DNA of 64,000 nucleotides from Sphingobacteriaceae bacterium (lineage in GTDB: Bacteria > Bacteroidota > Bacteroidia > Sphingobacteriales > Sphingobacteriaceae): NCBI GenBank assembly GCA_029266635.1, contig JAQSWM010000004.1, positions 310,001 through 374,000 on the forward strand, written 5' to 3'. The notes under the pieces were generated by a model. It did not search any database, had not been told where the DNA came from, and saw nothing but the letters and a program-made list of their open reading frames with translations. Each line of letters opens with the position of its first letter. Position 1 is the stretch's first letter. Of this stretch, positions 1 through 64,000 are shown one piece after another. Position numbers and translations under genes: made by a program.

Positions 1-44
1 AACAACTGATTGCCTAACCTTCCTTTGAACGTTACTCCTACCAT
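1..44 (-). CDS. N-terminus of a probable GT11 alpha-1,2-fucosyltransferase (partial, runs off the window)
   Basis: Reading the minus strand from an ATG at 44 gives MVGVTFKGRLGNQL and then the window ends. The G-R-L-G-N-Q-L pattern close to the N-terminus is the donor-binding start of family GT11 fucosyltransferases (usual form GGLGNQxFQ). The gene would begin 4 bp after the flippase stop, as the next gene of the same minus-strand polysaccharide cluster. Only 14 codons are visible, so the call rests on one short motif plus context. Confidence 0.55.
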   Translation of the reverse strand, partial: MVGVTFKGRLGNQL

Positions 45-48
45 CTGA

Positions 49-1389
49 TTAGCTGCTTTTTTGTCTTAACGGTACCAAATACTTCGTGTAAAATTCTGGG
101 TAAAACTTCCAGGCATACACAAGCGTATTCCCAATATTTACGTTCAGTTCACGCCTTAAAATAATTTGGGCAATTGCAAATCCTACCACGTTTGAACACA
201 GCGTGGCGTATGCTGCTCCCATCACTCCCCATTCCTTAATGAAGAAATAATTCAGCCCTAGATTGAGGCTTGCGGTGACTAAAACTATATAGAACGTTGT
301 TTTTGTTTTGCCGATTGAATCAAGAATAGTACCGAACTGCCGCCCATATGGAATGAGCAAGCAATAAAGAAGCGTGATATGGAGCAAGGGAATGCTGCTC
401 TCATATTTTGGTGCTAGAATGCCAATCACAAATCCTGCAAAGAAATATAAAAAGATCACGCCGGGAATGAGCAGAGCAAGGATTGTCCCTACTGATTTTT
501 CGTACAGGTACTTGACCGCATCTCTTCCTTCGGTTTCAATCCGCTTTGCGCTTTGAGGAAAAACTATTGCTGCAACCGCACTGGTCGGCACGTCAATCAG
601 ATTAGTGATCCTTACGGCGATGTTGAACTCTGCAGCAGAAGCAGGGCTGAGCATCGAGCCGAGCATCCATTGGTCAATCGTGCCTGAAAGGATGGAGCTT
701 ACAGATGTTCCAAAGCCATATTTGCCGTAATTGAACAATTTCTTGATCCATTCGGGAAAGATTTTCCGGCTAAAAACAAAATCACGCTTTACGTAAATCC
801 AGGAAGTTAATAAGCTGAGCAAAGCGCTGAGTATGAAAACATACATCAGGTGAATTAGGGATACTTCAATCCCGATCACAAAGCAGATAAACAGATAAAG
901 GAAAAATACACCCTGCCGCACCACTGATATCACGAAAACTCCCTGAAACCGGAAGTTTGCCTGCTCAATAGAAACAAAATTGTTGATGAACCCGGTTGTA
1001 ATAAAAACGATCGGATACAGGAAGATGATGGGCAACAGCTCCGGGGTGCGCCATGATTCAGTTAATAGATGCCCGAAGAGGTAAATCAGCAACATACAAA
1101 TACCCGACAGCGAAAGCGAGATTATAAAAGATGATGTAATAATCCGTGGCTTATCCTCGTCAGACGCTGCAGGTAAGAATCGTACCAGGGCATTTTGCAC
1201 CAATCCTCCCCGAATTGTTTCCATGATGCCTGTGATGCCCATAAACAGAATCCACGCACCGTATTCATGCTTACTTAAAACTCTTACCAGAATGTAGAAA
1301 CCTGCCAGGTTAAAGAATGTACCGGAAAAATTCTGCAGGATATTGATAATGCCCGATTTGAGCCAGTAATTGTCTTTCGCCTTCTCCAT
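49..1389 (-). CDS. Wzx-type oligosaccharide flippase / polysaccharide biosynthesis protein
   Basis: 446 aa integral membrane protein of the MATE-like polysaccharide transporter superfamily. It would flip lipid-linked repeat units across the inner membrane for capsule, O-antigen or exopolysaccharide assembly. About twelve to fourteen hydrophobic segments run through the whole length. The N-terminus (short polar stretch, then a helix ending in FYILVRVLSKHEYGAWILF) is typical of the family, where the first helices end in an L-x-x-x-E-Y-G-x-W/L motif. It lies between glycosyltransferase genes on the same strand, which supports polysaccharide export rather than drug efflux. The substrate cannot be told. 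Confidence 0.85.
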   Translation of the reverse strand: MEKAKDNYWLKSGIINILQNFSGTFFNLAGFYILVRVLSKHEYGAWILFMGITGIMETIRGGLVQNALVRFLPAASDEDKPRIITSSFIISLSLSGICMLLIYLFGHLLTESWRTPELLPIIFLYPIVFITTGFINNFVSIEQANFRFQGVFVISVVRQGVFFLYLFICFVIGIEVSLIHLMYVFILSALLSLLTSWIYVKRDFVFSRKIFPEWIKKLFNYGKYGFGTSVSSILSGTIDQWMLGSMLSPASAAEFNIAVRITNLIDVPTSAVAAIVFPQSAKRIETEGRDAVKYLYEKSVGTILALLIPGVIFLYFFAGFVIGILAPKYESSIPLLHITLLYCLLIPYGRQFGTILDSIGKTKTTFYIVLVTASLNLGLNYFFIKEWGVMGAAYATLCSNVVGFAIAQIILRRELNVNIGNTLVYAWKFYPEFYTKYLVPLRQKSS

Positions 1390-1404
1390 CAGCCGGCTAT
1401 GCTG

Positions 1405-2346
1405 CTAATAATGTTGTTCAACATAGCTTTTTACCTCATCTTCCGTTTTGGCGTGCAATATCTTAGCACCCGACAATTTCGGATATAGCTTATGATAACA
1501 GCCAAAGTGGTGTTCTGGCCCTTTTTTAGAAAGTATCAGGTTTGTTCCCCCGAAATAACTTGCCAACGCAGCGGTGCCTCCGTGTATGGAGATAAACTTT
1601 TCAGCATTCGAATACACCATTAGCTGTAAATGATTGAAGTTCTTTGCGCCTGCCTTGTTTTCTTTAAAGATATCTTCCATCAACAAAACCTCGGGATGGG
1701 TTTTCTCCAGCCAGTCAAACTCATTCAAATCGTAGACATCACTGTTATCCATCGTGATGTTTTGGGGCTTGGGACGATTGTATATAATGGTGTACTTATC
1801 CTTTAGCCGGCTGATCATAAAATCGAGCACTTCGATGCTGTAAAAGCTGAGCGGTGGCCCATCCCACTCCATATTATAGCGGTTGGCAATTATCAGCAAG
1901 GGCTTATCATAGACATACAAATCATTTTTGTAAGTCTCCTTTAGCGGCACCGGGGCCCATTTGCTCATGTCATAATCATGGCTGTAAAGAACCCGGGGAA
2001 GTTCAAAATTGTAGTTTCCTTCGGTAGTTCTTGTTTCGAACTCCTCAATGTGCTTAGGTGAAAAGAAATAGAGCTCGTTTGTGTATTTCGCCGCTCTGGT
2101 TTCTTTCAAGGTTCCATTTTTATAGTGCCAGTAGGCAAATGGCAGGGTAAACTGAAGCTCGGGAGCAAATTCACCGTCAAACGAGATCACCTTGTATTTT
2201 TTTTTGGAGAAATAATCTTTTACCACGTACTTCCATTGTTCAAGCTCGCAGTAATAGGTATCGCGGTAATAATATCTTACATCTTCGGGCAAATTGCCCC
2301 AGCGCAATCTCACATACAGGCCTGCTAACTTTCTTAAAAAATACAT
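1405..2346 (-). CDS. Unrecognised cytosolic protein of a polysaccharide cluster, possibly a glycosyltransferase
   Basis: 313 aa, no signal peptide or clear membrane segment, many aromatic residues. I do not recognise a named family. The C-terminal third has the stretch SIHGGTAALASYFGG followed by charged and aromatic residues. This resembles the glycine-rich sugar-nucleotide loop near the C-terminus of GT-B enzymes such as GT61-like proteins, but the match is only impressionistic. It sits 15 bp downstream (in the transcriptional sense) of nothing but intergenic DNA and directly upstream of the flippase gene, inside a run of GT2 genes on the same strand. A sugar transferase or modification role for the same glycan is therefore the best inference. 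Confidence 0.5.
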   Translation of the reverse strand: MYFLRKLAGLYVRLRWGNLPEDVRYYYRDTYYCELEQWKYVVKDYFSKKKYKVISFDGEFAPELQFTLPFAYWHYKNGTLKETRAAKYTNELYFFSPKHIEEFETRTTEGNYNFELPRVLYSHDYDMSKWAPVPLKETYKNDLYVYDKPLLIIANRYNMEWDGPPLSFYSIEVLDFMISRLKDKYTIIYNRPKPQNITMDNSDVYDLNEFDWLEKTHPEVLLMEDIFKENKAGAKNFNHLQLMVYSNAEKFISIHGGTAALASYFGGTNLILSKKGPEHHFGCYHKLYPKLSGAKILHAKTEDEVKSYVEQHY

Positions 2347-2391
2347 GCTTCTTTAGCCGACATATACGTAATCTCCCACTTTAAGTTCCCG

Positions 2392-3279
2392 CTAGGCTTC
2401 AACTTTTCCTCCGTTAAGATATTCTGTGATCCTGCTGGTGTGAAGCTTTATCCGATTTTTGAAAGCAGTCAGTACTCCTCCTTCTGCAGACAGCCTTCTC
2501 GGCGACGTGAAAACACGTGCCTTTGATGATGTGATCAGCTTTAACTTTCCAACGGTTTTTAGGTTCAGTGCCATCCGGCCATCTTCAGCTTCCTCTACGT
2601 AGTATTCGCTTCCAATCGCGTTATCAAACATCCTGACGTTGATTACTTTAAAACCTCCTGTTTTTCTGCCGATATCTGTTACAAATCCCATACTGAAGCC
2701 CAGCACATTGATGTGTTCTCTTCTGTATTTCCGAATGCGGACAAGCATGCCTGCCACTTTCTCGTAGGCGTACAGGTTTACCCGTCTTACGCCAGGCGGC
2801 GGGATGAATGCATATCTGCTATAAACCCCGACGATGTCTTTTTGCTGGATCATCGGCCTCACCATTTCATCAATCCACCGCGGCGGATAAAATGTGTCAG
2901 AATCGGCACACAAATGGTATTTACCACGAGCTTTTTCCAAGCCCATCTGCCGGGCGTGCGGAATTCCCTGCAAAGGCTGAAAATAGCTTCTAACGTTCAG
3001 CTGGTCTAAGATAACTTGGGTATTGTCTGTAGAGTTATTGTTGATTACAACAATTTCAACCTTCAATGAAGTTGTGCTTGATGCGAGTGACGAAAGCGTG
3101 CGGAATATGTTATTTTCCTCATTCCACGACGGGATCATGATGGAAACATCCGGCTCCTCGTGGCTGAATTTTGATAGGCGCCGTTTTAAGTCGGAGACTT
3201 GATCTTCTGAAAGGCCATTAAACTTTACACCTTCATAAAAGTGCGGTTTAACCCAATCTGGAAGTGATAGTACAGACAT
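2392..3279 (-). CDS. GT2 family glycosyltransferase
   Basis: 295 aa with the start chosen at the ATG at 3279 (MSVLSLPDW). The open frame extends 22 codons further upstream, but that part overlaps the end of the preceding GT2 gene and has no family character. From about residue 50 the GT-A fold is plain: DVSIMIPSWNEENNI, then VEIVVINNNSTDNT, and the metal-binding region LCADSDTFYPPRW (DxD-like D-S-D). Processive-type QxxRW motifs and membrane helices are missing, so it is a soluble transferase adding one sugar. It follows the gene at 3293-4075 with a 13 bp gap, which suggests co-transcription. Confidence 0.85.
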   Translation of the reverse strand: MSVLSLPDWVKPHFYEGVKFNGLSEDQVSDLKRRLSKFSHEEPDVSIMIPSWNEENNIFRTLSSLASSTTSLKVEIVVINNNSTDNTQVILDQLNVRSYFQPLQGIPHARQMGLEKARGKYHLCADSDTFYPPRWIDEMVRPMIQQKDIVGVYSRYAFIPPPGVRRVNLYAYEKVAGMLVRIRKYRREHINVLGFSMGFVTDIGRKTGGFKVINVRMFDNAIGSEYYVEEAEDGRMALNLKTVGKLKLITSSKARVFTSPRRLSAEGGVLTAFKNRIKLHTSRITEYLNGGKVEA

Positions 3280-3292
3280 GTATTTATTCTTA

Positions 3293-4075
3293 TTAATAAG
3301 ATCTGAAATTGTAATTGAAATGGAACTTGACATATCTGAATACATGTTTCACGGGCATTATCAGCATACTGTTTGATTGCCGTAAGCTACTTCGTTTTAC
3401 TGTGCTGGGCTCCGAAGAAGAATTTACCTGCTCGAAGATATCCTGGAAATTATCATAAAATAAGGCTTTCCCTTTTTTTTGAATAACAGAGAGCATCATC
3501 TTGTATTCGGTAACATCGCTCTTCAAGCCTTCAGCATACTTTCCGAACTTAGAAAAAAATGTGCTTCTCCTGAGGTGCGGATGATCGCTGTAATAATAAA
3601 ACTTCCTGTAACCAAAGTACCACGGATACGGACTAAAAATCATTCTTGAGAACCCACTTTTAAATGGCTGCAGAAAAGGATATTTGAAGTAGGCATAAAA
3701 GCGCACCATATCCAATTCGCCATCTTCCTGCAAATAAGTTAAAGCATCTTTCAAATGCTTCCCCGCACCCGGCTTAGCTACAAAATCCTCCTGAACATAC
3801 AAAGTGTACGGGAGCTTCACTGCCTCCTGACCTTTATTGATATTATTGCCCAAACCCTTATTCGAGCGGGCAGTTATAAGCCGGAATTTGTATTTTCCCT
3901 GCAACTCCTCAAGTGCCCGAAAGTGTTGCGGCGCACTACAGTCGTCCGAAACGATAATTTCACCAAATGTTACCCCTTCGTTCTCAAAACTATCCAATAG
4001 TCGTTGAAGGGAATTGCTTCTGTTGTAATGTGTTACCAGCAAAGTAACATCATCGAAGCGATAACTTTGGTGCAT
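3293..4075 (-). CDS. GT2 family glycosyltransferase
   Basis: 260 aa, first visible gene of the minus-strand polysaccharide group. The N-terminus reads VTLLVTHYNRSNSLQRLLDSF followed by GEIIVSDDCSAP, the nucleotide-binding half of the GT-A fold. YTLYVQEDFVAKPG supplies the acidic Q-E-D in the position of the DxD metal site. The remainder is basic and aromatic with no membrane helix. The start ATG at 4075 is about 120 bp from the divergent lipoprotein gene at 4195, so the promoters for both directions must lie between them. The acceptor and sugar are unknown. Confidence 0.82.
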   Translation of the reverse strand: MHQSYRFDDVTLLVTHYNRSNSLQRLLDSFENEGVTFGEIIVSDDCSAPQHFRALEELQGKYKFRLITARSNKGLGNNINKGQEAVKLPYTLYVQEDFVAKPGAGKHLKDALTYLQEDGELDMVRFYAYFKYPFLQPFKSGFSRMIFSPYPWYFGYRKFYYYSDHPHLRRSTFFSKFGKYAEGLKSDVTEYKMMLSVIQKKGKALFYDNFQDIFEQVNSSSEPSTVKRSSLRQSNSMLIMPVKHVFRYVKFHFNYNFRSY

Positions 4076-4194
4076 TCAGATTCTTTACGCTAAGATATTA
4101 ATTATTTCCTTGCTGGCAATTGGCTGGAGGGTTTTAGGCTCGAATTTGCGGCTTGATAAAAAATATTATTTTTATCGAACCTCAACCAACCTTA

Positions 4195-5076
4195 ATGAAC
4201 CAAACTCTAAAGACGATTACCGCCCTTGCGATCATAGCCATAATTCTCGGCTGCAAACACAAACCAGATGGGCGGACGACGGAAAAAGACAGTTACCTCT
4301 ATTCGGATGTGCCCTCAGATAAATTATTCCCCGCCAACATTGTAGAACTTCAATTCAACTCCGGCGGATCCACAATCTACGGGTTCGAATACGTTGCCAA
4401 TGGAAAAGGTCCTCACCCTACTGTTGTTTTATTGCATGCCACACCCGGCAATGAACGCAACCTCGATATTGCACAAAGCTTACGACGGGCGGGATATAAT
4501 ATCTTCTATTTCAATTATCGCGGTGCCTGGGGCAGTCAGGGAACTTTCAGCTACAAAAACAGCATTGAAGATGTCAGGAACGTGCTTGATTATATCTGTG
4601 ATGCTAAAAACCTCGCAAGCCTTCGCGTAGATACCTCGAAAATCTTTCTGGTTGGCCATAACCTTGGCTCGGGTGTAGGTTTAATCGAGGGTTTGCACGA
4701 TAAACGAGTAAAGGGTGTCGCAGCCTTGTCTCTATTTAACCCCTACGCCACCTTCAAAGGTAGAGAAGCGGTTCTGAACTTCTCGGACATCAAGGCTTAT
4801 CTGAGCACCTTGAAAATGCTGAACTGTGATCCTCAACTCTATCTGATGGACATCATTAACAATCTTGATAATTATAACATAGAGAAGATGATTGCCAGCA
4901 GCTCAAAACCTATTCTGGTGATTGATGAGCAAAAAAACAATGATTACCTTTCTCAATTCAACAAAAAGAAAAAAGACTTTGACTATGAAGTTTGGGACAC
5001 GGACATCGAGTTCTCCAATAGCCGTATCGCTTTAACAAAACGGTTAAAAAAATGGCTGGACACCTACAAGGACTAA
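4195..5076 (+). CDS. Alpha/beta-hydrolase-fold lipoprotein with a degenerate active site
   Basis: 293 aa from the ATG at 4195; an upstream in-frame start at 4153 would spoil the signal peptide. The N-terminus is a lipoprotein signal ending I-L-G-C with Cys20 as lipidation site. The fold is that of S9/DLH-type serine hydrolases: VVLLHATPGNER (oxyanion region), FNYRGAWGSQG and FLVGHNLGSG. The nucleophile elbow normally reads G-x-S-x-G, but here it is G-H-N-L-G with Asn156 in place of serine. The C-terminal segment where the catalytic histidine is expected (VWDTDIEFSNSR) has no histidine. The protein is probably not a classical hydrolase and may bind rather than cleave. Confidence 0.75.
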   Translation: MNQTLKTITALAIIAIILGCKHKPDGRTTEKDSYLYSDVPSDKLFPANIVELQFNSGGSTIYGFEYVANGKGPHPTVVLLHATPGNERNLDIAQSLRRAGYNIFYFNYRGAWGSQGTFSYKNSIEDVRNVLDYICDAKNLASLRVDTSKIFLVGHNLGSGVGLIEGLHDKRVKGVAALSLFNPYATFKGREAVLNFSDIKAYLSTLKMLNCDPQLYLMDIINNLDNYNIEKMIASSSKPILVIDEQKNNDYLSQFNKKKKDFDYEVWDTDIEFSNSRIALTKRLKKWLDTYKD

Positions 5077-5100
5077 AAAATTTATGTAAACCTTTTGTTG

Positions 5101-5129
5101 TTGCCGATGTTGCATAAGTTCTATTTTCG
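5101..5129 (+). promoter_or_regulatory. Candidate Bacteroidota promoter for the polysaccharide deacetylase gene
   Basis: TTG at 5101-5103, an 18-nt spacer, then TATTTTCG at 5122-5129. This is one mismatch from the Bacteroidota consensus TTTG-N19-TAnnTTTG. The predicted transcript would have a leader of about 13-20 nt before the ATG at 5150. Confidence 0.4.
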
Positions 5130-5149
5130 CAGGTCTTTACTAACATAAA

Positions 5150-6046
5150 ATGAAAAGAATCTTTCTCCCGCTGCTTTTGCCGGCACTCATCTCAATTGCT
5201 TCCTGTCAGTCAAAAAGCGAATCGAAGTCCGGCTCGTCATCTGCTGCCAGTGACACATCTGCCACAGTGGCAACAAACAAATCCGATGATACCGCTCCCG
5301 CCGCGAAAGCCCAGGACCCGGATCAAGTCAAAGTGGCCAACGCAGCAACTGTCATCGCAAGAAAGCAAGTGCCAATATTATGCTATCACCAAATTCGCGA
5401 CTGGCGTGAAAAAGACTCCAAGGGTGCCAAAGATTATATCATCCCAATCGCCACGTTCAAGGCCCACATGAAAATGCTCGCCGACAGCGGATATCACACC
5501 ATCCTTCCCGATCAGCTTTACGCCTACCTGAACACAGGCGCAGCTCTGCCTTCCAAACCAATTATGTTAACGTTTGATGACACTGACGGTGATCAGTATA
5601 CCATCGGTGCTCCCGAAATGAAGAAATATGGCTTTAAAGGAGTGTTTTTTATCATGACTGTCTCTATCGGTAAACATGGTAAAGTAAGATACATGACCAG
5701 CGAAGAAATCAAAAAACTCTCTGACGATGGGCATGTGATAGGCAGCCACACCTACGATCACAAAAACTTCAAAAAATATGCAGGCGAAGATTGGGTTCAA
5801 CAAATTGATAAGCCAACGAAAAAACTCGAAGAAATTACCGGCAAAAAGATCAAATACTTCGCTTATCCATTCGGACTTTGGAATGCTCAAGGTATTCCTG
5901 AACTAAAAAAACGCGGTTTTGTAGCAGCTTTTCAACTTGCTGATGCAAGAGATCAGAAAGATCCGCTCTTTACCATCAGGCGAATAATTGCCAGCGGATA
6001 TTGGTCGCCGAAAACGCTGAGCAACAGCATTAAACAAAGCTTCTAA
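5150..6046 (+). CDS. Polysaccharide deacetylase (NodB domain, CE4) lipoprotein
   Basis: 298 aa. The lipoprotein signal ends S-I-A-S-C with Cys19, followed by a Ser/Lys/Ala-rich linker up to about residue 60. The NodB domain starts at VPILCYHQI. Motif 1 is LTFDDT with Asp143/Asp144 (catalytic base and metal aspartate); motif 2 is SHTYDH with His200 and His204 as metal ligands; YFAYPFG is motif 3. Family members remove N- or O-acetyl groups from glycans such as poly-GlcNAc or peptidoglycan. Lipidation places it at the periplasmic or outer face. A strong terminator follows at 6058, so it is probably monocistronic. Confidence 0.88.
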   Translation: MKRIFLPLLLPALISIASCQSKSESKSGSSSAASDTSATVATNKSDDTAPAAKAQDPDQVKVANAATVIARKQVPILCYHQIRDWREKDSKGAKDYIIPIATFKAHMKMLADSGYHTILPDQLYAYLNTGAALPSKPIMLTFDDTDGDQYTIGAPEMKKYGFKGVFFIMTVSIGKHGKVRYMTSEEIKKLSDDGHVIGSHTYDHKNFKKYAGEDWVQQIDKPTKKLEEITGKKIKYFAYPFGLWNAQGIPELKKRGFVAAFQLADARDQKDPLFTIRRIIASGYWSPKTLSNSIKQSF

Positions 6047-6057
6047 CCGTTATTGCT

Positions 6058-6082
6058 AAGGCGCCTAAGAAGCGCCTTTTTT
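6058..6082 (+). terminator. Rho-independent terminator after the polysaccharide deacetylase gene
   Basis: Arms AAGGCGC (6058-6064) and GCGCCTT (6072-6078) pair perfectly over a 7-nt loop and are followed by a run of T. Confidence 0.85.
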
Positions 6083-6147
6083 ATTCCCTCCGTTTTTCCA
6101 CATTTCCGGCTTTTCTCAACAGAAATGCTCGCAACCGAATATTTTCT

Positions 6148-6155
6148 TACTTTTG
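6148..6155 (+). promoter_or_regulatory. Candidate -7 box (TACTTTTG) for pyrG
   Basis: TACTTTTG matches TAnnTTTG exactly. It lies in the gap between the terminator at 6058-6082 and the pyrG ATG at 6215. No good -33 TTTG is seen at the usual distance, so the call is tentative. Confidence 0.4.
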
Positions 6156-6202
6156 AATCCCGAACAAAGCGATTGATTTGCACTCCGCAAATTGTTGCTT
6201 AA

Positions 6203-7825
<1,623 letters not shown>

Positions 7826-7840
7826 AGCGGAAATATATTA

Positions 7841-9700
7841 ATGGATAAAAATACATTCACAGGATTATTTCTGATCCTGATCATCCTGGTTGGATCAACG
7901 TTTTTGATGAAACCCAACGACCAGGAGCTTAAACGTGAAAAATTCGTACAAGATTCTATAGCTAATTCAAAGTCAGGAAAAAACCTTGCACCTGTTGCCA
8001 AAATAAATAAACCGGCACAGACGCAAACCCCATCGCTCGATTCCGCTCAATTGAAAGGTCCGTTTGGCGGCGCCATGGCAGGAACAGATCAGGCTGTAAC
8101 TCTTGAAAACGAACACATAAAAGTAAATATCAGCACTAAAGGCGGACGGGTTAAATCTGTGTTGCTAAAGCAGTTTAAAACGTACGACCAAAAGCCGCTC
8201 ATTATGTTTGAGGGCGATGGCAATAAGTTTGGCTTGCGGTTTAATGCTGCTGGCAAATCAATTTCCACCAACAACCTATACTTCACGCCTTCTACAACAT
8301 CATTATCAGTTGCAAAAAGCGATTCGTCTTCGCTTACCATGCGCCTAAATTATGCAGATGGCAAATACATTGATTATGTATATTCCCTGAAAGGCGATAG
8401 TTACAAGGTAGGATTAACAATTATCGCCAAGGGCTTGCAGGATGTGATTGCCGGCGGGCAGCAGCACCTGGTTTTAAACTGGGAAACTACGCTGATGCAG
8501 AAAGAAAAAGACTTATCTGCAGAACAAGAGCGCTATTCTACTGCATACTTCAAAACTGTAGATAAAGATGTTGATCATCTTGGAACAGCTAAAGATGAAA
8601 AGAAAGACTTGGGTGAGAATGGAAAAATACAGTGGTTCTCGTTCAAACAACACTTCTTTTCCAATGTGCTTTTTTCTAAAAACGGCTTTGACAAAGGCAC
8701 GCTTACCGTCGCAACATCTTTAACTCCCGGTGTTGTAAAGTCATTTACCGCAAATATGCAGTTGCCGTATAAGCAACAGGAACAAGCTGTCTATCCTTTG
8801 GAATTCTACTTCGGTCCGAATAAATATCAGACACTGAAAGCCCAAGGGCACGATCTTGAGCGCCAGGTTGATATGGGTTACTGGCCGTTGAAATACATCA
8901 ACAGGTTTGTGGTTTTGCCGGTGTTTGAGTTGTTAGACAGCTTCAACTGGAATTACGGCTTGATCATCCTGATGCTGACCATCGCACTTAAACTGGTGCT
9001 TTCACCGCTTACTTATAAGTCTTATCTATCTATGGCGAAGATGCGTGTGCTGAAGCCGGAAATGGATGAGATCAAGGCGAAAGTTGGCGATGACAATCCT
9101 ACCCTTTTGCAACAGGAATATTTAAAGTTGTACAAGAAAGCAGGTGTAAATCCGCTTGGTGGCTGTATACCGATGCTCTTGCAGTTGCCGATTGTGATGG
9201 CCTTTTTCTTCTTCTTCCCTAACCTTTTTGAATTAAGGCAGCAGAGTTTCCTCTGGATGGATGACCTTTCCACTTACGATGCATTCATCAAGTTCGGATT
9301 TACTATACCATTTTTAGGTAATCACATCAGCTTGATGTGTATCCTGATGACTATATCGACGCTGATTTACACCTATTTCAACAATCAGATTTCGGGTGCA
9401 ACCGGGCAGATGAAGTACATCGGGTACATCTCCCCTATCATTTTCCTCGGCGTGTTGAACAGCTACCCCGCCGGTTTGAACTACTATTACTTCCTTGCCA
9501 ACATGCTCACTTTTGCGCAGCAGTTCATCATCAGGCAAATGGTTAACGATGAGAAAATTCATGCACAAATCCAGGAGAACAAAAAGAAGCCTGCTGAAAA
9601 GAAGAAAACTTCGGGCTTTCAGAAGCGTATGGAAGACTACATGAGACAGCAACAGGTGCAGGGGAAAGACGCATTAAAACCAAGTCCTAAGAAGAAATAA
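7841..9700 (+). CDS. yidC: Membrane protein insertase YidC
   Basis: 619 aa. The N-terminal helix (TFTGLFLILIILVGSTFLM) is followed by a large periplasmic beta-supersandwich domain of about 330 residues, as in Gram-negative YidC. The conserved 60KD insertase core begins with the helix NYGLIILMLTIALKLVLSPLTYKSYLSMAKM, where the groove arginine position and cytoplasmic hairpin (Q-Q-E-x-L-K-L-Y-K-K-x-G-V-N-P-L-G-G-C) are recognisable, and continues with four more membrane segments. The C-terminal tail is lysine-rich (EKKKTSG, PSPKKK), as expected for ribosome contact. It inserts and folds inner-membrane proteins with or without Sec. It follows pyrG with a 15-bp gap and is closed by a terminator. 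Confidence 0.97.
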   Translation: MDKNTFTGLFLILIILVGSTFLMKPNDQELKREKFVQDSIANSKSGKNLAPVAKINKPAQTQTPSLDSAQLKGPFGGAMAGTDQAVTLENEHIKVNISTKGGRVKSVLLKQFKTYDQKPLIMFEGDGNKFGLRFNAAGKSISTNNLYFTPSTTSLSVAKSDSSSLTMRLNYADGKYIDYVYSLKGDSYKVGLTIIAKGLQDVIAGGQQHLVLNWETTLMQKEKDLSAEQERYSTAYFKTVDKDVDHLGTAKDEKKDLGENGKIQWFSFKQHFFSNVLFSKNGFDKGTLTVATSLTPGVVKSFTANMQLPYKQQEQAVYPLEFYFGPNKYQTLKAQGHDLERQVDMGYWPLKYINRFVVLPVFELLDSFNWNYGLIILMLTIALKLVLSPLTYKSYLSMAKMRVLKPEMDEIKAKVGDDNPTLLQQEYLKLYKKAGVNPLGGCIPMLLQLPIVMAFFFFFPNLFELRQQSFLWMDDLSTYDAFIKFGFTIPFLGNHISLMCILMTISTLIYTYFNNQISGATGQMKYIGYISPIIFLGVLNSYPAGLNYYYFLANMLTFAQQFIIRQMVNDEKIHAQIQENKKKPAEKKKTSGFQKRMEDYMRQQQVQGKDALKPSPKKK

Positions 9701-9705
9701 TATAG

Positions 9706-9729
9706 AGCCGGTACCCACCGGCTTTTTTA
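9706..9729 (+). terminator. Rho-independent terminator after yidC
   Basis: Perfect 7-bp stem AGCCGGT (9706-9712) with ACCGGCT (9717-9723), 4-nt loop, then a T tract. Confidence 0.85.
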
Positions 9730-9789
9730 TTTGCTTAGTTTTATGAGGCTTGCAAATTCTAAACTTCGCAAGTCTATAGTTGAAGATTT

Positions 9790-10203
9790 ATGTGGTGGAT
9801 CTACGCCTTATTATCAGCCTTCTTTGCGGCACTGACGGCTATACTTGCCAAAGTCGGCATCAAAGGCGTTGATACCGATCTCGCAACCGCTATCCGCACC
9901 TGCGTAATATTGATCCTCGCCTGGGGTTTTGCGGCATTCAAAGGCAGCTTGCCCGGCATCACGACATTCTCCAAACAGAATTGGATTTTCCTGATCCTTT
10001 CGGGACTAGCAACCGGCTTATCCTGGATCTTTTACTTCAAAGCACTACAACTCGGGAAAGTTTCACAGGTTGCGCCCGTGGATAAATTGAGTGTAGCCAT
10101 CGCTATTCTTCTTTCGGTGATCTTTCTCGGCGAGCCGCTCACTATCAAAACCGGCATCGCGGCGCTCCTCATTATTGGCGGCACGTTTGTGCTGATACTT
10201 TAA
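9790..10203 (+). CDS. Small EamA-family (DMT) transporter
   Basis: 137 aa, a single EamA domain with about five hydrophobic segments rather than the ten of full-length drug/metabolite transporters. Family features are the first helix WWIYALLSAFFAALTAILAKVGI with a charged G-V-D-T-D-L-A-T loop, and the C-terminal stretch VAPVDKLSVAIAILLSVIFLGEPLT, which is very typical of EamA repeats. Half-size members are thought to act as dimers; substrate unknown. The ATG at 9790 follows the yidC terminator, and rfbD starts 20 bp after its stop, so the two may share a transcript. Confidence 0.82.
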   Translation: MWWIYALLSAFFAALTAILAKVGIKGVDTDLATAIRTCVILILAWGFAAFKGSLPGITTFSKQNWIFLILSGLATGLSWIFYFKALQLGKVSQVAPVDKLSVAIAILLSVIFLGEPLTIKTGIAALLIIGGTFVLIL

Positions 10204-10223
10204 TTTTATACTTTCGCCAAAGT

Positions 10224-11084
10224 ATGAGCAAGACAATAGTTTTCGGAGCATCGGGCCAGTTGGGGCATTGCCTCAAGGCAGTAGCGGGGAAAAAGCAGAT
10301 CAGTTCAGTGGCGTTCCTTCCGGAAGCCAGCGCAAACATTCTTGATCCCGATAGCTTAGAAAAGATCTTCGTCGAAGAAAAGCCAGAATATTGCATCAAC
10401 TGTGCGGCTTATACTGCTGTTGACAAAGCCGAAGACGAAGTAGATCTTGCCCGTAAAGTCAACCGCGATGGCGCACTAAACCTCGCCCGGCTTTGCAAAG
10501 AACATAATGTAACACTTATTCACATCTCCACAGATTTTGTGTTTGAGGGGAATGTCCCCAAGCTGCTGACGGAAGAGGATGTGGCAGAGCCGATCAGTGT
10601 GTACGGGCTAACCAAGCTTGAGGCGGAACAAGGCATCACCGACCTGATGGACAAATATTTCATCCTGCGCACAAGCTGGCTCTATTCCGAATACGGGAAC
10701 AACTTTGTGAAAACCATGCTGAAACTCGGTAGCGAGCGTGATGAGCTGAAAATTATTGCCGATCAGGTAGGAACGCCAACGTACGGTATTGACTTAGCGG
10801 ATTGCATTTTGCAAATAGTAGAATCAGGAACAGAAAAGTATGGAATCTACCATTACAGCAATGAAGGCGTAACTTCCTGGTATGATTTCGCTGTAGGTAT
10901 TTTCCAGCTTAGCAATACTTCCGTGAAGGCTCATCCGATAAACACTTCTGAATACCCCACAAAAGCCCGGCGGCCGGCTTTTTCTGTCATGGACAAATCA
11001 AACATTAAAGGTACTCTGGGGATAGAAATTCCTTACTGGAGAGACAGCCTTGAGACTTGCATCAGGAATCTGCAGCAGGGTTAA
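10224..11084 (+). CDS. rfbD: dTDP-4-dehydrorhamnose reductase (RmlD/RfbD family)
   Basis: 286 aa extended short-chain dehydrogenase. GASGQLGHCL at residues 8-17 is the NAD(P)-binding glycine motif. NCAAYTAVDKAEDE is the diagnostic RmlD signature. ISTDFVFEG provides the catalytic threonine and VYGLTKLEAE the Tyr-x-x-x-Lys pair. The enzyme makes dTDP-L-rhamnose, used for surface glycans. The other rml genes are not in this window. It is convergent with argS with only 3 bp between the two stop codons, and no terminator hairpin is visible there. A box close to TAnnTTTG (TACTTTCG, 10209-10216) sits just before the ATG. Confidence 0.9.
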   Translation: MSKTIVFGASGQLGHCLKAVAGKKQISSVAFLPEASANILDPDSLEKIFVEEKPEYCINCAAYTAVDKAEDEVDLARKVNRDGALNLARLCKEHNVTLIHISTDFVFEGNVPKLLTEEDVAEPISVYGLTKLEAEQGITDLMDKYFILRTSWLYSEYGNNFVKTMLKLGSERDELKIIADQVGTPTYGIDLADCILQIVESGTEKYGIYHYSNEGVTSWYDFAVGIFQLSNTSVKAHPINTSEYPTKARRPAFSVMDKSNIKGTLGIEIPYWRDSLETCIRNLQQG

Positions 11085-11087
11085 ATC

Positions 11088-12854
11088 CTACATTCTTTCC
11101 GGCACTTCAATACCCAACAGTTTCATTGCTTTTTTGATGATCCCGGCTGTTGCCAGCGAGAGTTGAAGCCTGAACAATTTGACATTTCCATCATCAGCTT
11201 TTAAGATGGGCTCTTCGTGGTAGAACTTGTTGTAAAGCTTAGCCAATTCGTACACGTAATTGGCAATGAGCGCAGGGCTGTAGTTTCTGGCGGCATCTTC
11301 TACGACAGAAGCGTAGTTGTTAAGTGCAAGGATCAGGTCGCGTTCCAAATTGACTAGGGCAGTAATTGCCGAAGCTTTTTCACCGTTGTAATTTCCTTTC
11401 GTTAGCACAGAACGAATGCGGGCATACGTGTACTGGATGAACGGACCGGTGTGCCCCTGGAAATCTATCGACTCGTTTGGATCGAAAAGAAGGCGCTTTT
11501 TGGGTTCTACTTTAAGGAGGAAATACTTCAAAGCACCCATTCCTATCATTCTATATAACTCACTCTTTTCCTGGTCAGTAAACCCTTCTACTTTCCCAAG
11601 TTCTTCAGTACGTTGACGAGCGGTTTCTACCATTTCATTGATCAGGTCATCCGCATCAACAACAGTTCCTTCGCGGGATTTCATCTTGCCACTTGGCAGA
11701 TCCACCATCCCATACGAAAGGTGGAACAAACCTTTTGCCCAACGCTTGCCGAGCTTCTCCAGGATCAGGAACAGTACCTTAAAATGGTAATCCTGCTCGT
11801 TGCCCACAACGTAAACCGATTGGTCCATTCCGAATTCATCGTACTTAAGTTGAGCGGTGCCGAGATCCTGCGTGATGTAAACCGAAGTCCCATCCGCCCT
11901 GAGCACAAGTTTTTCATCAAGCCCATCGCTGGTAAGATCTATCCAGACTGAACCATCTGGTTTTTTAAAGAACACGCCTTTTTCCAGTCCCTCCTGCACG
12001 ATGTCTTTTCCCAGCAAATACGTGTTAGATTCGTAATAATACTTATCGAAGTCTACGCCCATCTTCTTGTAAGTCTCGTCGAAACCGGCATAAACCCAGC
12101 CGTTCATCGTTCTCCACAAGTTGATCACCTCTTCATCGCCATTCTCCCACTTCAGCAACATTTCCTGCGCTTCACGGATCAGCGGAGCATTTTTCTTCGC
12201 ATCGTCTTCGGTTTGCCCGGATGCCTTTAGCTCGTCAATTTGCTTTTTATACTCTTTATCAAATATCACATAGTAGTTTCCTACCAACTTATCCCCTTTC
12301 AATCCGCTGATTTCGGGCGTTTCCCTGTTCCCAAATTTCTGCCACGCCAGCATAGACTTACAGATGTGTATGCCACGATCGTTCACCAGATTGGCTTTTA
12401 TCACCTCGTAACCAGAGGCTGAAAGTATTTCAGCCACCGAATAGCCCAGCAGGTTATTGCGCACGTGGCCGAGATGGAGTGGCTTGTTTGTGTTGGGGGA
12501 TGAATATTCCACCATCACCTTTTTGCCGTTTGGCGTAAACTTTCCGTAAGCAGGGTTACTCAGGCTCTCGTTGAAAAGTTTGAGCCAATAGCTATCGGCG
12601 ATTACCAAATTCAAAAAGCCTTTGATCACGTTAAATCCTGAAACTTCAGCAACATGCTCCTGAAGGTAATTTCCTATCTCAGTTCCGGTTTGCTCCGGAG
12701 ATTTTTTTGAGAAACGTGTGAATGGAAATGTTATAATGGTGAGTTGCCCTTCAAATTCGCGGCGTGTTTGTTGTAGCGTAATATCCTGTTCTGTAATCTG
12801 CGTCCCGAAAAGTTCTTCTACAGCTTTAGCCGTTGCCTGAGTAATAAAATCCAT
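11088..12854 (-). CDS. argS: Arginyl-tRNA synthetase
   Basis: 588 aa from the ATG at 12854. A 20-codon upstream extension is rejected because a perfect TATTTTTG box at 12859-12866 would lie inside it and the family starts with this MDFITQATAKAV-type helix. Class Ia signatures: SSPNTNKPLHLGH with the HIGH equivalent at residues 127-130, and KMKSREGTVV in place of KMSKS, the usual form in arginyl enzymes. The C-terminal DALR anticodon-binding domain (FIQYTYARIRSV, RLQLSLATAGIIKKAMKLLGI) is complete. It charges tRNA-Arg; one such tRNA is encoded at 31242-31315. Confidence 0.97.
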   Translation of the reverse strand: MDFITQATAKAVEELFGTQITEQDITLQQTRREFEGQLTIITFPFTRFSKKSPEQTGTEIGNYLQEHVAEVSGFNVIKGFLNLVIADSYWLKLFNESLSNPAYGKFTPNGKKVMVEYSSPNTNKPLHLGHVRNNLLGYSVAEILSASGYEVIKANLVNDRGIHICKSMLAWQKFGNRETPEISGLKGDKLVGNYYVIFDKEYKKQIDELKASGQTEDDAKKNAPLIREAQEMLLKWENGDEEVINLWRTMNGWVYAGFDETYKKMGVDFDKYYYESNTYLLGKDIVQEGLEKGVFFKKPDGSVWIDLTSDGLDEKLVLRADGTSVYITQDLGTAQLKYDEFGMDQSVYVVGNEQDYHFKVLFLILEKLGKRWAKGLFHLSYGMVDLPSGKMKSREGTVVDADDLINEMVETARQRTEELGKVEGFTDQEKSELYRMIGMGALKYFLLKVEPKKRLLFDPNESIDFQGHTGPFIQYTYARIRSVLTKGNYNGEKASAITALVNLERDLILALNNYASVVEDAARNYSPALIANYVYELAKLYNKFYHEEPILKADDGNVKLFRLQLSLATAGIIKKAMKLLGIEVPERM

Positions 12855-12858
12855 GCGG

Positions 12859-12866
12859 CAAAAATA
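12859..12866 (-). promoter_or_regulatory. -7 promoter box (TATTTTTG) of argS, probably giving a leaderless mRNA
   Basis: Read on the minus strand, TATTTTTG is followed by CCGC and then the ATG of argS. The match to TAnnTTTG is exact and leaves only 4 nt before the start codon. The same 15-mer TATTTTTGCCGCATG is found at rluD. Confidence 0.5.
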
Positions 12867-13059
12867 GCTAAATGGCGCATATGCCCATACCAATAATGAA
12901 ACTCGAAATGTCAATTTAACGTACTGATAATTAACAACCTACTAACCACCTATAAAAATAATTGTAACCGATGCGACGTTATAGCGTATATTGTACACTT
13001 AGGTGAAGTTTTCAGCACGCGTCCGGGACATGCGTATCGCTTCAACAAAGGGAACAGCT

Positions 13060-16000
13060 ATGCAGGGGAAATTAGATAAACTGGTGAATGAGCGTGTATA
13101 CAAAGCTCTAATTGAGAATGGCTCTGATGTACATGTAATTTGTGATTTTGCAGGAACTCCCCACTACGTCTCTCCATCCGTTTATAAAATTTTAGGATAT
13201 ACCCAGGAGGAGGCCTCGCTGCTAACACACCATCGCTTCTTTCATCCGGACGATCTTGGGCGAATGAGATCGGGCCTTGCGGAATGCCTGAGAGAACCAA
13301 ACTCTACAGTTATAGCAAGGGCGCTACGGGTAAGAAATAAAAATAACCAGTGGATGTGGGTTGAGGCTTCTCTTACCAATCTTTTGGATGAGGCTGAAAT
13401 TAACGGAGTTATATTTAACTTCCGGGATATAAACGATCGTAAAAAGGCACAGTTCAAGCTCCTGAAAAGCCAGCTCTTTAACAAGGGTGTTTTGAGTTCT
13501 TTAACAGCACATATTGCTGTTATTAACAGCTCAGGCACAATAATAGCTGTCAATAAGGCATGGGACAATTTCGCCATCGCTAACGGATCGCCGTCGGCGG
13601 CGCACACTTCAGTTGGCAGCAATTATTTCGCTGTTTGTGAGAAAGCAGCAACGGCCGGCGACGGCATTGCAAAGGAGGCGCTCTCAGGCATAAACAAGGT
13701 TCTGAACCGAGAGGTCGAAAGTTTTTCGATGGAATATCCCTGCCATTCGGCCACCGAACAGCGCTGGTTTACTTTCACCGCCACTCGTCTTGGTGGGTCC
13801 GCAAACGAACTAGTTGTTTCCCATCAAAACATTACAGAGCGGAAGTTAGCACAGATTAAGGTATCAGATAATGAGCGAAGGTTCAGAGGGCTGATCGAGA
13901 ACGGGTTAGATGGCATTGTTATACTTTCTGCTGATGGAAAGCCAAATTACGTTTCACCGGCAGTAAAGTCTATTTTGGGATACAGCCCGGAGGAAGCAAT
14001 GGAACTGAATGTCATTGATATCACCCACCCAGAAGATGTGGAATTTGTATCCGGCCTTTTGTTGCGTTCTCTTGCAGAGCCGGGCATTCCGTTGAAGAGC
14101 AAACCGGTACGAATTAAGCACAAAGACGGAACCTGGAGATGGCTGGATGGAGTGGTAACCAACATGCTCCATGATCCGGCAATTAACGGAATTGTTGACA
14201 ATTTCTGGGATGTTACAGAACAAAAAATCGCAGAAAATAAGATAGTACAGGCCAACCGCCTTTATGCTTTCGTAAGCCAGATCAATCAGGCTATCCTAAG
14301 AACTAACGAGGATATAACTTTATTTAACGAAGTGTGCCGGATTGCAGTTGAAGTGGGGAAATTCAATGCAGCATGGGTCGGATTGTTTAACTCCCAAAAG
14401 GATACAATACATCTTGTTGCCAGCCATGGTGTACCGCCTGATGCTGTTAAACTATTCGCGGATTATAAATTCAAGGCTGATGGTCCGTTTAACGAAATTA
14501 TTAACGGCGTGGACTTTGTTGTTAGAGAAATAAAAGGCACAGATTTGCCCGAGTTGAACCGCGTAATTTCCGAACATAATTATCAATCAACCATACTATT
14601 GGCGATAAGGAGATTCGGAGCTGTAACCGGCATTTTGAATATCGGTTCTACCGACGCCACGGTTTTTGATGCGCAGGATGTACAATTGCTTCAGGAATCA
14701 ACTTCTGAAATTTCGTTTGCCTTGAACGTTTTTGAGAAAGACAGGCTTCGCACACAAGCCGAATCTGCTTTAAAGCGCAGTGAAGCCCGGCTTAACGATG
14801 CCCAGGCAGTAGCCAAAACAGGAAGTTGGGAAAGCAACCTGGCAGACCTTTCTGTTACATGGTCGGCTGAGACTTACCGCATTTTTGAAACCGAAGAATT
14901 TGCGGGTGATTATGCTGCTTTCCTGGCATTTGTTCATCCCGAGGACCGGCAACGCGTGGATGCAGCTTTTAAAGAATCGATCGATAAAAATTATGACAGC
15001 CAAGTTGAACACCGGGTTATTACAGGCAACGGAACACTAAAGATTATTCTTGAAAGTTGGCGGTTTTACCGCGATGCTGAAGGCATTCCGCTCCACATCC
15101 TCGGCACCTGCCAGGACATCACCAACCAAAAGAACGCTGAAGAAGACAACCGGTTCAAAGCTCATCTGTTAAATACCATTGGCCAAGCTGCGGTAGCCAT
15201 TGACTTGGATGGCGTAATTACTTATTGGAACAAGGCTGCAGAAAATATCTACGGCTGGACAGAGACCGAAGCGGTTGGCCAGAAGATCATTAACATTATC
15301 CCGTACGCTGTTCCTGAACAGATGGCAACCGAGATTAAAAGTGGGCTGCAACATGGCCACGTATGGTCAGGCGAATTGAACGTAAAACGAAAAGATGGAT
15401 CCATTATTCCGGTTTCAGTAACAGATTCGCCCATTTATGACGAATGCAACCAGTTAACGGGAAGCATTGCTATTTCATCGGATATTAGCGAAAAGAAGGC
15501 CTTGGAAAAGCTTCTTGAGCGTGCAAACACTCTTGCTACCATTGGCAGCTACGAGCTTGATCTTACAACCTCCAGATTATACTGGTCGGATGTTACAAAG
15601 CAAATCCATGAAGTTCCTGCAGATTTTGTTCCAGATCTCTTAACCGGGTTAAGCTTTTATAAAGAGGGAGCAGATAGAGACGCGGTGGCCAGGGCTGTAG
15701 AAGAAGCGATGACGGACGGAACACCTTACGATCTCACCGTGCGTATAGTTACATCAACCGGAAAAGAAAAGTGGGTTCGTGCCATAGGAGAGACGGAATT
15801 CAGCAATGGAGTTTGCACGAAGTTGTATGGAAGTTTCCAGGACATTCATAACCTAAAAACTGCCGAGTTACAAGCTGTAAAGCTTTACAAGCAAAAGGAC
15901 CGCATTTTAGAAAGCATTGATGATTGTTTCTTTACTCTGGACAAAAATTGGGTAGTCACCTATTGGAACAGGAAAGCCCAGGAAGTTTTAGCAACTGAAA

Positions 16001-16947
16001 AGAGCAACGTTTTAAACAGAAACCTTTGGGAATGTTTTCCGCAAGAAGTTGGACGCGACTTCTATAACTACTATCTGAAAGCGGTCACCGAAAAGAGGGC
16101 GCAACATTTTGAAGCATTTTACCAAACTTTAGAGTTATGGATGGAAGTTAGCTGCTACCCATCAAAAGATGGTCTGGCTGTTTACTTCAGAGATATAACT
16201 GAGCGCAAGAAGCAGGAAGTGCAACTGCTTGAACTGAATAGAAGCCTCCAAAACTATACTGAAGAGCTCGTGATATCAAACAAAGGACTGGAGCAGTTCT
16301 CGTACATCATTTCTCATAACCTGCGCTCGCCTGCTGCAAACATAATGGGGATTGCCAACGAACTGAAAAGCCCGGTGTATGATAGCGAAACCAAGGAACT
16401 CCTTTTATCAGAGCTTCTTTCAAGTGTCCAGAAGCTGGATAATGTCATCGTTGACTTGAATAACATTTTAAAAGTAAAAAGCCAGATCGACGAGCTTAAG
16501 GAACCCGTGCAACTTAGCAAGCTCATAATAGACATCACAAACAGCATTCAACACATCATTGATAGCGAGAACGTCACCGTTAAAACAACGGGCATTCTGA
16601 TCGACGATTTCTATACGCTCAAAAGCTACTTGTATAGCATCTTTTTCAACCTGATATCCAACGCAATCAAATACAGAAGACGTGATGTAGCGCCCGTAAT
16701 CGAGATAAAATCAAGAGAAATGTCGGGAAAGCTTTTCATTAGCATTAAAGATAACGGTACTGGCATTGACCTCACGAAACAAAAAAATCATGTTTTTGGC
16801 CTTTACAAGCGATTTCATCCCGAGATAGAAGGCAAAGGCATGGGGTTATTTATGGTAAAAACGCAGGTTGAGGCGCTTGGAGGTAAAATTCATATCAAAA
16901 GCGAGGTTAACAAGGGGACGGAATTTGTAATTGAATTTAGGATTTAA
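13060..16947 (+). CDS. Cytosolic hybrid sensor: seven PAS domains, GAF, histidine kinase
   Basis: 1295 aa from the ATG at 13060, chosen because AAAGGG lies 8-9 nt upstream; GTG 13003 and ATG 13030 are in frame and possible. Approximate order: PAS (10-130), PAS (135-265), PAS (270-395), GAF (400-570), then four PAS (575-1060), with the PAC tail D-I-x-x-R/E-K repeated after several of them. The transmitter follows: the H-box is FSYIISHNLRSP (HNLR rather than HDLR), then N-box NLISNAIKY, G1 DNGTGID and G2 GKGMGLFMVKTQ. No transmembrane segment or receiver is present. Its C-terminal 1000 residues match the kinase at 20433-24695 in order and sequence, so the two are paralogues. Confidence 0.88.
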   Translation: MQGKLDKLVNERVYKALIENGSDVHVICDFAGTPHYVSPSVYKILGYTQEEASLLTHHRFFHPDDLGRMRSGLAECLREPNSTVIARALRVRNKNNQWMWVEASLTNLLDEAEINGVIFNFRDINDRKKAQFKLLKSQLFNKGVLSSLTAHIAVINSSGTIIAVNKAWDNFAIANGSPSAAHTSVGSNYFAVCEKAATAGDGIAKEALSGINKVLNREVESFSMEYPCHSATEQRWFTFTATRLGGSANELVVSHQNITERKLAQIKVSDNERRFRGLIENGLDGIVILSADGKPNYVSPAVKSILGYSPEEAMELNVIDITHPEDVEFVSGLLLRSLAEPGIPLKSKPVRIKHKDGTWRWLDGVVTNMLHDPAINGIVDNFWDVTEQKIAENKIVQANRLYAFVSQINQAILRTNEDITLFNEVCRIAVEVGKFNAAWVGLFNSQKDTIHLVASHGVPPDAVKLFADYKFKADGPFNEIINGVDFVVREIKGTDLPELNRVISEHNYQSTILLAIRRFGAVTGILNIGSTDATVFDAQDVQLLQESTSEISFALNVFEKDRLRTQAESALKRSEARLNDAQAVAKTGSWESNLADLSVTWSAETYRIFETEEFAGDYAAFLAFVHPEDRQRVDAAFKESIDKNYDSQVEHRVITGNGTLKIILESWRFYRDAEGIPLHILGTCQDITNQKNAEEDNRFKAHLLNTIGQAAVAIDLDGVITYWNKAAENIYGWTETEAVGQKIINIIPYAVPEQMATEIKSGLQHGHVWSGELNVKRKDGSIIPVSVTDSPIYDECNQLTGSIAISSDISEKKALEKLLERANTLATIGSYELDLTTSRLYWSDVTKQIHEVPADFVPDLLTGLSFYKEGADRDAVARAVEEAMTDGTPYDLTVRIVTSTGKEKWVRAIGETEFSNGVCTKLYGSFQDIHNLKTAELQAVKLYKQKDRILESIDDCFFTLDKNWVVTYWNRKAQEVLATEKSNVLNRNLWECFPQEVGRDFYNYYLKAVTEKRAQHFEAFYQTLELWMEVSCYPSKDGLAVYFRDITERKKQEVQLLELNRSLQNYTEELVISNKGLEQFSYIISHNLRSPAANIMGIANELKSPVYDSETKELLLSELLSSVQKLDNVIVDLNNILKVKSQIDELKEPVQLSKLIIDITNSIQHIIDSENVTVKTTGILIDDFYTLKSYLYSIFFNLISNAIKYRRRDVAPVIEIKSREMSGKLFISIKDNGTGIDLTKQKNHVFGLYKRFHPEIEGKGMGLFMVKTQVEALGGKIHIKSEVNKGTEFVIEFRI

Positions 16948-17085
16948 GCTTCCAGCGCAGAGAACCGATCCTTGTCAAGCATGATTGTAAATTTACTGTT
17001 GCTCCACGGCAGGTATTAACTTCAAAGTTCATCAAACATTAATTTAGCCCTATATTCGACGGGCTTTACTCCAATGCTTTTTTAT

Positions 17086-18198
17086 ATGAAACTTACCTTA
17101 GTTCTACCGATACTTCTTTTCCTTGGCTGTGCGCAGCCTCGCCTCACCACCCAGTCGCAACAAACATACACCAACCCTCTGCCTGTTAAGTTTGGTGACC
17201 CGTATGTGCTGAAAACCAACAACAAATATTACATGTATGGAACCGGTGACGGCGCTAAAAATGGTTTTAAGGCTTACACCTCAACCGATCTTGTCAACTG
17301 GAGCCCTGTGGGGCAGGTTTACTTCGGAAAAACAGCGAAATCGTGGGGCATCAATTCTTTTTGGGCTCCCGAAGTTTATCAGGTAAAGGACAAATACTAC
17401 CTTTTCTACAGCGCTCAATGGAAAGTAAATCCCACAAACGAGCTTGAAAATTTTAAGATTGGGGTGGCGGTGGCCGATAAGCCCGAAGGACCGTTTATTG
17501 ACTTAAACGATAAGCCAATCTTTGACCCCGGATACCCGATAATTGACGCGAACGTCTTTTTTGACGATAACGGAAAGTTGTACCTCTACTACTCCCGCTG
17601 TTGCTATAAACATGCGGTTGAAAGCGATGTAGCCACCTGGGCAAAGGAAAAAGGCTGGTTCAACGAAATTGAAGAAAGCTGGGTGTATGGCGTAGAGCTC
17701 AAGCCCGACTTCTCTGGCGTGATTGGCGAGCCTGTATTGCTTTTACGCCCTTCTGTTAGCATGAGCGATAAGCAGGCTGAGTGGGAAAGCCGGTCTGTAA
17801 CATCGAAAGAAGTAAATCGTAGATGGACTGAAGGTTCAACAACCTTTAAAAAAGATGGATTATACTACATGATGTACTCTGCTAATCATTTCGGCGGACA
17901 AAATTATGCGGTGGGATACGCAACTTCCAAATCGCCATTAGGCCCATACACAAAAGCCTCCAACAACCCAATACTGGAAAAGAATACTGCAAAAGGCGGT
18001 GATGTTACCGGAACCGGACACAATAGCATTACCTGGTCGCCGGATGGAAAAGAAATGTTCTGTGTGTATCATGGCCGCACCACCAAAACCGGAGATGAGC
18101 GTGTGGTTTTCATTGACCGCATGACTGTTAAAAACGGGAAAATCACGGTTCAGGGACCAACTACTACGCCGCAGGACATGCCATCGGGGGCTAATTAA
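17086..18198 (+). CDS. Glycoside hydrolase family 43 lipoprotein (arabinanase/xylosidase type)
   Basis: 370 aa from ATG 17086, which gives a clean lipoprotein signal ending L-F-L-G-C (Cys15). The five-bladed propeller fold of GH43 is shown by NPLPVKFGDPYV (catalytic-base Asp), FWAPEVYQVKDKYYLFYSA, IDANVFFDDNGKLYLYYS (pKa-modulating Asp) and RWTEGSTTFKKDGLYYMMYSA (general-acid Glu). All three acidic residues are present. It would cleave arabinose- or xylose-containing side chains of plant glycans at the cell surface. It is the only metabolic gene inside a block of signalling genes. A weak hairpin and a TATATTCG box lie at 17046-17065, upstream of it. Confidence 0.87.
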   Translation: MKLTLVLPILLFLGCAQPRLTTQSQQTYTNPLPVKFGDPYVLKTNNKYYMYGTGDGAKNGFKAYTSTDLVNWSPVGQVYFGKTAKSWGINSFWAPEVYQVKDKYYLFYSAQWKVNPTNELENFKIGVAVADKPEGPFIDLNDKPIFDPGYPIIDANVFFDDNGKLYLYYSRCCYKHAVESDVATWAKEKGWFNEIEESWVYGVELKPDFSGVIGEPVLLLRPSVSMSDKQAEWESRSVTSKEVNRRWTEGSTTFKKDGLYYMMYSANHFGGQNYAVGYATSKSPLGPYTKASNNPILEKNTAKGGDVTGTGHNSITWSPDGKEMFCVYHGRTTKTGDERVVFIDRMTVKNGKITVQGPTTTPQDMPSGAN

Positions 18199-18500
18199 CA
18201 TCAAGCTACTTGCACTTGAACCGATTTGAATTCCAATTAGTGGCACATCCTGCTATTATTATGTTGTTCCCTAAGTTAACATCGAAAAATATTGATTAAC
18301 AGTTCTTTAAACGATAGAATGTGAGGAACTTGTTGTATCTTTGATTACACTCTTCGCGAAACGAATAATCCCATAGCTTTTACTAAGACGGTCCATTTTC
18401 CGGCACCGTAGAAACATTCCAACTGAGCTGATTTGTCAGCTCAGCATGTACACTGTTTTCCCTAAATTTCAGGAAATGAGTGAAATTGATAAGTGAATTA
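18199..18500 (+). other. Gene-free leader with a perfect hairpin and a TATCTTTG promoter box
   Basis: About 300 bp without a credible ORF. TATCTTTG at 18336-18343 fits the -7 consensus TAnnTTTG exactly; no convincing -33 element is seen. A perfect 9-bp hairpin, CTGAGCTGA (18423-18431) with TCAGCTCAG (18436-18444), lies about 55 bp before the start of the broken kinase gene. It has no T tract, so it is not an ordinary terminator and might be a leader structure. Confidence 0.4.
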
Positions 18501-19936
18501 ATGGGAAAGCGTACACCAACAAATAATCAGGCCGCTGGCAACACTAACCGTGATTTTCATGAAAAAGAAAATGCCATGCCGCCGAGCTGCTGGCCGCGAA
18601 CCAGGAACTTGCCTTTCAAACCAAAGAAAGAGAGAAAAGGGCAGCTGAACTAGAGCTCGCAGATAAAGAACTGGCGTTTCAAAGCCAGGAAAAACAAAAC
18701 CGGGCTGCAGAATTGGCAATCGCCGATAAGGAACTTGCCTTTCAAACTGAAGAGAAAGGAAAGCGGGCGGCTGAACTCGTCATAGCCGATAAGGAACTTC
18801 TTTTCCAAACTAAAGAAAAGGCCAAGCGTGCGGCAGAACTGATCATTGCTGCCAAAGACCTTGCGTACCAAATAGGCGAAAAGAAAAAACGTGCCGAAGA
18901 GCTCCTGATTGCTGATAAAGAAAGAGTTTATCAAAATCATGAGAAAGAGAGCCGTGCAGCTGAATTTTTAATCGCGAACATTGAGTTGGTTTACCAGAAC
19001 CAGGAAAAGGAAAAACGTGCTGCCGAACTCGTAATCGCCAACAAAGAACTCGCTTTTCAAAATGCGGAAAAAGAAAAGCGGGCTGCCGAACTATTAATCG
19101 CCAATAAAGAACTTGCCTTCCAGAATGCCGAAAAAGAAAAGCGGGCCATTGAACTGGCGAAAGCTGTTAATGAGCTTCAAAAAGCAAAAAAAGAAATTAT
19201 CGAACTCAATATCGGCCTGGAGGAAAAGGTTATTGAACGTACTGCCCAACTTGAGGCCGCAAATCACGAATTAGAATCATTCTCATATTCCGTATCACAT
19301 GACCTACGCTCGCCGCTGCGGGCCATTAACGGATTTACTCAGGTCTTGCTTGAGGATTATGCGGATAAGTTAGATGATGAGGGGCGAGAGGTGATGGACG
19401 AAATTATCTCGAACTCCAAAAAGATGGGTTTACTAATAGACAATCTATTGGAGTTTTCGCATATAGGCAAGCAGAGCATATCGATGTGCAACGTTGATAT
19501 GAGAGATATTATCACATCAGTAGTCGCAGAGCTAAAACATCAGGAGCCAGACCGGGCAGTAACCGTAACAATGAAAAAGTTGCTGAACGTAAAGGGCGAC
19601 AGGAATATGCTAAAGCAGGTTTTTATAAACCTGGTATCAAATGCTTTTAAGTATAGCGGCAAAGTTGTAAAGCCGGTAATAGAAATCGGCTCATATCCCG
19701 ATGGTGCCCATTCAACATTCTATGTAAAAGATAACGGCGCCGGGTTTGATATGCGGTACTACGATAAGCTATTTGGAGTTTTCCAGCGCTTACACAGCAA
19801 TGCTGAATTTGAAGGGACCGGCGTTGGCCTGGCAATAATCCAACGGATAGTCGCAAAGCATTCCGGCAGGGTGTGGGCTGAAGGGAAAGTGAACGAGGGA
19901 GCGTGTTTTTATGTATCTCTTCCTGCGAGTAATTAA
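18501..19936 (+). pseudogene. Coiled-coil histidine kinase disrupted by a frameshift near its N-terminus
   Basis: The frame opened by ATG 18501 (MGKRTPTNN...) runs to HEKENAMP and then loses sense. The true continuation AAELLAANQELAFQ lies one frame back from 18578 and is open to 19936. That second frame has a TGA at 18560-18562 and no ATG before the kinase; the first usable start is a poor TTG at 18713. The sequence ATGCCATGCC at 18571-18580 is a 5-bp tandem duplication, and removing one unit rejoins the frames as E-K-E-N-A-A-E-L. After nine 21-residue repeats comes a full transmitter: YSVSHDLRSP (H-box), NLVSNAFKYS, DNGAGFD and GTGVGLAIIQRI. No membrane segment is present. It pairs with the response regulator directly downstream. 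Confidence 0.8.
18578..19144 (+). repeat. Nine tandem 63-bp repeats encoding a 21-residue coiled-coil unit
   Basis: Unit consensus A-A-E-L-x-I-A-[ND]-K-E-L-A-F-Q-[NT]-x-E-K-E-K-R, three heptads long, repeated nine times without interruption from 18578 to 19144. The last two copies differ at only one residue, so unit turnover looks recent at the 3' end. The repeats should form a long parallel coiled coil ahead of the dimerisation helix of the kinase. Confidence 0.9.
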
Positions 19937-19952
19937 AGCTAAATAGAAGATC

Positions 19953-20393
19953 ATGTATAATACAATCAATGAAATTTTACTGGTGGAGGATAACAAGTCG
20001 GACGCCATATTGACTATAAGAGCCTTAAAAAAGCATAATCTGGCTAACAGCCTGATCCATCTTGTGGATGGATAGCAGGCGCTGGATTATATTTTTGGCA
20101 GAAGCGAGTTTGAGGGAAGGAACATAGATGATAAGCCCCGGGTAATATTCCTGGATATTAAAATGCCAAAGGTTAGCGGGCTCGAGGTACTGAAAGTCCT
20201 TAAAAGCGATGAACGCACAAAGCTCATCCCGGTAGTGATGATGACTTCTTCCAAAGAAGAAAAAGACATCATTGAGAGTCACCAGCTCGGCGTAAACAGT
20301 TATGTGGTGAAGCCCGTAGGGTTTGAAAACTTTTCTAAGACCATTGCAGATCTTGGATTTTATTGGCTGGTGGTGAACAATACGCCTCATTAA
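19953..20393 (+). pseudogene. Rcp1-like single-domain response regulator interrupted by an amber codon
   Basis: ATG 19953 opens a 146-codon receiver-domain frame starting [13 protein letters not shown], the acidic pocket of a CheY-like fold. Codon 41 (20073-20075) is TAG within LVDG-stop-QALDYIFG, where homologues carry Glu, Ala or Val; a GAG-to-TAG change would explain it. Beyond it the frame is well preserved: VIFLDIKMPKVSG (phospho-acceptor Asp68), VVMMTSS and YVVKPVGF (Lys). Restart at ATG 20163 would begin after Asp68 and could not give a functional receiver. It lies 16 bp after the disrupted kinase gene, its likely partner. Confidence 0.82.
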
Positions 20394-20432
20394 GATATAC
20401 GGCCGGGAAAAGAAATAGTGAAGGAATAGGAC

Positions 20433-23400
20433 ATGGGAAAAAAATTAAAGATCCTGCACCTGGAAGATTCATCCAGTGATGCAGAATTAGTACACAGGGT
20501 TTTGAAAAAGGCCGATTTCCACTTTGAAAGGCTCTTAGTAGACTCGGAAGTAAAATTTGTATCGGCGTTAGATGAGTTTCGCCCAGACGTAATACTTTCT
20601 GACCATTCCCTCCCCTCTTTCAATTCGCATGAGGCGCTGGCCATTTTCCGTGAACGAAAGCTAAAAATCCCTTTCATCCTTATTACCTCGAATGTATCTG
20701 AAGAGTTTGCTGTAGACGTCATCAAGAAGGGCGCTGATGATTATATTTTAAAAGACCGGCTGGGGAGGCTTCCTTCCGCAATTCAGAATGCGCTGGAAAA
20801 ATACCAGTTGGAGTTAGAAAAGCAAAGCTATTTGTATGAGCTGATTAAAAACGAAAGGCATTACCGAGCGCTAATAGAGAATGGCGCTGATGTGCTGGTG
20901 GTACTTACCGCAAACGGCAAGCCAAAATACGTATCTCCATCTATCACGCAAGTGTTGGGGTTTACTGAACATGAGGCATTAAACCTCAATTTGTTTGATG
21001 TTTTGCACCCAGACGATAAGGAAAAAACGCTTGCAAGATTTGCTCATTGCCTGCAAAGCCCGGGCATCCCCTTGTCTGGCCATGAGGGCAGGACAAAAAA
21101 CAAAAAAGGCGAATGGGTGTGGCTTGAGGCAACAATGACAAACATGTTGCATGATCCCTCCATCAATGGCATTGTAGAGAATTTCAGGGATATAAGTGGC
21201 CGTAAAGAAGCTGAAGAGAAAGTACAACGTACTGAACGAAAGTACAAAGGGCTCATCGAACATAGTGCCGATGGCATGACCATCCTATCTGCGGAGGGTA
21301 AAGTGTTGTATGCTGCTCCTTCTAAGAAGCCCGTTTTAGGCTATAATGAAGAAGAAGTATCGAAATTAGATTTATTTCAAATAGTACATCCGGAAGACGT
21401 TGGATCTTTGAAGGATGTCCTGCATCAGGTATCTGAAAGCCTTGGGATTCCCATAACCGTATCAGGAATTCGATTACTGCATAAAGATGGGTTTTATATC
21501 TATGTTGAAGGTTCTCTAACCAACATGTTTCAGGACGAAAATATAGGCGGTATCGTTGTCAACTTCCGCAACATAACAGATCGTGTACTTTCGGACAAAA
21601 AAATTAAGGCCAGTGAGGAAAGATATCGGGCGTTTTTTGAGAATAGCACGGATGGCATAGCGCTTGCCATCACAGATGGCGATATATTTGCCGCCAACCC
21701 TTCGGCCTGCCGGATGTTCGGGATGACTGAAGAAGAAATCTGTAAAACCGGGCGCCTGGGCCTCGTTCACAGCGCCGACCACCCTAAAGTATTCAGCACA
21801 ATAGCCAAAAAAAGGCTAGACGGCAGGGCAACAATCGATCTGCTGCTTGTCCGCAAAGATGGTACAACATTCCCCGGGGAGGTAACTACAGTAGATTTTA
21901 AAGACAATTCGGGAGCCGAGAATACGTCGCTGATTGTGAGGGACATGTCGGAGCGGAAACTCGCGGAGGAGAAAATCCTTCATGCTAATCGCCTGTACTC
22001 GTTTATAAGCGAGATCAATCAGACAATTGTCCATGTTAAAGATGAGCAAATCCTCTTTGATGAAGCCTGCCGCATAGCTATTGAGGTTGGCAAATTTAAA
22101 TTTGCCTGGATAGGTATCGTTAATTCGGGGACAGCGAATATCCAACTGGCGGCAAGCCATGGCGCATCGATAGATCAAATCACATTTTTTAAAGATTATA
22201 CATATGAGCTTGAAGGGCCTATAGCCAAGGTTGTGAAGGGGCTAAGCCATGCCATAGTAGCAAACAGCAGTGAAGCCGTCGAAACTGGCTTACGTGGATT
22301 CGCGAAACAGTCGGGCTTCAACTCTGTTATCGTACTTCCTATAAAAAAAGGTGATGAATTATACGCAACCTTCAAAATTTACGCCGCCCAACCCGACTTT
22401 TTCGATGATCAGGAAGTTGATTTGTTAAGTGAAGCAACGGAAGATATATCATTCGCTCTGGATGTGATGGAAAAAGACAAGCTAAGAACGCTCGCTGAAA
22501 AATCACTGTTTGAGAGCCAGAAAAAGTTGATGGAAGCGCAGCACTTAGCTAAAATAGGGAGCTGGGAAACGGATTTAAAAACACTCGAGCTGCAATGGTC
22601 TCAGGAAGCACATCGGATTTTCGAACTATGCGAAGAGGGTAGCCTTCATCATACCGACTTCTTAAGCTCAATACATGTTGATGACCGTGAAAACGTTGAC
22701 GCCGCATTCAAGAACTCTTTGAATAGCCACATACCTCATTCTATGGAACACCGTATTGTGACAAAGTTCGGGACTGAGAAATACGTCATCGAAAACTGGC
22801 AGATTATACAAGATGCAGATGGAATACCAATGCGAGCCGTTGGCACAGTACAGGACGTTACGGAGCGCCGGATTGCCGAAGAAAAATTAAAGAAAACCGA
22901 ATTTAGATACAAGCAAATAGTTGAAACCGCTCAGGAAGGTATCTGGCTTATTGGCGCAGATGACACCACCATTTTTGTTAACGAGAAGCTGTGTGATATT
23001 CTTGGATATAATAAGGGAGAGATCATTGGCAAAAAGCCTTTTGAGTTTATGGACGAGGAGGGCCAAGTTATTGTTGCGAAATCGCTGGAAGAAAAGCGTA
23101 AAGGAATCTCAAGCCAGGTCGATTTTAAATACATATCAAAATCGGGCAAGGACGTCTGGACCAGCGTATCGTCGAATCCGTTTTTTGACTCTGATGGCAC
23201 TTATAACGGCTCGCTCGCTATGATTTCCGATATCTCAGAAAAGAAGGCACTTGAACAGCTTTTGGACAGAGCAACCACCCTTGCCAGAATAGGCACCTAC
23301 GAAGTTGACCTGACGAACAATACCCTTTATTGGTCGCCTATGACCAAGGAAATCCATGAAGTTGATGAGGGCTTTATTCCCGATATGGAAACCGCTATTA

Positions 23401-24695
23401 ACTTTTATAAACCGGGAGCTAATAGGGAGCTTATTTCCAAAGCAGTTAACCAAGCTATAGACTCGAATATCCCTTTCGATATGGAAATGCAGATCATCAC
23501 CGCAAAAGGAAATGAACGTTGGGTTCGGGCCATTGGCGAAGCTGAATTCAGAAATGGCGAATGCACCCGTTTATATGGAAGTTTTCAGGATATAGATAAG
23601 CTGAAAGTGGTTGAAACCGAAATCCTTAAAATTTACGCTGAGCGGAACAGCATATTGGAAAGTATTGACGATGCTTTTTTTGCTGTTGATAAGAATTGGA
23701 TAATAACGTATTGGAATAATAAGGCCGAAACAGTTTTGGGCTTGTTGAGAGAGGATGTTTTGCACCGGGAGATTTGGCAGGTTTTCCCCAGAGGAGTAGA
23801 GATATTTTATGAAGTATTTAATAAAGCCGTCACAGAAAACACCGTTCAGCGACTGGAGTTTCATGCCAGTAAAAAACTTCATATATGGCTGGATGTAAGT
23901 GCTTATCCCGCATCGAACGGATTATCAGTTTTTTTTAAGGATATAACAGAGCGCAAAACATCAGAAGCCCGGTTGTATGATTTAAACAAGAACCTTCAGA
24001 AATTTACGAGTGAGCTTCTTATATCAAACAAGGGGATGGAACAGTTCTCCTACGTGATATCCCATAACTTACGTGCTCCTGTCGCTAATCTTTTAGGCCT
24101 CGCCGAAGAACTGAAAGATACCAGCCACAATGAAGAAACCAAGCAGTTCCTGTCAAGTGAACTGATCAACAATGCCAGGCGCCTGGATAATGTGATCCTG
24201 GATTTAAACAGTATATTACAGATCAAAAGCGAGCTGAGTGAACTGAAAGAAACGGTTTGCTTAACGCATTTGATACAGGATATTCAATCAAGCATATCTA
24301 ATCTGATAAGTAAGGAACATGTCGAAATCATTATATCGGGAATTGAAACCGATGAATTCTTTACCTTGAAAAGCTTTCTCCACAGCATTTTCTACAACCT
24401 TATTTCAAACAGCATTAAATATCGTCAGCCAGGACTCAATCCGGTTATAGAGATAAAAAGCCGACGTGAGAAAGATAAATTAATCATTTCGTTTAAGGAC
24501 AACGGCCGTGGGCTAAATCTTGAGAAACACAAGGATCAGATTTTTGGGCTCTATAAGCGATTTCATTTAAATATTGAAGGGAAAGGCATGGGGCTGTTTA
24601 TGGTAAAAACTCAGGTAGAGGTACTGGGAGGCACAGTTACTGTTTCCAGCGAAATTGATAAGGGAACAGAGTTTACATTAACATTTTCCGTTTAA
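20433..24695 (+). CDS. Hybrid sensor: N-terminal receiver, seven PAS, GAF, histidine kinase
   Basis: 1420 aa. The N-terminus is a receiver domain: ILHLEDSSSDAE, phospho-acceptor Asp57 in VILSDHSLPS, and ADDYILKD. Then PAS (about 145-265), PAS (270-390), PAS (395-515), GAF (525-690) and four more PAS up to about 1190. The transmitter has H-box FSYVISHNLRAP, N-box NLISNSIKY, DNGRGLN and GKGMGLFMVKTQ. From the first PAS onwards the order and sequence follow the kinase at 13060-16947, for example RALIENGADV compared with KALIENGSDV. No membrane helix. A receiver in front of PAS domains suggests input from another kinase. The next gene (24705) is a response regulator 9 bp downstream. Confidence 0.88.
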   Translation: MGKKLKILHLEDSSSDAELVHRVLKKADFHFERLLVDSEVKFVSALDEFRPDVILSDHSLPSFNSHEALAIFRERKLKIPFILITSNVSEEFAVDVIKKGADDYILKDRLGRLPSAIQNALEKYQLELEKQSYLYELIKNERHYRALIENGADVLVVLTANGKPKYVSPSITQVLGFTEHEALNLNLFDVLHPDDKEKTLARFAHCLQSPGIPLSGHEGRTKNKKGEWVWLEATMTNMLHDPSINGIVENFRDISGRKEAEEKVQRTERKYKGLIEHSADGMTILSAEGKVLYAAPSKKPVLGYNEEEVSKLDLFQIVHPEDVGSLKDVLHQVSESLGIPITVSGIRLLHKDGFYIYVEGSLTNMFQDENIGGIVVNFRNITDRVLSDKKIKASEERYRAFFENSTDGIALAITDGDIFAANPSACRMFGMTEEEICKTGRLGLVHSADHPKVFSTIAKKRLDGRATIDLLLVRKDGTTFPGEVTTVDFKDNSGAENTSLIVRDMSERKLAEEKILHANRLYSFISEINQTIVHVKDEQILFDEACRIAIEVGKFKFAWIGIVNSGTANIQLAASHGASIDQITFFKDYTYELEGPIAKVVKGLSHAIVANSSEAVETGLRGFAKQSGFNSVIVLPIKKGDELYATFKIYAAQPDFFDDQEVDLLSEATEDISFALDVMEKDKLRTLAEKSLFESQKKLMEAQHLAKIGSWETDLKTLELQWSQEAHRIFELCEEGSLHHTDFLSSIHVDDRENVDAAFKNSLNSHIPHSMEHRIVTKFGTEKYVIENWQIIQDADGIPMRAVGTVQDVTERRIAEEKLKKTEFRYKQIVETAQEGIWLIGADDTTIFVNEKLCDILGYNKGEIIGKKPFEFMDEEGQVIVAKSLEEKRKGISSQVDFKYISKSGKDVWTSVSSNPFFDSDGTYNGSLAMISDISEKKALEQLLDRATTLARIGTYEVDLTNNTLYWSPMTKEIHEVDEGFIPDMETAINFYKPGANRELISKAVNQAIDSNIPFDMEMQIITAKGNERWVRAIGEAEFRNGECTRLYGSFQDIDKLKVVETEILKIYAERNSILESIDDAFFAVDKNWIITYWNNKAETVLGLLREDVLHREIWQVFPRGVEIFYEVFNKAVTENTVQRLEFHASKKLHIWLDVSAYPASNGLSVFFKDITERKTSEARLYDLNKNLQKFTSELLISNKGMEQFSYVISHNLRAPVANLLGLAEELKDTSHNEETKQFLSSELINNARRLDNVILDLNSILQIKSELSELKETVCLTHLIQDIQSSISNLISKEHVEIIISGIETDEFFTLKSFLHSIFYNLISNSIKYRQPGLNPVIEIKSRREKDKLIISFKDNGRGLNLEKHKDQIFGLYKRFHLNIEGKGMGLFMVKTQVEVLGGTVTVSSEIDKGTEFTLTFSV

Positions 24696-24704
24696 GCAGC
24701 CGCA

Positions 24705-25100
24705 ATGAAAGCCCACCAAATATTTATCGTGGTAGACGATGACTCTACCAATAACTTAATCTGCAAGTTCGCAATTCAAAAAGCTTCACCAGGGGCTGCC
24801 ATACAATTGTTCACTGAACCGGAAGTAGCCTTAAGAGAAATCAAGGAAAACAAGGAGGTAAGTGGCCCTACTCTATTGTTCTTAGACATAAATATGCCCT
24901 CCATGACCGGCTGGGAATTCCTTGAAATATTCAAGGATTTCGATGCTGAAACAATGCAACGTTTTACCATATATATCTTATCGTCTTCCATAGATGACCG
25001 CGATAGGATAAGGGCCAACAATAATCCTTTAGTTTCGGGATTTCTTTCCAAGCCGCTGAACGCAGCTATCGTAAGCAGAATTTTAGCGGGTGAGCTTTAG
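24705..25100 (+). CDS. Single-domain response regulator
   Basis: 131 aa receiver domain without output domain. IFIVVDDDSTNN gives the acidic pocket, LLFLDINMPSMTGWEF the phospho-acceptor Asp61, IYILSSS the conserved Ser/Thr, and FLSKPL the lysine. It starts 9 bp after the stop of the REC-PAS kinase and is its likely phospho-transfer partner. The effect must be through protein contacts, as there is no DNA-binding part. It is unrelated in detail to the broken Rcp1-like regulator at 19953-20393. Confidence 0.88.
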   Translation: MKAHQIFIVVDDDSTNNLICKFAIQKASPGAAIQLFTEPEVALREIKENKEVSGPTLLFLDINMPSMTGWEFLEIFKDFDAETMQRFTIYILSSSIDDRDRIRANNNPLVSGFLSKPLNAAIVSRILAGEL

Positions 25101-25121
25101 GGCTGCGCTATTGAAGCCACG

Positions 25122-25700
25122 TCAACCATAACCATCTCTCAAAGTGCGCAGCGTTATTGAAAACCTTTCCGCCTTAACCGGTTGTATGCTATGCTCCCAG
25201 CCTGATCTGGAAGCTCCGCTTATAACATACAGGGATCTTCTTTTCACAGGCAAAGAGATGATGGAGCCCCTGCCCTGACGGGCTTTGTCGTAAGGACGGA
25301 ACCGAAAAGTGCAATCCGACAGAAGCGAAATTCCAACAACTACATCGAACGGTGGAGCGTCGCGGTGCCAGTTGATTACCGAACCGACTGGATATTCTGT
25401 AAGTAGTACTTCGGCAAAATCATCGGACTGAAAACATAGATATTCAGCGACTTTCCCGATAAGGAACGATAACCCTTCCGGAATGTCCTTCCCCTTAGAA
25501 AGCTTGCGGCTATCAAAATTCCAGTCGTAGCCAAAACTTGCAACACTTCGTTTTGCCTCAAAACCCTGGAAGGTGAACGTGTGGAGTTCGGAGTGGGCGA
25601 TTACATCAAGCAAATACTTTTCCTCTTCTGGTGAGATGAATTCCGGGGAGTATTTAAAGCCTTCCGGTAGGCGATTCTCAAGTGGAAATAAAGTGTTCAT
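25122..25700 (-). CDS. AlkB-like 2-oxoglutarate/Fe(II) dioxygenase
   Basis: 192 aa with start ATG 25700 (MNTLFPLENRLPEGF); the open frame runs further upstream only through a terminator hairpin. The jelly-roll iron site is VINWHRDAPPFD (HxD) and the distal His in GWEHSIQP. RFSITLRTLR supplies the 2-oxoglutarate-binding arginine, as in AlkB/ALKBH proteins. Members repair alkylated bases by oxidative demethylation or act on RNA or proteins. It stands alone after the BON/SH3 gene and is separated from it by the hairpin at 25707-25744, which ends only 6 nt before this start codon. Confidence 0.85.
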   Translation of the reverse strand: MNTLFPLENRLPEGFKYSPEFISPEEEKYLLDVIAHSELHTFTFQGFEAKRSVASFGYDWNFDSRKLSKGKDIPEGLSFLIGKVAEYLCFQSDDFAEVLLTEYPVGSVINWHRDAPPFDVVVGISLLSDCTFRFRPYDKARQGRGSIISLPVKRRSLYVISGASRSGWEHSIQPVKAERFSITLRTLRDGYG

Positions 25701-25706
25701 TTTAAA

Positions 25707-25744
25707 AACAAAGATTCTGCAAGCAACATTGCAGAATCTTTGTT
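25707..25744 (-). terminator. Strong terminator hairpin between the BON/SH3 gene and the alkB-like gene
   Basis: A perfect 16-bp stem: 25707-25722 pairs with 25729-25744 over a 6-nt loop. On the minus strand it is followed by five T and then AAA-ATG, the start codon of the AlkB-like gene. It should end transcripts of the upstream 26589-25755 pair, or mask the alkB-like translation start when read through. Confidence 0.8.
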
Positions 25745-25754
25745 GTATAATCAA

Positions 25755-26204
25755 TTACACCTGCGTCAAGTAATCCTTAGCACAAAACCCTTGAATACCG
25801 GTCTCCGTTTTGATATAGTACCAATCGTTATACATCCGCTTTATCAATTGCACTGTTGAGTTGTGTGCTGCTTTGCCTACAATCTCAAATTCTGTTCCCG
25901 GGCCCTGACGTATATTCAGATTTGATTCTTTGGTAGCCACCTTCATCTTGATATTTTTGGAAGTAAGATCCTCCATTTCAAGTAAGTTCACTACAGAAGT
26001 GATTCCTGGCTGCGTTCTCAATGCCGCTATTGCCTTTTCAGCAGTCTGCATGTCCGGAACTGTTCCCGACACGGTTAACTTTCCACCCTGATTAGCCACT
26101 TTCAAATTGCTAACCGATATACCCGACTTTTGCAAAACCGCCGAATAGTTGTTAACCTGCTGCTGATCAATAACCGCTTTATTTACCTGATCAAATAATC
26201 CCAT
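25755..26204 (-). CDS. BON and SH3b domain protein
   Basis: 149 aa, no signal peptide. Residues 1-85 form a BON domain (VSNLKVANQGGKLTVSGTVPDMQTAEKAIAALRTQPGITSVVNLLE), the alpha/beta fold found in OsmY and LysM-BON proteins. Residues 90-149 are a bacterial SH3 domain (SNLNIRQGPGTEFEIVGKA ... DWYYIKTETGIQGFCAKDYL). The LysM module of the common BON-LysM proteins is replaced by SH3b, so binding to peptidoglycan or an envelope component is plausible. It begins 4 bp after the lipocalin-like gene, forming a two-gene unit ended by the hairpin at 25707-25744. Confidence 0.78.
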   Translation of the reverse strand: MGLFDQVNKAVIDQQQVNNYSAVLQKSGISVSNLKVANQGGKLTVSGTVPDMQTAEKAIAALRTQPGITSVVNLLEMEDLTSKNIKMKVATKESNLNIRQGPGTEFEIVGKAAHNSTVQLIKRMYNDWYYIKTETGIQGFCAKDYLTQV

Positions 26205-26208
26205 GATT

Positions 26209-26589
26209 CTATTTTTTAGCGGTGCAGGTAACGGTGTTTCCGTTACTGTTCAGCACCAGTTCATCATCTGTTAATTTCTTGATCTCGTAAACAGAATTAC
26301 TTCTACCCGCTTCAGAAACCGTAGATAGATTTTTACCGTCCTTATCAAGCGTGTAAGTTCCCTGATCTGCGCCAATACCGCCTTGTGAGGTATAATGTCC
26401 GTCACTGGTGAAGCTCAACTGAGACCCTTCCATCATCTGGGTTTTAGTGGAGTCGGCAAGCTCAGTTGATGTTTCAATATCGGTTACCTGCCAGGTTTTG
26501 GCAATCTGTTTTTGGTGATTGTTTCCGCATGAGGAGAAAACAAACACCATCAAGAAAAGCATTAAGATTCCTGCATTTAGCTTTTTCAT
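26209..26589 (-). CDS. Lipocalin-like lipoprotein
   Basis: 126 aa from ATG 26589 (MKKLNAGILML); the 14 codons upstream are discarded because they would precede the signal peptide. The lipoprotein signal ends F-S-S-C. The mature part is a short beta-barrel-type domain: KTWQVTDIET, SFTSDGHYTSQGG, GTYTLDKDGKNL and YEIKKLTDDELVLNSNG. This pattern of alternating strands is typical of Bacteroidota lipocalin-like or DUF4923/DUF5004-type proteins, which have no proven ligand. Transcribed together with the BON/SH3 gene. Confidence 0.72.
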   Translation of the reverse strand: MKKLNAGILMLFLMVFVFSSCGNNHQKQIAKTWQVTDIETSTELADSTKTQMMEGSQLSFTSDGHYTSQGGIGADQGTYTLDKDGKNLSTVSEAGRSNSVYEIKKLTDDELVLNSNGNTVTCTAKK

Positions 26590-26725
26590 GTTCAATAAGT
26601 TTGATGTGTCTGTTAAACGCTTTTTCGCCATGCTTGTTTAAATTGATTTCTTGTTGGGTTTACTTTATTGGAACGGTTTTGGTGTATCCTAGTCGGCTCA
26701 CGAGCCATACACTAAACTCAAGATT

Positions 26726-27133
26726 ATGTTCGATCAAATTTTAGATCTGGTAAAAGATCAGTTAGGAAATAACCCCGATGTATCGCAAAACGTACCGGGC
26801 GATAAAAAGGAGCAGGTTCACCATGAGGTGGCTACGCAGATTACCAAGGGCTTAAAAGAACAGGCATCAAACGAAGGCGTCGGCGGACTACTGTCGAAGC
26901 TTGCTGGAGGAATACAATCTGGTGGAGCCCTCACCAATGCAATAGAGGGCGGAGTTATAGGCGCACTTGGAAATAAAATCGGCCTCCCTCCTGCCGCTAC
27001 CGGAGCAATCGCCGCTGCGCTGCCTGGCTTGCTTCAGAAACTCGCACACAAAGCAAACGATCCGAATGACCACAGCATCACGCCTGACAGCATTACAAAA
27101 TCGCTCGGCGGAGGATTGGGAAACTTGTTTTAA
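26726..27133 (+). CDS. DUF937-like small protein
   Basis: 135 aa, no signal peptide. It starts MFDQILDLVKDQL and continues with a glycine/alanine-rich helical region (GGLLSKLAGG, GGVIGALGNKIGLPPAATGAIAAALPGLLQKL), the pattern of DUF937/YidB-type proteins. The C-terminus ends SITKSLGGGLGNLF. Function unknown. It is divergent from the lipocalin-like gene with about 135 bp between starts and is followed by a hairpin at 27140-27162, so it is monocistronic. Confidence 0.7.
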   Translation: MFDQILDLVKDQLGNNPDVSQNVPGDKKEQVHHEVATQITKGLKEQASNEGVGGLLSKLAGGIQSGGALTNAIEGGVIGALGNKIGLPPAATGAIAAALPGLLQKLAHKANDPNDHSITPDSITKSLGGGLGNLF

Positions 27134-27139
27134 TTCAAT

Positions 27140-27162
27140 AAGCAGGGATGAAATCCCTGCTT
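27140..27162 (+). terminator. Hairpin terminator after the DUF937-like gene
   Basis: Perfect 10-bp stem AAGCAGGGAT (27140-27149) with ATCCCTGCTT (27153-27162) over a GAA loop. The following tract is pyrimidine-rich but not a pure T run. Confidence 0.65.
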
Positions 27163-27256
27163 ACCCTTCTTTTCCGACTTAGATTCCTCGGCTAATTTCT
27201 GGTAATATCACTCCAATCTCAATTAAAATCAGATATTTGGGTTCAAACCTAATCTG

Positions 27257-29101
27257 ATGAAAAGAACTTCATTCATCGCTTTACTTTTAGCGATTTCCGC
27301 CCCTCTTTTTTCGCAAACAACGTCCTGGGCACTCGTAGAAGGCAAGATTTCCACTCAGTGGGCCAAAGATGTAAATCCAGCCAATCCACTGCCTGAGTAC
27401 CCTCGGCCACAGTTTGTAAGAGAAAACTACTGGGTGAATCTGAACGGGCTGTGGGACTTTTCCATCACACCAAAAAGCCAGCAGTATTCCAAAGCAGATG
27501 GCAAAATATTGGTGCCTTTTGCGGTGGAGTCCTCGCTCTCTGGCGTAGGCAAATATGTTGGAAAAGATAGCCTGCTCTGGTATAAAAGAGATTTCAGCAT
27601 CCCTTCTTCCATGAAGCGCAAGAAAGTTTTGCTGCACTTCGGTGCCGTGGACTGGCAAACAACAGTATATGTGAATGGCAAAGAAGCGGGCTCGCATGAA
27701 GGCGGATATGACCCTTTCAGCATCGACATCACACCTTTCCTGAAAAAGAGCGGCCGGCAGAACCTTACAGTAAAAGTCTGGGATCCATCCGATCTTGGCA
27801 CTCAGCCTCGCGGCAAACAGGTTAGCAAACCACGTGGTATCTGGTACACGCCGGTAACCGGCATCTGGCAAACAGTTTGGCTCGAAGCTGTAAATCCATC
27901 GTACATACAAAACGTAAAAATAACACCCGATCTCGACTCCAAAATTGTTGAGATAATCCCCACCGTCGCCGGAGCAACAAATCAGGTAGTTCGCATTTCA
28001 GCGTGGGATGGCAGCACCAAGGTAGCTGAACAGGAAATTCCAACTTCAGGAACGGCAAAACTCTTGATCAACAATCCGAAGCATTGGGAGCCCGGCAGCC
28101 CGTTCCTATACGACCTCAAACTTGAGCTTATCAGCAAAGGAAGAGTGGTTGATCAGGTAAAAAGCTATTTCGCTATGCGGAAGATCTCCCTTGGAAAAGA
28201 TGCGAATGGCATAGAGCGGATGTTATTGAACAACAAATTTGTGTTTCAATACGGCCCGCTTGATCAGGGCTGGTGGCCTGATGGCTTGTACACAGCGCCC
28301 ACCACTGCAGCACTGTTGTTCGATGTGGACAAAACAAAAGAAATGGGCTTCAATATGATCCGCAAACACATCAAGGTTGAGCCCGCCATCTGGTATAACT
28401 ACTGCGATAAAGTTGGGATGCTTGTTTGGCAGGATATGCCAAGCGGCGATATGGAAAACTTTACTTGGGAGCCACGCCTCGGCATTATTGATAAGCAGTC
28501 GGAGAAAGTGCGCAGTGCAGAATCAGAAGCGGTTTACCGTAAAGAATGGAACGCAATTATGGATGCATTGCACAATGTTCCTTCCATTGTAGTTTGGACG
28601 CCTTTCAATGAAGCCTGGGGGCAGTTCAAAACTGTGGATATCACCAACTGGACTAAACAAAAAGATCCTTCAAGATTGGTTAACAGTGCGAGCGGCGGCA
28701 ACTTTTTCCCTGTGGGCGATATGATAGACATACACAACTACCCTCAGCCAGCAATGCCAGATCCCGCATACTTTGGCTCGGACCGTGCCCTTGTGTTAGG
28801 CGAATTCGGTGGGTTGGGTTTGCCAATCTCAGGACACTTGTGGCAGGAGAAAAATAATTGGGGATATCAGACCTTCAAAGATCAGGCATCGCTTTTTGCC
28901 AAATACAAGGATTTTGCGAAACGCCTGGAGGATTACATCAAACTGGGATTATCTGCCGCCGTGTACACGCAAACAACCGACGTAGAGATTGAGATAAACG
29001 GCTTAATGACTTACGACAGGAAAGTCATCAAAGTTCCGGAAGCGGAATTCAGAGCTGTAAACAGCAGGTTGTACAATCCGGGCTTGGTGAAACTGAAATA
29101 A
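27257..29101 (+). CDS. Glycoside hydrolase family 2 enzyme (beta-galactosidase/glucuronidase type)
   Basis: 614 aa, with a Sec signal peptide (SFIALLLAISAPLFSQ). N-terminal jelly-roll sugar-binding domain (NLNGLWDFSITP ... HFGAVDWQTTVYVNGKEAGSHEGGYDPFSIDIT), an immunoglobulin-like middle domain, and a C-terminal TIM barrel. TPFNEAWGQ carries the acid/base Glu after Asn, and LVLGEFGG the nucleophile Glu. PRGIWYTPVTGIWQTVW is a family signature. At 614 aa it lacks the extra C-terminal domains of LacZ. It is flanked by terminators on both sides and no SusC/SusD pair is near, so the substrate is open. Confidence 0.87.
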   Translation: MKRTSFIALLLAISAPLFSQTTSWALVEGKISTQWAKDVNPANPLPEYPRPQFVRENYWVNLNGLWDFSITPKSQQYSKADGKILVPFAVESSLSGVGKYVGKDSLLWYKRDFSIPSSMKRKKVLLHFGAVDWQTTVYVNGKEAGSHEGGYDPFSIDITPFLKKSGRQNLTVKVWDPSDLGTQPRGKQVSKPRGIWYTPVTGIWQTVWLEAVNPSYIQNVKITPDLDSKIVEIIPTVAGATNQVVRISAWDGSTKVAEQEIPTSGTAKLLINNPKHWEPGSPFLYDLKLELISKGRVVDQVKSYFAMRKISLGKDANGIERMLLNNKFVFQYGPLDQGWWPDGLYTAPTTAALLFDVDKTKEMGFNMIRKHIKVEPAIWYNYCDKVGMLVWQDMPSGDMENFTWEPRLGIIDKQSEKVRSAESEAVYRKEWNAIMDALHNVPSIVVWTPFNEAWGQFKTVDITNWTKQKDPSRLVNSASGGNFFPVGDMIDIHNYPQPAMPDPAYFGSDRALVLGEFGGLGLPISGHLWQEKNNWGYQTFKDQASLFAKYKDFAKRLEDYIKLGLSAAVYTQTTDVEIEINGLMTYDRKVIKVPEAEFRAVNSRLYNPGLVKLK

Positions 29102-29118
29102 GAGTTTCTGTAAAAACT

Positions 29119-29156
29119 AAAAGCCAGTTAAAGATGATCTAACTGGCTTTTTTGTT
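29119..29156 (+). terminator. Rho-independent terminator after the GH2 gene
   Basis: Perfect 12-bp stem: AAAAGCCAGTTA (29119-29130) with TAACTGGCTTTT (29140-29151), followed by further T. Confidence 0.9.
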
Positions 29157-29217
29157 TGCCACCTTTAACGGTAAACAAGTTGTCTTACTTGCATTGACAC
29201 ACTCTGGCGCTGACTAT

Positions 29218-30099
29218 TTAGCATCCAGAATTCCCAGCCACAGCATACAACACATCGCCAGAAGCATAAATTCTAAATACTCTTTTAGGTTCGTTCATAC
29301 TACTATACCATGCTGGTACATAGCTAAACTCGTTTTTGTCTGCACCAGAATGAACCTTTTCCCATGTTTTCCCAATATCTGATGACCGGAATATGCCATC
29401 CGGATGACTACATACCAAATACTTGCCAACTTGTTTAATTGACGAAATAAACAAAGAAGGATTAAGTCCTTGATCAATGGCTTGCCAGGTTTTACCACTA
29501 TCCAATGATATGCGTATCCTCCTTGATTTACTTTGTGTGCTGTAGGATATGGCGGCAAAACCACCGTCGATACGTTCAACAGCTATGCCTACGCCACCCT
29601 CGCTGATTACCCATTGCCAGTGTTCACCATTATCTGTCGAACGCTTAATACCTTTCTCCCCTGTTGCGATGAGAACGCCTTCTGACTTCACGATATTTGA
29701 AGTGGATGGCTTTGTAGACACGTTATCTAGCTCTTTTTGCCAAACAGGCGTTTTAAGATTACTTTCACTGCGATACATCCCATTCTTCATACGTAAATAG
29801 ATATCTGTTTCTCCTGCAAAAAAGTCTACGGGCTGGTCAATTTCAGGAAGTCCTTCACTAATGTCCTGCCACGTTTTTCCGAAATCTGCAGATTTGAAAA
29901 CAATGTTCTTAGTGCCTGCATTACTTCTATTGACATTTGCGAAGGGTCCTATCCACCAATTATAACGAAGTATCACGCCGGTGGATATTGTAGTTACTTC
30001 CGATGTTTTCTTCCACACTTTATTTTCTTTTAGCACGAAAGAATTTAGTAAGAATAATACCAGCAGAATGGCTGGAGCGAGCACAAGTAATCTTTTCAT
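29218..30099 (-). CDS. BNR/Asp-box repeat protein (sialidase-like propeller)
   Basis: 293 aa with an N-terminal hydrophobic signal (LLVLAPAILLVLFLLNSFVL). At least four Asp-box motifs of the form S-x-D-x-G-x-x-W are visible (SADFGKTW, STDNGEHW, SLDSGKTW, SSDIGKTW), spaced as in a beta-propeller. Catalytic sialidase residues (arginine triad, FRIP) are not seen, so it is more likely a binding or structural propeller than an enzyme. It is divergent from the membrane winged-helix regulator at 30263, with about 160 bp between the two starts, which makes regulation by that protein a reasonable guess. Confidence 0.72.
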   Translation of the reverse strand: MKRLLVLAPAILLVLFLLNSFVLKENKVWKKTSEVTTISTGVILRYNWWIGPFANVNRSNAGTKNIVFKSADFGKTWQDISEGLPEIDQPVDFFAGETDIYLRMKNGMYRSESNLKTPVWQKELDNVSTKPSTSNIVKSEGVLIATGEKGIKRSTDNGEHWQWVISEGGVGIAVERIDGGFAAISYSTQSKSRRIRISLDSGKTWQAIDQGLNPSLFISSIKQVGKYLVCSHPDGIFRSSDIGKTWEKVHSGADKNEFSYVPAWYSSMNEPKRVFRIYASGDVLYAVAGNSGC

Positions 30100-30219
30100 T
30101 TTTAGGGTTTAATTAAAATAAATCGACATGACTGACATCGGCAGCTCATGGTTACATATCGTATTAATAAACTGATGCAACAAAATTACTTTGATGTTTT
30201 TAAGGCTCAACAACTATAA

Positions 30220-30251
30220 TTGTAAATAAAGTTGTAAACTTTGTAAATAAA
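30220..30251 (+). promoter_or_regulatory. Candidate operator: three direct TTGTAAA repeats
   Basis: TTGTAAA occurs at 30220-30226, 30232-30238 and 30241-30247. The outer two are extended to identical 11-mers TTGTAAATAAA spaced 21 bp apart, two helical turns. They lie 12 bp before the start of an OmpR-type winged-helix protein; such domains bind direct repeats in tandem. Autoregulation, and control of the divergent BNR gene, is inferred. Confidence 0.45.
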
Positions 30252-30262
30252 ACATTGACATT

Positions 30263-31153
30263 ATGGCTGGTAACAAAAACTCCCGCTCAAGTCAACGCAA
30301 GTACCTATTTGTCTTGATGCTACTGTTATTTATTTCAGTAATCTGCGTGGCTTTCAGTATGTCGGATAGTAACAGCTTTGATATTTCCAGGAGGGAAGTT
30401 TTACTCCGTAAGATCGGACATGAGCTCTTGTTACAGTCGGGCGATCGTACATCAAGAGTACTCCCGATAAAAAGAATTGAAGAAAATGAATACCAAATCA
30501 GGTTCGAGAATGAACTTACTTTTCAACCTGATTCCATGGTAAATACTACCCAGCGCTTATTGGCCAGAGACGTCTTAGCAAATGATTATATCGTTAATGT
30601 CCTGAACTGCGGTGATGCAAGTGTAGCCTATGGATTTGCTATCTCCCGAAATGAAAAAGATGATATTGTAGCGTGCAACGGAAGAAAGCAACCAAAAGCA
30701 TGCTATATGATAAATATTAAATTCCAATCCCGAGGCATTAATCCCGCAATGGGCGGATATCTATTGGGCAGCCTGCCACTTTTGGCGTTTGTGGGTTTTA
30801 TCTTTTTCAGATCTGGAAAGGCGCAGAGAGCTCTTTCCACTAATCACTCTGACAAAATATTTACGCTTGGCTCGGTCTTGTTTAATGCGCAAGAACGGCA
30901 GCTGACAATAAATAATGAGACCATAGACCTAACCGGCACCGAATCACGCCTGCTGCTGATTTTCGCATTAACGCCCAATCAGATTATAGAAAGAAGCCGG
31001 TTGCAAAAAGAGATATGGGAAGATGAAGGCATTATTGTAGGCCGCAGTTTGGACATGTTCATATCTAAACTTAGAAAAAAACTGGAATTAGAACAGAGCA
31101 TTAAGATAGTGGTCATCCGCGGTAAAGGTTACAAGCTTGAAATCAGTTCATAA
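30263..31153 (+). CDS. Membrane-anchored winged-helix transcriptional regulator (OmpR-type DNA-binding domain)
   Basis: 296 aa. TM1 at about residues 14-34, a periplasmic domain of about 130 residues, TM2 at about 163-181 (LLGSLPLLAFVGFIFF), then a cytoplasmic C-terminal winged helix: LTGTESRLLLIFALTPNQIIERSRLQKEIWEDEG...GRSLDMFISKLRKKL...IRGKGYKLEI, the full OmpR/PhoB output pattern. There is no receiver domain. Like ToxR/CadC it would join sensing and DNA binding in one chain, but with the DNA-binding domain at the C-terminus and two membrane passes. The periplasmic part has three cysteines (NCGD, ACNG, ACYM). Three direct repeats lie just upstream. Confidence 0.83.
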   Translation: MAGNKNSRSSQRKYLFVLMLLLFISVICVAFSMSDSNSFDISRREVLLRKIGHELLLQSGDRTSRVLPIKRIEENEYQIRFENELTFQPDSMVNTTQRLLARDVLANDYIVNVLNCGDASVAYGFAISRNEKDDIVACNGRKQPKACYMINIKFQSRGINPAMGGYLLGSLPLLAFVGFIFFRSGKAQRALSTNHSDKIFTLGSVLFNAQERQLTINNETIDLTGTESRLLLIFALTPNQIIERSRLQKEIWEDEGIIVGRSLDMFISKLRKKLELEQSIKIVVIRGKGYKLEISS

Positions 31154-31202
31154 CGAATTTGTGTAGAGGGCGTTTTCTACGATAACGCCTCCTAAATATC
31201 AC

Positions 31203-31240
31203 AAAAAAACAAACCCCTCTTTACATTAGTAAGAGGGGTT
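31203..31240 (-). terminator. Terminator of the tRNA-Arg transcript
   Basis: AACCCCTCTT (31212-31221) pairs perfectly with AAGAGGGGTT (31231-31240). On the minus strand it follows the tRNA 3' end directly and is succeeded by a long T tract (31203-31209). Confidence 0.85.
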
Positions 31241-31241
31241 G

Positions 31242-31315
31242 TACACCCAACAGGATTCGAACCTGTGACCGACGGTTTAGAAAACCGTTGCTCTATCCAG
31301 CTGAGCTATGGGTGC
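31242..31315 (-). tRNA. tRNA-Arg (anticodon UCU)
   Basis: 74 nt on the minus strand. The acceptor 5' GCACCCA pairs with TGGGTGT (one G-U at the end), discriminator A. D-arm GCTCAGCTGGATAGAGC, anticodon stem ACGGT/ACCGT with loop TTTCTAA giving anticodon TCT, T-arm CAGGTTCGAATCCTG. CCA is not encoded. It reads AGA/AGG arginine codons. Confidence 0.95.
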
Positions 31316-31332
31316 AGCTTTTATCAGCAGTG

Positions 31333-31363
31333 CAAAAGTATAAAATTATTGAGCCTGCACAAA
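31333..31363 (-). promoter_or_regulatory. Consensus Bacteroidota promoter of tRNA-Arg
   Basis: Minus strand: TTTG (31360-31363), exactly 19 nt, then TACTTTTG (31333-31340). This is a full match to TTTG-N19-TAnnTTTG, located 18 bp before the tRNA 5' end. Confidence 0.75.
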
Positions 31364-31372
31364 CAGGGAAGA

Positions 31373-32203
31373 TCAGGTTTTATTCAGTTTCCCTAACAAA
31401 AATTTGCTCATCTCATTGAAGTAGCGCTTTCTGCCGTAGCCCATCACCCACTGGATTCCGCGGGCGGCATTGGTGAGAAAGATCTCCTCTGCTACCTCCA
31501 GAATTGCAGGATTGATCTGCGCTTCCGTTACCGGTATGTTATTCTCTTTGGCCAGCCGCATCACCACCGTGCGCATCACCCCGCCGATACAGCCTTCGCT
31601 TAATGCCGGCGTGTAAAGCTGTTTGTCATGCACCACAAACACATTTGAGCTCATGGCTTCGCAAAGCAGGTTGTTATGGTTGAGGATCATCACCTCGTCA
31701 AGTTTGTTCTGGATTTTGAATATCCCCGCCATTACATACACCAGCGAGTTGCAGGTTTTATAATTCGACAGCGAGTTAGTCGGCTTCACCACATCCTCAA
31801 ACACATCCACGATCAAGCCCTTCGGATTGTCTTTGTAAACAGATTCATCCAGTTTCACGGTTTCAATAACGTACCCGGATTTGTTAGCCGTGGGACTATA
31901 AAGCCCCTCGCCTTCCCTGAAAACCGTAACCCTGATGCGTGCGTTTGCACCGGTTTTGTTCCTGCGCATCAGTTCCTCTGCCCTCTCTTTCAGAAAATAA
32001 GCATCAAAAGAAGAATGCCCGTCCATCTTCAATGTCTTCATGCCACGCTGCAAGCGCTCCGCGTGAAGCTCGGCAAACTTCAACTGCCCCTTCACAACCC
32101 GCATAGACTCAAAAAGCCCGTCGCCGTATTTAAAGCCACGATTTCCGACGGTTAGTACTGGCTGATCTGCTGGATAGATTTCTCCGTTATGATTGATGAA
32201 CAT
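31373..32203 (-). CDS. Aminotransferase class IV (PabC/IlvE-like PLP enzyme)
   Basis: 276 aa fold-type IV PLP enzyme. The N-terminus GNRGFKYGDGLFESMRV is the conserved substrate-domain motif. YKTCNSLVYV has the PLP-lysine in the usual SxYKTxN-like context. LCEAMSSNVFVV and GCIGGVMRTVVMRLA provide the Glu and phosphate-binding loop. The family covers 4-amino-4-deoxychorismate lyase, branched-chain and D-amino-acid transaminases. Length and the GGVMR variant favour the PabC-like branch, but the substrate cannot be fixed from sequence alone. About 80 bp upstream is rluD on the same strand. Confidence 0.83.
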   Translation of the reverse strand: MFINHNGEIYPADQPVLTVGNRGFKYGDGLFESMRVVKGQLKFAELHAERLQRGMKTLKMDGHSSFDAYFLKERAEELMRRNKTGANARIRVTVFREGEGLYSPTANKSGYVIETVKLDESVYKDNPKGLIVDVFEDVVKPTNSLSNYKTCNSLVYVMAGIFKIQNKLDEVMILNHNNLLCEAMSSNVFVVHDKQLYTPALSEGCIGGVMRTVVMRLAKENNIPVTEAQINPAILEVAEEIFLTNAARGIQWVMGYGRKRYFNEMSKFLLGKLNKT

Positions 32204-32285
32204 CTTAGTAGTGTGTATTGAGTAGTGAGTATTGGGTTGGGAGCCTTGTGTTAAGCTGACACTCTAAACTCGTAATTCTTAACTG

Positions 32286-33317
32286 TTAATTATCATTGCT
32301 TACGTAATTCCTCCACTTCTCCACCCCTTCCCTAAAATCATCCGGCAAAGCAGATTCAAAGAACACATATTTCTTTGTTGAAGGATGAATAAAGCCGAGT
32401 GTTTGGGCATGGAGCGCCTGCCGTGGCAGGACTTCAAAGCAATTCTCAACGAACTGCCGGTATTTGTTAAAAACCGTTCCTTTTAAAATCTTATCTCCCC
32501 CATAACTCGCATCATTAAACAATGGATGCCCGATGTGTCTCATGTGCGCACGGATTTGGTGTGTGCGGCCGGTCTCCAACTGGCATTCTATTAAAGTAAC
32601 ATATCCCATCCGCTCCAAAACCTTGAAGTGCGTAACAGACCATTTTCCTTTCGCCTCCTCATCATACACCGACATCACTTTTCGGTCTTTCAGGCTGCGG
32701 CCGATGTATCCGGTTACGGCGCCATCCTCAGCTAAATCCCCCCACACCAAAGCAATGTATTTACGTGTGATGCTGTGATCAAAAAACTGCTTTGCCAGGT
32801 AAGCCATAGAATGCTCGTTCTTGCTGATGAGCAACAGCCCAGAAGTATCCTTGTCTATGCGATGCACCAGCCCCGGGCGGCCATCGTTACCGGGAAGCTG
32901 CGGGAGCTGTTGAAAATGAAAAGCCAATGCATTTACCAGAGTTCCTGTATAATTGTTGTACCCGGGATGCACCACCATGCCCGGAGCTTTGTTTACTATA
33001 ATTACATCATTGTCTTCATAAAGTAGCTCGATCGGGATGTCTTCCGGGTAAACCTCTGTATCGCGTGGAGGGTGCGGAAGAACCACCGAAATTATATCGG
33101 CAGGCTTGATCTTGTAGCTTGGCTTTACAGGCTTGTCATTAACCAGCACGCTGCCTGCGTCAATGGCATTTTGAATGCGGTTCCGCGATGCGTTCTCCAG
33201 GCGGTGCATCAGGAACTTATCAATCCGCAACAGCGACTGGCCTTTATCTACAACTATCCGGAGATGTTCATATAAATCCTGTTCGTCTGCGTCAGGAAGC
33301 TCAACCTCTTCTAACAT
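32286..33317 (-). CDS. rluD: 23S rRNA pseudouridine synthase, RluD family
   Basis: 343 aa. An N-terminal S4 domain (LLRIDKFLMHRLENASRNRIQNAIDAGSVLVNDK) is followed by the RsuA/RluA catalytic domain with GLVHRIDKDTSGLLL, where the Asp of HRIDxxTSG is the nucleophile; RTHQIRAHM follows. RluD-type enzymes isomerise uridines in helix 69 of 23S rRNA; in Bacteroidota several RluA/C/D paralogues exist, so the exact positions are not certain. A TATTTTTG promoter box stands 4 nt before the ATG at 33317. Confidence 0.9.
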   Translation of the reverse strand: MLEEVELPDADEQDLYEHLRIVVDKGQSLLRIDKFLMHRLENASRNRIQNAIDAGSVLVNDKPVKPSYKIKPADIISVVLPHPPRDTEVYPEDIPIELLYEDNDVIIVNKAPGMVVHPGYNNYTGTLVNALAFHFQQLPQLPGNDGRPGLVHRIDKDTSGLLLISKNEHSMAYLAKQFFDHSITRKYIALVWGDLAEDGAVTGYIGRSLKDRKVMSVYDEEAKGKWSVTHFKVLERMGYVTLIECQLETGRTHQIRAHMRHIGHPLFNDASYGGDKILKGTVFNKYRQFVENCFEVLPRQALHAQTLGFIHPSTKKYVFFESALPDDFREGVEKWRNYVSNDN

Positions 33318-33321
33318 GCGG

Positions 33322-33329
33322 CAAAAATA
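33322..33329 (-). promoter_or_regulatory. -7 promoter box (TATTTTTG) of rluD, probably leaderless
   Basis: On the minus strand TATTTTTG is followed by CCGC-ATG, identical to the argS start region. Exact TAnnTTTG match with 4 nt to the start codon. Confidence 0.5.
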
Positions 33330-33347
33330 CGGTTAAGTTTGGATGGC

Positions 33348-33848
33348 TTACTTCTCGCTCCGACTCTCGGCGTCGTTGATGGTTTTTTGAATCTCGTCTA
33401 CAAGGGTTTTGGCTGCTTGTCTTAGCCGGATATCACCGTCATAGCCCATATCGAAGTAAACGGCTTTGCTCTTACGTTTGTACCGGTACTCGATGTAATA
33501 AGCAGGGATGCTTTTGTCTGCAGACGGCGGGCCAGCAACCTTTTGCGGGAAGTCCCAAAAACCCAGATTCGCTGCCTTTCTGTGCAAATATAATTGATCG
33601 TCCTTCGTAAGTTTTACATGTTTGGTTATCAGAGAATCCTGACTATTCAGATAAGTGTAAGTACCGGTTTTGGAATCGTAAATATTTACCAGGCTGTCAA
33701 CAGTTCCATATTTGAAAGTGACTGATTCAAACTCCGTGAATTTGTACGGTGCATTTTTAAGCATGTGGCCGTAGTAATACACGCAATACGCTAAAAATGG
33801 CACAATGATGCTAAGTGCAAGAAAAATCCTTTTCCCTTTGTCGCTCAT
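33348..33848 (-). CDS. Unrecognised single-pass membrane protein
   Basis: 166 aa. A short basic N-terminus and one hydrophobic helix (IFLALSIIVPFLAYCVYYY) would anchor a periplasmic domain of about 135 residues. That domain is rich in beta-type segments with alternating Tyr/Phe (ESVTFKYGTVDSLVNIYDSKTGTY, AYYIEYRYKRKSKAVYFDM). No family is recognised and no cysteines suggest a disulfide role. It lies between the DAACS symporter (12 bp upstream in transcription) and rluD on the same strand, so it may be co-transcribed with the symporter. Confidence 0.6.
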   Translation of the reverse strand: MSDKGKRIFLALSIIVPFLAYCVYYYGHMLKNAPYKFTEFESVTFKYGTVDSLVNIYDSKTGTYTYLNSQDSLITKHVKLTKDDQLYLHRKAANLGFWDFPQKVAGPPSADKSIPAYYIEYRYKRKSKAVYFDMGYDGDIRLRQAAKTLVDEIQKTINDAESRSEK

Positions 33849-33860
33849 GAACGATTTGTG

Positions 33861-35234
33861 TTAATGTTTAAGCTCGCCTTCCCATTTGCTCACCACGGCG
33901 GTTGCCATTGCGTTGCCGATCACGTTCGTTGCCGACCTGCCCATATCCAGCAGCGGGTCTATCCCGATGATCAGTGCCAGCCCTGCTTCCGGAATGTTGA
34001 AGGAAGCTATAGTCCCTGCAATCACCACCAACGATGCTCTCGGCACGCCCGCAATGCCTTTACTGGTGAGCATCAGGATGAGCAGCATAGAAATTTGCTG
34101 GTCAAAGGTAAGATGGATTCCGTAAGCCTGGGCAATAAATAATGATGCGAATGTCATATACATCATCGAACCGTCCAGGTTAAAGGAATATCCCAGCGGC
34201 AACACAAAGCTCACGATCTTGTCCTTACAGCCAAACCGTTCCAGTTCAAGCATGGTACGCGGGTAAGCGGCCTCGCTGCTGGCGGTGCTGAATGCCAGCA
34301 AAATAGCATCTTTCAATCCGTTTAATAAGGTAAACACACGCTTGCCTAAGATTGAGAAGCCGACCATTGCGAGCAGCACCCAAAGCACGCCCAAACCGCT
34401 GTAGAACTCTGCAATAAAAATCGCGTAAGTAGATAAAATGCTCAGTCCCTGCTTGGCCACGATCACCGTCATCGCTCCAAATACCGCCAGCGGCGCAAAA
34501 TTCATTACATAGCCCGTTATTTTGAGGATTACGTGAGCACATGCATCCATAGCTTTAATAACAATATGCCCCTTCTCGCCTATTGCCGCAGTGGCAATCC
34601 CGAAGAATAACGCAAACACAACGATCTGCAGAATCTCGTTCGTCACCATTGCCTCGAAGAAGCTTTTCGGCACCAGGTGGGCGATGAAGTCTTTTAACGA
34701 TAAAGCTGTCTTTTGGATTTCGCTTCCCAAATGTGTATCCGGAAGCACCAGATTCATAGATTTTCCCGGCTCAAAAAAGTTCACAAGTACCATCCCCAAT
34801 ACCAAAGAAACCAGGGTAGCCGACACAAACCACAGCATCGTCTTCCCTCCGATCCTTCCCACGGCCTTAATGTCGCCAACCTTTGCCACGCCTACAACCA
34901 GCGTTGTAAACACCAGCGGCGCCACAATCATCTTGATCAGTCGGAGGAAAATATCGCTTAACAAAGCAAAGTACTCCAGCTTGCCATCGCGTTCTGTCGT
35001 GGCTGTCTTCCTGATCTTTGACTGGTCTGCTTTTAGGGTTTTCTGTGCAAGGTATTCGGTAGATAAGGTGTCTTTTATCGCGACCATTCGGTTATCGGCT
35101 TGCTTGATCTGAGCTTCCGCACTTACAATTTTTTCATTGTACTGGCTGAGGTTATTGATATTATAAAAGTACCCAACGGCAATGCCGGCAACAAGTGCGA
35201 TAAAGATGTATAGCGTGAGTCTATTTTTAGTCAT
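33861..35234 (-). CDS. Dicarboxylate/amino acid:cation symporter (DAACS family)
   Basis: 457 aa from ATG 35234 (MTKNRLTLYIFIALVAGIAVGYF); 55 upstream codons are rejected because they overlap the divergent gene region and carry no family signal. About eight membrane helices plus two re-entrant loops as in GltPh. Family motifs: LRLIKMIVAPLVFTTLVVGVAK, the serine-rich loop AFSTASSEAAYPRTM (SSS motif region), YSFNLDGSMMYMTF (NMDGT-like Na+/substrate site), and IDPLLDMGRSATNVIGNA. It imports C4-dicarboxylates, glutamate or aspartate with Na+ or H+. A periplasmic insert of about 60 charged residues follows TM1, as often in Bacteroidota. Confidence 0.9.
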   Translation of the reverse strand: MTKNRLTLYIFIALVAGIAVGYFYNINNLSQYNEKIVSAEAQIKQADNRMVAIKDTLSTEYLAQKTLKADQSKIRKTATTERDGKLEYFALLSDIFLRLIKMIVAPLVFTTLVVGVAKVGDIKAVGRIGGKTMLWFVSATLVSLVLGMVLVNFFEPGKSMNLVLPDTHLGSEIQKTALSLKDFIAHLVPKSFFEAMVTNEILQIVVFALFFGIATAAIGEKGHIVIKAMDACAHVILKITGYVMNFAPLAVFGAMTVIVAKQGLSILSTYAIFIAEFYSGLGVLWVLLAMVGFSILGKRVFTLLNGLKDAILLAFSTASSEAAYPRTMLELERFGCKDKIVSFVLPLGYSFNLDGSMMYMTFASLFIAQAYGIHLTFDQQISMLLILMLTSKGIAGVPRASLVVIAGTIASFNIPEAGLALIIGIDPLLDMGRSATNVIGNAMATAVVSKWEGELKH

Positions 35235-35295
35235 ACAAGCTTTTGAAACGGATAAAGCTATAAACAATTTATTACTTTGCCCGAAAATAAAGCAC

Positions 35296-35805
35296 ATGCA
35301 GCCAGCTCTTAGGGAAATTAAAAAAGAACTCGGCCATCTGAACCAAACCCAGTTGGCAGAAATCTGCCTGCGGCTGGCGAAGTATAAAAAGGAGAACAAG
35401 GAACTGCTGAGCTATTTGCTTTACAATGCAGACGATCCGCTGGCTTACGTCGATGAAATAAAGTCCAGCCTCGAACCCGACTTTAAAGATCTGCCGCGAG
35501 GCTATTACGCCAGCACCAAAACGCTGCGTAAAATCCTCCGCACCCTGAACCGCCACGCCAAGTACACCGCCAATAAAGAAGCTGAATTAGAGCTACTGAT
35601 CTGGTTCTGCAAGAACTTTCTCGCTTACGCGGATGTCCGCACTTCGCATAAGCCGCTACAGAATCTGTTCAACCGGCAAATAGAGAAAATCCTGAAGATT
35701 ATTCCCAAGCTGCACGAAGACCTTCAGTTTGACTACCAGCAGGAAGTGGACAAGCTTATTCAGGAAGCAAGGTTGAGCATGAGGGGTTTTAGCCTGGCGA
35801 AGTAA
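35296..35805 (+). CDS. Unrecognised helical cytosolic protein
   Basis: 169 aa from ATG 35296 (MQPALREIKKELGHL); an earlier in-frame start at 35182 would overlap the symporter gene on the other strand and encodes no plausible sequence. The protein is strongly helical and charged, with leucine heptads (LAEICLRLAKYKKENKELLSYLLYNADDP), no membrane segment and no cysteine cluster. It has the feel of a widespread Bacteroidota housekeeping hypothetical protein, but I cannot name the family. Divergent from the symporter, followed by the repeat region at 35825. Confidence 0.65.
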   Translation: MQPALREIKKELGHLNQTQLAEICLRLAKYKKENKELLSYLLYNADDPLAYVDEIKSSLEPDFKDLPRGYYASTKTLRKILRTLNRHAKYTANKEAELELLIWFCKNFLAYADVRTSHKPLQNLFNRQIEKILKIIPKLHEDLQFDYQQEVDKLIQEARLSMRGFSLAK

Positions 35806-35824
35806 CGAAACTTTACCCAACGGC

Positions 35825-36124
35825 TTGCCAGGTTGAGCGGCCGAGCCTTACCATAGATTGCGGGCTGAGCGGAGTCGGAGCCTATTCAACCGAATAGTTT
35901 TTCAGTTCACGCTTGTCAGGCTGAGCGGAGTCGAAGCCTATCAACCAAATGATTTCAGCTCACACTTGCCAGGCTGAGCGGATCGCACGCATCAACAAAT
36001 TGAGATGTCCACAGCACTATTCGACTCCGCTCAGAGTTACAAAGTAATAGAAAACGACTTTGAATTCGGATTGTCAGGCTGAGCGGAGCCTGAAGGGCTT
36101 GTCAGGCTGAGCGGAGTCAAAGCC
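35825..36124 (+). repeat. Cluster of GTCAGGCTGAGCGGAGTCGAAGCC-type intergenic repeats
   Basis: At least six direct copies of TTGTCAGGCTGAGCGGAGTC-GAAGCC in various states of decay: 35825-35847, 35862-35882, 35913-35938 (best), 35965-35990, 36071-36090 and 36098-36124. An inverted fragment TTCGACTCCGCTCAG lies at 36020-36034. The 374-bp gap 35806-36179 has no ORF worth naming and consists mostly of these copies. Another copy is at 50184-50210. Such short dispersed repeats are common between Bacteroidota genes; their origin is unclear. Confidence 0.8.
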
Positions 36125-36179
36125 TCGAAGTATTTTTTGTAACATTGCCCTCTCCTCCCGGTCTAACCGGTATCAGAAA

Positions 36180-36680
36180 ATGATGGGCACCAAAGAAGAG
36201 CGTTTTAAAACCATTTTCCAGGCGAACTCCCGTAAGATATTCCACTTATGCTACGGTTACACCGGCGATCACGACTCCGCCAACGACCTCATGCAGGAAA
36301 CTTTTCTGAAGGTTTGGCAAAATCTCGACAAGTTCAGGAACCAGGCCATGATTTCTACCTGGATTTATCGGATAGCTGTAAACACCTGCTTATCCTATCT
36401 CCGTGTAGAAAAACGGCAGCCAAAAGAAGAGCTGACCGAGAACATAATTGAAAACCAGGCAGAAGAATTCTCCGAAAAAAATGAGCAGGTGGCGCTTCTG
36501 TACAAATGTATTTCTCAATTGGAAGAGAACGAACGTATTATAATCACGCTGGTGCTTGACGAAATCCCGTATGCAGAAATTGCCGAGGTGTCGGGTATTT
36601 CGGAGGGGAATCTGAGGGTAAAGATCCACCGGATCAAGCAAAAGCTGACAGAAATTTACAACCGGAATGAAAGACTTTGA
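36180..36680 (+). CDS. ECF-family RNA polymerase sigma factor
   Basis: 166 aa. Region 2 is clear: IFHLCYGYTGDHDSANDLMQETFLKVWQNLDKF, with the D-x-x-Q-E-T-F-L-K-V-W core, and STWIYRIAVNTCLSYLR. Region 4 follows: LEENERIIITLVLDEIPYAEIAEVSGISEGNLRVKIHRIKQKL, a helix-turn-helix for -35 recognition. The gene overlaps the next reading frame by 14 bp, which points to translational coupling. It directs RNA polymerase to a small extracytoplasmic-stress regulon; the signal is unknown. Confidence 0.92.
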   Translation: MMGTKEERFKTIFQANSRKIFHLCYGYTGDHDSANDLMQETFLKVWQNLDKFRNQAMISTWIYRIAVNTCLSYLRVEKRQPKEELTENIIENQAEEFSEKNEQVALLYKCISQLEENERIIITLVLDEIPYAEIAEVSGISEGNLRVKIHRIKQKLTEIYNRNERL

Positions 36681-37278
36681 AGCACTGAAAAACATTTGGC
36701 ACGGCCAAACTGAGCTTCCAAAGCTTAGTTATGAAGATATCCTGAAAAATATCCGCGGCACCAAAAGCAAGTTTGCCAATAAACTGCTTTTCCAGGTTAT
36801 TGCCCTGATATTTTCCATCGCAGTAATGTTGTACGTGCTCTTCAAAAACGATTTCAAGCTTGGCACATCGCAGTTGGGCATCACGATATTTGTGATCTGC
36901 TTGTTGTACTATCTCTTCGTACAAATCCGCGACTACCGGAACATCAGCAACAGCGAAAACATGCTCGACAAGCCCGATGAGTACATTTCATACCTCAAAT
37001 CATACAAGCACCGGCGCTACATTCTAAACACCCGCGTTTACCGCATCTACATGGTTTTCATTGCGCTGGGGCTCGCACTCGGCTTTATCGAAGTGTTCTT
37101 CACCATGTCTGTTTGGCAAACCGCCTTGGCCATCATCTTCACAATTGGCTGGTTTTTGCTGTGCTACTACGTGTTCATGCGCCTCTACATCCGCAAAGAA
37201 GAAGCACGAATCAACGAAATGATTCAAAACTTAGAACGGTTGCAGGCTCAGTTCAAAGAGCATGACGAACTGGTTTAG
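36667..37278 (+). CDS. Membrane protein coupled to the ECF sigma factor, possible anti-sigma factor
   Basis: 203 aa. A cytosolic N-terminus of about 40 residues (MKDFEALKNIWHGQ) is followed by two hydrophobic segments (LFQVIALIFSIAVMLYVLF; LGITIFVICLLYYLF) and, after a charged loop, two more (VYRIYMVFIALGLALGFIEVFF; AIIFTIGWFLLCYYVFM), then a charged C-terminal helix. No zinc-binding HxxxCxxC motif of ZAS anti-sigma factors and no FecR domain are visible. The 14-bp overlap with the sigma gene strongly suggests that the two act together, with the N-terminus or C-terminal helix as the likely sigma-contact part. Confidence 0.68.
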   Translation: MKDFEALKNIWHGQTELPKLSYEDILKNIRGTKSKFANKLLFQVIALIFSIAVMLYVLFKNDFKLGTSQLGITIFVICLLYYLFVQIRDYRNISNSENMLDKPDEYISYLKSYKHRRYILNTRVYRIYMVFIALGLALGFIEVFFTMSVWQTALAIIFTIGWFLLCYYVFMRLYIRKEEARINEMIQNLERLQAQFKEHDELV

Positions 37279-37675
37279 TTTTTTAGAAAACGTACGGCAG
37301 TAATCCTTTCATTCTGCAGTCCCGCTATTAGCTCATACTGCTGCACCTGTCCCGCAAGGCTTTCGGGAGGCCTTAGGCGGAGGCCGGTATCCGCTGCTAT
37401 CGGGTTTAATCAAGTTGGGCTTGAGCTGATACAGGCGAAGCATTCGCGAACCATTAAGGACTCGTTACAAACGAGCGCAAAACCAACGCAACGATTCAGT
37501 TATCACCGACAGTATTTGTATCTTAGAAAAAATATACGGCACTGTCGAAATGTGGTGCTTATATCCCCACCAATTAGGTGTATTGGCAACTATTGAGGTG
37601 CACATATCCCCAAGTTAGCGACAACTTTAACACGACAATAACGACTACACATTAACCCAAAAATATATTGACAAG
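37279..37675 (+). other. Gene-free leader of the AAA/DUF4435 cassette, with hairpins and direct repeats
   Basis: 397 bp without a gene. The left part (about 37310-37475) looks like a decayed G+C-rich intergenic repeat with several small hairpins and ends in the perfect hairpin CTCGTT-ACA-AACGAG at 37461-37475, related to the one after the cassette. Inverted arms CGACAGT (37507-37513) and ACTGTCG (37541-37547) follow. Two 16-bp direct repeats, GGTGCTTATATCCCCA (37554-37569) and GGTGCACATATCCCCA (37597-37612), differ in two bases and are 43 bp apart, a plausible operator. No clear TAnnTTTG box was found. Confidence 0.5.
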
Positions 37676-39070
37676 ATGAAAATCAAAAAAATAAAAATAA
37701 GAAAGCTATATGGCTTCATGGATAAAGATATTGAATTCAAAAACAACATATCAATTCTGGTTGGTATAAATGGTTCGGGAAAGACAAGTGTCTTAAATTT
37801 AATTAACTGGCTCTTAAAACCTAACATCGGTGAATTATGTCAAATAGAATTTGAGAGTATAACGCTGGATTTCAACTATAAAAATGATGATTACATGCTT
37901 GTTTGTGCTCAGAATAAAGTTGAAATTACTTTCAATCTGGAAAACCTATCGAAAAAGAAGAAATTTAATCAAATACAAGCGACTTTCAAAACACATCCTA
38001 AGAAACTCACAAAAAACGAACAGCTTAAGGAAGCAATTGGCGATGCTTATGACGGGTTAGGTCCAGAAGAACATGAAAGGGAAACTTGGGCATTTTTATT
38101 TGGAGAATTACCAAAACCTATTGTAATCGGACTAGACAGAAACTTGTATACGGAAGAGGGACAAGAAATACGGTTTCAAACTGAAATATTATCGAATGAT
38201 AAAAAAAGAGCATTTCGAAGAGAAAGACCCAATAATTATTCACCTCTCAGCAAAGTAAAACAACTATTAAGTCAGGAACACAACATTTACAGGAATAAAA
38301 TCCTGCAATTATACAGTTCGCTCAATGAAAAAATAATGCTTTCTGCTTTTGATAAAATATTTACGAAAACAAATATTGCTACACTTCTTAAAGAACCTAA
38401 ACCAACAGTAAGTGCAATAGATATTTTAAAAGAGCAGGTTGTAAATTTTTTACGAGAGAATCAAACTATAAAACCAAATAAAAAGGCAACAAGTATAAAC
38501 GTTTCAATTAAAAAGGTTAATAACTACTTCGATACATTAAAATCTATTCTAAAGCAAACTAAAAGTGGTAAGGAGGAACAAGATTTATTATACATTACAA
38601 ATATTAGTCAATTTAAAAAGATTAATGATTTAGTCGTAGAGTTTAAAAACTTTGAAACAGACACTCAGAAATTGTATTTCCCACTAAAAGATTTTTTAGA
38701 TACGATAAATAAATTTCTGATTGATTCATCGAAGCAAATATATTTTGACAAAGAGAGTTCAGAAGTAAAATTCAATATCCTTGACAAAAACGACCATAAA
38801 ATAGACGATAATAGAGACATTAAAAATCTATCTTCTGGGGAAAAACAAATTCTGATCTTGTTGACGTATATCAAATACAATAGCAATTTAAATGTATTCA
38901 TAATTGATGAACCAGAACTTTCATTACATCCCAAATGGCAGGCAGAGTTTCTTGAAGCGGTAGAGAAGCTGATGCCAAAAGATTCACAATTGATAATAGC
39001 CACCCATTCTCCCGAAATTATTGGCGACAAGAAAGAATTTTGTCAGGTTCTACTCCCTTATAATTCATAA
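37676..39070 (+). CDS. ABC-type AAA ATPase, AriA-like component of a PARIS defence system
   Basis: 464 aa, OLD/Rad50-like ATPase. Walker A is GINGSGKT at residues 30-37. An insertion of about 330 residues, helical and lysine-rich, separates it from the signature LSSGEKQ (385-391), Walker B VFIIDEPE (407-414), D-loop LSLHP and switch His444 in ATHSPEI. In PARIS, AriA forms an ATP-bound assembly that holds the toxin AriB until a phage anti-restriction protein such as Ocr is sensed. Here the partner gene with a DUF4435 domain begins 2 bp after the stop. Codons are clearly A/T-richer than in neighbouring genes, a sign of acquisition. An OLD-family or Septu-like ATPase is the alternative. Confidence 0.8.
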   Translation: MKIKKIKIRKLYGFMDKDIEFKNNISILVGINGSGKTSVLNLINWLLKPNIGELCQIEFESITLDFNYKNDDYMLVCAQNKVEITFNLENLSKKKKFNQIQATFKTHPKKLTKNEQLKEAIGDAYDGLGPEEHERETWAFLFGELPKPIVIGLDRNLYTEEGQEIRFQTEILSNDKKRAFRRERPNNYSPLSKVKQLLSQEHNIYRNKILQLYSSLNEKIMLSAFDKIFTKTNIATLLKEPKPTVSAIDILKEQVVNFLRENQTIKPNKKATSINVSIKKVNNYFDTLKSILKQTKSGKEEQDLLYITNISQFKKINDLVVEFKNFETDTQKLYFPLKDFLDTINKFLIDSSKQIYFDKESSEVKFNILDKNDHKIDDNRDIKNLSSGEKQILILLTYIKYNSNLNVFIIDEPELSLHPKWQAEFLEAVEKLMPKDSQLIIATHSPEIIGDKKEFCQVLLPYNS

Positions 39071-39072
39071 GC

Positions 39073-39936
39073 ATGATAAGTATAGAGGATAGTCTACCGA
39101 AAAGAGGAAAGCGGTATTTAAAGGGTCAAGACATAGTTTGGACTCAATTCAATGACATCAACTTTTATGTTGAAGACATTGAACAAGAAAATTTTTATTT
39201 TGAAATACTGAAAAAACTATTTCCTGATATAAAATTTGAGCGAATTTTCCCATTGGGAGGAAAGCCTAATGTTTTTACCGAAGCCGCTTTAAACATTGGA
39301 AACAAAAAGAAAGTCTATTTGGTTGACCTTGACTTTGATGAAATATTAAATAATAAAAATTGCACGGATAATGTTTTTTACTTAGAAAAGTATAGCATTG
39401 AAAATTACCTATTAGACCTCAATGCAATAAGGAAAATAATAATCGAGGAACGGCCAAAAATTAAACACCAAGAAATTGATAATTTATTTGATATAAACTT
39501 GTTTTATAACGAATGCCAATCGCTTTTTTCAGATTTAATATGCTACTACCTTACGATTCAAGAACACGAATTAGGCATCGAAAATGTAAAATGTGATACT
39601 GCACGGTTTTGCAACTTTAATGTAACTCCAGCTACCATAAATAATCAGCAAATCAATAATTACCATTTACAAATAGAAGCGGCTCTTCGAGCAAAAAATG
39701 CAAGACTTAAACTATCGACTCAGGTAAATAAATACAAAAAATATTTCAGGACAGTACAAGACGCACTTAAACATATACCAGGTAAATATTTATTAAACTT
39801 TGTAAAATATCGAATTGAACATTTATTCAATTTAGCACAAATGACACTTGAATCTTTCTCATTTAGGCTTGCGAAAAATGGCGAATTATTAGATTTAGTC
39901 TTTTTAAAACAACGTGTTACAAATTATATACAATAG
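39073..39936 (+). CDS. DUF4435/TOPRIM nuclease-like protein, AriB-like toxin of a PARIS defence system
   Basis: 287 aa, no signal peptide. The DUF4435 pattern is plain: FYVEDIEQENFYFEIL with the TOPRIM glutamate Glu34, then VYLVDLDFDE with Asp85/Asp87/Asp89, followed by the diagnostic YSIENYLL at 107-114. The rest is helical with many basic residues. In described PARIS systems AriB is released by AriA and acts as a tRNA-directed nuclease that stops growth. The gene starts 2 bp after the ATPase gene and shares its A+T-rich codon use. The exact target is inferred only from the family. Confidence 0.8.
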   Translation: MISIEDSLPKRGKRYLKGQDIVWTQFNDINFYVEDIEQENFYFEILKKLFPDIKFERIFPLGGKPNVFTEAALNIGNKKKVYLVDLDFDEILNNKNCTDNVFYLEKYSIENYLLDLNAIRKIIIEERPKIKHQEIDNLFDINLFYNECQSLFSDLICYYLTIQEHELGIENVKCDTARFCNFNVTPATINNQQINNYHLQIEAALRAKNARLKLSTQVNKYKKYFRTVQDALKHIPGKYLLNFVKYRIEHLFNLAQMTLESFSFRLAKNGELLDLVFLKQRVTNYIQ

Positions 39937-39960
39937 AAAAAGCATCTGCTTACAGCCTTT

Positions 39961-40009
39961 AATCGTCCTCGTTTGCAACAAGGATGCTAGTGAATCGCGA
40001 CTCTGTCGC
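39961..40009. repeat. Paired hairpins closing the AAA/DUF4435 cassette
   Basis: CCTCGTT-TGC-AACAAGG (39967-39983, one mismatch in the stem) is followed by the perfect hairpin GCGAC-TCT-GTCGC (39997-40009). The first shares the CTCGTT-NNN-AACGAG design with the hairpin at 37461-37475 on the other side of the cassette. It resembles dispersed REP-like sequences of Bacteroidota. It could also end cassette transcription, though no T tract follows. Confidence 0.5.
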
Positions 40010-40043
40010 AAAACGCTCTAAACGTCCAAATGAACTATTCATC

Positions 40044-42668
40044 TTAATCCTTACTCATCAACTTCGGATATGGCGTATCATACCCCTTCACCGCGTACCA
40101 GATAATTTTATTAAAAGTATCATCCTCAATCTCATCCACTTCTTCCAAGTCCATTTTCATTGACTTCTTCGCCCAGAAAAGCTGCTTCCCTTTCAGGGAA
40201 GAAATCTTGGGATTCAGCTTGTCGAGCGGGATCTGGTTGGGCAGAGCTGTGTAAGGAGTAAAATCGGGCTTCTCAATGAAGCAATCGTTCATAGGCGTGG
40301 CGGTCAGGTCCATCTGCGTCATCGGCGAAAGCCCGAAGATCAGCTCAATAGTTCTCAGAATGCTGTTCTGGTTATAGTTCACGCTGATCACCTCGCCGCG
40401 TTTGGTGTAGGGGCTGATGCACAATGCCACCGTGCGCTTGCCATCCACGTGGTCGAGCCCGGTTTGCGAATCATCCTGTATCACAAAAATTGCCGTCTCT
40501 TTCCAGAACTTGCTTTTACTTACCGCCTCCACAATCTGCCCGAGCGCAAGATCATTATCCGCAACAGCCGCACTCGGGAAGGGATAATTCTCATTCACGC
40601 CCATGGTATGGTCATCCGGCAGCAGCATGGTGATGAAGTTCGGCAGCTCTCCCTTCTCCTCATACGCCCTGAACTCCTTTAGAAACTCCTTGGCACGGTA
40701 CACATCCGGCACCTTCCCGGTAAAGCCGGGGTACGTGGGACAAGTATAAGGCATCAGCGTATGCACCTCAGTCTCAGCCTTGATCTTTACCAGATTCGTG
40801 TTGTTTTTATAGTCTGCATAGATCTGGCTCCAGGTGGCGTTTTTAGGTGTGATCACATCCGCCTTCACAAACTCGCCGTAATTGCGAAAAGTCAGCCCCT
40901 TTTTCAGCACCTTATCCCAGATAAATCCTGCCGAAGAAAACGCCAGCGGATCATCGCCGCGGTACGGATAACTTCTTATAAAGCCGCCAAAGCTCTTTTC
41001 CAGGTAATCGGTCACGTAGCCCTCATCCGTCCACTGATGTCCGTCGGCGCTGGTGACGCCATTGCAATAGGTGTTATCAAGCAGCACAAAGCTCTCTGCA
41101 AGCTTGTGGATGTTAGGCGTAACCTCCCGGCCGAATTGCACGAGGTTTGGGTCGCCGTTGCCTTGCTTTAAATCCCCGAAAACCTGGTCATAGGTTTTAT
41201 TCTCTTTAATTATGTAGATTACATGCTTAAACACCGACTTTTCCCCCGGCTTCATGGGCACCGGCACCAGCTTTTTAGCCACGTGTTCCAGGTTCATGGC
41301 CTGCGTGATTTCGGGCAGCCGCATGTTGGTGGCAGCTTTCACAGTATAGCTCTCCAGAACATCTGCCGATGGCACAGGAATAAAAGATACCGAACCTAAA
41401 TGATCGTTCGATTTAAAGCCTTTGGCGCTCGGGCTGCTCAGTTGCCGGGTTCCAACGCCTTTGATGTTTGCTACAAAAAGTCTGTCTCCGGCTTTATTCA
41501 GAGCGACCGCTCCGGGGTACCAGCCGGTTGGGATCAAGCCTTTCACTTGATTTTTCTTCAGGTCAATTACTGCCACAACATTATTGCCGCCGTTTGCAAC
41601 GTACAGGGTATTTCCGTCGCCGGAAACAGTGAGTGCATTGGGAGCGCTGCCAAAAGGAAGGTCGGGAAGCGGCTTGGGATTTATGTTCTTCACCACCTTA
41701 TCAGAAGCAGTGCTGATGACCGAAATCGCATCGCTGTTTGCGTTGGCAACATACAGCAAAGCGCCGTCCGGACTGAGCGCCATCCCGGAAGGATGGAGCT
41801 GCACACGTATTTCTTTTGTCACCTTACGGGATGCGAGATCGATCACCGAAACAGTTCCTGAAGATGCTACGCCCGTTTTCTTATCAATTACCACCGGCGT
41901 TTCCGCCGAGAGCGCAGTCTTGTCTTTCTTTTGCGACAGCCTTCCGCCCCAATTGGTGACGTACGCTTTAGAACCAACAAGTTTCACTGCATAGGGCGCA
42001 ACTCCCACCGGGATGTACCCTTCAAACTTGCCGGTTTTAATATTCACAATCCCCAGCGAATTGCTCTTGTTAAGCGTTACGTAAATCAACGAATGGCTTT
42101 CGTCAACTGCTATTCCGCCGGGATACTGGCGGTTGCCTGATGCTTTCGAAGATTTATCTAGCACCTCGTTCTCCCATGCAAGCTCTCCTTTTGTGAGGCT
42201 AGCGTACGGAAGCGGAATAGCATCTACCCAGGCAAACTGCCCGTTTGATTTCAATTTTGCTGAACGGAGATACCCCTTCGTATCAGTTGTCCAGACTTTC
42301 TGTCCGCCATCGCTCCAGGCAATCCCGGTGAAGGTATTTCCGCCTTCAGGTAATTTCAAATGTTGAGTGATTGTATTATTCGATGTTTTGAAAAACACAA
42401 GCTCATTGATATTCTTGACAGCCAATATTGTTTCAGAGGGATTCAGCGCCAGATCAACCGGTCTGCCGGGAAAGGTAATGTTTGTACCCGCCGGATCAAT
42501 GATTTGTGTGGTAGGCACCACATAGCTGTCATCAGCTTGCTTGCCTACTTTGGCTTTCTTGTCGAACTTATCTTTTTCAGTTTGCTGAGCTGAGGCTGTA
42601 ACGCTTAGCAAAAAGGCGGCTACGACGCAAAAATATTTTGAAGCACTTCTGAGTTGGGGATTGCACAT
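40044..42668 (-). CDS. Secreted YncE-type beta-propeller fused to an alkaline-phosphatase-superfamily domain
   Basis: 874 aa from ATG 42668, which gives the signal peptide SKYFCVVAAFLLSVTASAQ; an earlier start at 42716 would add 16 unlikely residues. The first 430 residues are a YVTN/YncE seven-bladed propeller (LYVANANSDAISVISTASDKVV, LYVANGGNNVVAVIDLKKNQV). The second half is a phosphoesterase domain: KHVIYIIKENKTYDQVFGD with the metal-site Asp/Asn region, NTYCNGVTSADGHQW, MLLPDDHTMG and FVIQDDSQTGLDHVDGKR, as in phospholipase-C/acid-phosphatase-like proteins. This fused architecture is known from Bacteroidota and Acidobacteria. The substrate is not established. Confidence 0.87.
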   Translation of the reverse strand: MCNPQLRSASKYFCVVAAFLLSVTASAQQTEKDKFDKKAKVGKQADDSYVVPTTQIIDPAGTNITFPGRPVDLALNPSETILAVKNINELVFFKTSNNTITQHLKLPEGGNTFTGIAWSDGGQKVWTTDTKGYLRSAKLKSNGQFAWVDAIPLPYASLTKGELAWENEVLDKSSKASGNRQYPGGIAVDESHSLIYVTLNKSNSLGIVNIKTGKFEGYIPVGVAPYAVKLVGSKAYVTNWGGRLSQKKDKTALSAETPVVIDKKTGVASSGTVSVIDLASRKVTKEIRVQLHPSGMALSPDGALLYVANANSDAISVISTASDKVVKNINPKPLPDLPFGSAPNALTVSGDGNTLYVANGGNNVVAVIDLKKNQVKGLIPTGWYPGAVALNKAGDRLFVANIKGVGTRQLSSPSAKGFKSNDHLGSVSFIPVPSADVLESYTVKAATNMRLPEITQAMNLEHVAKKLVPVPMKPGEKSVFKHVIYIIKENKTYDQVFGDLKQGNGDPNLVQFGREVTPNIHKLAESFVLLDNTYCNGVTSADGHQWTDEGYVTDYLEKSFGGFIRSYPYRGDDPLAFSSAGFIWDKVLKKGLTFRNYGEFVKADVITPKNATWSQIYADYKNNTNLVKIKAETEVHTLMPYTCPTYPGFTGKVPDVYRAKEFLKEFRAYEEKGELPNFITMLLPDDHTMGVNENYPFPSAAVADNDLALGQIVEAVSKSKFWKETAIFVIQDDSQTGLDHVDGKRTVALCISPYTKRGEVISVNYNQNSILRTIELIFGLSPMTQMDLTATPMNDCFIEKPDFTPYTALPNQIPLDKLNPKISSLKGKQLFWAKKSMKMDLEEVDEIEDDTFNKIIWYAVKGYDTPYPKLMSKD

Positions 42669-42763
42669 TGATTGGTTAGTTAGTGGGGCTCGTACAAAAA
42701 GAGCAATAAAGTTCATTGTTTCAAAGCTTGAAAGTATATTTACCTAAGCGAATTGCACATGTT

Positions 42764-43168
42764 ATGAAAAAGGCTCTGTTCCTTATTGCATTAACTTTAT
42801 TTACATCGTTTCATGGAATAGCGCAGAAACCTAACCGAGGCTACATCAGGAAGACAGCTATCGCGGATGCTAAGCAATTTACGCTCAGCAAGGCAGATTC
42901 CCTGCAATTCAAAAAAGAACACAGACACTATCGCTCCGACCTTCTCAAGCCGACCAATTTAACTACATCCGATCCGCTCTTGCTTCAGGATTCCCTTTAC
43001 AACGACGTGTTCCGAAGCGTTGCTTTCGCAAACAACACCAAAAACCGAACTTCAACGTCCGTCATAATAGGCTGCATCGGGATATTAGCTGTGATCGTAG
43101 TTATCGTTGCGGTTGGCGCCAGGACTGCTCGTGGAGCTTTCGACGGAATTGCTGAATCTATTATATAA
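42764..43168 (+). CDS. Unrecognised small exported protein with a C-terminal membrane helix
   Basis: 134 aa from ATG 42764 (MKKALFLIALTLFTSFHGIAQ, a clean signal peptide); the frame opens earlier at 42716 but that stretch overlaps the neighbouring leader. The mature part is short and charged (AKQFTLSKADSLQFKKEHRHYRSDLL). A C-terminal hydrophobic segment (SVIIGCIGILAVIVVIVAVG) should anchor it in a membrane. No family recognised. Divergent from the YncE/phosphatase gene with about 95 bp between the starts. Confidence 0.6.
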   Translation: MKKALFLIALTLFTSFHGIAQKPNRGYIRKTAIADAKQFTLSKADSLQFKKEHRHYRSDLLKPTNLTTSDPLLLQDSLYNDVFRSVAFANNTKNRTSTSVIIGCIGILAVIVVIVAVGARTARGAFDGIAESII

Positions 43169-43314
43169 AGCTAGCGCAAGGTTCGCAAATCTATCTTCTA
43201 CAGCAATTCTGCTGAAAATCCACTTTTTTAAAATTTTTTGAAATCTTCATGTTCACATCATCTTGCCGTATGTTCTTTGTACAGTGAATTAAACAAATAC
43301 TAAAGACAACGAAC

Positions 43315-43989
43315 ATGAAAACTACACTAATGACCGCAGCCGCTCTATTATTTACAGCTGCTGCATTTGCACAAACATCAGATAAAACCAAAACTAATCA
43401 TGGTACAACAGTAAGCACAGCTGCGAAATCGACAACAGATGCCGATGTAAAAGGCGCTGAGGTTAGCGGTGTTGCTTCCTCAAAAGCACAGGCCGACTTG
43501 GATAGAAAAGATGCTGAGGTAAAAGACAAAGCTGCACGCAAGGCACGCAAAGCGAAAGAGGATGTTGCTGAAGCAGCCAATGGCGCCGCTGAAGCTACAC
43601 ACGGAACAGTAGTAAGCACTGCAGCAAAAACAACAACCGATGCAGATGTGAAAGGTTCTGAGATCAGTGCTATTGCTTCTTCAAAATCGCAGGCAGATTT
43701 GCACCGCAAAAATTCCGATGAAGCTCGTGCCGATAAAGATGCATTGAAAGATGAGCGCAAGGCTCTGAAAGATGCTGCTAAAGCTGATGCAGATGTTTCT
43801 GTAGGCGATGACAATGTAAATGTTGATGCGAAAGTTGCAGCTAAAGCACGCAAGGAAGCTCGCAAAGCCGACGCGAAAGCAAAAGATCACACCAGGATAA
43901 AAGGCGATGCCAAAGTTGGTGCTGATGTAGGCGTTGGACGTACAAAAGTTAAAACTAACGTGGGTGGAGGCTTAAAATTAGGCCTGTAA
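43315..43989 (+). CDS. Low-complexity, highly charged exported protein with an internal duplication (LEA-like)
   Basis: 224 aa. Signal peptide MKTTLMTAAALLFTAAAFAQ. The mature chain is almost entirely Ala, Lys, Asp, Ser and Thr. A block of about 36 residues, starting HGTTVSTAAKSTTDADVKG and ending ASSKAQADLDRKDAE, occurs again after about 65 residues as HGTVVSTAAKTTTDADVKG ... ASSKSQADLHRKNSDE. The C-terminal part has DAKAKDHTR and ends in a glycine-rich tail. The composition recalls group-3 LEA or other desiccation-type proteins; a role in periplasmic protection is a guess. A strong terminator hairpin follows at 44010. Confidence 0.65.
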   Translation: MKTTLMTAAALLFTAAAFAQTSDKTKTNHGTTVSTAAKSTTDADVKGAEVSGVASSKAQADLDRKDAEVKDKAARKARKAKEDVAEAANGAAEATHGTVVSTAAKTTTDADVKGSEISAIASSKSQADLHRKNSDEARADKDALKDERKALKDAAKADADVSVGDDNVNVDAKVAAKARKEARKADAKAKDHTRIKGDAKVGADVGVGRTKVKTNVGGGLKLGL

Positions 43990-44009
43990 CGCCCCTCACT
44001 ATAAAGCCG

Positions 44010-44053
44010 GGAAGGTTTGCCTCTGTGATTCGGGGCAAACTTTCCTTAATTTT
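44010..44053 (+). terminator. Terminator hairpin after the LEA-like gene
   Basis: The 14-nt arms 44010-44023 and 44032-44045 pair with two G-U wobbles over an 8-nt loop, followed by TTAATTTT. It ends 14 nt before the next ATG (44060), and its T tract overlaps a promoter-like box. Confidence 0.75.
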
Positions 44054-44054
44054 G
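44047..44054 (+). promoter_or_regulatory. -7 box (TAATTTTG) overlapping the terminator tail, start of the 44060 operon
   Basis: TAATTTTG matches TAnnTTTG exactly and leaves 5 nt to the ATG at 44060. A transcript from here would be leaderless. No TTTG at -33 is visible; that region is the terminator stem. Confidence 0.4.
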
Positions 44055-44059
44055 TCAGA

Positions 44060-44434
44060 ATGAAACAGGGTATTTCGAAGTGGGTTGGAGCAGTGTTATT
44101 TGCCGTTGCGATGCCGATGTTTGCCAGTGCAGATTCCGGTCCGGGCAAGGAACGTTCGGATGTAGCAGTGCTTGTAAGTACCGATCATGTACAGGAATCC
44201 GGTATTCAGGACGATAAGGATAAGAAGAAGACGAAAGATAAGGACGCCAAAGCTGCGGCCGAGGATGCCAAAAAAGATGCAGGCACCAAAACTGCCGCTA
44301 CTGCAAAACCGGATATAAAGGAGGTGCCAAAGGCACGCCCCAAGCTTCGCCCTGCTGCAGTTGCTGATAAGATTAAAGTTAAAAAGGTTCCCGTTAAAGT
44401 GAAACCTAAGCTTATCCGTTCAATCGGACTTTAA
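44060..44434 (+). CDS. Unrecognised exported Lys/Ala/Asp-rich protein
   Basis: 124 aa with a signal peptide (WVGAVLFAVAMPMFASA). The mature part is low complexity: DDKDKKKTKDKDAKAAAEDAKKDAG, then a Pro/Lys/Val-rich tail (KVKKVPVKVKPKLIRSIGL). Its Lys/Asp/Ala bias is close to that of the preceding LEA-like protein. It is the first gene of a tight run with the beta-barrel-type protein (13 bp), the response regulator (3 bp) and the kinase (45 bp), so it may be a target or accessory part of that two-component system. Confidence 0.6.
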   Translation: MKQGISKWVGAVLFAVAMPMFASADSGPGKERSDVAVLVSTDHVQESGIQDDKDKKKTKDKDAKAAAEDAKKDAGTKTAATAKPDIKEVPKARPKLRPAAVADKIKVKKVPVKVKPKLIRSIGL

Positions 44435-44447
44435 ACACTCATCAACC

Positions 44448-45329
44448 ATGAAACCGTACCTGATCTTGTCTTTGTTGCTCGGTGTGGCAGCATCGGCTAT
44501 GGGCCAGGAAAAGAGGGCTGAAACCGCAGTTGATACTGTGGAGAAGGCAAAAACTTCTTTGAACCTGGCTACCATATACGCCAACAACGCTAACTACTAT
44601 GGCCAAACTTCTGCCGACAGGCTTCCATATGTTCTTGGATATGCATCATTAAACTTTCCGGGAGGCTTTTATCTTGCCGGCGGAGCTTACAAATTGATAA
44701 ATCTCGGCTCGGGAATTTCGGGCATCGACTTGTCTGCCGGCTATGATTTCAAATTAGCAAAACAACTGTCCGGCAACGTGAGCTTTAGCCACTCGTTCTT
44801 TCCGGATAGCTCACTCCTGCTGCAGTCAACCAACCCGGACATGGCTTCGGCATCTCTGGAATATGACTGGAATGTAGTGAAAACCGGTCTCACAGCTGAT
44901 TACGCCATCGGCGATGAAAATGCGCTGTTTGCAACGTTCAACGTATCGAAATCTATTGATCTTGGCAGCCTGTTCAGTCCTAAGGATTATATCAGTTTTG
45001 ATCCGGCTGTTGAAGTAGTGGGCGGAACCCAGCGGATTACCACCACAGAAGAAATGCCATCTACAACAACTAATGGCAACGGCAATGGTAAAAAGTTTCT
45101 GTTTCTTCCCCTGCCTTCTTCTTCAAAAACATCAGCGCCTCAGTACAGGCAGGTAACGTCTTCCAGCTTCGACCTGTTGTCTTACAATATCAAGCTGCCC
45201 ATCTCTTACAACCGGGCGAACTATGCCATAGAAGCTACCTATCAGGGCTCTGTTCTGGGAAAAAAAGTAGAAGGCTATACCAATAAGCTAAATTCTTTCT
45301 TTTATTTGGGACTTTATTACTCGTTCTAA
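44448..45329 (+). CDS. Probable outer-membrane beta-barrel protein
   Basis: 293 aa, signal peptide MKPYLILSLLLGVAASAMGQ. The mature chain alternates polar and aromatic residues in short strands (GYASLNFPGGFYLAGGAYKLI, GIDLSAGYDFKLAKQLSGNVSFSHSFF) and ends with aromatic FYLGLYYSF. Ending a chain in Phe after such strands is the usual insertion signal for outer-membrane barrels. No specific family is recognised. It precedes the response-regulator gene by 3 bp, so the sensor pair at 45333-47378 may monitor or control it. Confidence 0.68.
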   Translation: MKPYLILSLLLGVAASAMGQEKRAETAVDTVEKAKTSLNLATIYANNANYYGQTSADRLPYVLGYASLNFPGGFYLAGGAYKLINLGSGISGIDLSAGYDFKLAKQLSGNVSFSHSFFPDSSLLLQSTNPDMASASLEYDWNVVKTGLTADYAIGDENALFATFNVSKSIDLGSLFSPKDYISFDPAVEVVGGTQRITTTEEMPSTTTNGNGNGKKFLFLPLPSSSKTSAPQYRQVTSSSFDLLSYNIKLPISYNRANYAIEATYQGSVLGKKVEGYTNKLNSFFYLGLYYSF

Positions 45330-45332
45330 AAC

Positions 45333-46007
45333 GTGAAAGCCCTACTAATTGAGGATGAAAAAACGCTGGCTTATGAGATAGAAGCTTTCCTGAAGAAAGC
45401 TTTCTACATCTGCGACCTGGCGCATAATGCCCGACAGGGTTTTGAAAAGCTGGAGGATACCCAGTATGATTTCGTGCTGCTGGATTTGGGGCTGCCAGAT
45501 AGAGATGGCTTTGTGCTGCTGGAAAAAGGCAAGAAAGCTCATCCCGAAACAGCATTCATCATCATCACAGCCCGGGGAAATGTGGATGACCGTGTGCGGG
45601 GCCTGAACATGGGCGCCGACGATTATCTCACTAAACCCTTCTCTCTCCTCGAACTCGAAGCCCGAATGCAAGCCATTTCCCGCCGAAAATCAGGCATCAA
45701 CACGCAACTGATCGATCTTGGAGAGTTCAAAGTCGACATTCAGAAACGCATGGTTTCTTACGGAGATGTTGACATAGACCTCACTCGCAAAGAATTTGAT
45801 GTACTAAGCTATTTGTTGCTCCATAAAAATCGCGTGCTTACACGCCTTCAGTTGAGCGAACATATCTGGGGCAGCTTTGCCGATGACGATTTCGACTCCA
45901 ACTACATAGACGTTCACATTAAAAATCTGAGAAAGAAACTTGTCGCTCACGCGGGCGTAGAATGGCTGGAGACCGTCCGCGGCGTGGGCTACCGCATACG
46001 GAAGTGA
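45333..46007 (+). CDS. OmpR/PhoB-family response regulator
   Basis: 224 aa, start GTG at 45333, 3 bp after the stop of the barrel gene. The receiver domain has LLIEDEKTLAYEI, phospho-acceptor Asp51 in FVLLDLGLPDRDG, FIIITARG and GADDYLTKPF. The winged helix at about 125-224 has LTRKEFDVLSYLLLHKNRVLTRLQLSEHIWG and YIDVHIKNLRKKL...VRGVGYRIRK, a full OmpR output domain. Partner of the kinase encoded 45 bp downstream. Confidence 0.95.
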   Translation: MKALLIEDEKTLAYEIEAFLKKAFYICDLAHNARQGFEKLEDTQYDFVLLDLGLPDRDGFVLLEKGKKAHPETAFIIITARGNVDDRVRGLNMGADDYLTKPFSLLELEARMQAISRRKSGINTQLIDLGEFKVDIQKRMVSYGDVDIDLTRKEFDVLSYLLLHKNRVLTRLQLSEHIWGSFADDDFDSNYIDVHIKNLRKKLVAHAGVEWLETVRGVGYRIRK

Positions 46008-46052
46008 GGCGCAAAATGGCGCAGGGGCTAAATCATTGCATAAACTGAAGCT

Positions 46053-47378
46053 TTGAAACTTTCTACCAAGCTTACACTCTTTGTTTCGCTCTCTAAACTG
46101 GCAATCATCCTGGTGTTTGTGTTGGCTTTGCCCTTTGCGGTGGACTATATTTCTTCCCGGTACACAGACAACGTCCTGAGGCAGCAGAAGAAAAAGGTGT
46201 TGCGTGAGATCAAGGAGAAGGGCGTCGACTACTACCTGGATGGGCAGGAAAGCTACGGGAGTTACACGCTTTTACGCGAAGAGTTCATCGCCCTTGAGCC
46301 TGCCGAAAGCCCTGTCAATTTAGATACCATCGCCACCGCCAAGCGGATTATTGAACAGGATACGCTCAGGTACCGGATATTGAGCCACACATTCAATGCG
46401 GGCGGCAAGCGATACGTATTGGAAGTCGCACGGGCAACTTCTGTGATGGGCCAATACAGCCGGCCACTACAATACTTCGCATTTTATGCATTACTGGCGC
46501 TTCTTGCCCTCACCGTGGTTGTCGATCTGATGGTGACGCACAAGCTCATCCAGCCGCTCAAAGCCATCATCAGCCAGAAGCTCGTCAATCAGAAATTCCC
46601 TTTCGCCGCCAGGCAAGAGCCTATAGAAACCTCCACTGAAGATTTTCAATACCTCGATCATTCGCTCATCTTGCTAATGGATCAGATAAATGAGGCTTTC
46701 GAAAAGGAACGTGAATTTACAGCGAATGCGTCGCACGAGCTAATGACTCCCATCAGCATCCTTCAGAGCAAGATCGAAAACCTGATGGAGAACACGGAGG
46801 TGACAGACCATGTGCATCAAAAGCTCAATGAACTGATGCGGACCCTGAACAGGCTGAAGAAAATCGTGAATTCGCTGTTGCTTATCTCGCGGATAGACAA
46901 TGAACAATTCAGCAGGAATGATGAGGTGAGCGTTAAGCCACTGATTACAGACATCATGGAGGAAATCAGCCACCGGCTGGAAGAAAAACAAATCAGCTTT
47001 AGCGCCGATTTTAAGCACAAGATCGAGCTACAAAATGTAAACGCTGATCTTCTGTTTCAGATGTTTTACAACCTGATTAACAATGCAATCAAGTACAACA
47101 AACCTGGTGGCAGCATCACCGTGCGGGATGAGTACAAGGTTGATAACTATTCGGTAGTGATCAAGGATACGGGTATCGGGATTCCTGAAGAGGATCTCCC
47201 CTCCATTTTCAACCGGTTTAAGAAGTCAAATCTTTCAGAAGCGGGCGGATACGGACTTGGGTTGGCTATTGTGAAAAGCATTGCCGGTTATCACCACATC
47301 AAACTGGATGTTGCGTCGGCGGTTGGGCAAGGGACCACGATAACCGTTGTTTTTGCAGAAGAATCGGTGAAAGGCTAA
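46053..47378 (+). CDS. Two-component sensor histidine kinase
   Basis: 441 aa, start TTG at 46053; no better in-frame ATG precedes the first helix. TM1 (LTLFVSLSKLAIILVFVLALPFAVDYI) and TM2 (YFAFYALLALLALTVVVDLMV) enclose a periplasmic sensor of about 110 residues. The transmitter has H-box FTANASHELMTPISIL, N-box MFYNLINNAIKYNKP, DTGIGIPEEDL, F-box FNRFKKS and GYGLGLAIVKSIA. A classic EnvZ/PhoR-like layout paired with the upstream OmpR regulator. Its last 4 bp overlap the convergent gmhB gene. Confidence 0.94.
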   Translation: MKLSTKLTLFVSLSKLAIILVFVLALPFAVDYISSRYTDNVLRQQKKKVLREIKEKGVDYYLDGQESYGSYTLLREEFIALEPAESPVNLDTIATAKRIIEQDTLRYRILSHTFNAGGKRYVLEVARATSVMGQYSRPLQYFAFYALLALLALTVVVDLMVTHKLIQPLKAIISQKLVNQKFPFAARQEPIETSTEDFQYLDHSLILLMDQINEAFEKEREFTANASHELMTPISILQSKIENLMENTEVTDHVHQKLNELMRTLNRLKKIVNSLLLISRIDNEQFSRNDEVSVKPLITDIMEEISHRLEEKQISFSADFKHKIELQNVNADLLFQMFYNLINNAIKYNKPGGSITVRDEYKVDNYSVVIKDTGIGIPEEDLPSIFNRFKKSNLSEAGGYGLGLAIVKSIAGYHHIKLDVASAVGQGTTITVVFAEESVKG

Positions 47379-47869
47379 ACTGCTATCAGCTCCAGCACCG
47401 CCGAAATCGGCTGATCAGAATCAATTAAAATTCCCTTCATTCCTGCCGCTTCTCCCGCCAGCACATCCCGCTCACGGTCGCCAATAAAGTAAGATTTTGA
47501 TGGCTCCACTTCAAACCTTGCTGCCGCCTTCTCCAGCATCAGCGATCCCGGCTTTCGGCACAGGCACTTGCTGTTATACTCCGGATGATGCCTGCAGTAA
47601 TATATTTCGGTTAATTCAATGCCGTTTTCCCGATAAGTTTTCCGCAACTTTTCATGCATTGCGGCAAGCGTTTTTTCGCTGTACCAGCCCTTGGCAAGAC
47701 CACCTTGGTTGGTGATCACGATTAACAAGTAACCCCTATCCTGCAACTCCCGCAATGGCGCAAAATTATGTTCAAGCACATGGAAATCTTCTTCGCGGCA
47801 CACGTAATCGCCGAGCTCTTTATTTAAAACACCATCCCGGTCGAGAAAAACTGCCCTGTTTTTTCGCAT
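47375..47869 (-). CDS. gmhB: D-glycero-D-manno-heptose-1,7-bisphosphate 7-phosphatase (HAD family)
   Basis: 164 aa from ATG 47869; a TTG two codons upstream is rejected because it falls in the promoter box 47873-47880. Short HAD phosphatase of the histidinol/GmhB group: AVFLDRDGVLN with nucleophile Asp10 and acid/base Asp12, IVITNQGGLAKG (Thr motif), the cysteine-containing loop CRHHPEYNSKCLCRKP, which binds zinc in GmhB, and FIGDRERDVLAG (acidic motif). It acts in ADP-heptose synthesis for LPS. The other heptose genes are not in this window, so a related sugar bisphosphatase is possible. Confidence 0.88.
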   Translation of the reverse strand: MRKNRAVFLDRDGVLNKELGDYVCREEDFHVLEHNFAPLRELQDRGYLLIVITNQGGLAKGWYSEKTLAAMHEKLRKTYRENGIELTEIYYCRHHPEYNSKCLCRKPGSLMLEKAAARFEVEPSKSYFIGDRERDVLAGEAAGMKGILIDSDQPISAVLELIAV

Positions 47870-47872
47870 AGG

Positions 47873-47880
47873 CAAATCTA
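47873..47880 (-). promoter_or_regulatory. -7 promoter box (TAGATTTG) of gmhB, probably leaderless
   Basis: Exact TAnnTTTG match on the minus strand, ending 3 nt before the ATG at 47869. It decides between the TTG and ATG starts. Confidence 0.5.
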
Positions 47881-47968
47881 AAAACTTAGCTCTTCCGCTT
47901 AGTGATATTTATCACAAAACTTGGACGATAATGATTATTTCACTTAACTTTATGAAAACCATTCAATT

Positions 47969-48352
47969 ATGTCAAGGAGCCCTTTGTACATCGAATTGTT
48001 AACGTATCTCAACAACAATCAGGAAAATGGAGAATGGACAGATCTTGCCGGCCACTATCGGCAGAAGTTAAGCCATCAGGATTTTTATTCATCTTTTAAA
48101 GAGGAAATTGATTTTCTCACCGAGAATGGCGACATCAAGGTGAAAGGCAATCTCTCCAAAAACCCCGATCCTGAATCTCTTGAACTGAAAGCTACCATCA
48201 CCGAAGAAGGGGAGGAGTACCTTCGCTCGTACAAGTTCGCCCGTGAGGAAAACCAGGACAAGTACAGCACAAAGCAGATAGTGATGCTCATGCTGGGCAT
48301 TGCGGGCGGAACGGTGTTGCTAGGGCTAGGGCTTGCTTACTTTTTCGGTTAA
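47969..48352 (+). CDS. Unrecognised protein with a C-terminal membrane anchor
   Basis: 127 aa. The first 100 residues look like a small winged-helix-type or helical domain (SPLYIELLTYLNNNQENGEWTDLAGHYRQKLSHQDFYSSFKEEIDFLTENGDIKVKG...ATITEEGEEYLRSYK), whose ITEEGEEYL ending is typical of MarR/PadR-like winged helices. It is followed by a single C-terminal helix (QIVMLMLGIAGGTVLLGLGLAYFFG). A tail-anchored winged helix is possible. The box TAACTTTA at 47945-47952, one mismatch from consensus, lies upstream. Confidence 0.6.
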   Translation: MSRSPLYIELLTYLNNNQENGEWTDLAGHYRQKLSHQDFYSSFKEEIDFLTENGDIKVKGNLSKNPDPESLELKATITEEGEEYLRSYKFAREENQDKYSTKQIVMLMLGIAGGTVLLGLGLAYFFG

Positions 48353-48354
48353 GC

Positions 48355-49551
48355 TCAGTCTGAAGTTTCTCCGTTAAACGGATTAAAGTCGCGGCTTTTG
48401 ATTTCCATAGTCGCTGCACGGCTTATTGTCTTTTTGCCAAAACGGCTGTTCAGGCTGTCGAGAGCGGCATAGAGTTTTTTATCCCTTTCATTGTTGTCGA
48501 ACAGGTTTGCCTGGTACGGCCCGTCTGTCAGGTTGCTCAGGCGCAAGCCGATGAGCCTTACAGCCCTGCCCTTCTGGTAAGCTTTTGCAAACAGGTTTTT
48601 GATCAAAGGGAACAGCACCGGGTCTGAATGTGTAGGTGCCATGCTCATTTGCTGGCTGAAAGTCTCAAAATTAGAATACCTTATTTTCACGGTGAGGCAC
48701 GCCGACATCCTGCCCTCATTCCTCAGCTTGTACGTTAGCTGTTCACCCATCGCGATAAGCAATTGCTGCATCATCTCTACATCGGTGGTATCCTCAAAAA
48801 AGGTGTTCTCGCTCGAGATCGATTTCCGCTCATGCTGAGGCATTACCTGTGAACGGTCTATCCCATTCGCTTTTTCCCACATCATCAGCCCCATCTTCCC
48901 GAACACCTGCTGCAGATGCTCCGGTGTTTGCCTCTGCAGGTCAGCGATCTTGTAAATGCCCATGCTCACCAGTCTGTCGACAGCTTTCTTCCCGATCATA
49001 GGAATTTTGCCCACGGGAAGCGGTGCCAGGAAGGCTTTCTCCGTACCTGGTTCCACAAAAAGTTGTCCGTTGGGCTTTGCCTGGCCAGTTGCAATTTTTG
49101 ATACAGTTTTGTTGGTGGACAAGCCGAAAGAAATGGGAAGTCCGGTGTTCTTGATAATGGTTTGCCGGAGCTCGGTGGCAGTTTTATAGCTGTCGTAAAA
49201 CTCGTCCATTCCGCTCAGGTCTATGTAGAATTCGTCTATGGATGTTTTTTCAAAGATAGGAACGGTTGCCCGGATAATCTCCGTTACCTCGCGGGATGCC
49301 TTGCTGTAAGCAGTATAGTTGCCGCCGATAATGGTTGCATGCGGACAAAGCCTGCGGGCTGTCTTCATGGGCATAGCTGAGTGGATACCAAACTTACGTG
49401 ATTCGTAGCTGCAGGAAGCCACCACTCCCCTGTCTGATGAGCCGCCGATCAGCACCGGTATTCCATGAAGCGATTTGTCATTCAGCCGCTCCACCGACAC
49501 GAAGAACGAGTCGAGGTCTATGTGAACTATGCGGCGTTTGTTGTCATCCAT
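48355..49551 (-). CDS. dinB: DNA polymerase IV (Y-family translesion polymerase)
   Basis: 398 aa from ATG 49551. The ATG at 49560 is rejected because it lies inside the perfect promoter box 49558-49565. Palm motifs are VHIDLDSFFVSVE (metal Asp) and KTSIDEFYIDLSGMD (second Asp/Glu pair). GVVASCSYESRKFGIHSAMP is the finger region, and the thumb helix-hairpin-helix is GKIPMIGKKAVDRL. The little-finger domain is complete. It bypasses damaged bases with low fidelity. No LexA box was recognised upstream. Confidence 0.95.
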   Translation of the reverse strand: MDDNKRRIVHIDLDSFFVSVERLNDKSLHGIPVLIGGSSDRGVVASCSYESRKFGIHSAMPMKTARRLCPHATIIGGNYTAYSKASREVTEIIRATVPIFEKTSIDEFYIDLSGMDEFYDSYKTATELRQTIIKNTGLPISFGLSTNKTVSKIATGQAKPNGQLFVEPGTEKAFLAPLPVGKIPMIGKKAVDRLVSMGIYKIADLQRQTPEHLQQVFGKMGLMMWEKANGIDRSQVMPQHERKSISSENTFFEDTTDVEMMQQLLIAMGEQLTYKLRNEGRMSACLTVKIRYSNFETFSQQMSMAPTHSDPVLFPLIKNLFAKAYQKGRAVRLIGLRLSNLTDGPYQANLFDNNERDKKLYAALDSLNSRFGKKTISRAATMEIKSRDFNPFNGETSD

Positions 49552-49557
49552 GCCATA

Positions 49558-49565
49558 CAAATCTA
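49558..49565 (-). promoter_or_regulatory. -7 promoter box (TAGATTTG) of dinB, probably leaderless
   Basis: Exact TAnnTTTG match on the minus strand, ending 6 nt before the ATG at 49551. The 2H phosphoesterase gene diverges from here. Confidence 0.45.
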
Positions 49566-49599
49566 ATACTTAAAACTAAATTAATTAGTAAACTTGCGC

Positions 49600-50172
49600 A
49601 TGGAAAGCATCTATCTTCTTGCCATACTTCCACCCGAAGAACTAAGTGCCCAGATCAACGAAATCCGGCAGGAATGCTCTGAGAAGTTCAAGGTGTACAA
49701 AGGGCTGAAGCCGCCGGTGCATATCACCTTGTTCCGAACCTTCACAATGGACAACTCACTGGAGAAGCATTTACATAAGCTGCTGATGCCCGTCACGCAT
49801 TCTCATCATCCCTTTGAACAGCAGGTGGAGAACTTCGACTGTTTTAACTCGCATGTGCTGTACATCCGGGTGCTGAAGACAGAAGCGCTAAGTGCCATGC
49901 AGCGGGAGATCTCCGCCATTATGAATAAGAGTAAAATTGATCCGCGAGAGACTAAAACGGGGAACACACTCTTCACGCCGCACATCACCATTGCCTACCG
50001 GGATATCCCGCCCGAAACATTCCCGCTCATGTGGGAAGAATATCAGAACCGCAAGTTCAAGCGAAGCTTTACAGTGGACCGGTTTACTTTGCTGAAACAC
50101 GATTTTAAGAAGTGGAATGTGCTGGAGGAGTTTAGGTTGGCGGAGGCAAGGGAAGAGTTGAGGCTTTTTTAG
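49600..50172 (+). CDS. 2H phosphoesterase (2'-5' RNA ligase/LigT family)
   Basis: 190 aa from ATG 49600 (MESIYLLAILPP); a TTG two codons earlier is less likely. The two catalytic HxT motifs are HITLFRT (His41) and HITIAYRDIP in the C-terminal half. The internal symmetry of the fold is visible (VYKGLKPPVHITL compared with TLFTPHITIAY). Family members hydrolyse or ligate 2'-5' or cyclic phosphate bonds in RNA or nucleotides; the in vivo role is usually unknown. Divergent from dinB by about 48 bp. Confidence 0.85.
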   Translation: MESIYLLAILPPEELSAQINEIRQECSEKFKVYKGLKPPVHITLFRTFTMDNSLEKHLHKLLMPVTHSHHPFEQQVENFDCFNSHVLYIRVLKTEALSAMQREISAIMNKSKIDPRETKTGNTLFTPHITIAYRDIPPETFPLMWEEYQNRKFKRSFTVDRFTLLKHDFKKWNVLEEFRLAEAREELRLF

Positions 50173-50183
50173 CCGGTGTAGCG

Positions 50184-50210
50184 TCTGTCAATGCTGAGCG
50201 GAGTCGAAGC
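50184..50210 (+). repeat. Single copy of the GCTGAGCGGAGTCGAAGC intergenic repeat
   Basis: GCTGAGCGGAGTCGAAGC at 50193-50210 with a degenerate 5' part matches the repeat family clustered at 35825-36124. It lies in the short gap after the 2H phosphoesterase gene. Confidence 0.7.
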
Positions 50211-50311
50211 AAATACCTACACAATGCACACCTTCAGTCCGCACCGATGCGGAATCCTGGAGCGACAGGTACGAAACTCCTCGGTGCTTATTTAGTTTAT
50301 CAATACGAGAT

Positions 50312-51037
50312 ATGAACTTCCGGCTCTTTATCATTTTGTTATCCGGTCTCGCAGCCGCTATTCTCCTTGATTCATGTTCAGGAAAGACAGGCGATCAAGC
50401 TGGATTTGTATTCTATCGGGCAGATCCCGGGAAGCAGGAGATTGTGCTTTACTGGAAAGATGGCCAGGGCAAACCTTTCGGGAGTATCGGCAACCTGAAG
50501 AATTGGCTGCTGAAGCAAAACAAGCAACTTATTTTTGCTATGAACGGTGGTATGTTCAAGCCTGATTATTCACCGCAAGGTTTGTTCATCCAGAACGGAG
50601 AAATAGTCCGCCCTTTAGACACCCTGAGCGGCAAAGGCAACTTTTATCTCAAACCTAACGGTGTTTTCTACATCACTTATTCCAATAAGGCTCATGTGGT
50701 AAGCTCCAATAAGTTTAAGAACCGGGATGTGAAATATGCAACACAGTCAGGACCAATGCTTATAGCAGATGGCCAGATACACCCGGCATTTAAACAAGGT
50801 TCTCAAAATCTGAACGTGAGGAATGGTGTGGCGATAATGCCCGATGGGAAGGTATTATTTGCCATGTCTAAGCAGCCAATAAACTTCTACGACTTCGCCT
50901 TATTTTTCAAAGAACATGGCTGCATGAACGCCTTGTACCTGGATGGACTGGTGTCGCGGATATATTTACCAGAACAGGGCTGGGAGCAACTTAACGGAAA
51001 TTTCGGCGTCATTATAGCAGCCTGCAAACCTGAGTAG
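50312..51037 (+). CDS. Phosphodiester glycosidase family (NAGPA/DUF2233) lipoprotein
   Basis: 241 aa. Lipoprotein signal with a D-S-C lipobox (LSGLAAAILLDSC). The domain is that of NAGPA-like proteins: LIFAMNGGMFKPDYSPQGLFIQNGEIVRPLD, the conserved Asn-Gly-Gly-x-F, then TQSGPMLIADGQIHPAF, RNGVAIMPDGKVLFAMS, and CMNALYLDGLVSRIYLP with the catalytic L-D-G. These enzymes remove N-acetylglucosamine from phosphodiester-linked sugars; in bacteria the substrate is probably a wall or exopolysaccharide. A SIMPL-domain lipoprotein gene follows. Confidence 0.85.
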   Translation: MNFRLFIILLSGLAAAILLDSCSGKTGDQAGFVFYRADPGKQEIVLYWKDGQGKPFGSIGNLKNWLLKQNKQLIFAMNGGMFKPDYSPQGLFIQNGEIVRPLDTLSGKGNFYLKPNGVFYITYSNKAHVVSSNKFKNRDVKYATQSGPMLIADGQIHPAFKQGSQNLNVRNGVAIMPDGKVLFAMSKQPINFYDFALFFKEHGCMNALYLDGLVSRIYLPEQGWEQLNGNFGVIIAACKPE

Positions 51038-51106
51038 AAATGTGGATTTATATTCTTCAGCTTTATGGAAATTTATCTTTTTAACATCTACATGAAAAAG
51101 ACATAC

Positions 51107-51796
51107 ATGAGAAAGATTTTATTGATGGCACTAACGGTTTTCCTGATCTCGTCGTGCTCCAGGAAGGCTGCACGTGAACGAATTGAAGTGATAGGATCTG
51201 CCGAACAGGAGGTTACGCCCGATATCGTTTATGTGGGGATTTCACTTCGCGAATATATCCCTTCCGGCACAACTGAACGCGTAACCATTGAAACGCTTGA
51301 AAGAAAGCTGCAGGCTTCCATCAAAGCTGCCGGCATAGATCCGAAAAACCTCCTGGTTAATAATATAGCCAGCTACCAGGAGTATTATAACCGCCGCCGC
51401 AATCCCAGGTTTCTTGCCGGAAAACAGTACCGCTTAAAGTTGCCGGATGTAAAAACCATAGGCCGGATACTGTCGGGCGTTGATCTCCAGGGAATACAAT
51501 ACAGCCAGGTTGAGGGTTACGATTATTCCAATCTTGATGATATTAAGAAAGGCCTTAAGATCAAAGCACTGAAGGCAGCAAGAAACAAAGCGGCTTACTT
51601 AGCTCGTGCTGTCGACAAAGAAGCCGGCGAAGCTATTGAAGTATCTGAGCTAAGCGATCCTCAAATGGCAAACAGGCGGATGGACGTAGGAAATGCCGCC
51701 TCATATGAAGCAGTTGAACAATCTGCAGCATCAACGGTGGACTTTAAGTCCGTGAAGTTGGTTGCCAGCATCAGGGCTGTGTTTGAGATGGAGTAA
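51107..51796 (+). CDS. SIMPL-domain (DUF541) lipoprotein
   Basis: 229 aa from ATG 51107, giving the lipoprotein signal MRKILLMALTVFLISSC; earlier ATGs at 51065 and 51092 lie in front of this signal. The SIMPL domain pattern is visible: RIEVIGSAEQEVTPDIVYVGISLRE, IKAAGIDPKNLLVNNIASYQEYY, and KALKAARNKAAYLARAVDKEAGEAIEVSE, the helical stretch in which periplasmic homologues share K-A-A-x-L-A. Function poorly known (oxidative-stress protection and oligomer formation are reported for homologues). It ends at the bidirectional terminator shared with tRNA-Lys. Confidence 0.82.
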   Translation: MRKILLMALTVFLISSCSRKAARERIEVIGSAEQEVTPDIVYVGISLREYIPSGTTERVTIETLERKLQASIKAAGIDPKNLLVNNIASYQEYYNRRRNPRFLAGKQYRLKLPDVKTIGRILSGVDLQGIQYSQVEGYDYSNLDDIKKGLKIKALKAARNKAAYLARAVDKEAGEAIEVSELSDPQMANRRMDVGNAASYEAVEQSAASTVDFKSVKLVASIRAVFEME

Positions 51797-51856
51797 CCTT
51801 TTAGCTAGATGCTAACAAATACAGAAAATTTTATTGAACGAGAGTTAAAACAAAAA

Positions 51857-51883
51857 ACGCCCTCTGTTTAGAAGGCGCTTTTT
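51857..51883. terminator. Bidirectional terminator between the SIMPL gene and tRNA-Lys
   Basis: CGCC-C-TCT (51858-51865) pairs with AGA-A-GGCG (51870-51877) with one internal mismatch. A T run flanks the plus side and an A run the minus side, so it can end transcripts from both directions. Confidence 0.75.
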
Positions 51884-51895
51884 AATCATTTTCCG

Positions 51896-51968
51896 TGATC
51901 CCGCTGGGATTCGAACCCAGGACCCCAACATTAAAAGTGTTATGCTCTACCGGCTGAGCTACGGAATC
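51896..51968 (-). tRNA. tRNA-Lys (anticodon UUU)
   Basis: 73 nt on the minus strand. Acceptor GATTCCG pairs with CGGGATC (one T-G), discriminator A. D-arm GCTCAGCCGGTAGAGC; anticodon loop CTTTTAA gives anticodon TTT; T-arm CTGGGTTCGAATCCCAG. CCA is not encoded. Confidence 0.95.
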
Positions 51969-52008
51969 ATCCTTTAAAGAAGCATTGCTGCTGTTTTTTA
52001 AAGTGGTG

Positions 52009-52039
52009 CAAATATAGAGTTATAACGCATACCCTGCAA
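52009..52039 (-). promoter_or_regulatory. Promoter of tRNA-Lys
   Basis: Minus strand: TTG (52037-52039), 20 nt, then TATATTTG (52009-52016), an exact TAnnTTTG box about 40 bp before the tRNA 5' end. Confidence 0.65.
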
Positions 52040-52206
52040 GAATGATTTGTGAATATTTCTAATTCTGATGTAAGTACTTAATTTCCAAAGTCGTTTTTTT
52101 AGCTTTTGAGATAAACAGATTACTTTCTGCCAGGCTGAGTCTCCGGTACTCCTTCTCCCCGCCTCCATCGAAGGATGAAGCCACCATCAATCCACCTCGC
52201 CACCGT

Positions 52207-52869
52207 TTACTTCCGTATAGCAGCAAAGTTTTTGTAGATATACGCCGCAAGCACAGTATAGCCTTTATCATTCAGGTGGATCTTGTCGCTCTTGAGCGAT
52301 GGCGGAATTACATCGTTTGCTTTAGAAAGTTCGTCCAGAGCAGAGCCATCAGACTGGGAGATGAGATAGCTTCTTACATCCAGAAAATTATCGGGGTACG
52401 CAGCCTTCAGATCGCTGTTTATTTTCATGATGGTGTTATAGCTTGAACTGCCTTTAGGGTAACTTGAACCGTTGATCACCGGCAATACCAGAAAACGCTT
52501 GTGGCTAAGGAAAGCCACCATCGCCGCAATATCTGCCTTCACCACCTCAGGCTCCCAGAAATTGTTAGTCCCTGCCCAAATGATGGCATTATCTTCTTTT
52601 TTGTCGGCTGCTGCAAGCATTCTCGTTTTGATTTGGGTGCTCGTTTGTCCGCCCACGCCCCCGTTGTACACATGGTACCCCGACAGCTTTTGCAATTGTG
52701 CAGGATATTTAAACTCGGGCATGGTAACGCCTCCTCCTTCCGTCAGGCTATCTCCCCAGGTTGCAACTTTCTTTATTCCTGCCGGTTCCGGAACAACTTC
52801 TGGCGTAGCCTGATTCTTACATCCGAAGATTAAACAAGCGCTAACAACATAAAACGACAGCTTTTTCAT
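52207..52869 (-). CDS. SGNH/GDSL-type esterase lipoprotein
   Basis: 220 aa. Lipoprotein signal ending I-F-G-C (Cys17). Block I is ATWGDSLTEGGG with nucleophile Ser41, block II the Gly in YNGGVGGQTSTQI, block III IIWAGTNNFW with Asn, and block V SDKIHLNDKGY carrying the catalytic Asp-x-x-His. The complete SGNH set is therefore present. Members cleave acyl or acetyl esters from lipids or glycans at the cell surface. It stands alone between tRNA-Lys and a terminator. Confidence 0.87.
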   Translation of the reverse strand: MKKLSFYVVSACLIFGCKNQATPEVVPEPAGIKKVATWGDSLTEGGGVTMPEFKYPAQLQKLSGYHVYNGGVGGQTSTQIKTRMLAAADKKEDNAIIWAGTNNFWEPEVVKADIAAMVAFLSHKRFLVLPVINGSSYPKGSSSYNTIMKINSDLKAAYPDNFLDVRSYLISQSDGSALDELSKANDVIPPSLKSDKIHLNDKGYTVLAAYIYKNFAAIRK

Positions 52870-52953
52870 ACCCAGCCTTTTCAGAGTAACATGACAGGAT
52901 TAAATATGTTTAACAGATCGGCTGGTCATTGCGCCTGATTTCCTCAGGATGGT

Positions 52954-52985
52954 AAATAAAAAAGCCTCTTTAAAAAGAGGCTTTT
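52954..52985 (-). terminator. Terminator after the GreA/Rnk-like gene
   Basis: AAAAGCCTCTTT (52960-52971) and AAAGAGGCTTTT (52974-52985) are perfectly complementary. On the minus strand a T-rich tract follows (52954-52963). Confidence 0.8.
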
Positions 52986-53027
52986 GTTTCGATGGCACAT
53001 GCCACATAGTTCGCAAAATAGAATTAG

Positions 53028-53447
53028 CTACCCTGCCTGAGCTGCCATTTCTTCAACCTGAGCTTTTTCAGTCCTGTGCTTTACATTCAGGATTTTGAAT
53101 GTCTTAAGCCCGTTCGGCATTTCCCACTGCACGGTTGAGCCCACTTTGTATCCAAGCAGGGCAGTGCCGATGGGCGCAAAAACAGATATTCTTTTCTTCT
53201 GCATGTTCGCAGCGGCAGGAAGCACGATTTGAAAATTGAAGGTCTGGCTGCTGCCTGTTTCCTGAATTTCTATTTCCGAGTCGAGGCAAACGATGTCGGC
53301 AGGCAGATCCTGCTCCTTCACAACTTTGGCCGATTCTAACTCTGATAATAGCTGCCGCTGATTGTGATCCGACAGGTTTAAATGTTTGATATGTTTCTTT
53401 AAAAGTTCCAGCTCTTTTTCAGCCAGTATAATTTTTGGAGTTTCCAT
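53028..53447 (-). CDS. GreA/GreB C-terminal domain protein (Rnk-like)
   Basis: 139 aa. A short helical N-terminal part (IILAEKELELLKKHIKHLNLSDHNQRQLLSELESAK) is too short for the full coiled coil of GreA. It is followed by the FKBP-like GreA/B C-terminal domain: DIVCLDSEIEIQE, ISVFAPIGTALLGYKVGSTVQWEMPNGLKTFKILNV. The acidic tip D-x-x-D/E of true cleavage factors is not evident. Rnk-type proteins bind RNA polymerase without stimulating transcript cleavage and affect nucleoside-diphosphate kinase levels. Confidence 0.83.
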   Translation of the reverse strand: METPKIILAEKELELLKKHIKHLNLSDHNQRQLLSELESAKVVKEQDLPADIVCLDSEIEIQETGSSQTFNFQIVLPAAANMQKKRISVFAPIGTALLGYKVGSTVQWEMPNGLKTFKILNVKHRTEKAQVEEMAAQAG

Positions 53448-53886
53448 AGTTTAATCTTAATTGACGATTTTTCATTAAGGATGATAAGAATCATCCACGT
53501 TATTAATATCCCGTTCCATAACCATCAATAAAAGGCTCTCTGTTGCATATCTTTTAAGGATGAGCAACGCAATTAGCTCCGGCTAACAGCCGGAGGCTTT
53601 AAGAATTTGATACGTTATTTGACAGCTGAACGAGATGTTCGGTCAGTGGCCCCTTAGCCAGAATGGCAGGGGCTTAATTTAATAAAGTCCTTGCTGCTTT
53701 TAAGAAATGAATAGCTTAAAGACTGGTATGAGAACTTGCTATCACTATACAGAATAGCAGCAACATGCACGATAGACGCGATGCGGAGTGTTAAGCTGCT
53801 ATTTGAGTTCTGTAAATGCATTTGTTCCAAGATAGCTTTAATAACTCAAAAAAACAAGTTTTGTGTTTGTGAGTTTCGCCGGTATT
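53448..53886 (+). other. 439-bp gene-free region with three strong hairpins
   Basis: No believable ORF (a 72-codon frame at 53736 has no family character or start signal). Perfect hairpins: GGATGAT/ATCATCC (53479-53496) in the leader of the Rnk-like gene; CTCCGGCT/AGCCGGAG with AAC loop (53577-53595); and a compound one, GCCCCT-TA-GCCA-GAA-TGGC-AGGGGC (53649-53673), followed by TTAATTT. The last two might belong to a small RNA or be remnants of dispersed repeats. Confidence 0.4.
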
Positions 53887-54834
53887 TTATTGTGAAGCTT
53901 TCTGAGCAGCATATTTCGCGTACAGCGAGTCATAACACTCCCTTACATCCTTGAAGCTGGGGTAAGCACTTTCAAACATGAACGGTCCTTTGTAGCCAAC
54001 TTTGTCAAGGGCTGCCAGGATAGCCATCCAGTCGTTTTTGCCCTGCCCGGAGCAGGGGAAGAAATGCCGCTCCTCTATCCCGTCGCCATCGGCAACGTGC
54101 AAAGTTTTCAGGCGGCTTCCCATCGCTAGAATCAGCTTCTCGGGGTTTGCAATATGGTTCAGGTCAATCGCCGAATACACATCCTTCGGCACACGCCCCA
54201 TCATTTCCACCGCTTCTTCAACAGTCCTGAACAAGGGTCGCTCGCGTTTGCCGGTATTGTTTCCCAACCTGAGATAAGGGCCCAGCATATTCTCGATCAC
54301 CATCGTGGCGTGAACCTTTTTAACAGCCTTGTTTAACTCTTTTACCGATTTTACAAACTGAGCCTTCCGCACGTCCCGCTCATCCAACCCCAGGAACCAG
54401 CTTGGATGAAAGAGGATAATCTTTGGTTTCAATATTTCACAGAGCTTCAGGAATTTCATGTGCATGGCCACCACTTCCTTCCTATCCTGCTCATTTGCCA
54501 GCGAAAGGTCTATTGTTTCGCCGTACGGCATGTGTACCGACCAGAATTCAATCCCCGCTTTATCTGCCGTAGCCTTAGCCTGCCTGGCTTTTTGCATGAG
54601 CTCCTCCTCTGTTCCGATAAATTCCCGGCTTTTTTTAACCATCCCGCCAAAGCCGGTTTCGATGCAGGTTATCCCGTTGGCTTTTGCCTCCGCCATTTTC
54701 GCTTCTGTAACCGCCGACAACTGCATCGACACGCCCACACGCAGCTTTTTGGGAGCAGATTGTGCCTGTGCGCCGACCGCGAGAACGGCGCCAATTAACA
54801 AGGCAGCGGCTGATATTTTCTGAAATAGTTTCAT
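53887..54834 (-). CDS. Exported sugar phosphate isomerase/epimerase-like TIM-barrel protein
   Basis: 315 aa. Signal peptide KISAAALLIGAVLAVGAQAQ. The rest is an AP-endonuclease-2/xylose-isomerase-like TIM barrel: ITCIETGFGGM, EFWSVHMPYGETIDLS, IILFHPSWFLG, MVIENMLGPY (Glu metal ligand), YSAIDLNHIANPEKLI (Asp-x-x-His), TLHVADGDGIEERHFFPCSGQGKNDW and GPFMFES. The metal-binding acidic and His residues are retained. An exported location is unusual for an isomerase but common for Bacteroidota members near glycosidase genes. It lies 1 bp after the GH20 gene in the same direction. Confidence 0.82.
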   Translation of the reverse strand: MKLFQKISAAALLIGAVLAVGAQAQSAPKKLRVGVSMQLSAVTEAKMAEAKANGITCIETGFGGMVKKSREFIGTEEELMQKARQAKATADKAGIEFWSVHMPYGETIDLSLANEQDRKEVVAMHMKFLKLCEILKPKIILFHPSWFLGLDERDVRKAQFVKSVKELNKAVKKVHATMVIENMLGPYLRLGNNTGKRERPLFRTVEEAVEMMGRVPKDVYSAIDLNHIANPEKLILAMGSRLKTLHVADGDGIEERHFFPCSGQGKNDWMAILAALDKVGYKGPFMFESAYPSFKDVRECYDSLYAKYAAQKASQ

Positions 54835-54835
54835 C

Positions 54836-56728
54836 TTACTTTGATTCCGGATTTTTTAATACTGTAGTTACAACCACGCTCCGTTCGCCCTGTGGTGTGA
54901 TCGTCACAGCCTTAATAGTGCGTTCTCCGCCGGCGGGCACGAAAACAGTGACAGGTTTGGTATAGAGGTTATCCACATCATACGGTATCCTGCCGTTGGT
55001 GGTGTAATAGACGCTGGCTCCTTCTACCGGAGACTTCAGGTTTAAAGTATATCTGCTCCCTCCTGTGACGGTGCTGTCGCCGAGCCCGATCGGTTCAGGA
55101 ACGCGGAACCTCACGCCCTGCTTACCTAAAACTGCCAAATGCCTGGGCAGCCGGTTTTCAGAGAAATCATTCCAGTTCTTATCTTCATTTGGCGTCCACG
55201 AGATTTCAGATAATGCCAGCATTCTCGGCAATAGCATATACTGCACCTTTGCAGGCGTTTCCATCAGCTCTGTCCACACGTTGCCCTGCACTCCTACAAC
55301 ATACTTCTTATGCGCATCGTCCAGCTCTGCCGGGGTTGGGTTGAACATATATGCGTTCTTCATAGTCATCAGCCTCACGTTGGTAAGCGGCTCTTCGGGC
55401 GAGGCACTTTCTTTATGATCAAAATATAGCGAGTTATTAGGCGACATGATAACTTGGTGGTTCTGCATCGCGGAAGCAATACCTCCCTTTGTTCCCCGCC
55501 AGCTCATCACAATGGCATTCGGCGCAAGCCCGCCTTCCATGATCTCGTCCCAACCAATGATGGTGCGCCCTTTGGAGTTCAGGTACTTTTCCATGCGCTG
55601 CACAAAATAAGATTGCAATTCATGCTCATCTTTCAAACCCTGATCTTTGATCCTCTTCTGGCAATACGGACAAGTTTTCCATCTTGTCTTAGGGCATTCA
55701 TCACCACCAATATGGATGTTTTTACTAGGGAAGAGCGTGAGCACTTCATCCATCACATTCTGAAGAAAGGTGAAGGTTTGCTCCTTTCCGGCGCAATAAA
55801 CATCTTCCGAAACTCCCCAGCGCTCCCGCACTTTGAACGGTCCGGGATTATCGCCGCAGGCAAGCTCAGGATATGCCGTAAGCGCCGCCACTGAATGCCC
55901 GGGCATTTCAATTTCCGGTATTACATTGATGTATTTTGAGGCTGCGTATGCAACTACATCGCGTATTTGCGCCTGGGTGTAAAAGCCTCCGTATGGGATG
56001 CTGTCATAAATAGTGACCTTCTCTTTATTGCTGCCGATGACGGTCTGATCGCGGTAAGCGCCCACGGAAGTAAGCTTCGGATACTTTTTTATCTCGATGC
56101 GCCAGCCCTGATCGTCGGTAAGATGCCAATGGAAGTTGTTGAACTTGTAAGTTGACATCAGATCAATGTACTGCTTGATAAAGGAAACCGGGAAGAAGTG
56201 CCGGCCAACATCCAGCATCACTCCGCGATAAGCGTAGCGTGGATAGTCTTCGATGCTTACATATGGCAAAGAAGCCTGGCTCCCCGCCCCTTTTTCAAAT
56301 AATTGCCCCACGCTCTGCAGCCCGTAGAAGATGCCTTTTTCTGTTTTGGATGATATCTTAACTCCCGAAGCATTGATGTTCAGGCGATAGCCTTCGTCGG
56401 GGATTGGGAGCGACGGACTTAGCTCGAAGGTTAAGCCTTTTCCTGCCGGAGCTTTAGAGCCGTTTGCTTGTACTTTGATCAGGTTTCGTGCAAATGCCAG
56501 CAGGGATTGTGGCTGTGCTTTGAAGCCCTGAGCAGAGACAGCCATTGCCTGAGATATGGGAAGCGAACCTTTTAAACGTGTAACTTTTACGGGTGCGGGA
56601 ATGATTTTAACATCGGTAGAGCTTGTGGTTTCCTGAGCGCTCAAAGTAAGGCTCGTTACCAACAGGCAAATAACCGGTAAAAGCTTTGTTGAAGAAGTTA
56701 ATAAGGAGATGTGTTTCCTGATGTTCAT
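54836..56728 (-). CDS. Beta-N-acetylhexosaminidase, glycoside hydrolase family 20
   Basis: 630 aa from ATG 56728 (signal peptide LLPVICLLVTSLTLSAQ); the upstream 16 codons are rejected. GH20b N-terminal domain, then the TIM barrel: YAYRGVMLDVGRHFFPVSFIKQYIDLMSTYKFNNFHWHLTDDQGWRIEIKKYP, PEIEMPGHSVAAL, and the catalytic Asp-Glu pair in HIGGDECPKTRW. A C-terminal chitobiase-type domain (FRVPEPIGLG...SPVEGASVYYTTNGRIPYD) follows. It removes terminal GlcNAc or GalNAc from chitin fragments, peptidoglycan or glycoproteins. Positioned after the rha/lut operon but separated by 83 bp. Confidence 0.92.
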   Translation of the reverse strand: MNIRKHISLLTSSTKLLPVICLLVTSLTLSAQETTSSTDVKIIPAPVKVTRLKGSLPISQAMAVSAQGFKAQPQSLLAFARNLIKVQANGSKAPAGKGLTFELSPSLPIPDEGYRLNINASGVKISSKTEKGIFYGLQSVGQLFEKGAGSQASLPYVSIEDYPRYAYRGVMLDVGRHFFPVSFIKQYIDLMSTYKFNNFHWHLTDDQGWRIEIKKYPKLTSVGAYRDQTVIGSNKEKVTIYDSIPYGGFYTQAQIRDVVAYAASKYINVIPEIEMPGHSVAALTAYPELACGDNPGPFKVRERWGVSEDVYCAGKEQTFTFLQNVMDEVLTLFPSKNIHIGGDECPKTRWKTCPYCQKRIKDQGLKDEHELQSYFVQRMEKYLNSKGRTIIGWDEIMEGGLAPNAIVMSWRGTKGGIASAMQNHQVIMSPNNSLYFDHKESASPEEPLTNVRLMTMKNAYMFNPTPAELDDAHKKYVVGVQGNVWTELMETPAKVQYMLLPRMLALSEISWTPNEDKNWNDFSENRLPRHLAVLGKQGVRFRVPEPIGLGDSTVTGGSRYTLNLKSPVEGASVYYTTNGRIPYDVDNLYTKPVTVFVPAGGERTIKAVTITPQGERSVVVTTVLKNPESK

Positions 56729-56811
56729 GATAAAACAGAGCCGGCTTTTAGAAGTATCGGCATCTAAAACTATCAAATAATACGGACCGGGAATTGAATC
56801 AATCCTGAAAA

Positions 56812-57843
56812 TTACAAAGACGCCCTGAGCGTTAAAGAAAACGGCACCTCAACATGTCGCTTGCTTTTTGTTAGGATCATCTCCGCAGCAAGGTTGCCCA
56901 GTTTGTTAAAATCGGTTGAAATAGTCGTAATCCCGTTAAGGATGATCTTTTTCAGCGGCGTTTCGTTATAGCTGATCACCCCAACATCCTTCCCGATCTT
57001 CAGATCAAGAGAGATCATTCGCTCAATCAGCGTAGCAAGGTCGTCCTCCATCAGGTTGATATAAACCTCTCCCTTGTTAATTGGCTCTTCGGCGATGTTG
57101 CTCACCACCTTGTGCGAAAAAGCATATTGCTGGCAAAATTTATAGAAGCCTCTAAGGATTTCCTTTGGAAAATAACTCCGCTCAGGGAAGATGATCTTAA
57201 TTGTGTGGTATTTGCTGAGCTGTGCCCTCGCCTGATCGAGCGCTTCGTAAATGTCCTTCTCGAAGTTTTCGTAAGCTGCAGCGTATTCACCTTCAATGCC
57301 GGGGACTTTTTTGTCGAGGATCACCAATTTGTCTTTTGGGATGGTGTTGATGATCTCATAAGCATTCTCCCCACCTTCCAGGAAGTGCGGGATGATCACA
57401 AAATGGGAGTAATCTTCCTTCTTGGCGTTCAGTAGCTTTTTGAATAAAGCGTAGTCGTTGTTGTAGATGTAAAAATCGACAGCGACGTTCTCACCGATAG
57501 CTTTGATGAAAGCATCGTAAATGATCTTTTTATGATGGCTGAGTTTATTGAATAGCAGTACAATTTTAAGCGTGCGCTGGAAGTCGCTGTTGGCGATGTA
57601 ATATCCCTTGCCAGGCACAGACACCAGTACACCCAGTTTTTTTAGCCTGCGATAACCCTTTTCTATCGTATCCCGCGAAATGTCCAGCTCGTAACTAAGC
57701 TCATTGATGGAAGGCAGCATATCGTCCTTCTTCAGGTTCCCGGCTTCAACAGCCCTGAGAATTGAGTTGGTCAACTGCATGTATTTCGGCGTGGACGAAT
57801 ATTCGTCAACGTGTATGAGCTTCATTAGTTTCACAGGTTTCAT
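56812..57843 (-). CDS. GntR-family regulator with LacI-like sensor domain, probable rhamnose regulator
   Basis: 343 aa. An N-terminal GntR winged helix (KYMQLTNSILRAVEAGNLKKDDMLPSINELSYELDISRDTIEKGYRRLKKLGVLVSVPGKGYYI) is followed by a periplasmic-binding-protein-like domain of about 260 residues (IVLLFNKLSHHKKIIYDAFIKAI, GVISYNETPLKKIILNGITTISTDF), as in LacI/GalR effector domains. It starts 4 bp after lutC and closes the rha-lut gene run, so it is the likely regulator of that operon with a rhamnose intermediate as effector. An alternative start is ATG 57825. Confidence 0.87.
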   Translation of the reverse strand: MKPVKLMKLIHVDEYSSTPKYMQLTNSILRAVEAGNLKKDDMLPSINELSYELDISRDTIEKGYRRLKKLGVLVSVPGKGYYIANSDFQRTLKIVLLFNKLSHHKKIIYDAFIKAIGENVAVDFYIYNNDYALFKKLLNAKKEDYSHFVIIPHFLEGGENAYEIINTIPKDKLVILDKKVPGIEGEYAAAYENFEKDIYEALDQARAQLSKYHTIKIIFPERSYFPKEILRGFYKFCQQYAFSHKVVSNIAEEPINKGEVYINLMEDDLATLIERMISLDLKIGKDVGVISYNETPLKKIILNGITTISTDFNKLGNLAAEMILTKSKRHVEVPFSLTLRASL

Positions 57844-57847
57844 CGGC

Positions 57848-58432
57848 TTAGCCTACCAAATATACTGTTAAACTTTTAGGGCCGTGAGCGCCAAGCACCA
57901 GCGATTGCTCAATATCGGCTGTTTTGGAAGGGCCTGCGATGAATGTGCCGAAACCATACTCCGCTTGGGCGATCCGCTCGTAGGCATGGTGCATGGTGGG
58001 AACAATCTCCTTTTTATCAAGAACGATAGCAAGGTGCTGGCAGATAAATGGCAGCACCCGTTGATGAAGCAGTTCCTCGGTAACCCACACAGCAGAGTTT
58101 TCCGAGATCCCAAAGTGCCCTCTGATCACAGCAACTTCTACATTCTCCAGCAAGTGCGGGTCTTGCTCCCGCCAGTTGTCATTTCCACCTATAGCCACTT
58201 CAGGGATTGTAGAAATTATACGCTCGCCGGCTGATGACTTTTTGTTTAGCTCCACAGAAAGCTCATTCAGATCTGCAACTTCGCAGCAGGTGCCACCGAT
58301 TGTGCCGAGGACGATTTTGAATTCTTCCACAACATCTGCTGCCGTTTCCGGAGTTTTGATCTCGTCCAAATAAGGCTGGCTTGCCGGCTGGTTCGCCAGT
58401 ATCGCTGCTAATATCTTCTCCCTTGAGCTCAT
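57848..58432 (-). CDS. lutC: LutC-like lactate utilisation protein (LUD domain)
   Basis: 194 aa LUD-domain protein. It overlaps the lutB stop by 4 bp (ATGA). The conserved parts are AVIRGHFGISENSAVWVTEE, ICQHLAIVLDKKEIVPTMHHAYERI and GFGTFIAGPSKTADIEQSLVLGAHGPKSLTVYLVG, the family's C-terminal signature. LutABC together oxidise L-lactate to pyruvate in the cytosol. In this operon the lactate would come from lactaldehyde produced in rhamnose breakdown. Confidence 0.9.
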   Translation of the reverse strand: MSSREKILAAILANQPASQPYLDEIKTPETAADVVEEFKIVLGTIGGTCCEVADLNELSVELNKKSSAGERIISTIPEVAIGGNDNWREQDPHLLENVEVAVIRGHFGISENSAVWVTEELLHQRVLPFICQHLAIVLDKKEIVPTMHHAYERIAQAEYGFGTFIAGPSKTADIEQSLVLGAHGPKSLTVYLVG

Positions 58433-59808
58433 TTCCCACGGTTTCGTTTATACCATTCCTTAAATGATTGCTCCGGCGGCGCAGGCATATCCCGTTGCTT
58501 GGACCAGGGATTTAGTGGGTTATTTACAGCAAAGGGCACATTCTTCAAAAACCAGCGACCTGCTTTACCTGCCATGTTGTACACATTTGGAGATGAAAGC
58601 GTGAAATTCATCACGTTCATTCCGGCGCTCTTGCCTTTTGTTGAATAACCTTCTTTTACAATCACCTGCCGCCACTTGTAAAGTTGGGTGTGGATGTCAA
58701 TTTTAACCGGGCACACGTTCGAGCACGAGCCGCAGAGCGTTGAAGCAAACGGCAAATCTGAATATTCCTTCATGTCAAGGTTGGGCGCCAGGATGGAGCC
58801 AATCGGGCCGGCAATGGCATTATGGTAGCTGTGGCCTCCGCTCCTGCGGTAAACCGGACAGGTGTTCATGCACGCTCCGCAACGGATGCATTTCAGCGAG
58901 TTCCTGAAATCCGGACGGCTTAGCTGTCTCGTTCTCCCATTATCCACCAGTACAATGTGCATATGCTGCCCTCCGCGGGGCTTAGCGAAATGGCTGGAAT
59001 ATGTTGTGATCGGCTGCCCGGTTGCGCTTCGGGCAAGCAGGCGCAGGACAACAGCCAGGTGCTTGCGCTTAGGCAATATTTTTTCAATTCCCATGCAGGC
59101 GATGTGCACGTCGGCTAAGTGGGCGCCCATATCAGCGTTGCCTTCGTTTGTGCAAACCACAAACTCTCCGGTTTCTGCTATCGCGAAGTTTACACCAGTG
59201 ATAACTGCATTGCGGGTCAGGAAAACTTCACGCAAATGTGTGCGTGCGACCGCTGCCAGGGCCTGCGGATTCGACTCGCCTTTCGGTGTGCCGAGGTGCT
59301 CGTGGAACAGCTCGCCGATCTCCTCCTTCTTTTTATGGATACAGGGCAGCACGATGTGGCTGGGCGGTTCTTCGGCAAGCTGCACAATCCGTTCTCCGAG
59401 ATCGGTGTCAATAACATTAACGCCGTTCTTCTTGAGGAATTCATTTAAATGGCATTCTTCCGTGAGCATGGATTTGCTCTTATTGATCAGACTGATCTTG
59501 CTCTCCGTTAAAATAGAATGGACAATCTGGTTGTGCTCAGCGGCATCAGAAGCCCAGTGAACTGTGATACCATTCTTTATGGCCTTTGCTTCGAAATGCT
59601 GCAGATAAGAATGAAGGTTGGAAAGAACATCGTCCTTTATCGCCGAAGCTGTATTTCTAAGTAGCTCCCAATCTAGGATGTTGTACGCTGCCCGGTCACG
59701 TTTTTTCCGCACCCACCAAAGCGTCTCATCATGCCAGTCCACCCGCTCAACATCTGCGTTGAAGGTCTGGGCTAAGTCAGGATGCTTCTTTCCTTCAAAT
59801 ACCGCCAT
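58429..59808 (-). CDS. lutB: LutB-like iron-sulfur lactate utilisation protein
   Basis: 459 aa. A LUD domain (ITGVNFAIAETGEFVVCTNEGN) is followed by two [4Fe-4S] ferredoxin-type clusters, CIRCGACMNTCPVYRRSGG and CGSCSNVCPVKIDI, and a C-terminal LutB-specific tail. It shares one base with the lutA stop (TAATG) and overlaps lutC by 4 bp, so the three are translationally coupled. It carries the electrons from lactate oxidation. Confidence 0.94.
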   Translation of the reverse strand: MAVFEGKKHPDLAQTFNADVERVDWHDETLWWVRKKRDRAAYNILDWELLRNTASAIKDDVLSNLHSYLQHFEAKAIKNGITVHWASDAAEHNQIVHSILTESKISLINKSKSMLTEECHLNEFLKKNGVNVIDTDLGERIVQLAEEPPSHIVLPCIHKKKEEIGELFHEHLGTPKGESNPQALAAVARTHLREVFLTRNAVITGVNFAIAETGEFVVCTNEGNADMGAHLADVHIACMGIEKILPKRKHLAVVLRLLARSATGQPITTYSSHFAKPRGGQHMHIVLVDNGRTRQLSRPDFRNSLKCIRCGACMNTCPVYRRSGGHSYHNAIAGPIGSILAPNLDMKEYSDLPFASTLCGSCSNVCPVKIDIHTQLYKWRQVIVKEGYSTKGKSAGMNVMNFTLSSPNVYNMAGKAGRWFLKNVPFAVNNPLNPWSKQRDMPAPPEQSFKEWYKRNRGK

Positions 59809-60542
59809 TATCCTGCGTTTAAAATTTCCGCGATGTGCAGCACTTTAACTCCGCTCTTCTGCCGGTTTAAAACTCCTTCCATGTGCATCAGGCACGACAT
59901 ATCTCCCGCCGTGATGTACTCAGCACCGTTGCGGATATGATCTTGTACCCTATCCTGACCCATCTTTACCGAAACTGCTTCTTCAGCGACGCAAAAAGTA
60001 CCGCCGAAGCCACAGCATTCATCCTGTCGGTCTAAATCCACAAGCTCGAGCCCATCCACCATCTTCAACAAAAACTCAGGTTTGGAGAAATATGGCGCAT
60101 TCAGCTCGGTCATCTGCGAAAGCATCAAACCGCGTTGCCCGTGACAACTCTGATGAAGCCCAACTTTATGCGGAAAATGGGAATTGAGTTTATCTACTTT
60201 CAACACATCTGTCAGGAACTCGGTTAATTCGTAAACTATGTTTCGTATGCCGGTTGCTGAATTTTCGTTTTTATCAGAATGCAAATGTTCTTTGATATGC
60301 AGCGTGCAACTCCCGGAAGGGGAAACGATATAGTCGAAACCGGAGAAATTATCGATAAACAGCTCGTTGCACTCTTTGGTTAAATGTTCGTAGCCGGAAT
60401 TCGCCATCGGCTGCCCGCAACAGGTCTGCTTGAGCGGATAATGCACATCTACGCCAAGCTTTTCAAGAAGTTCTAAGCTGGCTTTCGCTGCGTTTGGATA
60501 AAACTGGTCTACGTAACAGGGGACAAAAAGCCCTACTTTCAT
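59808..60542 (-). CDS. lutA: LutA-like CCG-domain lactate utilisation protein
   Basis: 244 aa with two cysteine-rich CCG domains: VGLFVPCYVDQFYP plus KQTCCGQPMANSGY, and GLHQSCHGQRG plus DECCGFGGTFCV. These Cys sets bind iron-sulfur clusters of the heterodisulfide-reductase type. It overlaps the end of the rhamnulokinase gene by 4 bp and leads into lutB. It is probably the electron-accepting part of the LutABC L-lactate dehydrogenase complex. Confidence 0.94.
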   Translation of the reverse strand: MKVGLFVPCYVDQFYPNAAKASLELLEKLGVDVHYPLKQTCCGQPMANSGYEHLTKECNELFIDNFSGFDYIVSPSGSCTLHIKEHLHSDKNENSATGIRNIVYELTEFLTDVLKVDKLNSHFPHKVGLHQSCHGQRGLMLSQMTELNAPYFSKPEFLLKMVDGLELVDLDRQDECCGFGGTFCVAEEAVSVKMGQDRVQDHIRNGAEYITAGDMSCLMHMEGVLNRQKSGVKVLHIAEILNAG

Positions 60543-61921
60543 AATACAGGCTGATTAACCGAGTAATATTTTAGTTCGATGATGTCTGAAGGCACGGCGT
60601 TATTGTTCCAGGATTTGTGGATCGCCAGGGCAGTGCCCATCGCGGTGGCCTGCGCCATTGATGCCGCAAAAACCTCCACTTCGGGAAAAGCCGCCGCGAG
60701 CAGGTGCATATAAATTGAGTTCTTGCTGAATCCGCCATCCACGAAGATGCGCTTAACACCCGCCTGCAGAACAAGCTTTGTAGAATAAACTTGCTGAGCG
60801 ATCATATCGAGCATGAGTTGATGATAAGCTTCTTCATCGCTTACAAACAAATTTAAATCTCTCTGAGAAAATCCGGACTCTTTTAACTTATCCTGAACTG
60901 ACAATGAAGCCGGCGGAATGACCGATCTCAGTTTACTGATGATCTTCGGATTGTACCTGAAAGTTTTATAGCGTGCCGTGTTTTCGTTAAAATGTGATGC
61001 AATGCGATTTACCTGTCGCTCGTGCTCATATCCTGCAAATAAACGGGAGGCTTTCACTGGCTTGCCCTCGTATTGCATATAGCTGAGGCAATCATTCTTA
61101 AGCTCGTTAGCAGTGAGATTTGAGTGATTGAACGGGTTCAGGCTGATGCACCAGGTTCCCGTAGAGAGCAGGATAAACGGCTCAGAAAAGTTGGCGAGGT
61201 ATGGAATAAGGGCTGCCGAGCTATCATGCAGGCCAATTCCTACTTTGTAATTCTTTCCCTGGTAAACTGAATCTATGACTGTATTGGATGGCAATATCGG
61301 CGCAAGCTTTTTTTCCGCTCCTTCAATACGCACCCATTCGTGATAATCGTTTTTCGTAAAGTCCCACAGGTTGGTGTGGCAACCAATACTTGTTATATCA
61401 GAATACGCCTGTTTTGTAATGAGATAACTCATGTACTGAGGCAGATGCAGAGCATATTTTATCTTTTCAAATAGCTGAGGGCGCTCTTTCAACAAGCGAT
61501 AAAGCTGCATGCCCGAATTGAGGCTGCCAAGCACTGGCGAGGCTGTTCTATGGGAAAATGAAACCTCACCACCATAATTCTTGTAGAACTCCGCCTTAAG
61601 CTCTTCAGGATATTCCTTCAGATAATTGTAGAGCGGTGTTAACGGCTCGCCACTTTCATCAATGTAAACGAAGCTTGCTCCGTAAGTAGAGAAATTGATG
61701 GCTTTGATATCATACTGCTTTTCACGCAAAACGTGCTTTAAAGAATCAAAGACAGAAAGGCGTAAGCTCTCAAGGTTCTCGCAGACATCGCCGTCCTCAT
61801 CCATCGTTTCCGTGAACCTGGCTGACCGTTCGTAAACCATCTGGTAGTTCTCGTCGAAGAGGAACAGCTTTTTATTGGTCTTCCCTACATCAAATACTGC
61901 GATAACAGGTATTTTTCCCAT
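60539..61921 (-). CDS. rhaB: Rhamnulokinase-type FGGY carbohydrate kinase
   Basis: 460 aa. FGGY kinase fold: IPVIAVFDVGKTNKKLFLFDE (phosphate-1), FSTYGASFVYID, and LHDSSAALIPYLANFSEPFILLSTGTWCISLNPF (substrate and hinge region), then KRIFVDGGFSKNSIYMHLLAAAFP with the adenosine-binding Gly-Gly. It phosphorylates L-rhamnulose to L-rhamnulose-1-phosphate. It lies 36 bp after the isomerase gene and overlaps lutA by 4 bp. Naming as rhaB rests on context; FGGY specificity is not readable from the sequence alone. Confidence 0.87.
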   Translation of the reverse strand: MGKIPVIAVFDVGKTNKKLFLFDENYQMVYERSARFTETMDEDGDVCENLESLRLSVFDSLKHVLREKQYDIKAINFSTYGASFVYIDESGEPLTPLYNYLKEYPEELKAEFYKNYGGEVSFSHRTASPVLGSLNSGMQLYRLLKERPQLFEKIKYALHLPQYMSYLITKQAYSDITSIGCHTNLWDFTKNDYHEWVRIEGAEKKLAPILPSNTVIDSVYQGKNYKVGIGLHDSSAALIPYLANFSEPFILLSTGTWCISLNPFNHSNLTANELKNDCLSYMQYEGKPVKASRLFAGYEHERQVNRIASHFNENTARYKTFRYNPKIISKLRSVIPPASLSVQDKLKESGFSQRDLNLFVSDEEAYHQLMLDMIAQQVYSTKLVLQAGVKRIFVDGGFSKNSIYMHLLAAAFPEVEVFAASMAQATAMGTALAIHKSWNNNAVPSDIIELKYYSVNQPVL

Positions 61922-61957
61922 TTAGAAATGAAAAGCAAAGAATAAAAGTTTAGCCTT

Positions 61958-63235
61958 TTACAAGCCTGTTGCTACAGTCTTCTGTCCGCGTTGCTTAACC
62001 AACTGCTGTCTTAAACCCAGTTTCCTGTAAAGTTCAAGAGGAGCCAAAGCACCACCGGAACGAAGGCGAGCCTCAGCCACCAGCGGGCGAATGTCTGTGC
62101 GGAAAGCGTTTTGCAGGATCTCCTGGCAACGAGCCACATCATTTGCGTGCTGAGCTTCGGTCAAAGCCTTGCGATCTACAGACAGTGCCTGAGCATACGC
62201 AATCATGATTGCTTCCACAGATTGCAGCAGATCCTCGAGAGGGTCTTTTACGTTGTGCGAAGCGTCAATCATCCAGCCCAGCCCTGTTGCGTGGTCCATT
62301 CCTCTCGCGTCCATCCCTTCAACCAGTTCGTTGAAGATCAGGAAGAGTTGGTACGGCTTAATGCTACCGGTGGTAAGGTCGTCATCACCGTATTTAGAAT
62401 CGTTGAAGTGGAAACCGCCAAGCTTGCCTTCCATTAGCAGAAGCGAAACGATCTGCTCGATGTTTGCGTTTGGCAAATGATGTCCAAGATCAACAAGCGT
62501 GAATGCCTTTTCACCAAGTTTAGTAGCGTAAAGCAGCGACTGTCCCCAGTCGCCAACCGTAGTCGAATAGAAGTTTGGCTCGTAAGCTTTGTACTCTACA
62601 AACATCTTCCAGTTGTCAGGAAGTGCTTTGTAAATTTCCTTTAAACTCTCTAATGTATTCTGAAAAGCTTTACGAAAATTTAGTTGGCCTGGAAAGCATG
62701 AACCATCTGCAAGCCAAACGGTTAAGGAATTCGAACCAAGCTCAATTCCTTGTTTAATTACTTCAATATTATGATCAATAGCTTGCCGGCGCACACTGCT
62801 GTCAACATGCTGCAAGGAACCGAATTTATAGCTCAGCGACGAATCTGGCTGATCCTGAAAGGTATTGGAATTCATGGCATCAAAGCGCAGGCCGTATTGT
62901 GCGGCAAGGGCTTTTGTTGCGGAAGGGTTTTCAGGAATATCCCAGGGAATGTGCAAAGAAATGGCACCACTGGATTGGTTGAGCGCATGCAATAAGCCTA
63001 CATCCTCGATCTTTTCTTCCAGGTTACGTGGCTCTCCGCCAGTGATGGCAAAGCGCCCGAAGCGTGTTCCGCCAGTGCCCAAAGCCCAACTTGGGATTGC
63101 GATCTGGAAATCTATGAGCTTTTTAATTATGCCGTCTGCATCAGAAATCTCACTGGTGATATAAGCAAGCTTCCGCTTATGACCAGACAACGCATCGTTA
63201 TTAAAATCGTCTATTGAATATTTCTCAAGTACCAT
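61958..63235 (-). CDS. rhaI: L-rhamnose isomerase (RhaI-type sugar isomerase)
   Basis: 425 aa xylose-isomerase-like TIM barrel of the RhaI branch (Pseudomonas stutzeri type, unlike E. coli RhaA). SWALGTGGTRFGRF is the family N-terminal motif. NSLTVWLADGSCFPGQLNFR, MFVEYKAYEPNFYSTTVGDWG, TLVDLGHHLPNANIEQ and GGFHFNDSKYGDDDL carry the metal-binding Glu, His and Asp residues. It interconverts L-rhamnose and L-rhamnulose. Downstream of the aldolase/dehydrogenase gene by 18 bp and upstream of the kinase. Confidence 0.92.
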   Translation of the reverse strand: MVLEKYSIDDFNNDALSGHKRKLAYITSEISDADGIIKKLIDFQIAIPSWALGTGGTRFGRFAITGGEPRNLEEKIEDVGLLHALNQSSGAISLHIPWDIPENPSATKALAAQYGLRFDAMNSNTFQDQPDSSLSYKFGSLQHVDSSVRRQAIDHNIEVIKQGIELGSNSLTVWLADGSCFPGQLNFRKAFQNTLESLKEIYKALPDNWKMFVEYKAYEPNFYSTTVGDWGQSLLYATKLGEKAFTLVDLGHHLPNANIEQIVSLLLMEGKLGGFHFNDSKYGDDDLTTGSIKPYQLFLIFNELVEGMDARGMDHATGLGWMIDASHNVKDPLEDLLQSVEAIMIAYAQALSVDRKALTEAQHANDVARCQEILQNAFRTDIRPLVAEARLRSGGALAPLELYRKLGLRQQLVKQRGQKTVATGL

Positions 63236-63253
63236 TCTGTTGTATTTATCAGG

Positions 63254-64000
63254 TTATCGAACAAAAGCCATCGCTACGCCGCCATCCACATTCAGCACGT
63301 TTCCGGTAGATTTATGCAGTAGCCCGCCCACGAAGGCAAAACATGCGTTCGCAATATCATCAGGCAAAATTGTCTCATTCAATAAAGTACGCTTCGCGTA
63401 GAAAGCCGGAAGCTCTTCAACAGTGATGCCGTATGCTTTAGCTCTGCCCTCTGCCCAGCCGCCAGCCCAAATATTGCTGTCGCTGATAACTGCATCGGGG
63501 TTTACCACGTTCACACGGATCCTGTCGCCGCCAAGCTCAGCCGCATTCAATCTGCTTAAATGTAATTGTGCAGCTTTCGCACTGCCGTAACCGGCATTAT
63601 TCGGACCGCTTACAAGCGAGTTCTTGCTCACAATGTTGATCACATCGCCGCCTGTTCCCTGCTTTTTCATGATCTTTACAGCAGCCTGGGTAACCAGGAA
63701 TTGCCCTTTCACCAATACGTCGTACAGCAAATCCCAATCTTTCTCTGTGTGGTCTTCAATAGATTTTGAAATGGACAAGCCAGCGTTGTTTACGACAATA
63801 TCAACTCCACCAAAGGCTAAGGCTGCAACATTTAAGGCTTCTTCAATCTGCTCGGCTTTGGTAACATCTAAAACAGCGGTTGCAGATGAATCTTTTCCAA
63901 ACTTCGATTTAAATTCCTCGACTGCGCCCTGCAAACGCTCTGCGTTCATATCATTCAGGATAACAACCGCTCCCTCCTCTACGAATTTGCGGGCAATAGC
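63254..64000 (-). CDS. C-terminal part of a bifunctional rhamnulose-1-phosphate aldolase/short-chain dehydrogenase (partial)
   Basis: The frame is open to the window edge; 17 codons precede the internal ATG at 63949 and already read as SDR sequence (AIARKFVEEGAVVILND), so the start lies outside. Visible are an SDR domain with NNAGLS, the catalytic NIVSKNSLVSG and YGSAKAA (Tyr-x-x-x-Lys), and NVDGG at the end. The C-terminal WAGGWAEGRAKAYGI insert and the operon setting fit the two-domain RhaD/RhaE enzymes of Bacteroidota. Their aldolase half makes DHAP and L-lactaldehyde, and their SDR half oxidises lactaldehyde to lactate. The aldolase half is not visible here. Confidence 0.85.
   Translation of the reverse strand, partial: AIARKFVEEGAVVILNDMNAERLQGAVEEFKSKFGKDSSATAVLDVTKAEQIEEALNVAALAFGGVDIVVNNAGLSISKSIEDHTEKDWDLLYDVLVKGQFLVTQAAVKIMKKQGTGGDVINIVSKNSLVSGPNNAGYGSAKAAQLHLSRLNAAELGGDRIRVNVVNPDAVISDSNIWAGGWAEGRAKAYGITVEELPAFYAKRTLLNETILPDDIANACFAFVGGLLHKSTGNVLNVDGGVAMAFVR

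Follow-up and report, generated by a model that had tools for sequence, protein, structure and literature searches.

The locus contained five genes on the forward strand of the window, which is the whole stretch of 64,000 nucleotides that was analyzed. The first two genes encoded exported low-complexity proteins, here labelled LEA1 (43315..43989, 224 aa), which is rich in Lys, Ala and Asp and carries an HGxxVSxxA repeat, and LEA2 (44060..44434, 124 aa), which has a conserved polycationic tail (PDIKEVPKARPKLRPAAV...) and is the proposed accessory protein of a two-component system (TCS). They were followed by the genes encoding an outer-membrane protein predicted to be a β-barrel, OMP (44448..45329, 293 aa), an OmpR/PhoB-type response regulator, RR (45333..46007, 224 aa, GTG start), and a membrane histidine kinase related to PorY, HK (46053..47378, 441 aa, TTG start). 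Signal peptides were recognized by eye in LEA1 (AFA/Q), LEA2 (ASA/D) and OMP (AMG/Q). The spacers measured 70 bp (LEA1-LEA2), 13 bp (LEA2-OMP), 3 bp (OMP-RR) and 45 bp (RR-HK). These ORFs and distances confirmed the sequence-only reading, which had described two exported low-complexity proteins, an outer-membrane-type protein and an OmpR/kinase pair in one run, with gaps of 3-45 bp from 44060 on. Two further features were located on the same strand, a predicted RR-binding box with a −7 element upstream of LEA1 (43246..43279, TTCATGTTCACATCATCTTGCCGTATGTTCTTTG; consensus from 185 distinct sites) and a terminator-like hairpin of 15 pairs in the LEA1-LEA2 spacer (44009..44046, tail TAATTTTGTC). 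Judged by its sequence, the locus holds a conserved signalling operon.

RR displayed the domains Response_reg and Trans_reg_C, and its presumed phospho-acceptor D51 was invariant. HK displayed HisKA and HATPase_c, with an invariant H228 in the motif NASHELMTP. The pair therefore corresponded to a TCS of the OmpR/PhoB family, a receiver and winged-helix regulator encoded beside a HisKA/HATPase kinase with the key residues kept. HK could not be assigned to the PorY family, as it scored 250 bits against a cut-off of 350 for NCBIfam NF052314, which none of the 50 matches to this model in the genome exceeded. RR was nearest to PmrA among the NCBIfam models but was rejected as its equivalog (NF007928, 190.6 bits, cut-off 330), and the predicted targets of RR differ from those of PmrA. 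The periplasmic domain of HK covered approximately residues 35-135. The idea that LEA2 pairs by charge with an acidic sensor was rejected because these domains were not consistently acidic (net charge +4 to −7 in 12 sequences). The structure comparison of HK was dominated by catalytic-domain matches, at least one fifth of all matches spanning only residues 187-441, and barely probed the sensor. The AlphaFold2 model of OMP was a β-barrel (mean pLDDT 75, pTM 0.66), and no Pfam or NCBIfam model matched OMP at E ≤ 1. Its structural matches in the PDB were VhGalP, OmpG, KdgM and PcoB (TM 0.41-0.46 by query length); these are generic barrels only, and no substrate is therefore claimed.

Mature LEA1 consisted of 21% A, 15% K and 12% D and lacked F, W, Y, C and P, and mature LEA2 consisted of 22% K, 14% A and 12% D and lacked F, W, Y and C. 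Disorder prediction, which had been suggested as a check, gave slightly negative FoldIndex values, by which both LEA1 (−0.03, only just) and LEA2 (−0.12) are predicted to be unfolded. The internal 36-residue duplication noticed earlier in one exported protein was recovered in LEA1, where residues 29-64 and 96-131 were identical at 28 of 36 positions, compared with at most 15 in 100 shuffles.

The sequence comparison indicated that the two exported proteins differ in standing, LEA2 being a near-constant partner of the TCS and LEA1 having homologues in only 16 of 301 family genomes. Homologues without a link to the two-component genes had been named as the finding that would speak against a module. 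A further 100 LEA2 matches were retrieved from genomes of the family, and 99 of them were followed by RR and HK, encoded on the same strand no more than 4 kb away. A small exported protein is thus encoded together with an OmpR-type TCS, as for CpxP. A basic exported ORF was found upstream of RR-HK in 35 of 56 close loci and, by the same crude filter, in none of 15 more distant loci. Some close RR-HK pairs were without a visible LEA2 (L070, L077, L107 and several from Hymenobacter). The ORF upstream of LEA2, on the same strand or divergent, was more often related to ApbE (a cluster of 52) or DUF4382 (a cluster of 38) than to LEA1. In four loci, all Hymenobacteraceae fusions (L089, L092, L097 and L099), LEA1 and LEA2 were encoded in a single frame. 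EF-hand loops were spotted by eye in stand-alone relatives of LEA1; the assignment was dropped, as the two sequences tested gave no EF-hand match in Pfam.

The predicted box upstream of the operon was a direct repeat, TTTCATSTTnn-TTTCATSTT, abutting the −7 promoter box of the phylum, whose consensus was taken from the accessible part of PMC9723704. A PWM score of at least 12 was reached upstream of the operon in 44 of 56 named loci, whereas 21 control matrices reached it in 0.8% of their trials, and the remaining 12 loci had no site at this threshold. The exact pattern TTTCATN5TTTCAT was present in 36 of 111 LEA2 upstream regions, many of these loci being close relatives, and did not appear in 10 rounds of single-base shuffles. 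The G of TAnnTTTG occurred in 95% of the 185 distinct sites, though it lies outside the matrix. A scan for the Sigma-70 consensus found 8 sites, compared with 6.5 in shuffles.

In the window, the box contained tandem half-sites 11 bp apart, which is the usual layout of the OmpR family, and its TTTG forms the end of the −7 box, with transcription predicted to start at about 43284. It had one mismatch to TTCATSTTN3TTCATSTTN11TTT and a PWM score of 14.2, the second best in the window. The top site (37659-37698, minus strand, 17.0) was set aside; it is T-rich, lies where an AAA gene begins on the opposite strand and probably arose by chance. The box itself is degenerate, with T at consensus A28 and A in place of the T that opens the second half-site, and because of these two departures it was missed by the stricter pattern of the regulon scan. 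This pattern matched at 38 sites, distributed over 24 of the 101 genomes scanned, and at none in the backward control. Twelve of the 38 sites preceded DUF4382 genes, ten of these lying beside the operon by their coordinates, and two preceded genes for PepSY-like lipoproteins.

All 14 LEA1-LEA2 spacers that were folded contained a hairpin, the test covering folding alone in the other species, and the hairpin at the locus is probably a leaky terminator.

These results lead us to favor, with some reserve, an autoregulated envelope-signalling operon in which LEA2 would be a dedicated exported accessory protein, similar to CpxP in role and not in sequence. As expected from its family, HK would use its domain of approximately 100 residues to sense some condition of the periplasm or outer membrane, and would phosphorylate RR. 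RR would bind the direct repeat of the half-site TTTCATSTT, whose two copies lie 11 bp apart and cover about −39 to −20, directly upstream of TAnnTTTG, and may activate transcription at this site, which was located by comparison. It would thereby raise expression of its own operon and of the DUF4382 and PepSY-like lipoproteins, adjoining or elsewhere in the genome. The hairpin would stop most transcripts after LEA1 and let a fraction continue into LEA2-OMP-RR-HK, so that LEA1 would be produced in larger amounts than the signalling proteins and would serve as an abundant effector within this response. LEA2, as the partner of HK-RR, would most likely feed the envelope state back to HK as CpxP does to CpxA, and might exchange between HK and anionic envelope surfaces by its cationic tail.

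It is also possible, though we regard it as doubtful, that LEA1 and LEA2 are effectors only, a polyampholyte and a polycation induced by the TCS, which would coat or bridge the anionic polymers of the envelope (LPS, capsule), or neutralise their charge, and send no feedback signal. In the alignment, the conservation of LEA2 lay in its basic Pro-containing tail, which kept a net charge of +8 to +14 in all 11 aligned sequences although the sequence drifts, which speaks for this view. The position of LEA1 before the hairpin would fit an abundant product, many other box targets appeared from their N-termini to be exported proteins or lipoproteins, and genus g21 has LEA1 relatives alone with the box. 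However, LEA2 lies below the hairpin together with the signalling genes, and the near-complete linkage to RR-HK would be unusual for a plain effector.

LEA2 and OMP were adjacent in 96 of the 113 loci analyzed, with a median gap of 15 bp, as might be expected if LEA2 served the barrel as a periplasmic helper or plug and the TCS regulated both. This explanation is unlikely. Nine of the 113 loci, namely eight fetched loci and the second copy in the same genome (G000:C5, arranged as PepSY_like-LEA2-RR-HK), keep LEA2-RR-HK without OMP, so that LEA2 follows the TCS and not the barrel; in addition, L030 carries a LEA1-OMP copy with neither LEA2 nor the TCS.

It is very improbable that LEA1 and LEA2 are LEA-type proteins exported to protect the periplasm against drying, freezing or salt, despite a hydrophilic low-complexity composition and the link to a TCS, as no LEA Pfam family matched LEA1 or LEA2 at E ≤ 1, the charge autocorrelation of LEA1 had no clear peak at lags 3-15 (0.10 at lag 11, below 0.14 at lag 7) and specific motifs were conserved rather than composition alone. 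Both proteins resemble LEA proteins in being hydrophilic, Lys/Ala/Asp-rich and predicted unfolded, but they are exported, and their membership was rejected by the missing family match and, for LEA1, the lack of a clear 11-residue period. The sequence-only reading had suggested a possibly undescribed periplasmic stress module, with a composition resembling that of desiccation-protection proteins; the conserved TCS-linked module was retained, while the LEA and desiccation part found no support, what LEA2 conserves being its basic tail.

The operon shares features with known systems. In E. coli, CpxP is a small exported accessory protein of the OmpR-type TCS CpxA/CpxR, the role proposed for LEA2, and according to the accessible part of PMC4160245 its positive charges matter for kinase contact and high salt displaces it. 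In contrast to CpxP, LEA2 is of low complexity without Pfam relation to CpxP/Spy (no match at E ≤ 1), and a β-barrel and variable exported proteins share its operon. In Porphyromonas gingivalis, the exported PorA acts upstream of PorY, the relative of HK; unlike LEA2, PorA has a folded structure and sits at the surface, and according to the sections available of PMC7712824 no direct binding between it and PorY could be detected. Besides the score of HK below the PorY cut-off, our system differs in that a DNA-binding OmpR-type RR is encoded beside the kinase, unlike the PorX-SigP route described in the same sections. No description of the module was recognized in the accessible literature on PorY, Bacteroidetes periplasmic LEA or disordered proteins, DUF4382, Sphingobacteri/Pedobacter TCS, PepSY-like proteins with a kinase and Mucilaginibacter kinase operons, subscription papers being mostly outside this scope. 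The terms two-component, histidine kinase and response regulator were absent from the available text of PMC2954215.

The arrangement was present in named loci of Chitinophagaceae and Hymenobacteraceae, and in a more diverged form, judged by eye, in Bacteroidales bins. To our knowledge, envelope stress signalling in Bacteroidota is far less mapped than the enterobacterial Cpx, Rcs and SigmaE systems. We tentatively suggest, as a possibility that falls short of a favored view, a so far unnamed, phylum-wide Bacteroidota envelope stress system of the rank of Cpx, which would combine a PorY-related HK, an OmpR-type RR and a fixed promoter (a TTTCATSTT tandem box fused to TAnnTTTG) with a secreted disordered cationic protein as sensory ligand instead of a folded subunit. 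A disordered protein as kinase ligand, if true, would be mechanistically unusual. The analysis yields a defined operon together with a binding site predicted to the base, an exported low-complexity protein dedicated to it and a small predicted regulon, all of which can be tested directly in culturable relatives such as Pedobacter, Mucilaginibacter or Chitinophaga. Among the predicted targets are two lipoprotein families, DUF4382 and PepSY-like, that have no established function. For the PepSY-like genes, a lead only is given by BT0922-23, which belong to an iron stimulon according to the accessible part of PMC10434189.

The operon consists of five plus-strand genes, encoding the low-complexity exported proteins LEA1 (43315-43989) and LEA2 (44060-44434), a predicted outer-membrane β-barrel (OMP, 44448-45329), an OmpR-type response regulator (RR, 45333-46007) and a histidine kinase (HK, 46053-47378). 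An ORF and sequence check of the window agreed with the five frames, the gaps and the LEA1 duplication described by the sequence-only reading. Residues 29-64 and 96-131 of LEA1 share 28 of 36 positions, compared with 15 in the best of 100 shuffles. By eye, both LEA1 and LEA2 carry signal peptides, and beyond these they contain no aromatic residues. The suggestion that they serve in desiccation protection found no support. Judged from sequence, the operon is a conserved envelope two-component system (TCS) with a dedicated low-complexity exported partner.

The genome belongs to the Sphingobacteriaceae, the family holding Mucilaginibacter and Pedobacter. The kinase on contig G013:C9 of this family is identical to that of a Mucilaginibacter locus (L080), and the kinase tree assigns these rows to Sphingobacteriaceae. 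Of 60 genomes, 14 had a match to an OMP query and five to a LEA1 query, the own genome counted in both. The order OMP-RR-HK was kept in 11 of 15 wider stretches around OMP matches (exceptions L030, L039, L040 and L041). Alignment A1 took its LEA2 rows from ten of these 11, and in the remaining one, L038, the profile detects LEA2; LEA1 precedes LEA2 in four (L027, L028, L029 and L034). Genome G028 has LEA1-OMP without RR or HK at L030 and a separate LEA2-OMP-RR-HK copy at L031.

An 11-row LEA2 profile found matches in 109 of 301 family genomes. Among 100 matches at further loci, with one weak match within a 748-aa frame omitted, 99 had RR and HK downstream of LEA2 in the same orientation and no more than 4 kb away, the sole exception being L254. 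A total of 113 loci were analyzed: these 100, 11 relative loci, the own genome's third PorY-like pair (L129, an internal contrast) and its second LEA2 copy (L130), counted separately. The arrangement LEA2-OMP-RR-HK was present in 96 of the 113, nine of which also had LEA1 by profile. The OMP frame was broken into two in one locus; nine loci lacked OMP, with RR at most 20 bp from LEA2; and five had a gap of about 900 bp ahead of RR, taken for a putative OMP whose longest frame starts within LEA2. L129 had no LEA2 and L254 no partner at all. The second copy of the own genome (L130, G000:C5) is arranged as PepSY_like-LEA2-RR-HK, without a barrel.

A predicted RR-binding direct repeat precedes the first gene of the operon, whether this is LEA1, LEA2, DUF4382, ApbE, PepSY-like or a LEA1-LEA2 fusion. 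The exact pattern TTTCATN5TTTCAT occurred in 36 of 111 regions upstream of LEA2, many from closely related loci, and in none during 10 rounds of single-base shuffles. With a matrix built from 33 distinct sites, 44 of the 56 named loci having RR, HK and sufficient upstream sequence reached a score of 12 or more; after removal of eight Pedobacter loci that might overlap the training set, the figure was 36 of 48. Control matrices (20 permuted and one reversed) reached this threshold in 0.8% of trials; by itself, the reversed matrix did so in 2 of 56 loci. Among 185 distinct sites with a score of 14 or more, TTT was followed by G, at a position that the matrix did not include, in 95%. The site end thus reads TAnnTTTG, the Bacteroidota -7 box, which spans -12 to -5 according to PMC9723704, and the repeats then lie at about -39 to -20, where an activator would be expected to bind. 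The window copy (43246-43279, plus strand) has T for A at position 28 and ATCAT as second half-site; transcription is predicted to start at about 43284, 31 nt ahead of the LEA1 ATG. Comparison established conservation, linkage and box at the sequence level. We infer the regulation and consider the envelope TCS operon probably autoregulated; feedback and a physiological role are putative. A weaker box (12.3) lies ahead of the PepSY_like gene of L130. In Mucilaginibacter loci, a gene of the ApbE family (flavin transferase) with the same box lies upstream of LEA2, as in L037:2371-3315; the ApbE cluster comprises 52 upstream ORFs, assigned by Pfam on one member.

In the own genome, 19 sites with at most three mismatches were found versus 10 in the backward control, therefore only the two one-mismatch sites were taken seriously, ahead of the window operon and of a DUF4382 lipoprotein gene at C16:51845. 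A stricter pattern including the -7 box was matched 38 times across 101 genomes, 24 of which had a site; the backward control had no match. This pattern missed the window site because of two mismatches. Twelve of the 38 preceded DUF4382 genes, ten of them adjoining a LEA2 operon by coordinates and two (own C16 and G011:C2:11230) lying away from it, as does a looser DUF4382 site in G020 (L303). LEA1 or LEA2 followed eight sites (one of them assigned by coordinates), PepSY-like genes two, and genes that look CheY-like in sequence another two; the rest preceded mixed genes or no evident gene. At L296 (G033) and L353 (G011), the box lies ahead of small stand-alone CheY-like receivers, a possible extra layer of the circuit. 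Stand-alone LEA1 relatives in genus g21 had the box at three of four places (L315, L316 and L319, not L321). Loops resembling EF-hands (DVNQDGxFSPEE) were seen by eye in some relatives among L315, L316/L329, L319 and L321, and Pfam detected no EF-hand in the two that were run, L315 and L321. A calcium link of the LEA1/TCS system is conceivable.

The region contained 10 terminator-like matches, with 7.0 expected. The longest of them, a hairpin of 15 pairs with a T-rich tail (44009-44046), lies between LEA1 and LEA2. Hairpins with stems differing in sequence occurred in all 14 spacers folded out of 16 aligned (L061 and L067 excluded), with z from -2.4 to -7.1 and 0-4 of 200 shuffles equally stable. 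The natural reading is a leaky terminator that would keep LEA1 abundant and the TCS scarce, the T-rich tail being that of the window copy.

A single scan of named genomes covered the best 80 of 549 RR relatives. Among the matches listed, LEA2-OMP-RR-HK was found by profile in Pedobacter, Daejeonella, Mucilaginibacter, Chitinophaga, Niastella, Flavihumibacter, Ferruginibacter, Niabella and Sphingobacterium, and also in Rufibacter glacialis (L071), where LEA1 is present as well. In three Pontibacter loci and in Rufibacter roseus, a single frame combines LEA1-type repeats with a LEA2-like motif (VKEVAT...) recognized by eye. In five Bacteroidales bins (L083, L086, L090, L091 and L093), a small exported R/P/G-rich protein was seen by eye at the place of LEA2; of these candidates, the profile picked up L083 alone, at the margin, the others having diverged too far. 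A strongly supported branch divided a midpoint-rooted kinase tree of 75 rows into 48 rows that all had LEA2 by profile and 27 rows of which two had it by profile and several further by eye. Close RR-HK pairs without visible LEA2 (L070, L077, L107 and the Hymenobacter loci L094, L095, L100 and L127) count against the LEA2 reading. A crude filter, which overlooks many LEA2 genes confirmed by profile, found a basic exported ORF upstream of none of 15 more distant RR-HK loci versus 35 of 56 close ones.

Each of the 11 LEA2 sequences aligned had a net charge of +8 to +14 over its last 45 residues; the net charge of the kinase sensor domain lay between +4 and -7 across 12 sequences. Kinase H228 and regulator D51 were invariant in all 12 aligned. 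The predicted barrel structure of OMP (pLDDT 75) weakly resembles many porins. The best family of HK was PorY, at 250 bits against a cut-off of 350. In Porphyromonas gingivalis, exported PorA acts upstream of PorY, although direct contact was not detected (PMC7712824), and in Escherichia coli CpxA is bound by CpxP (PMC4160245). These are precedents for an exported partner of a kinase, not evidence that LEA2 and its TCS belong to either.

Upstream on the plus strand lie an AAA ATPase (37676-39070), whose best PADLOC model was AriA (1.5e-31), with PtuA and GajA models also matching, and, directly after it, an AriB-type protein (39073-39936; PADLOC AriB, 1.1e-17). Since the best models were AriA and AriB, this pair looks like a PARIS anti-phage system.
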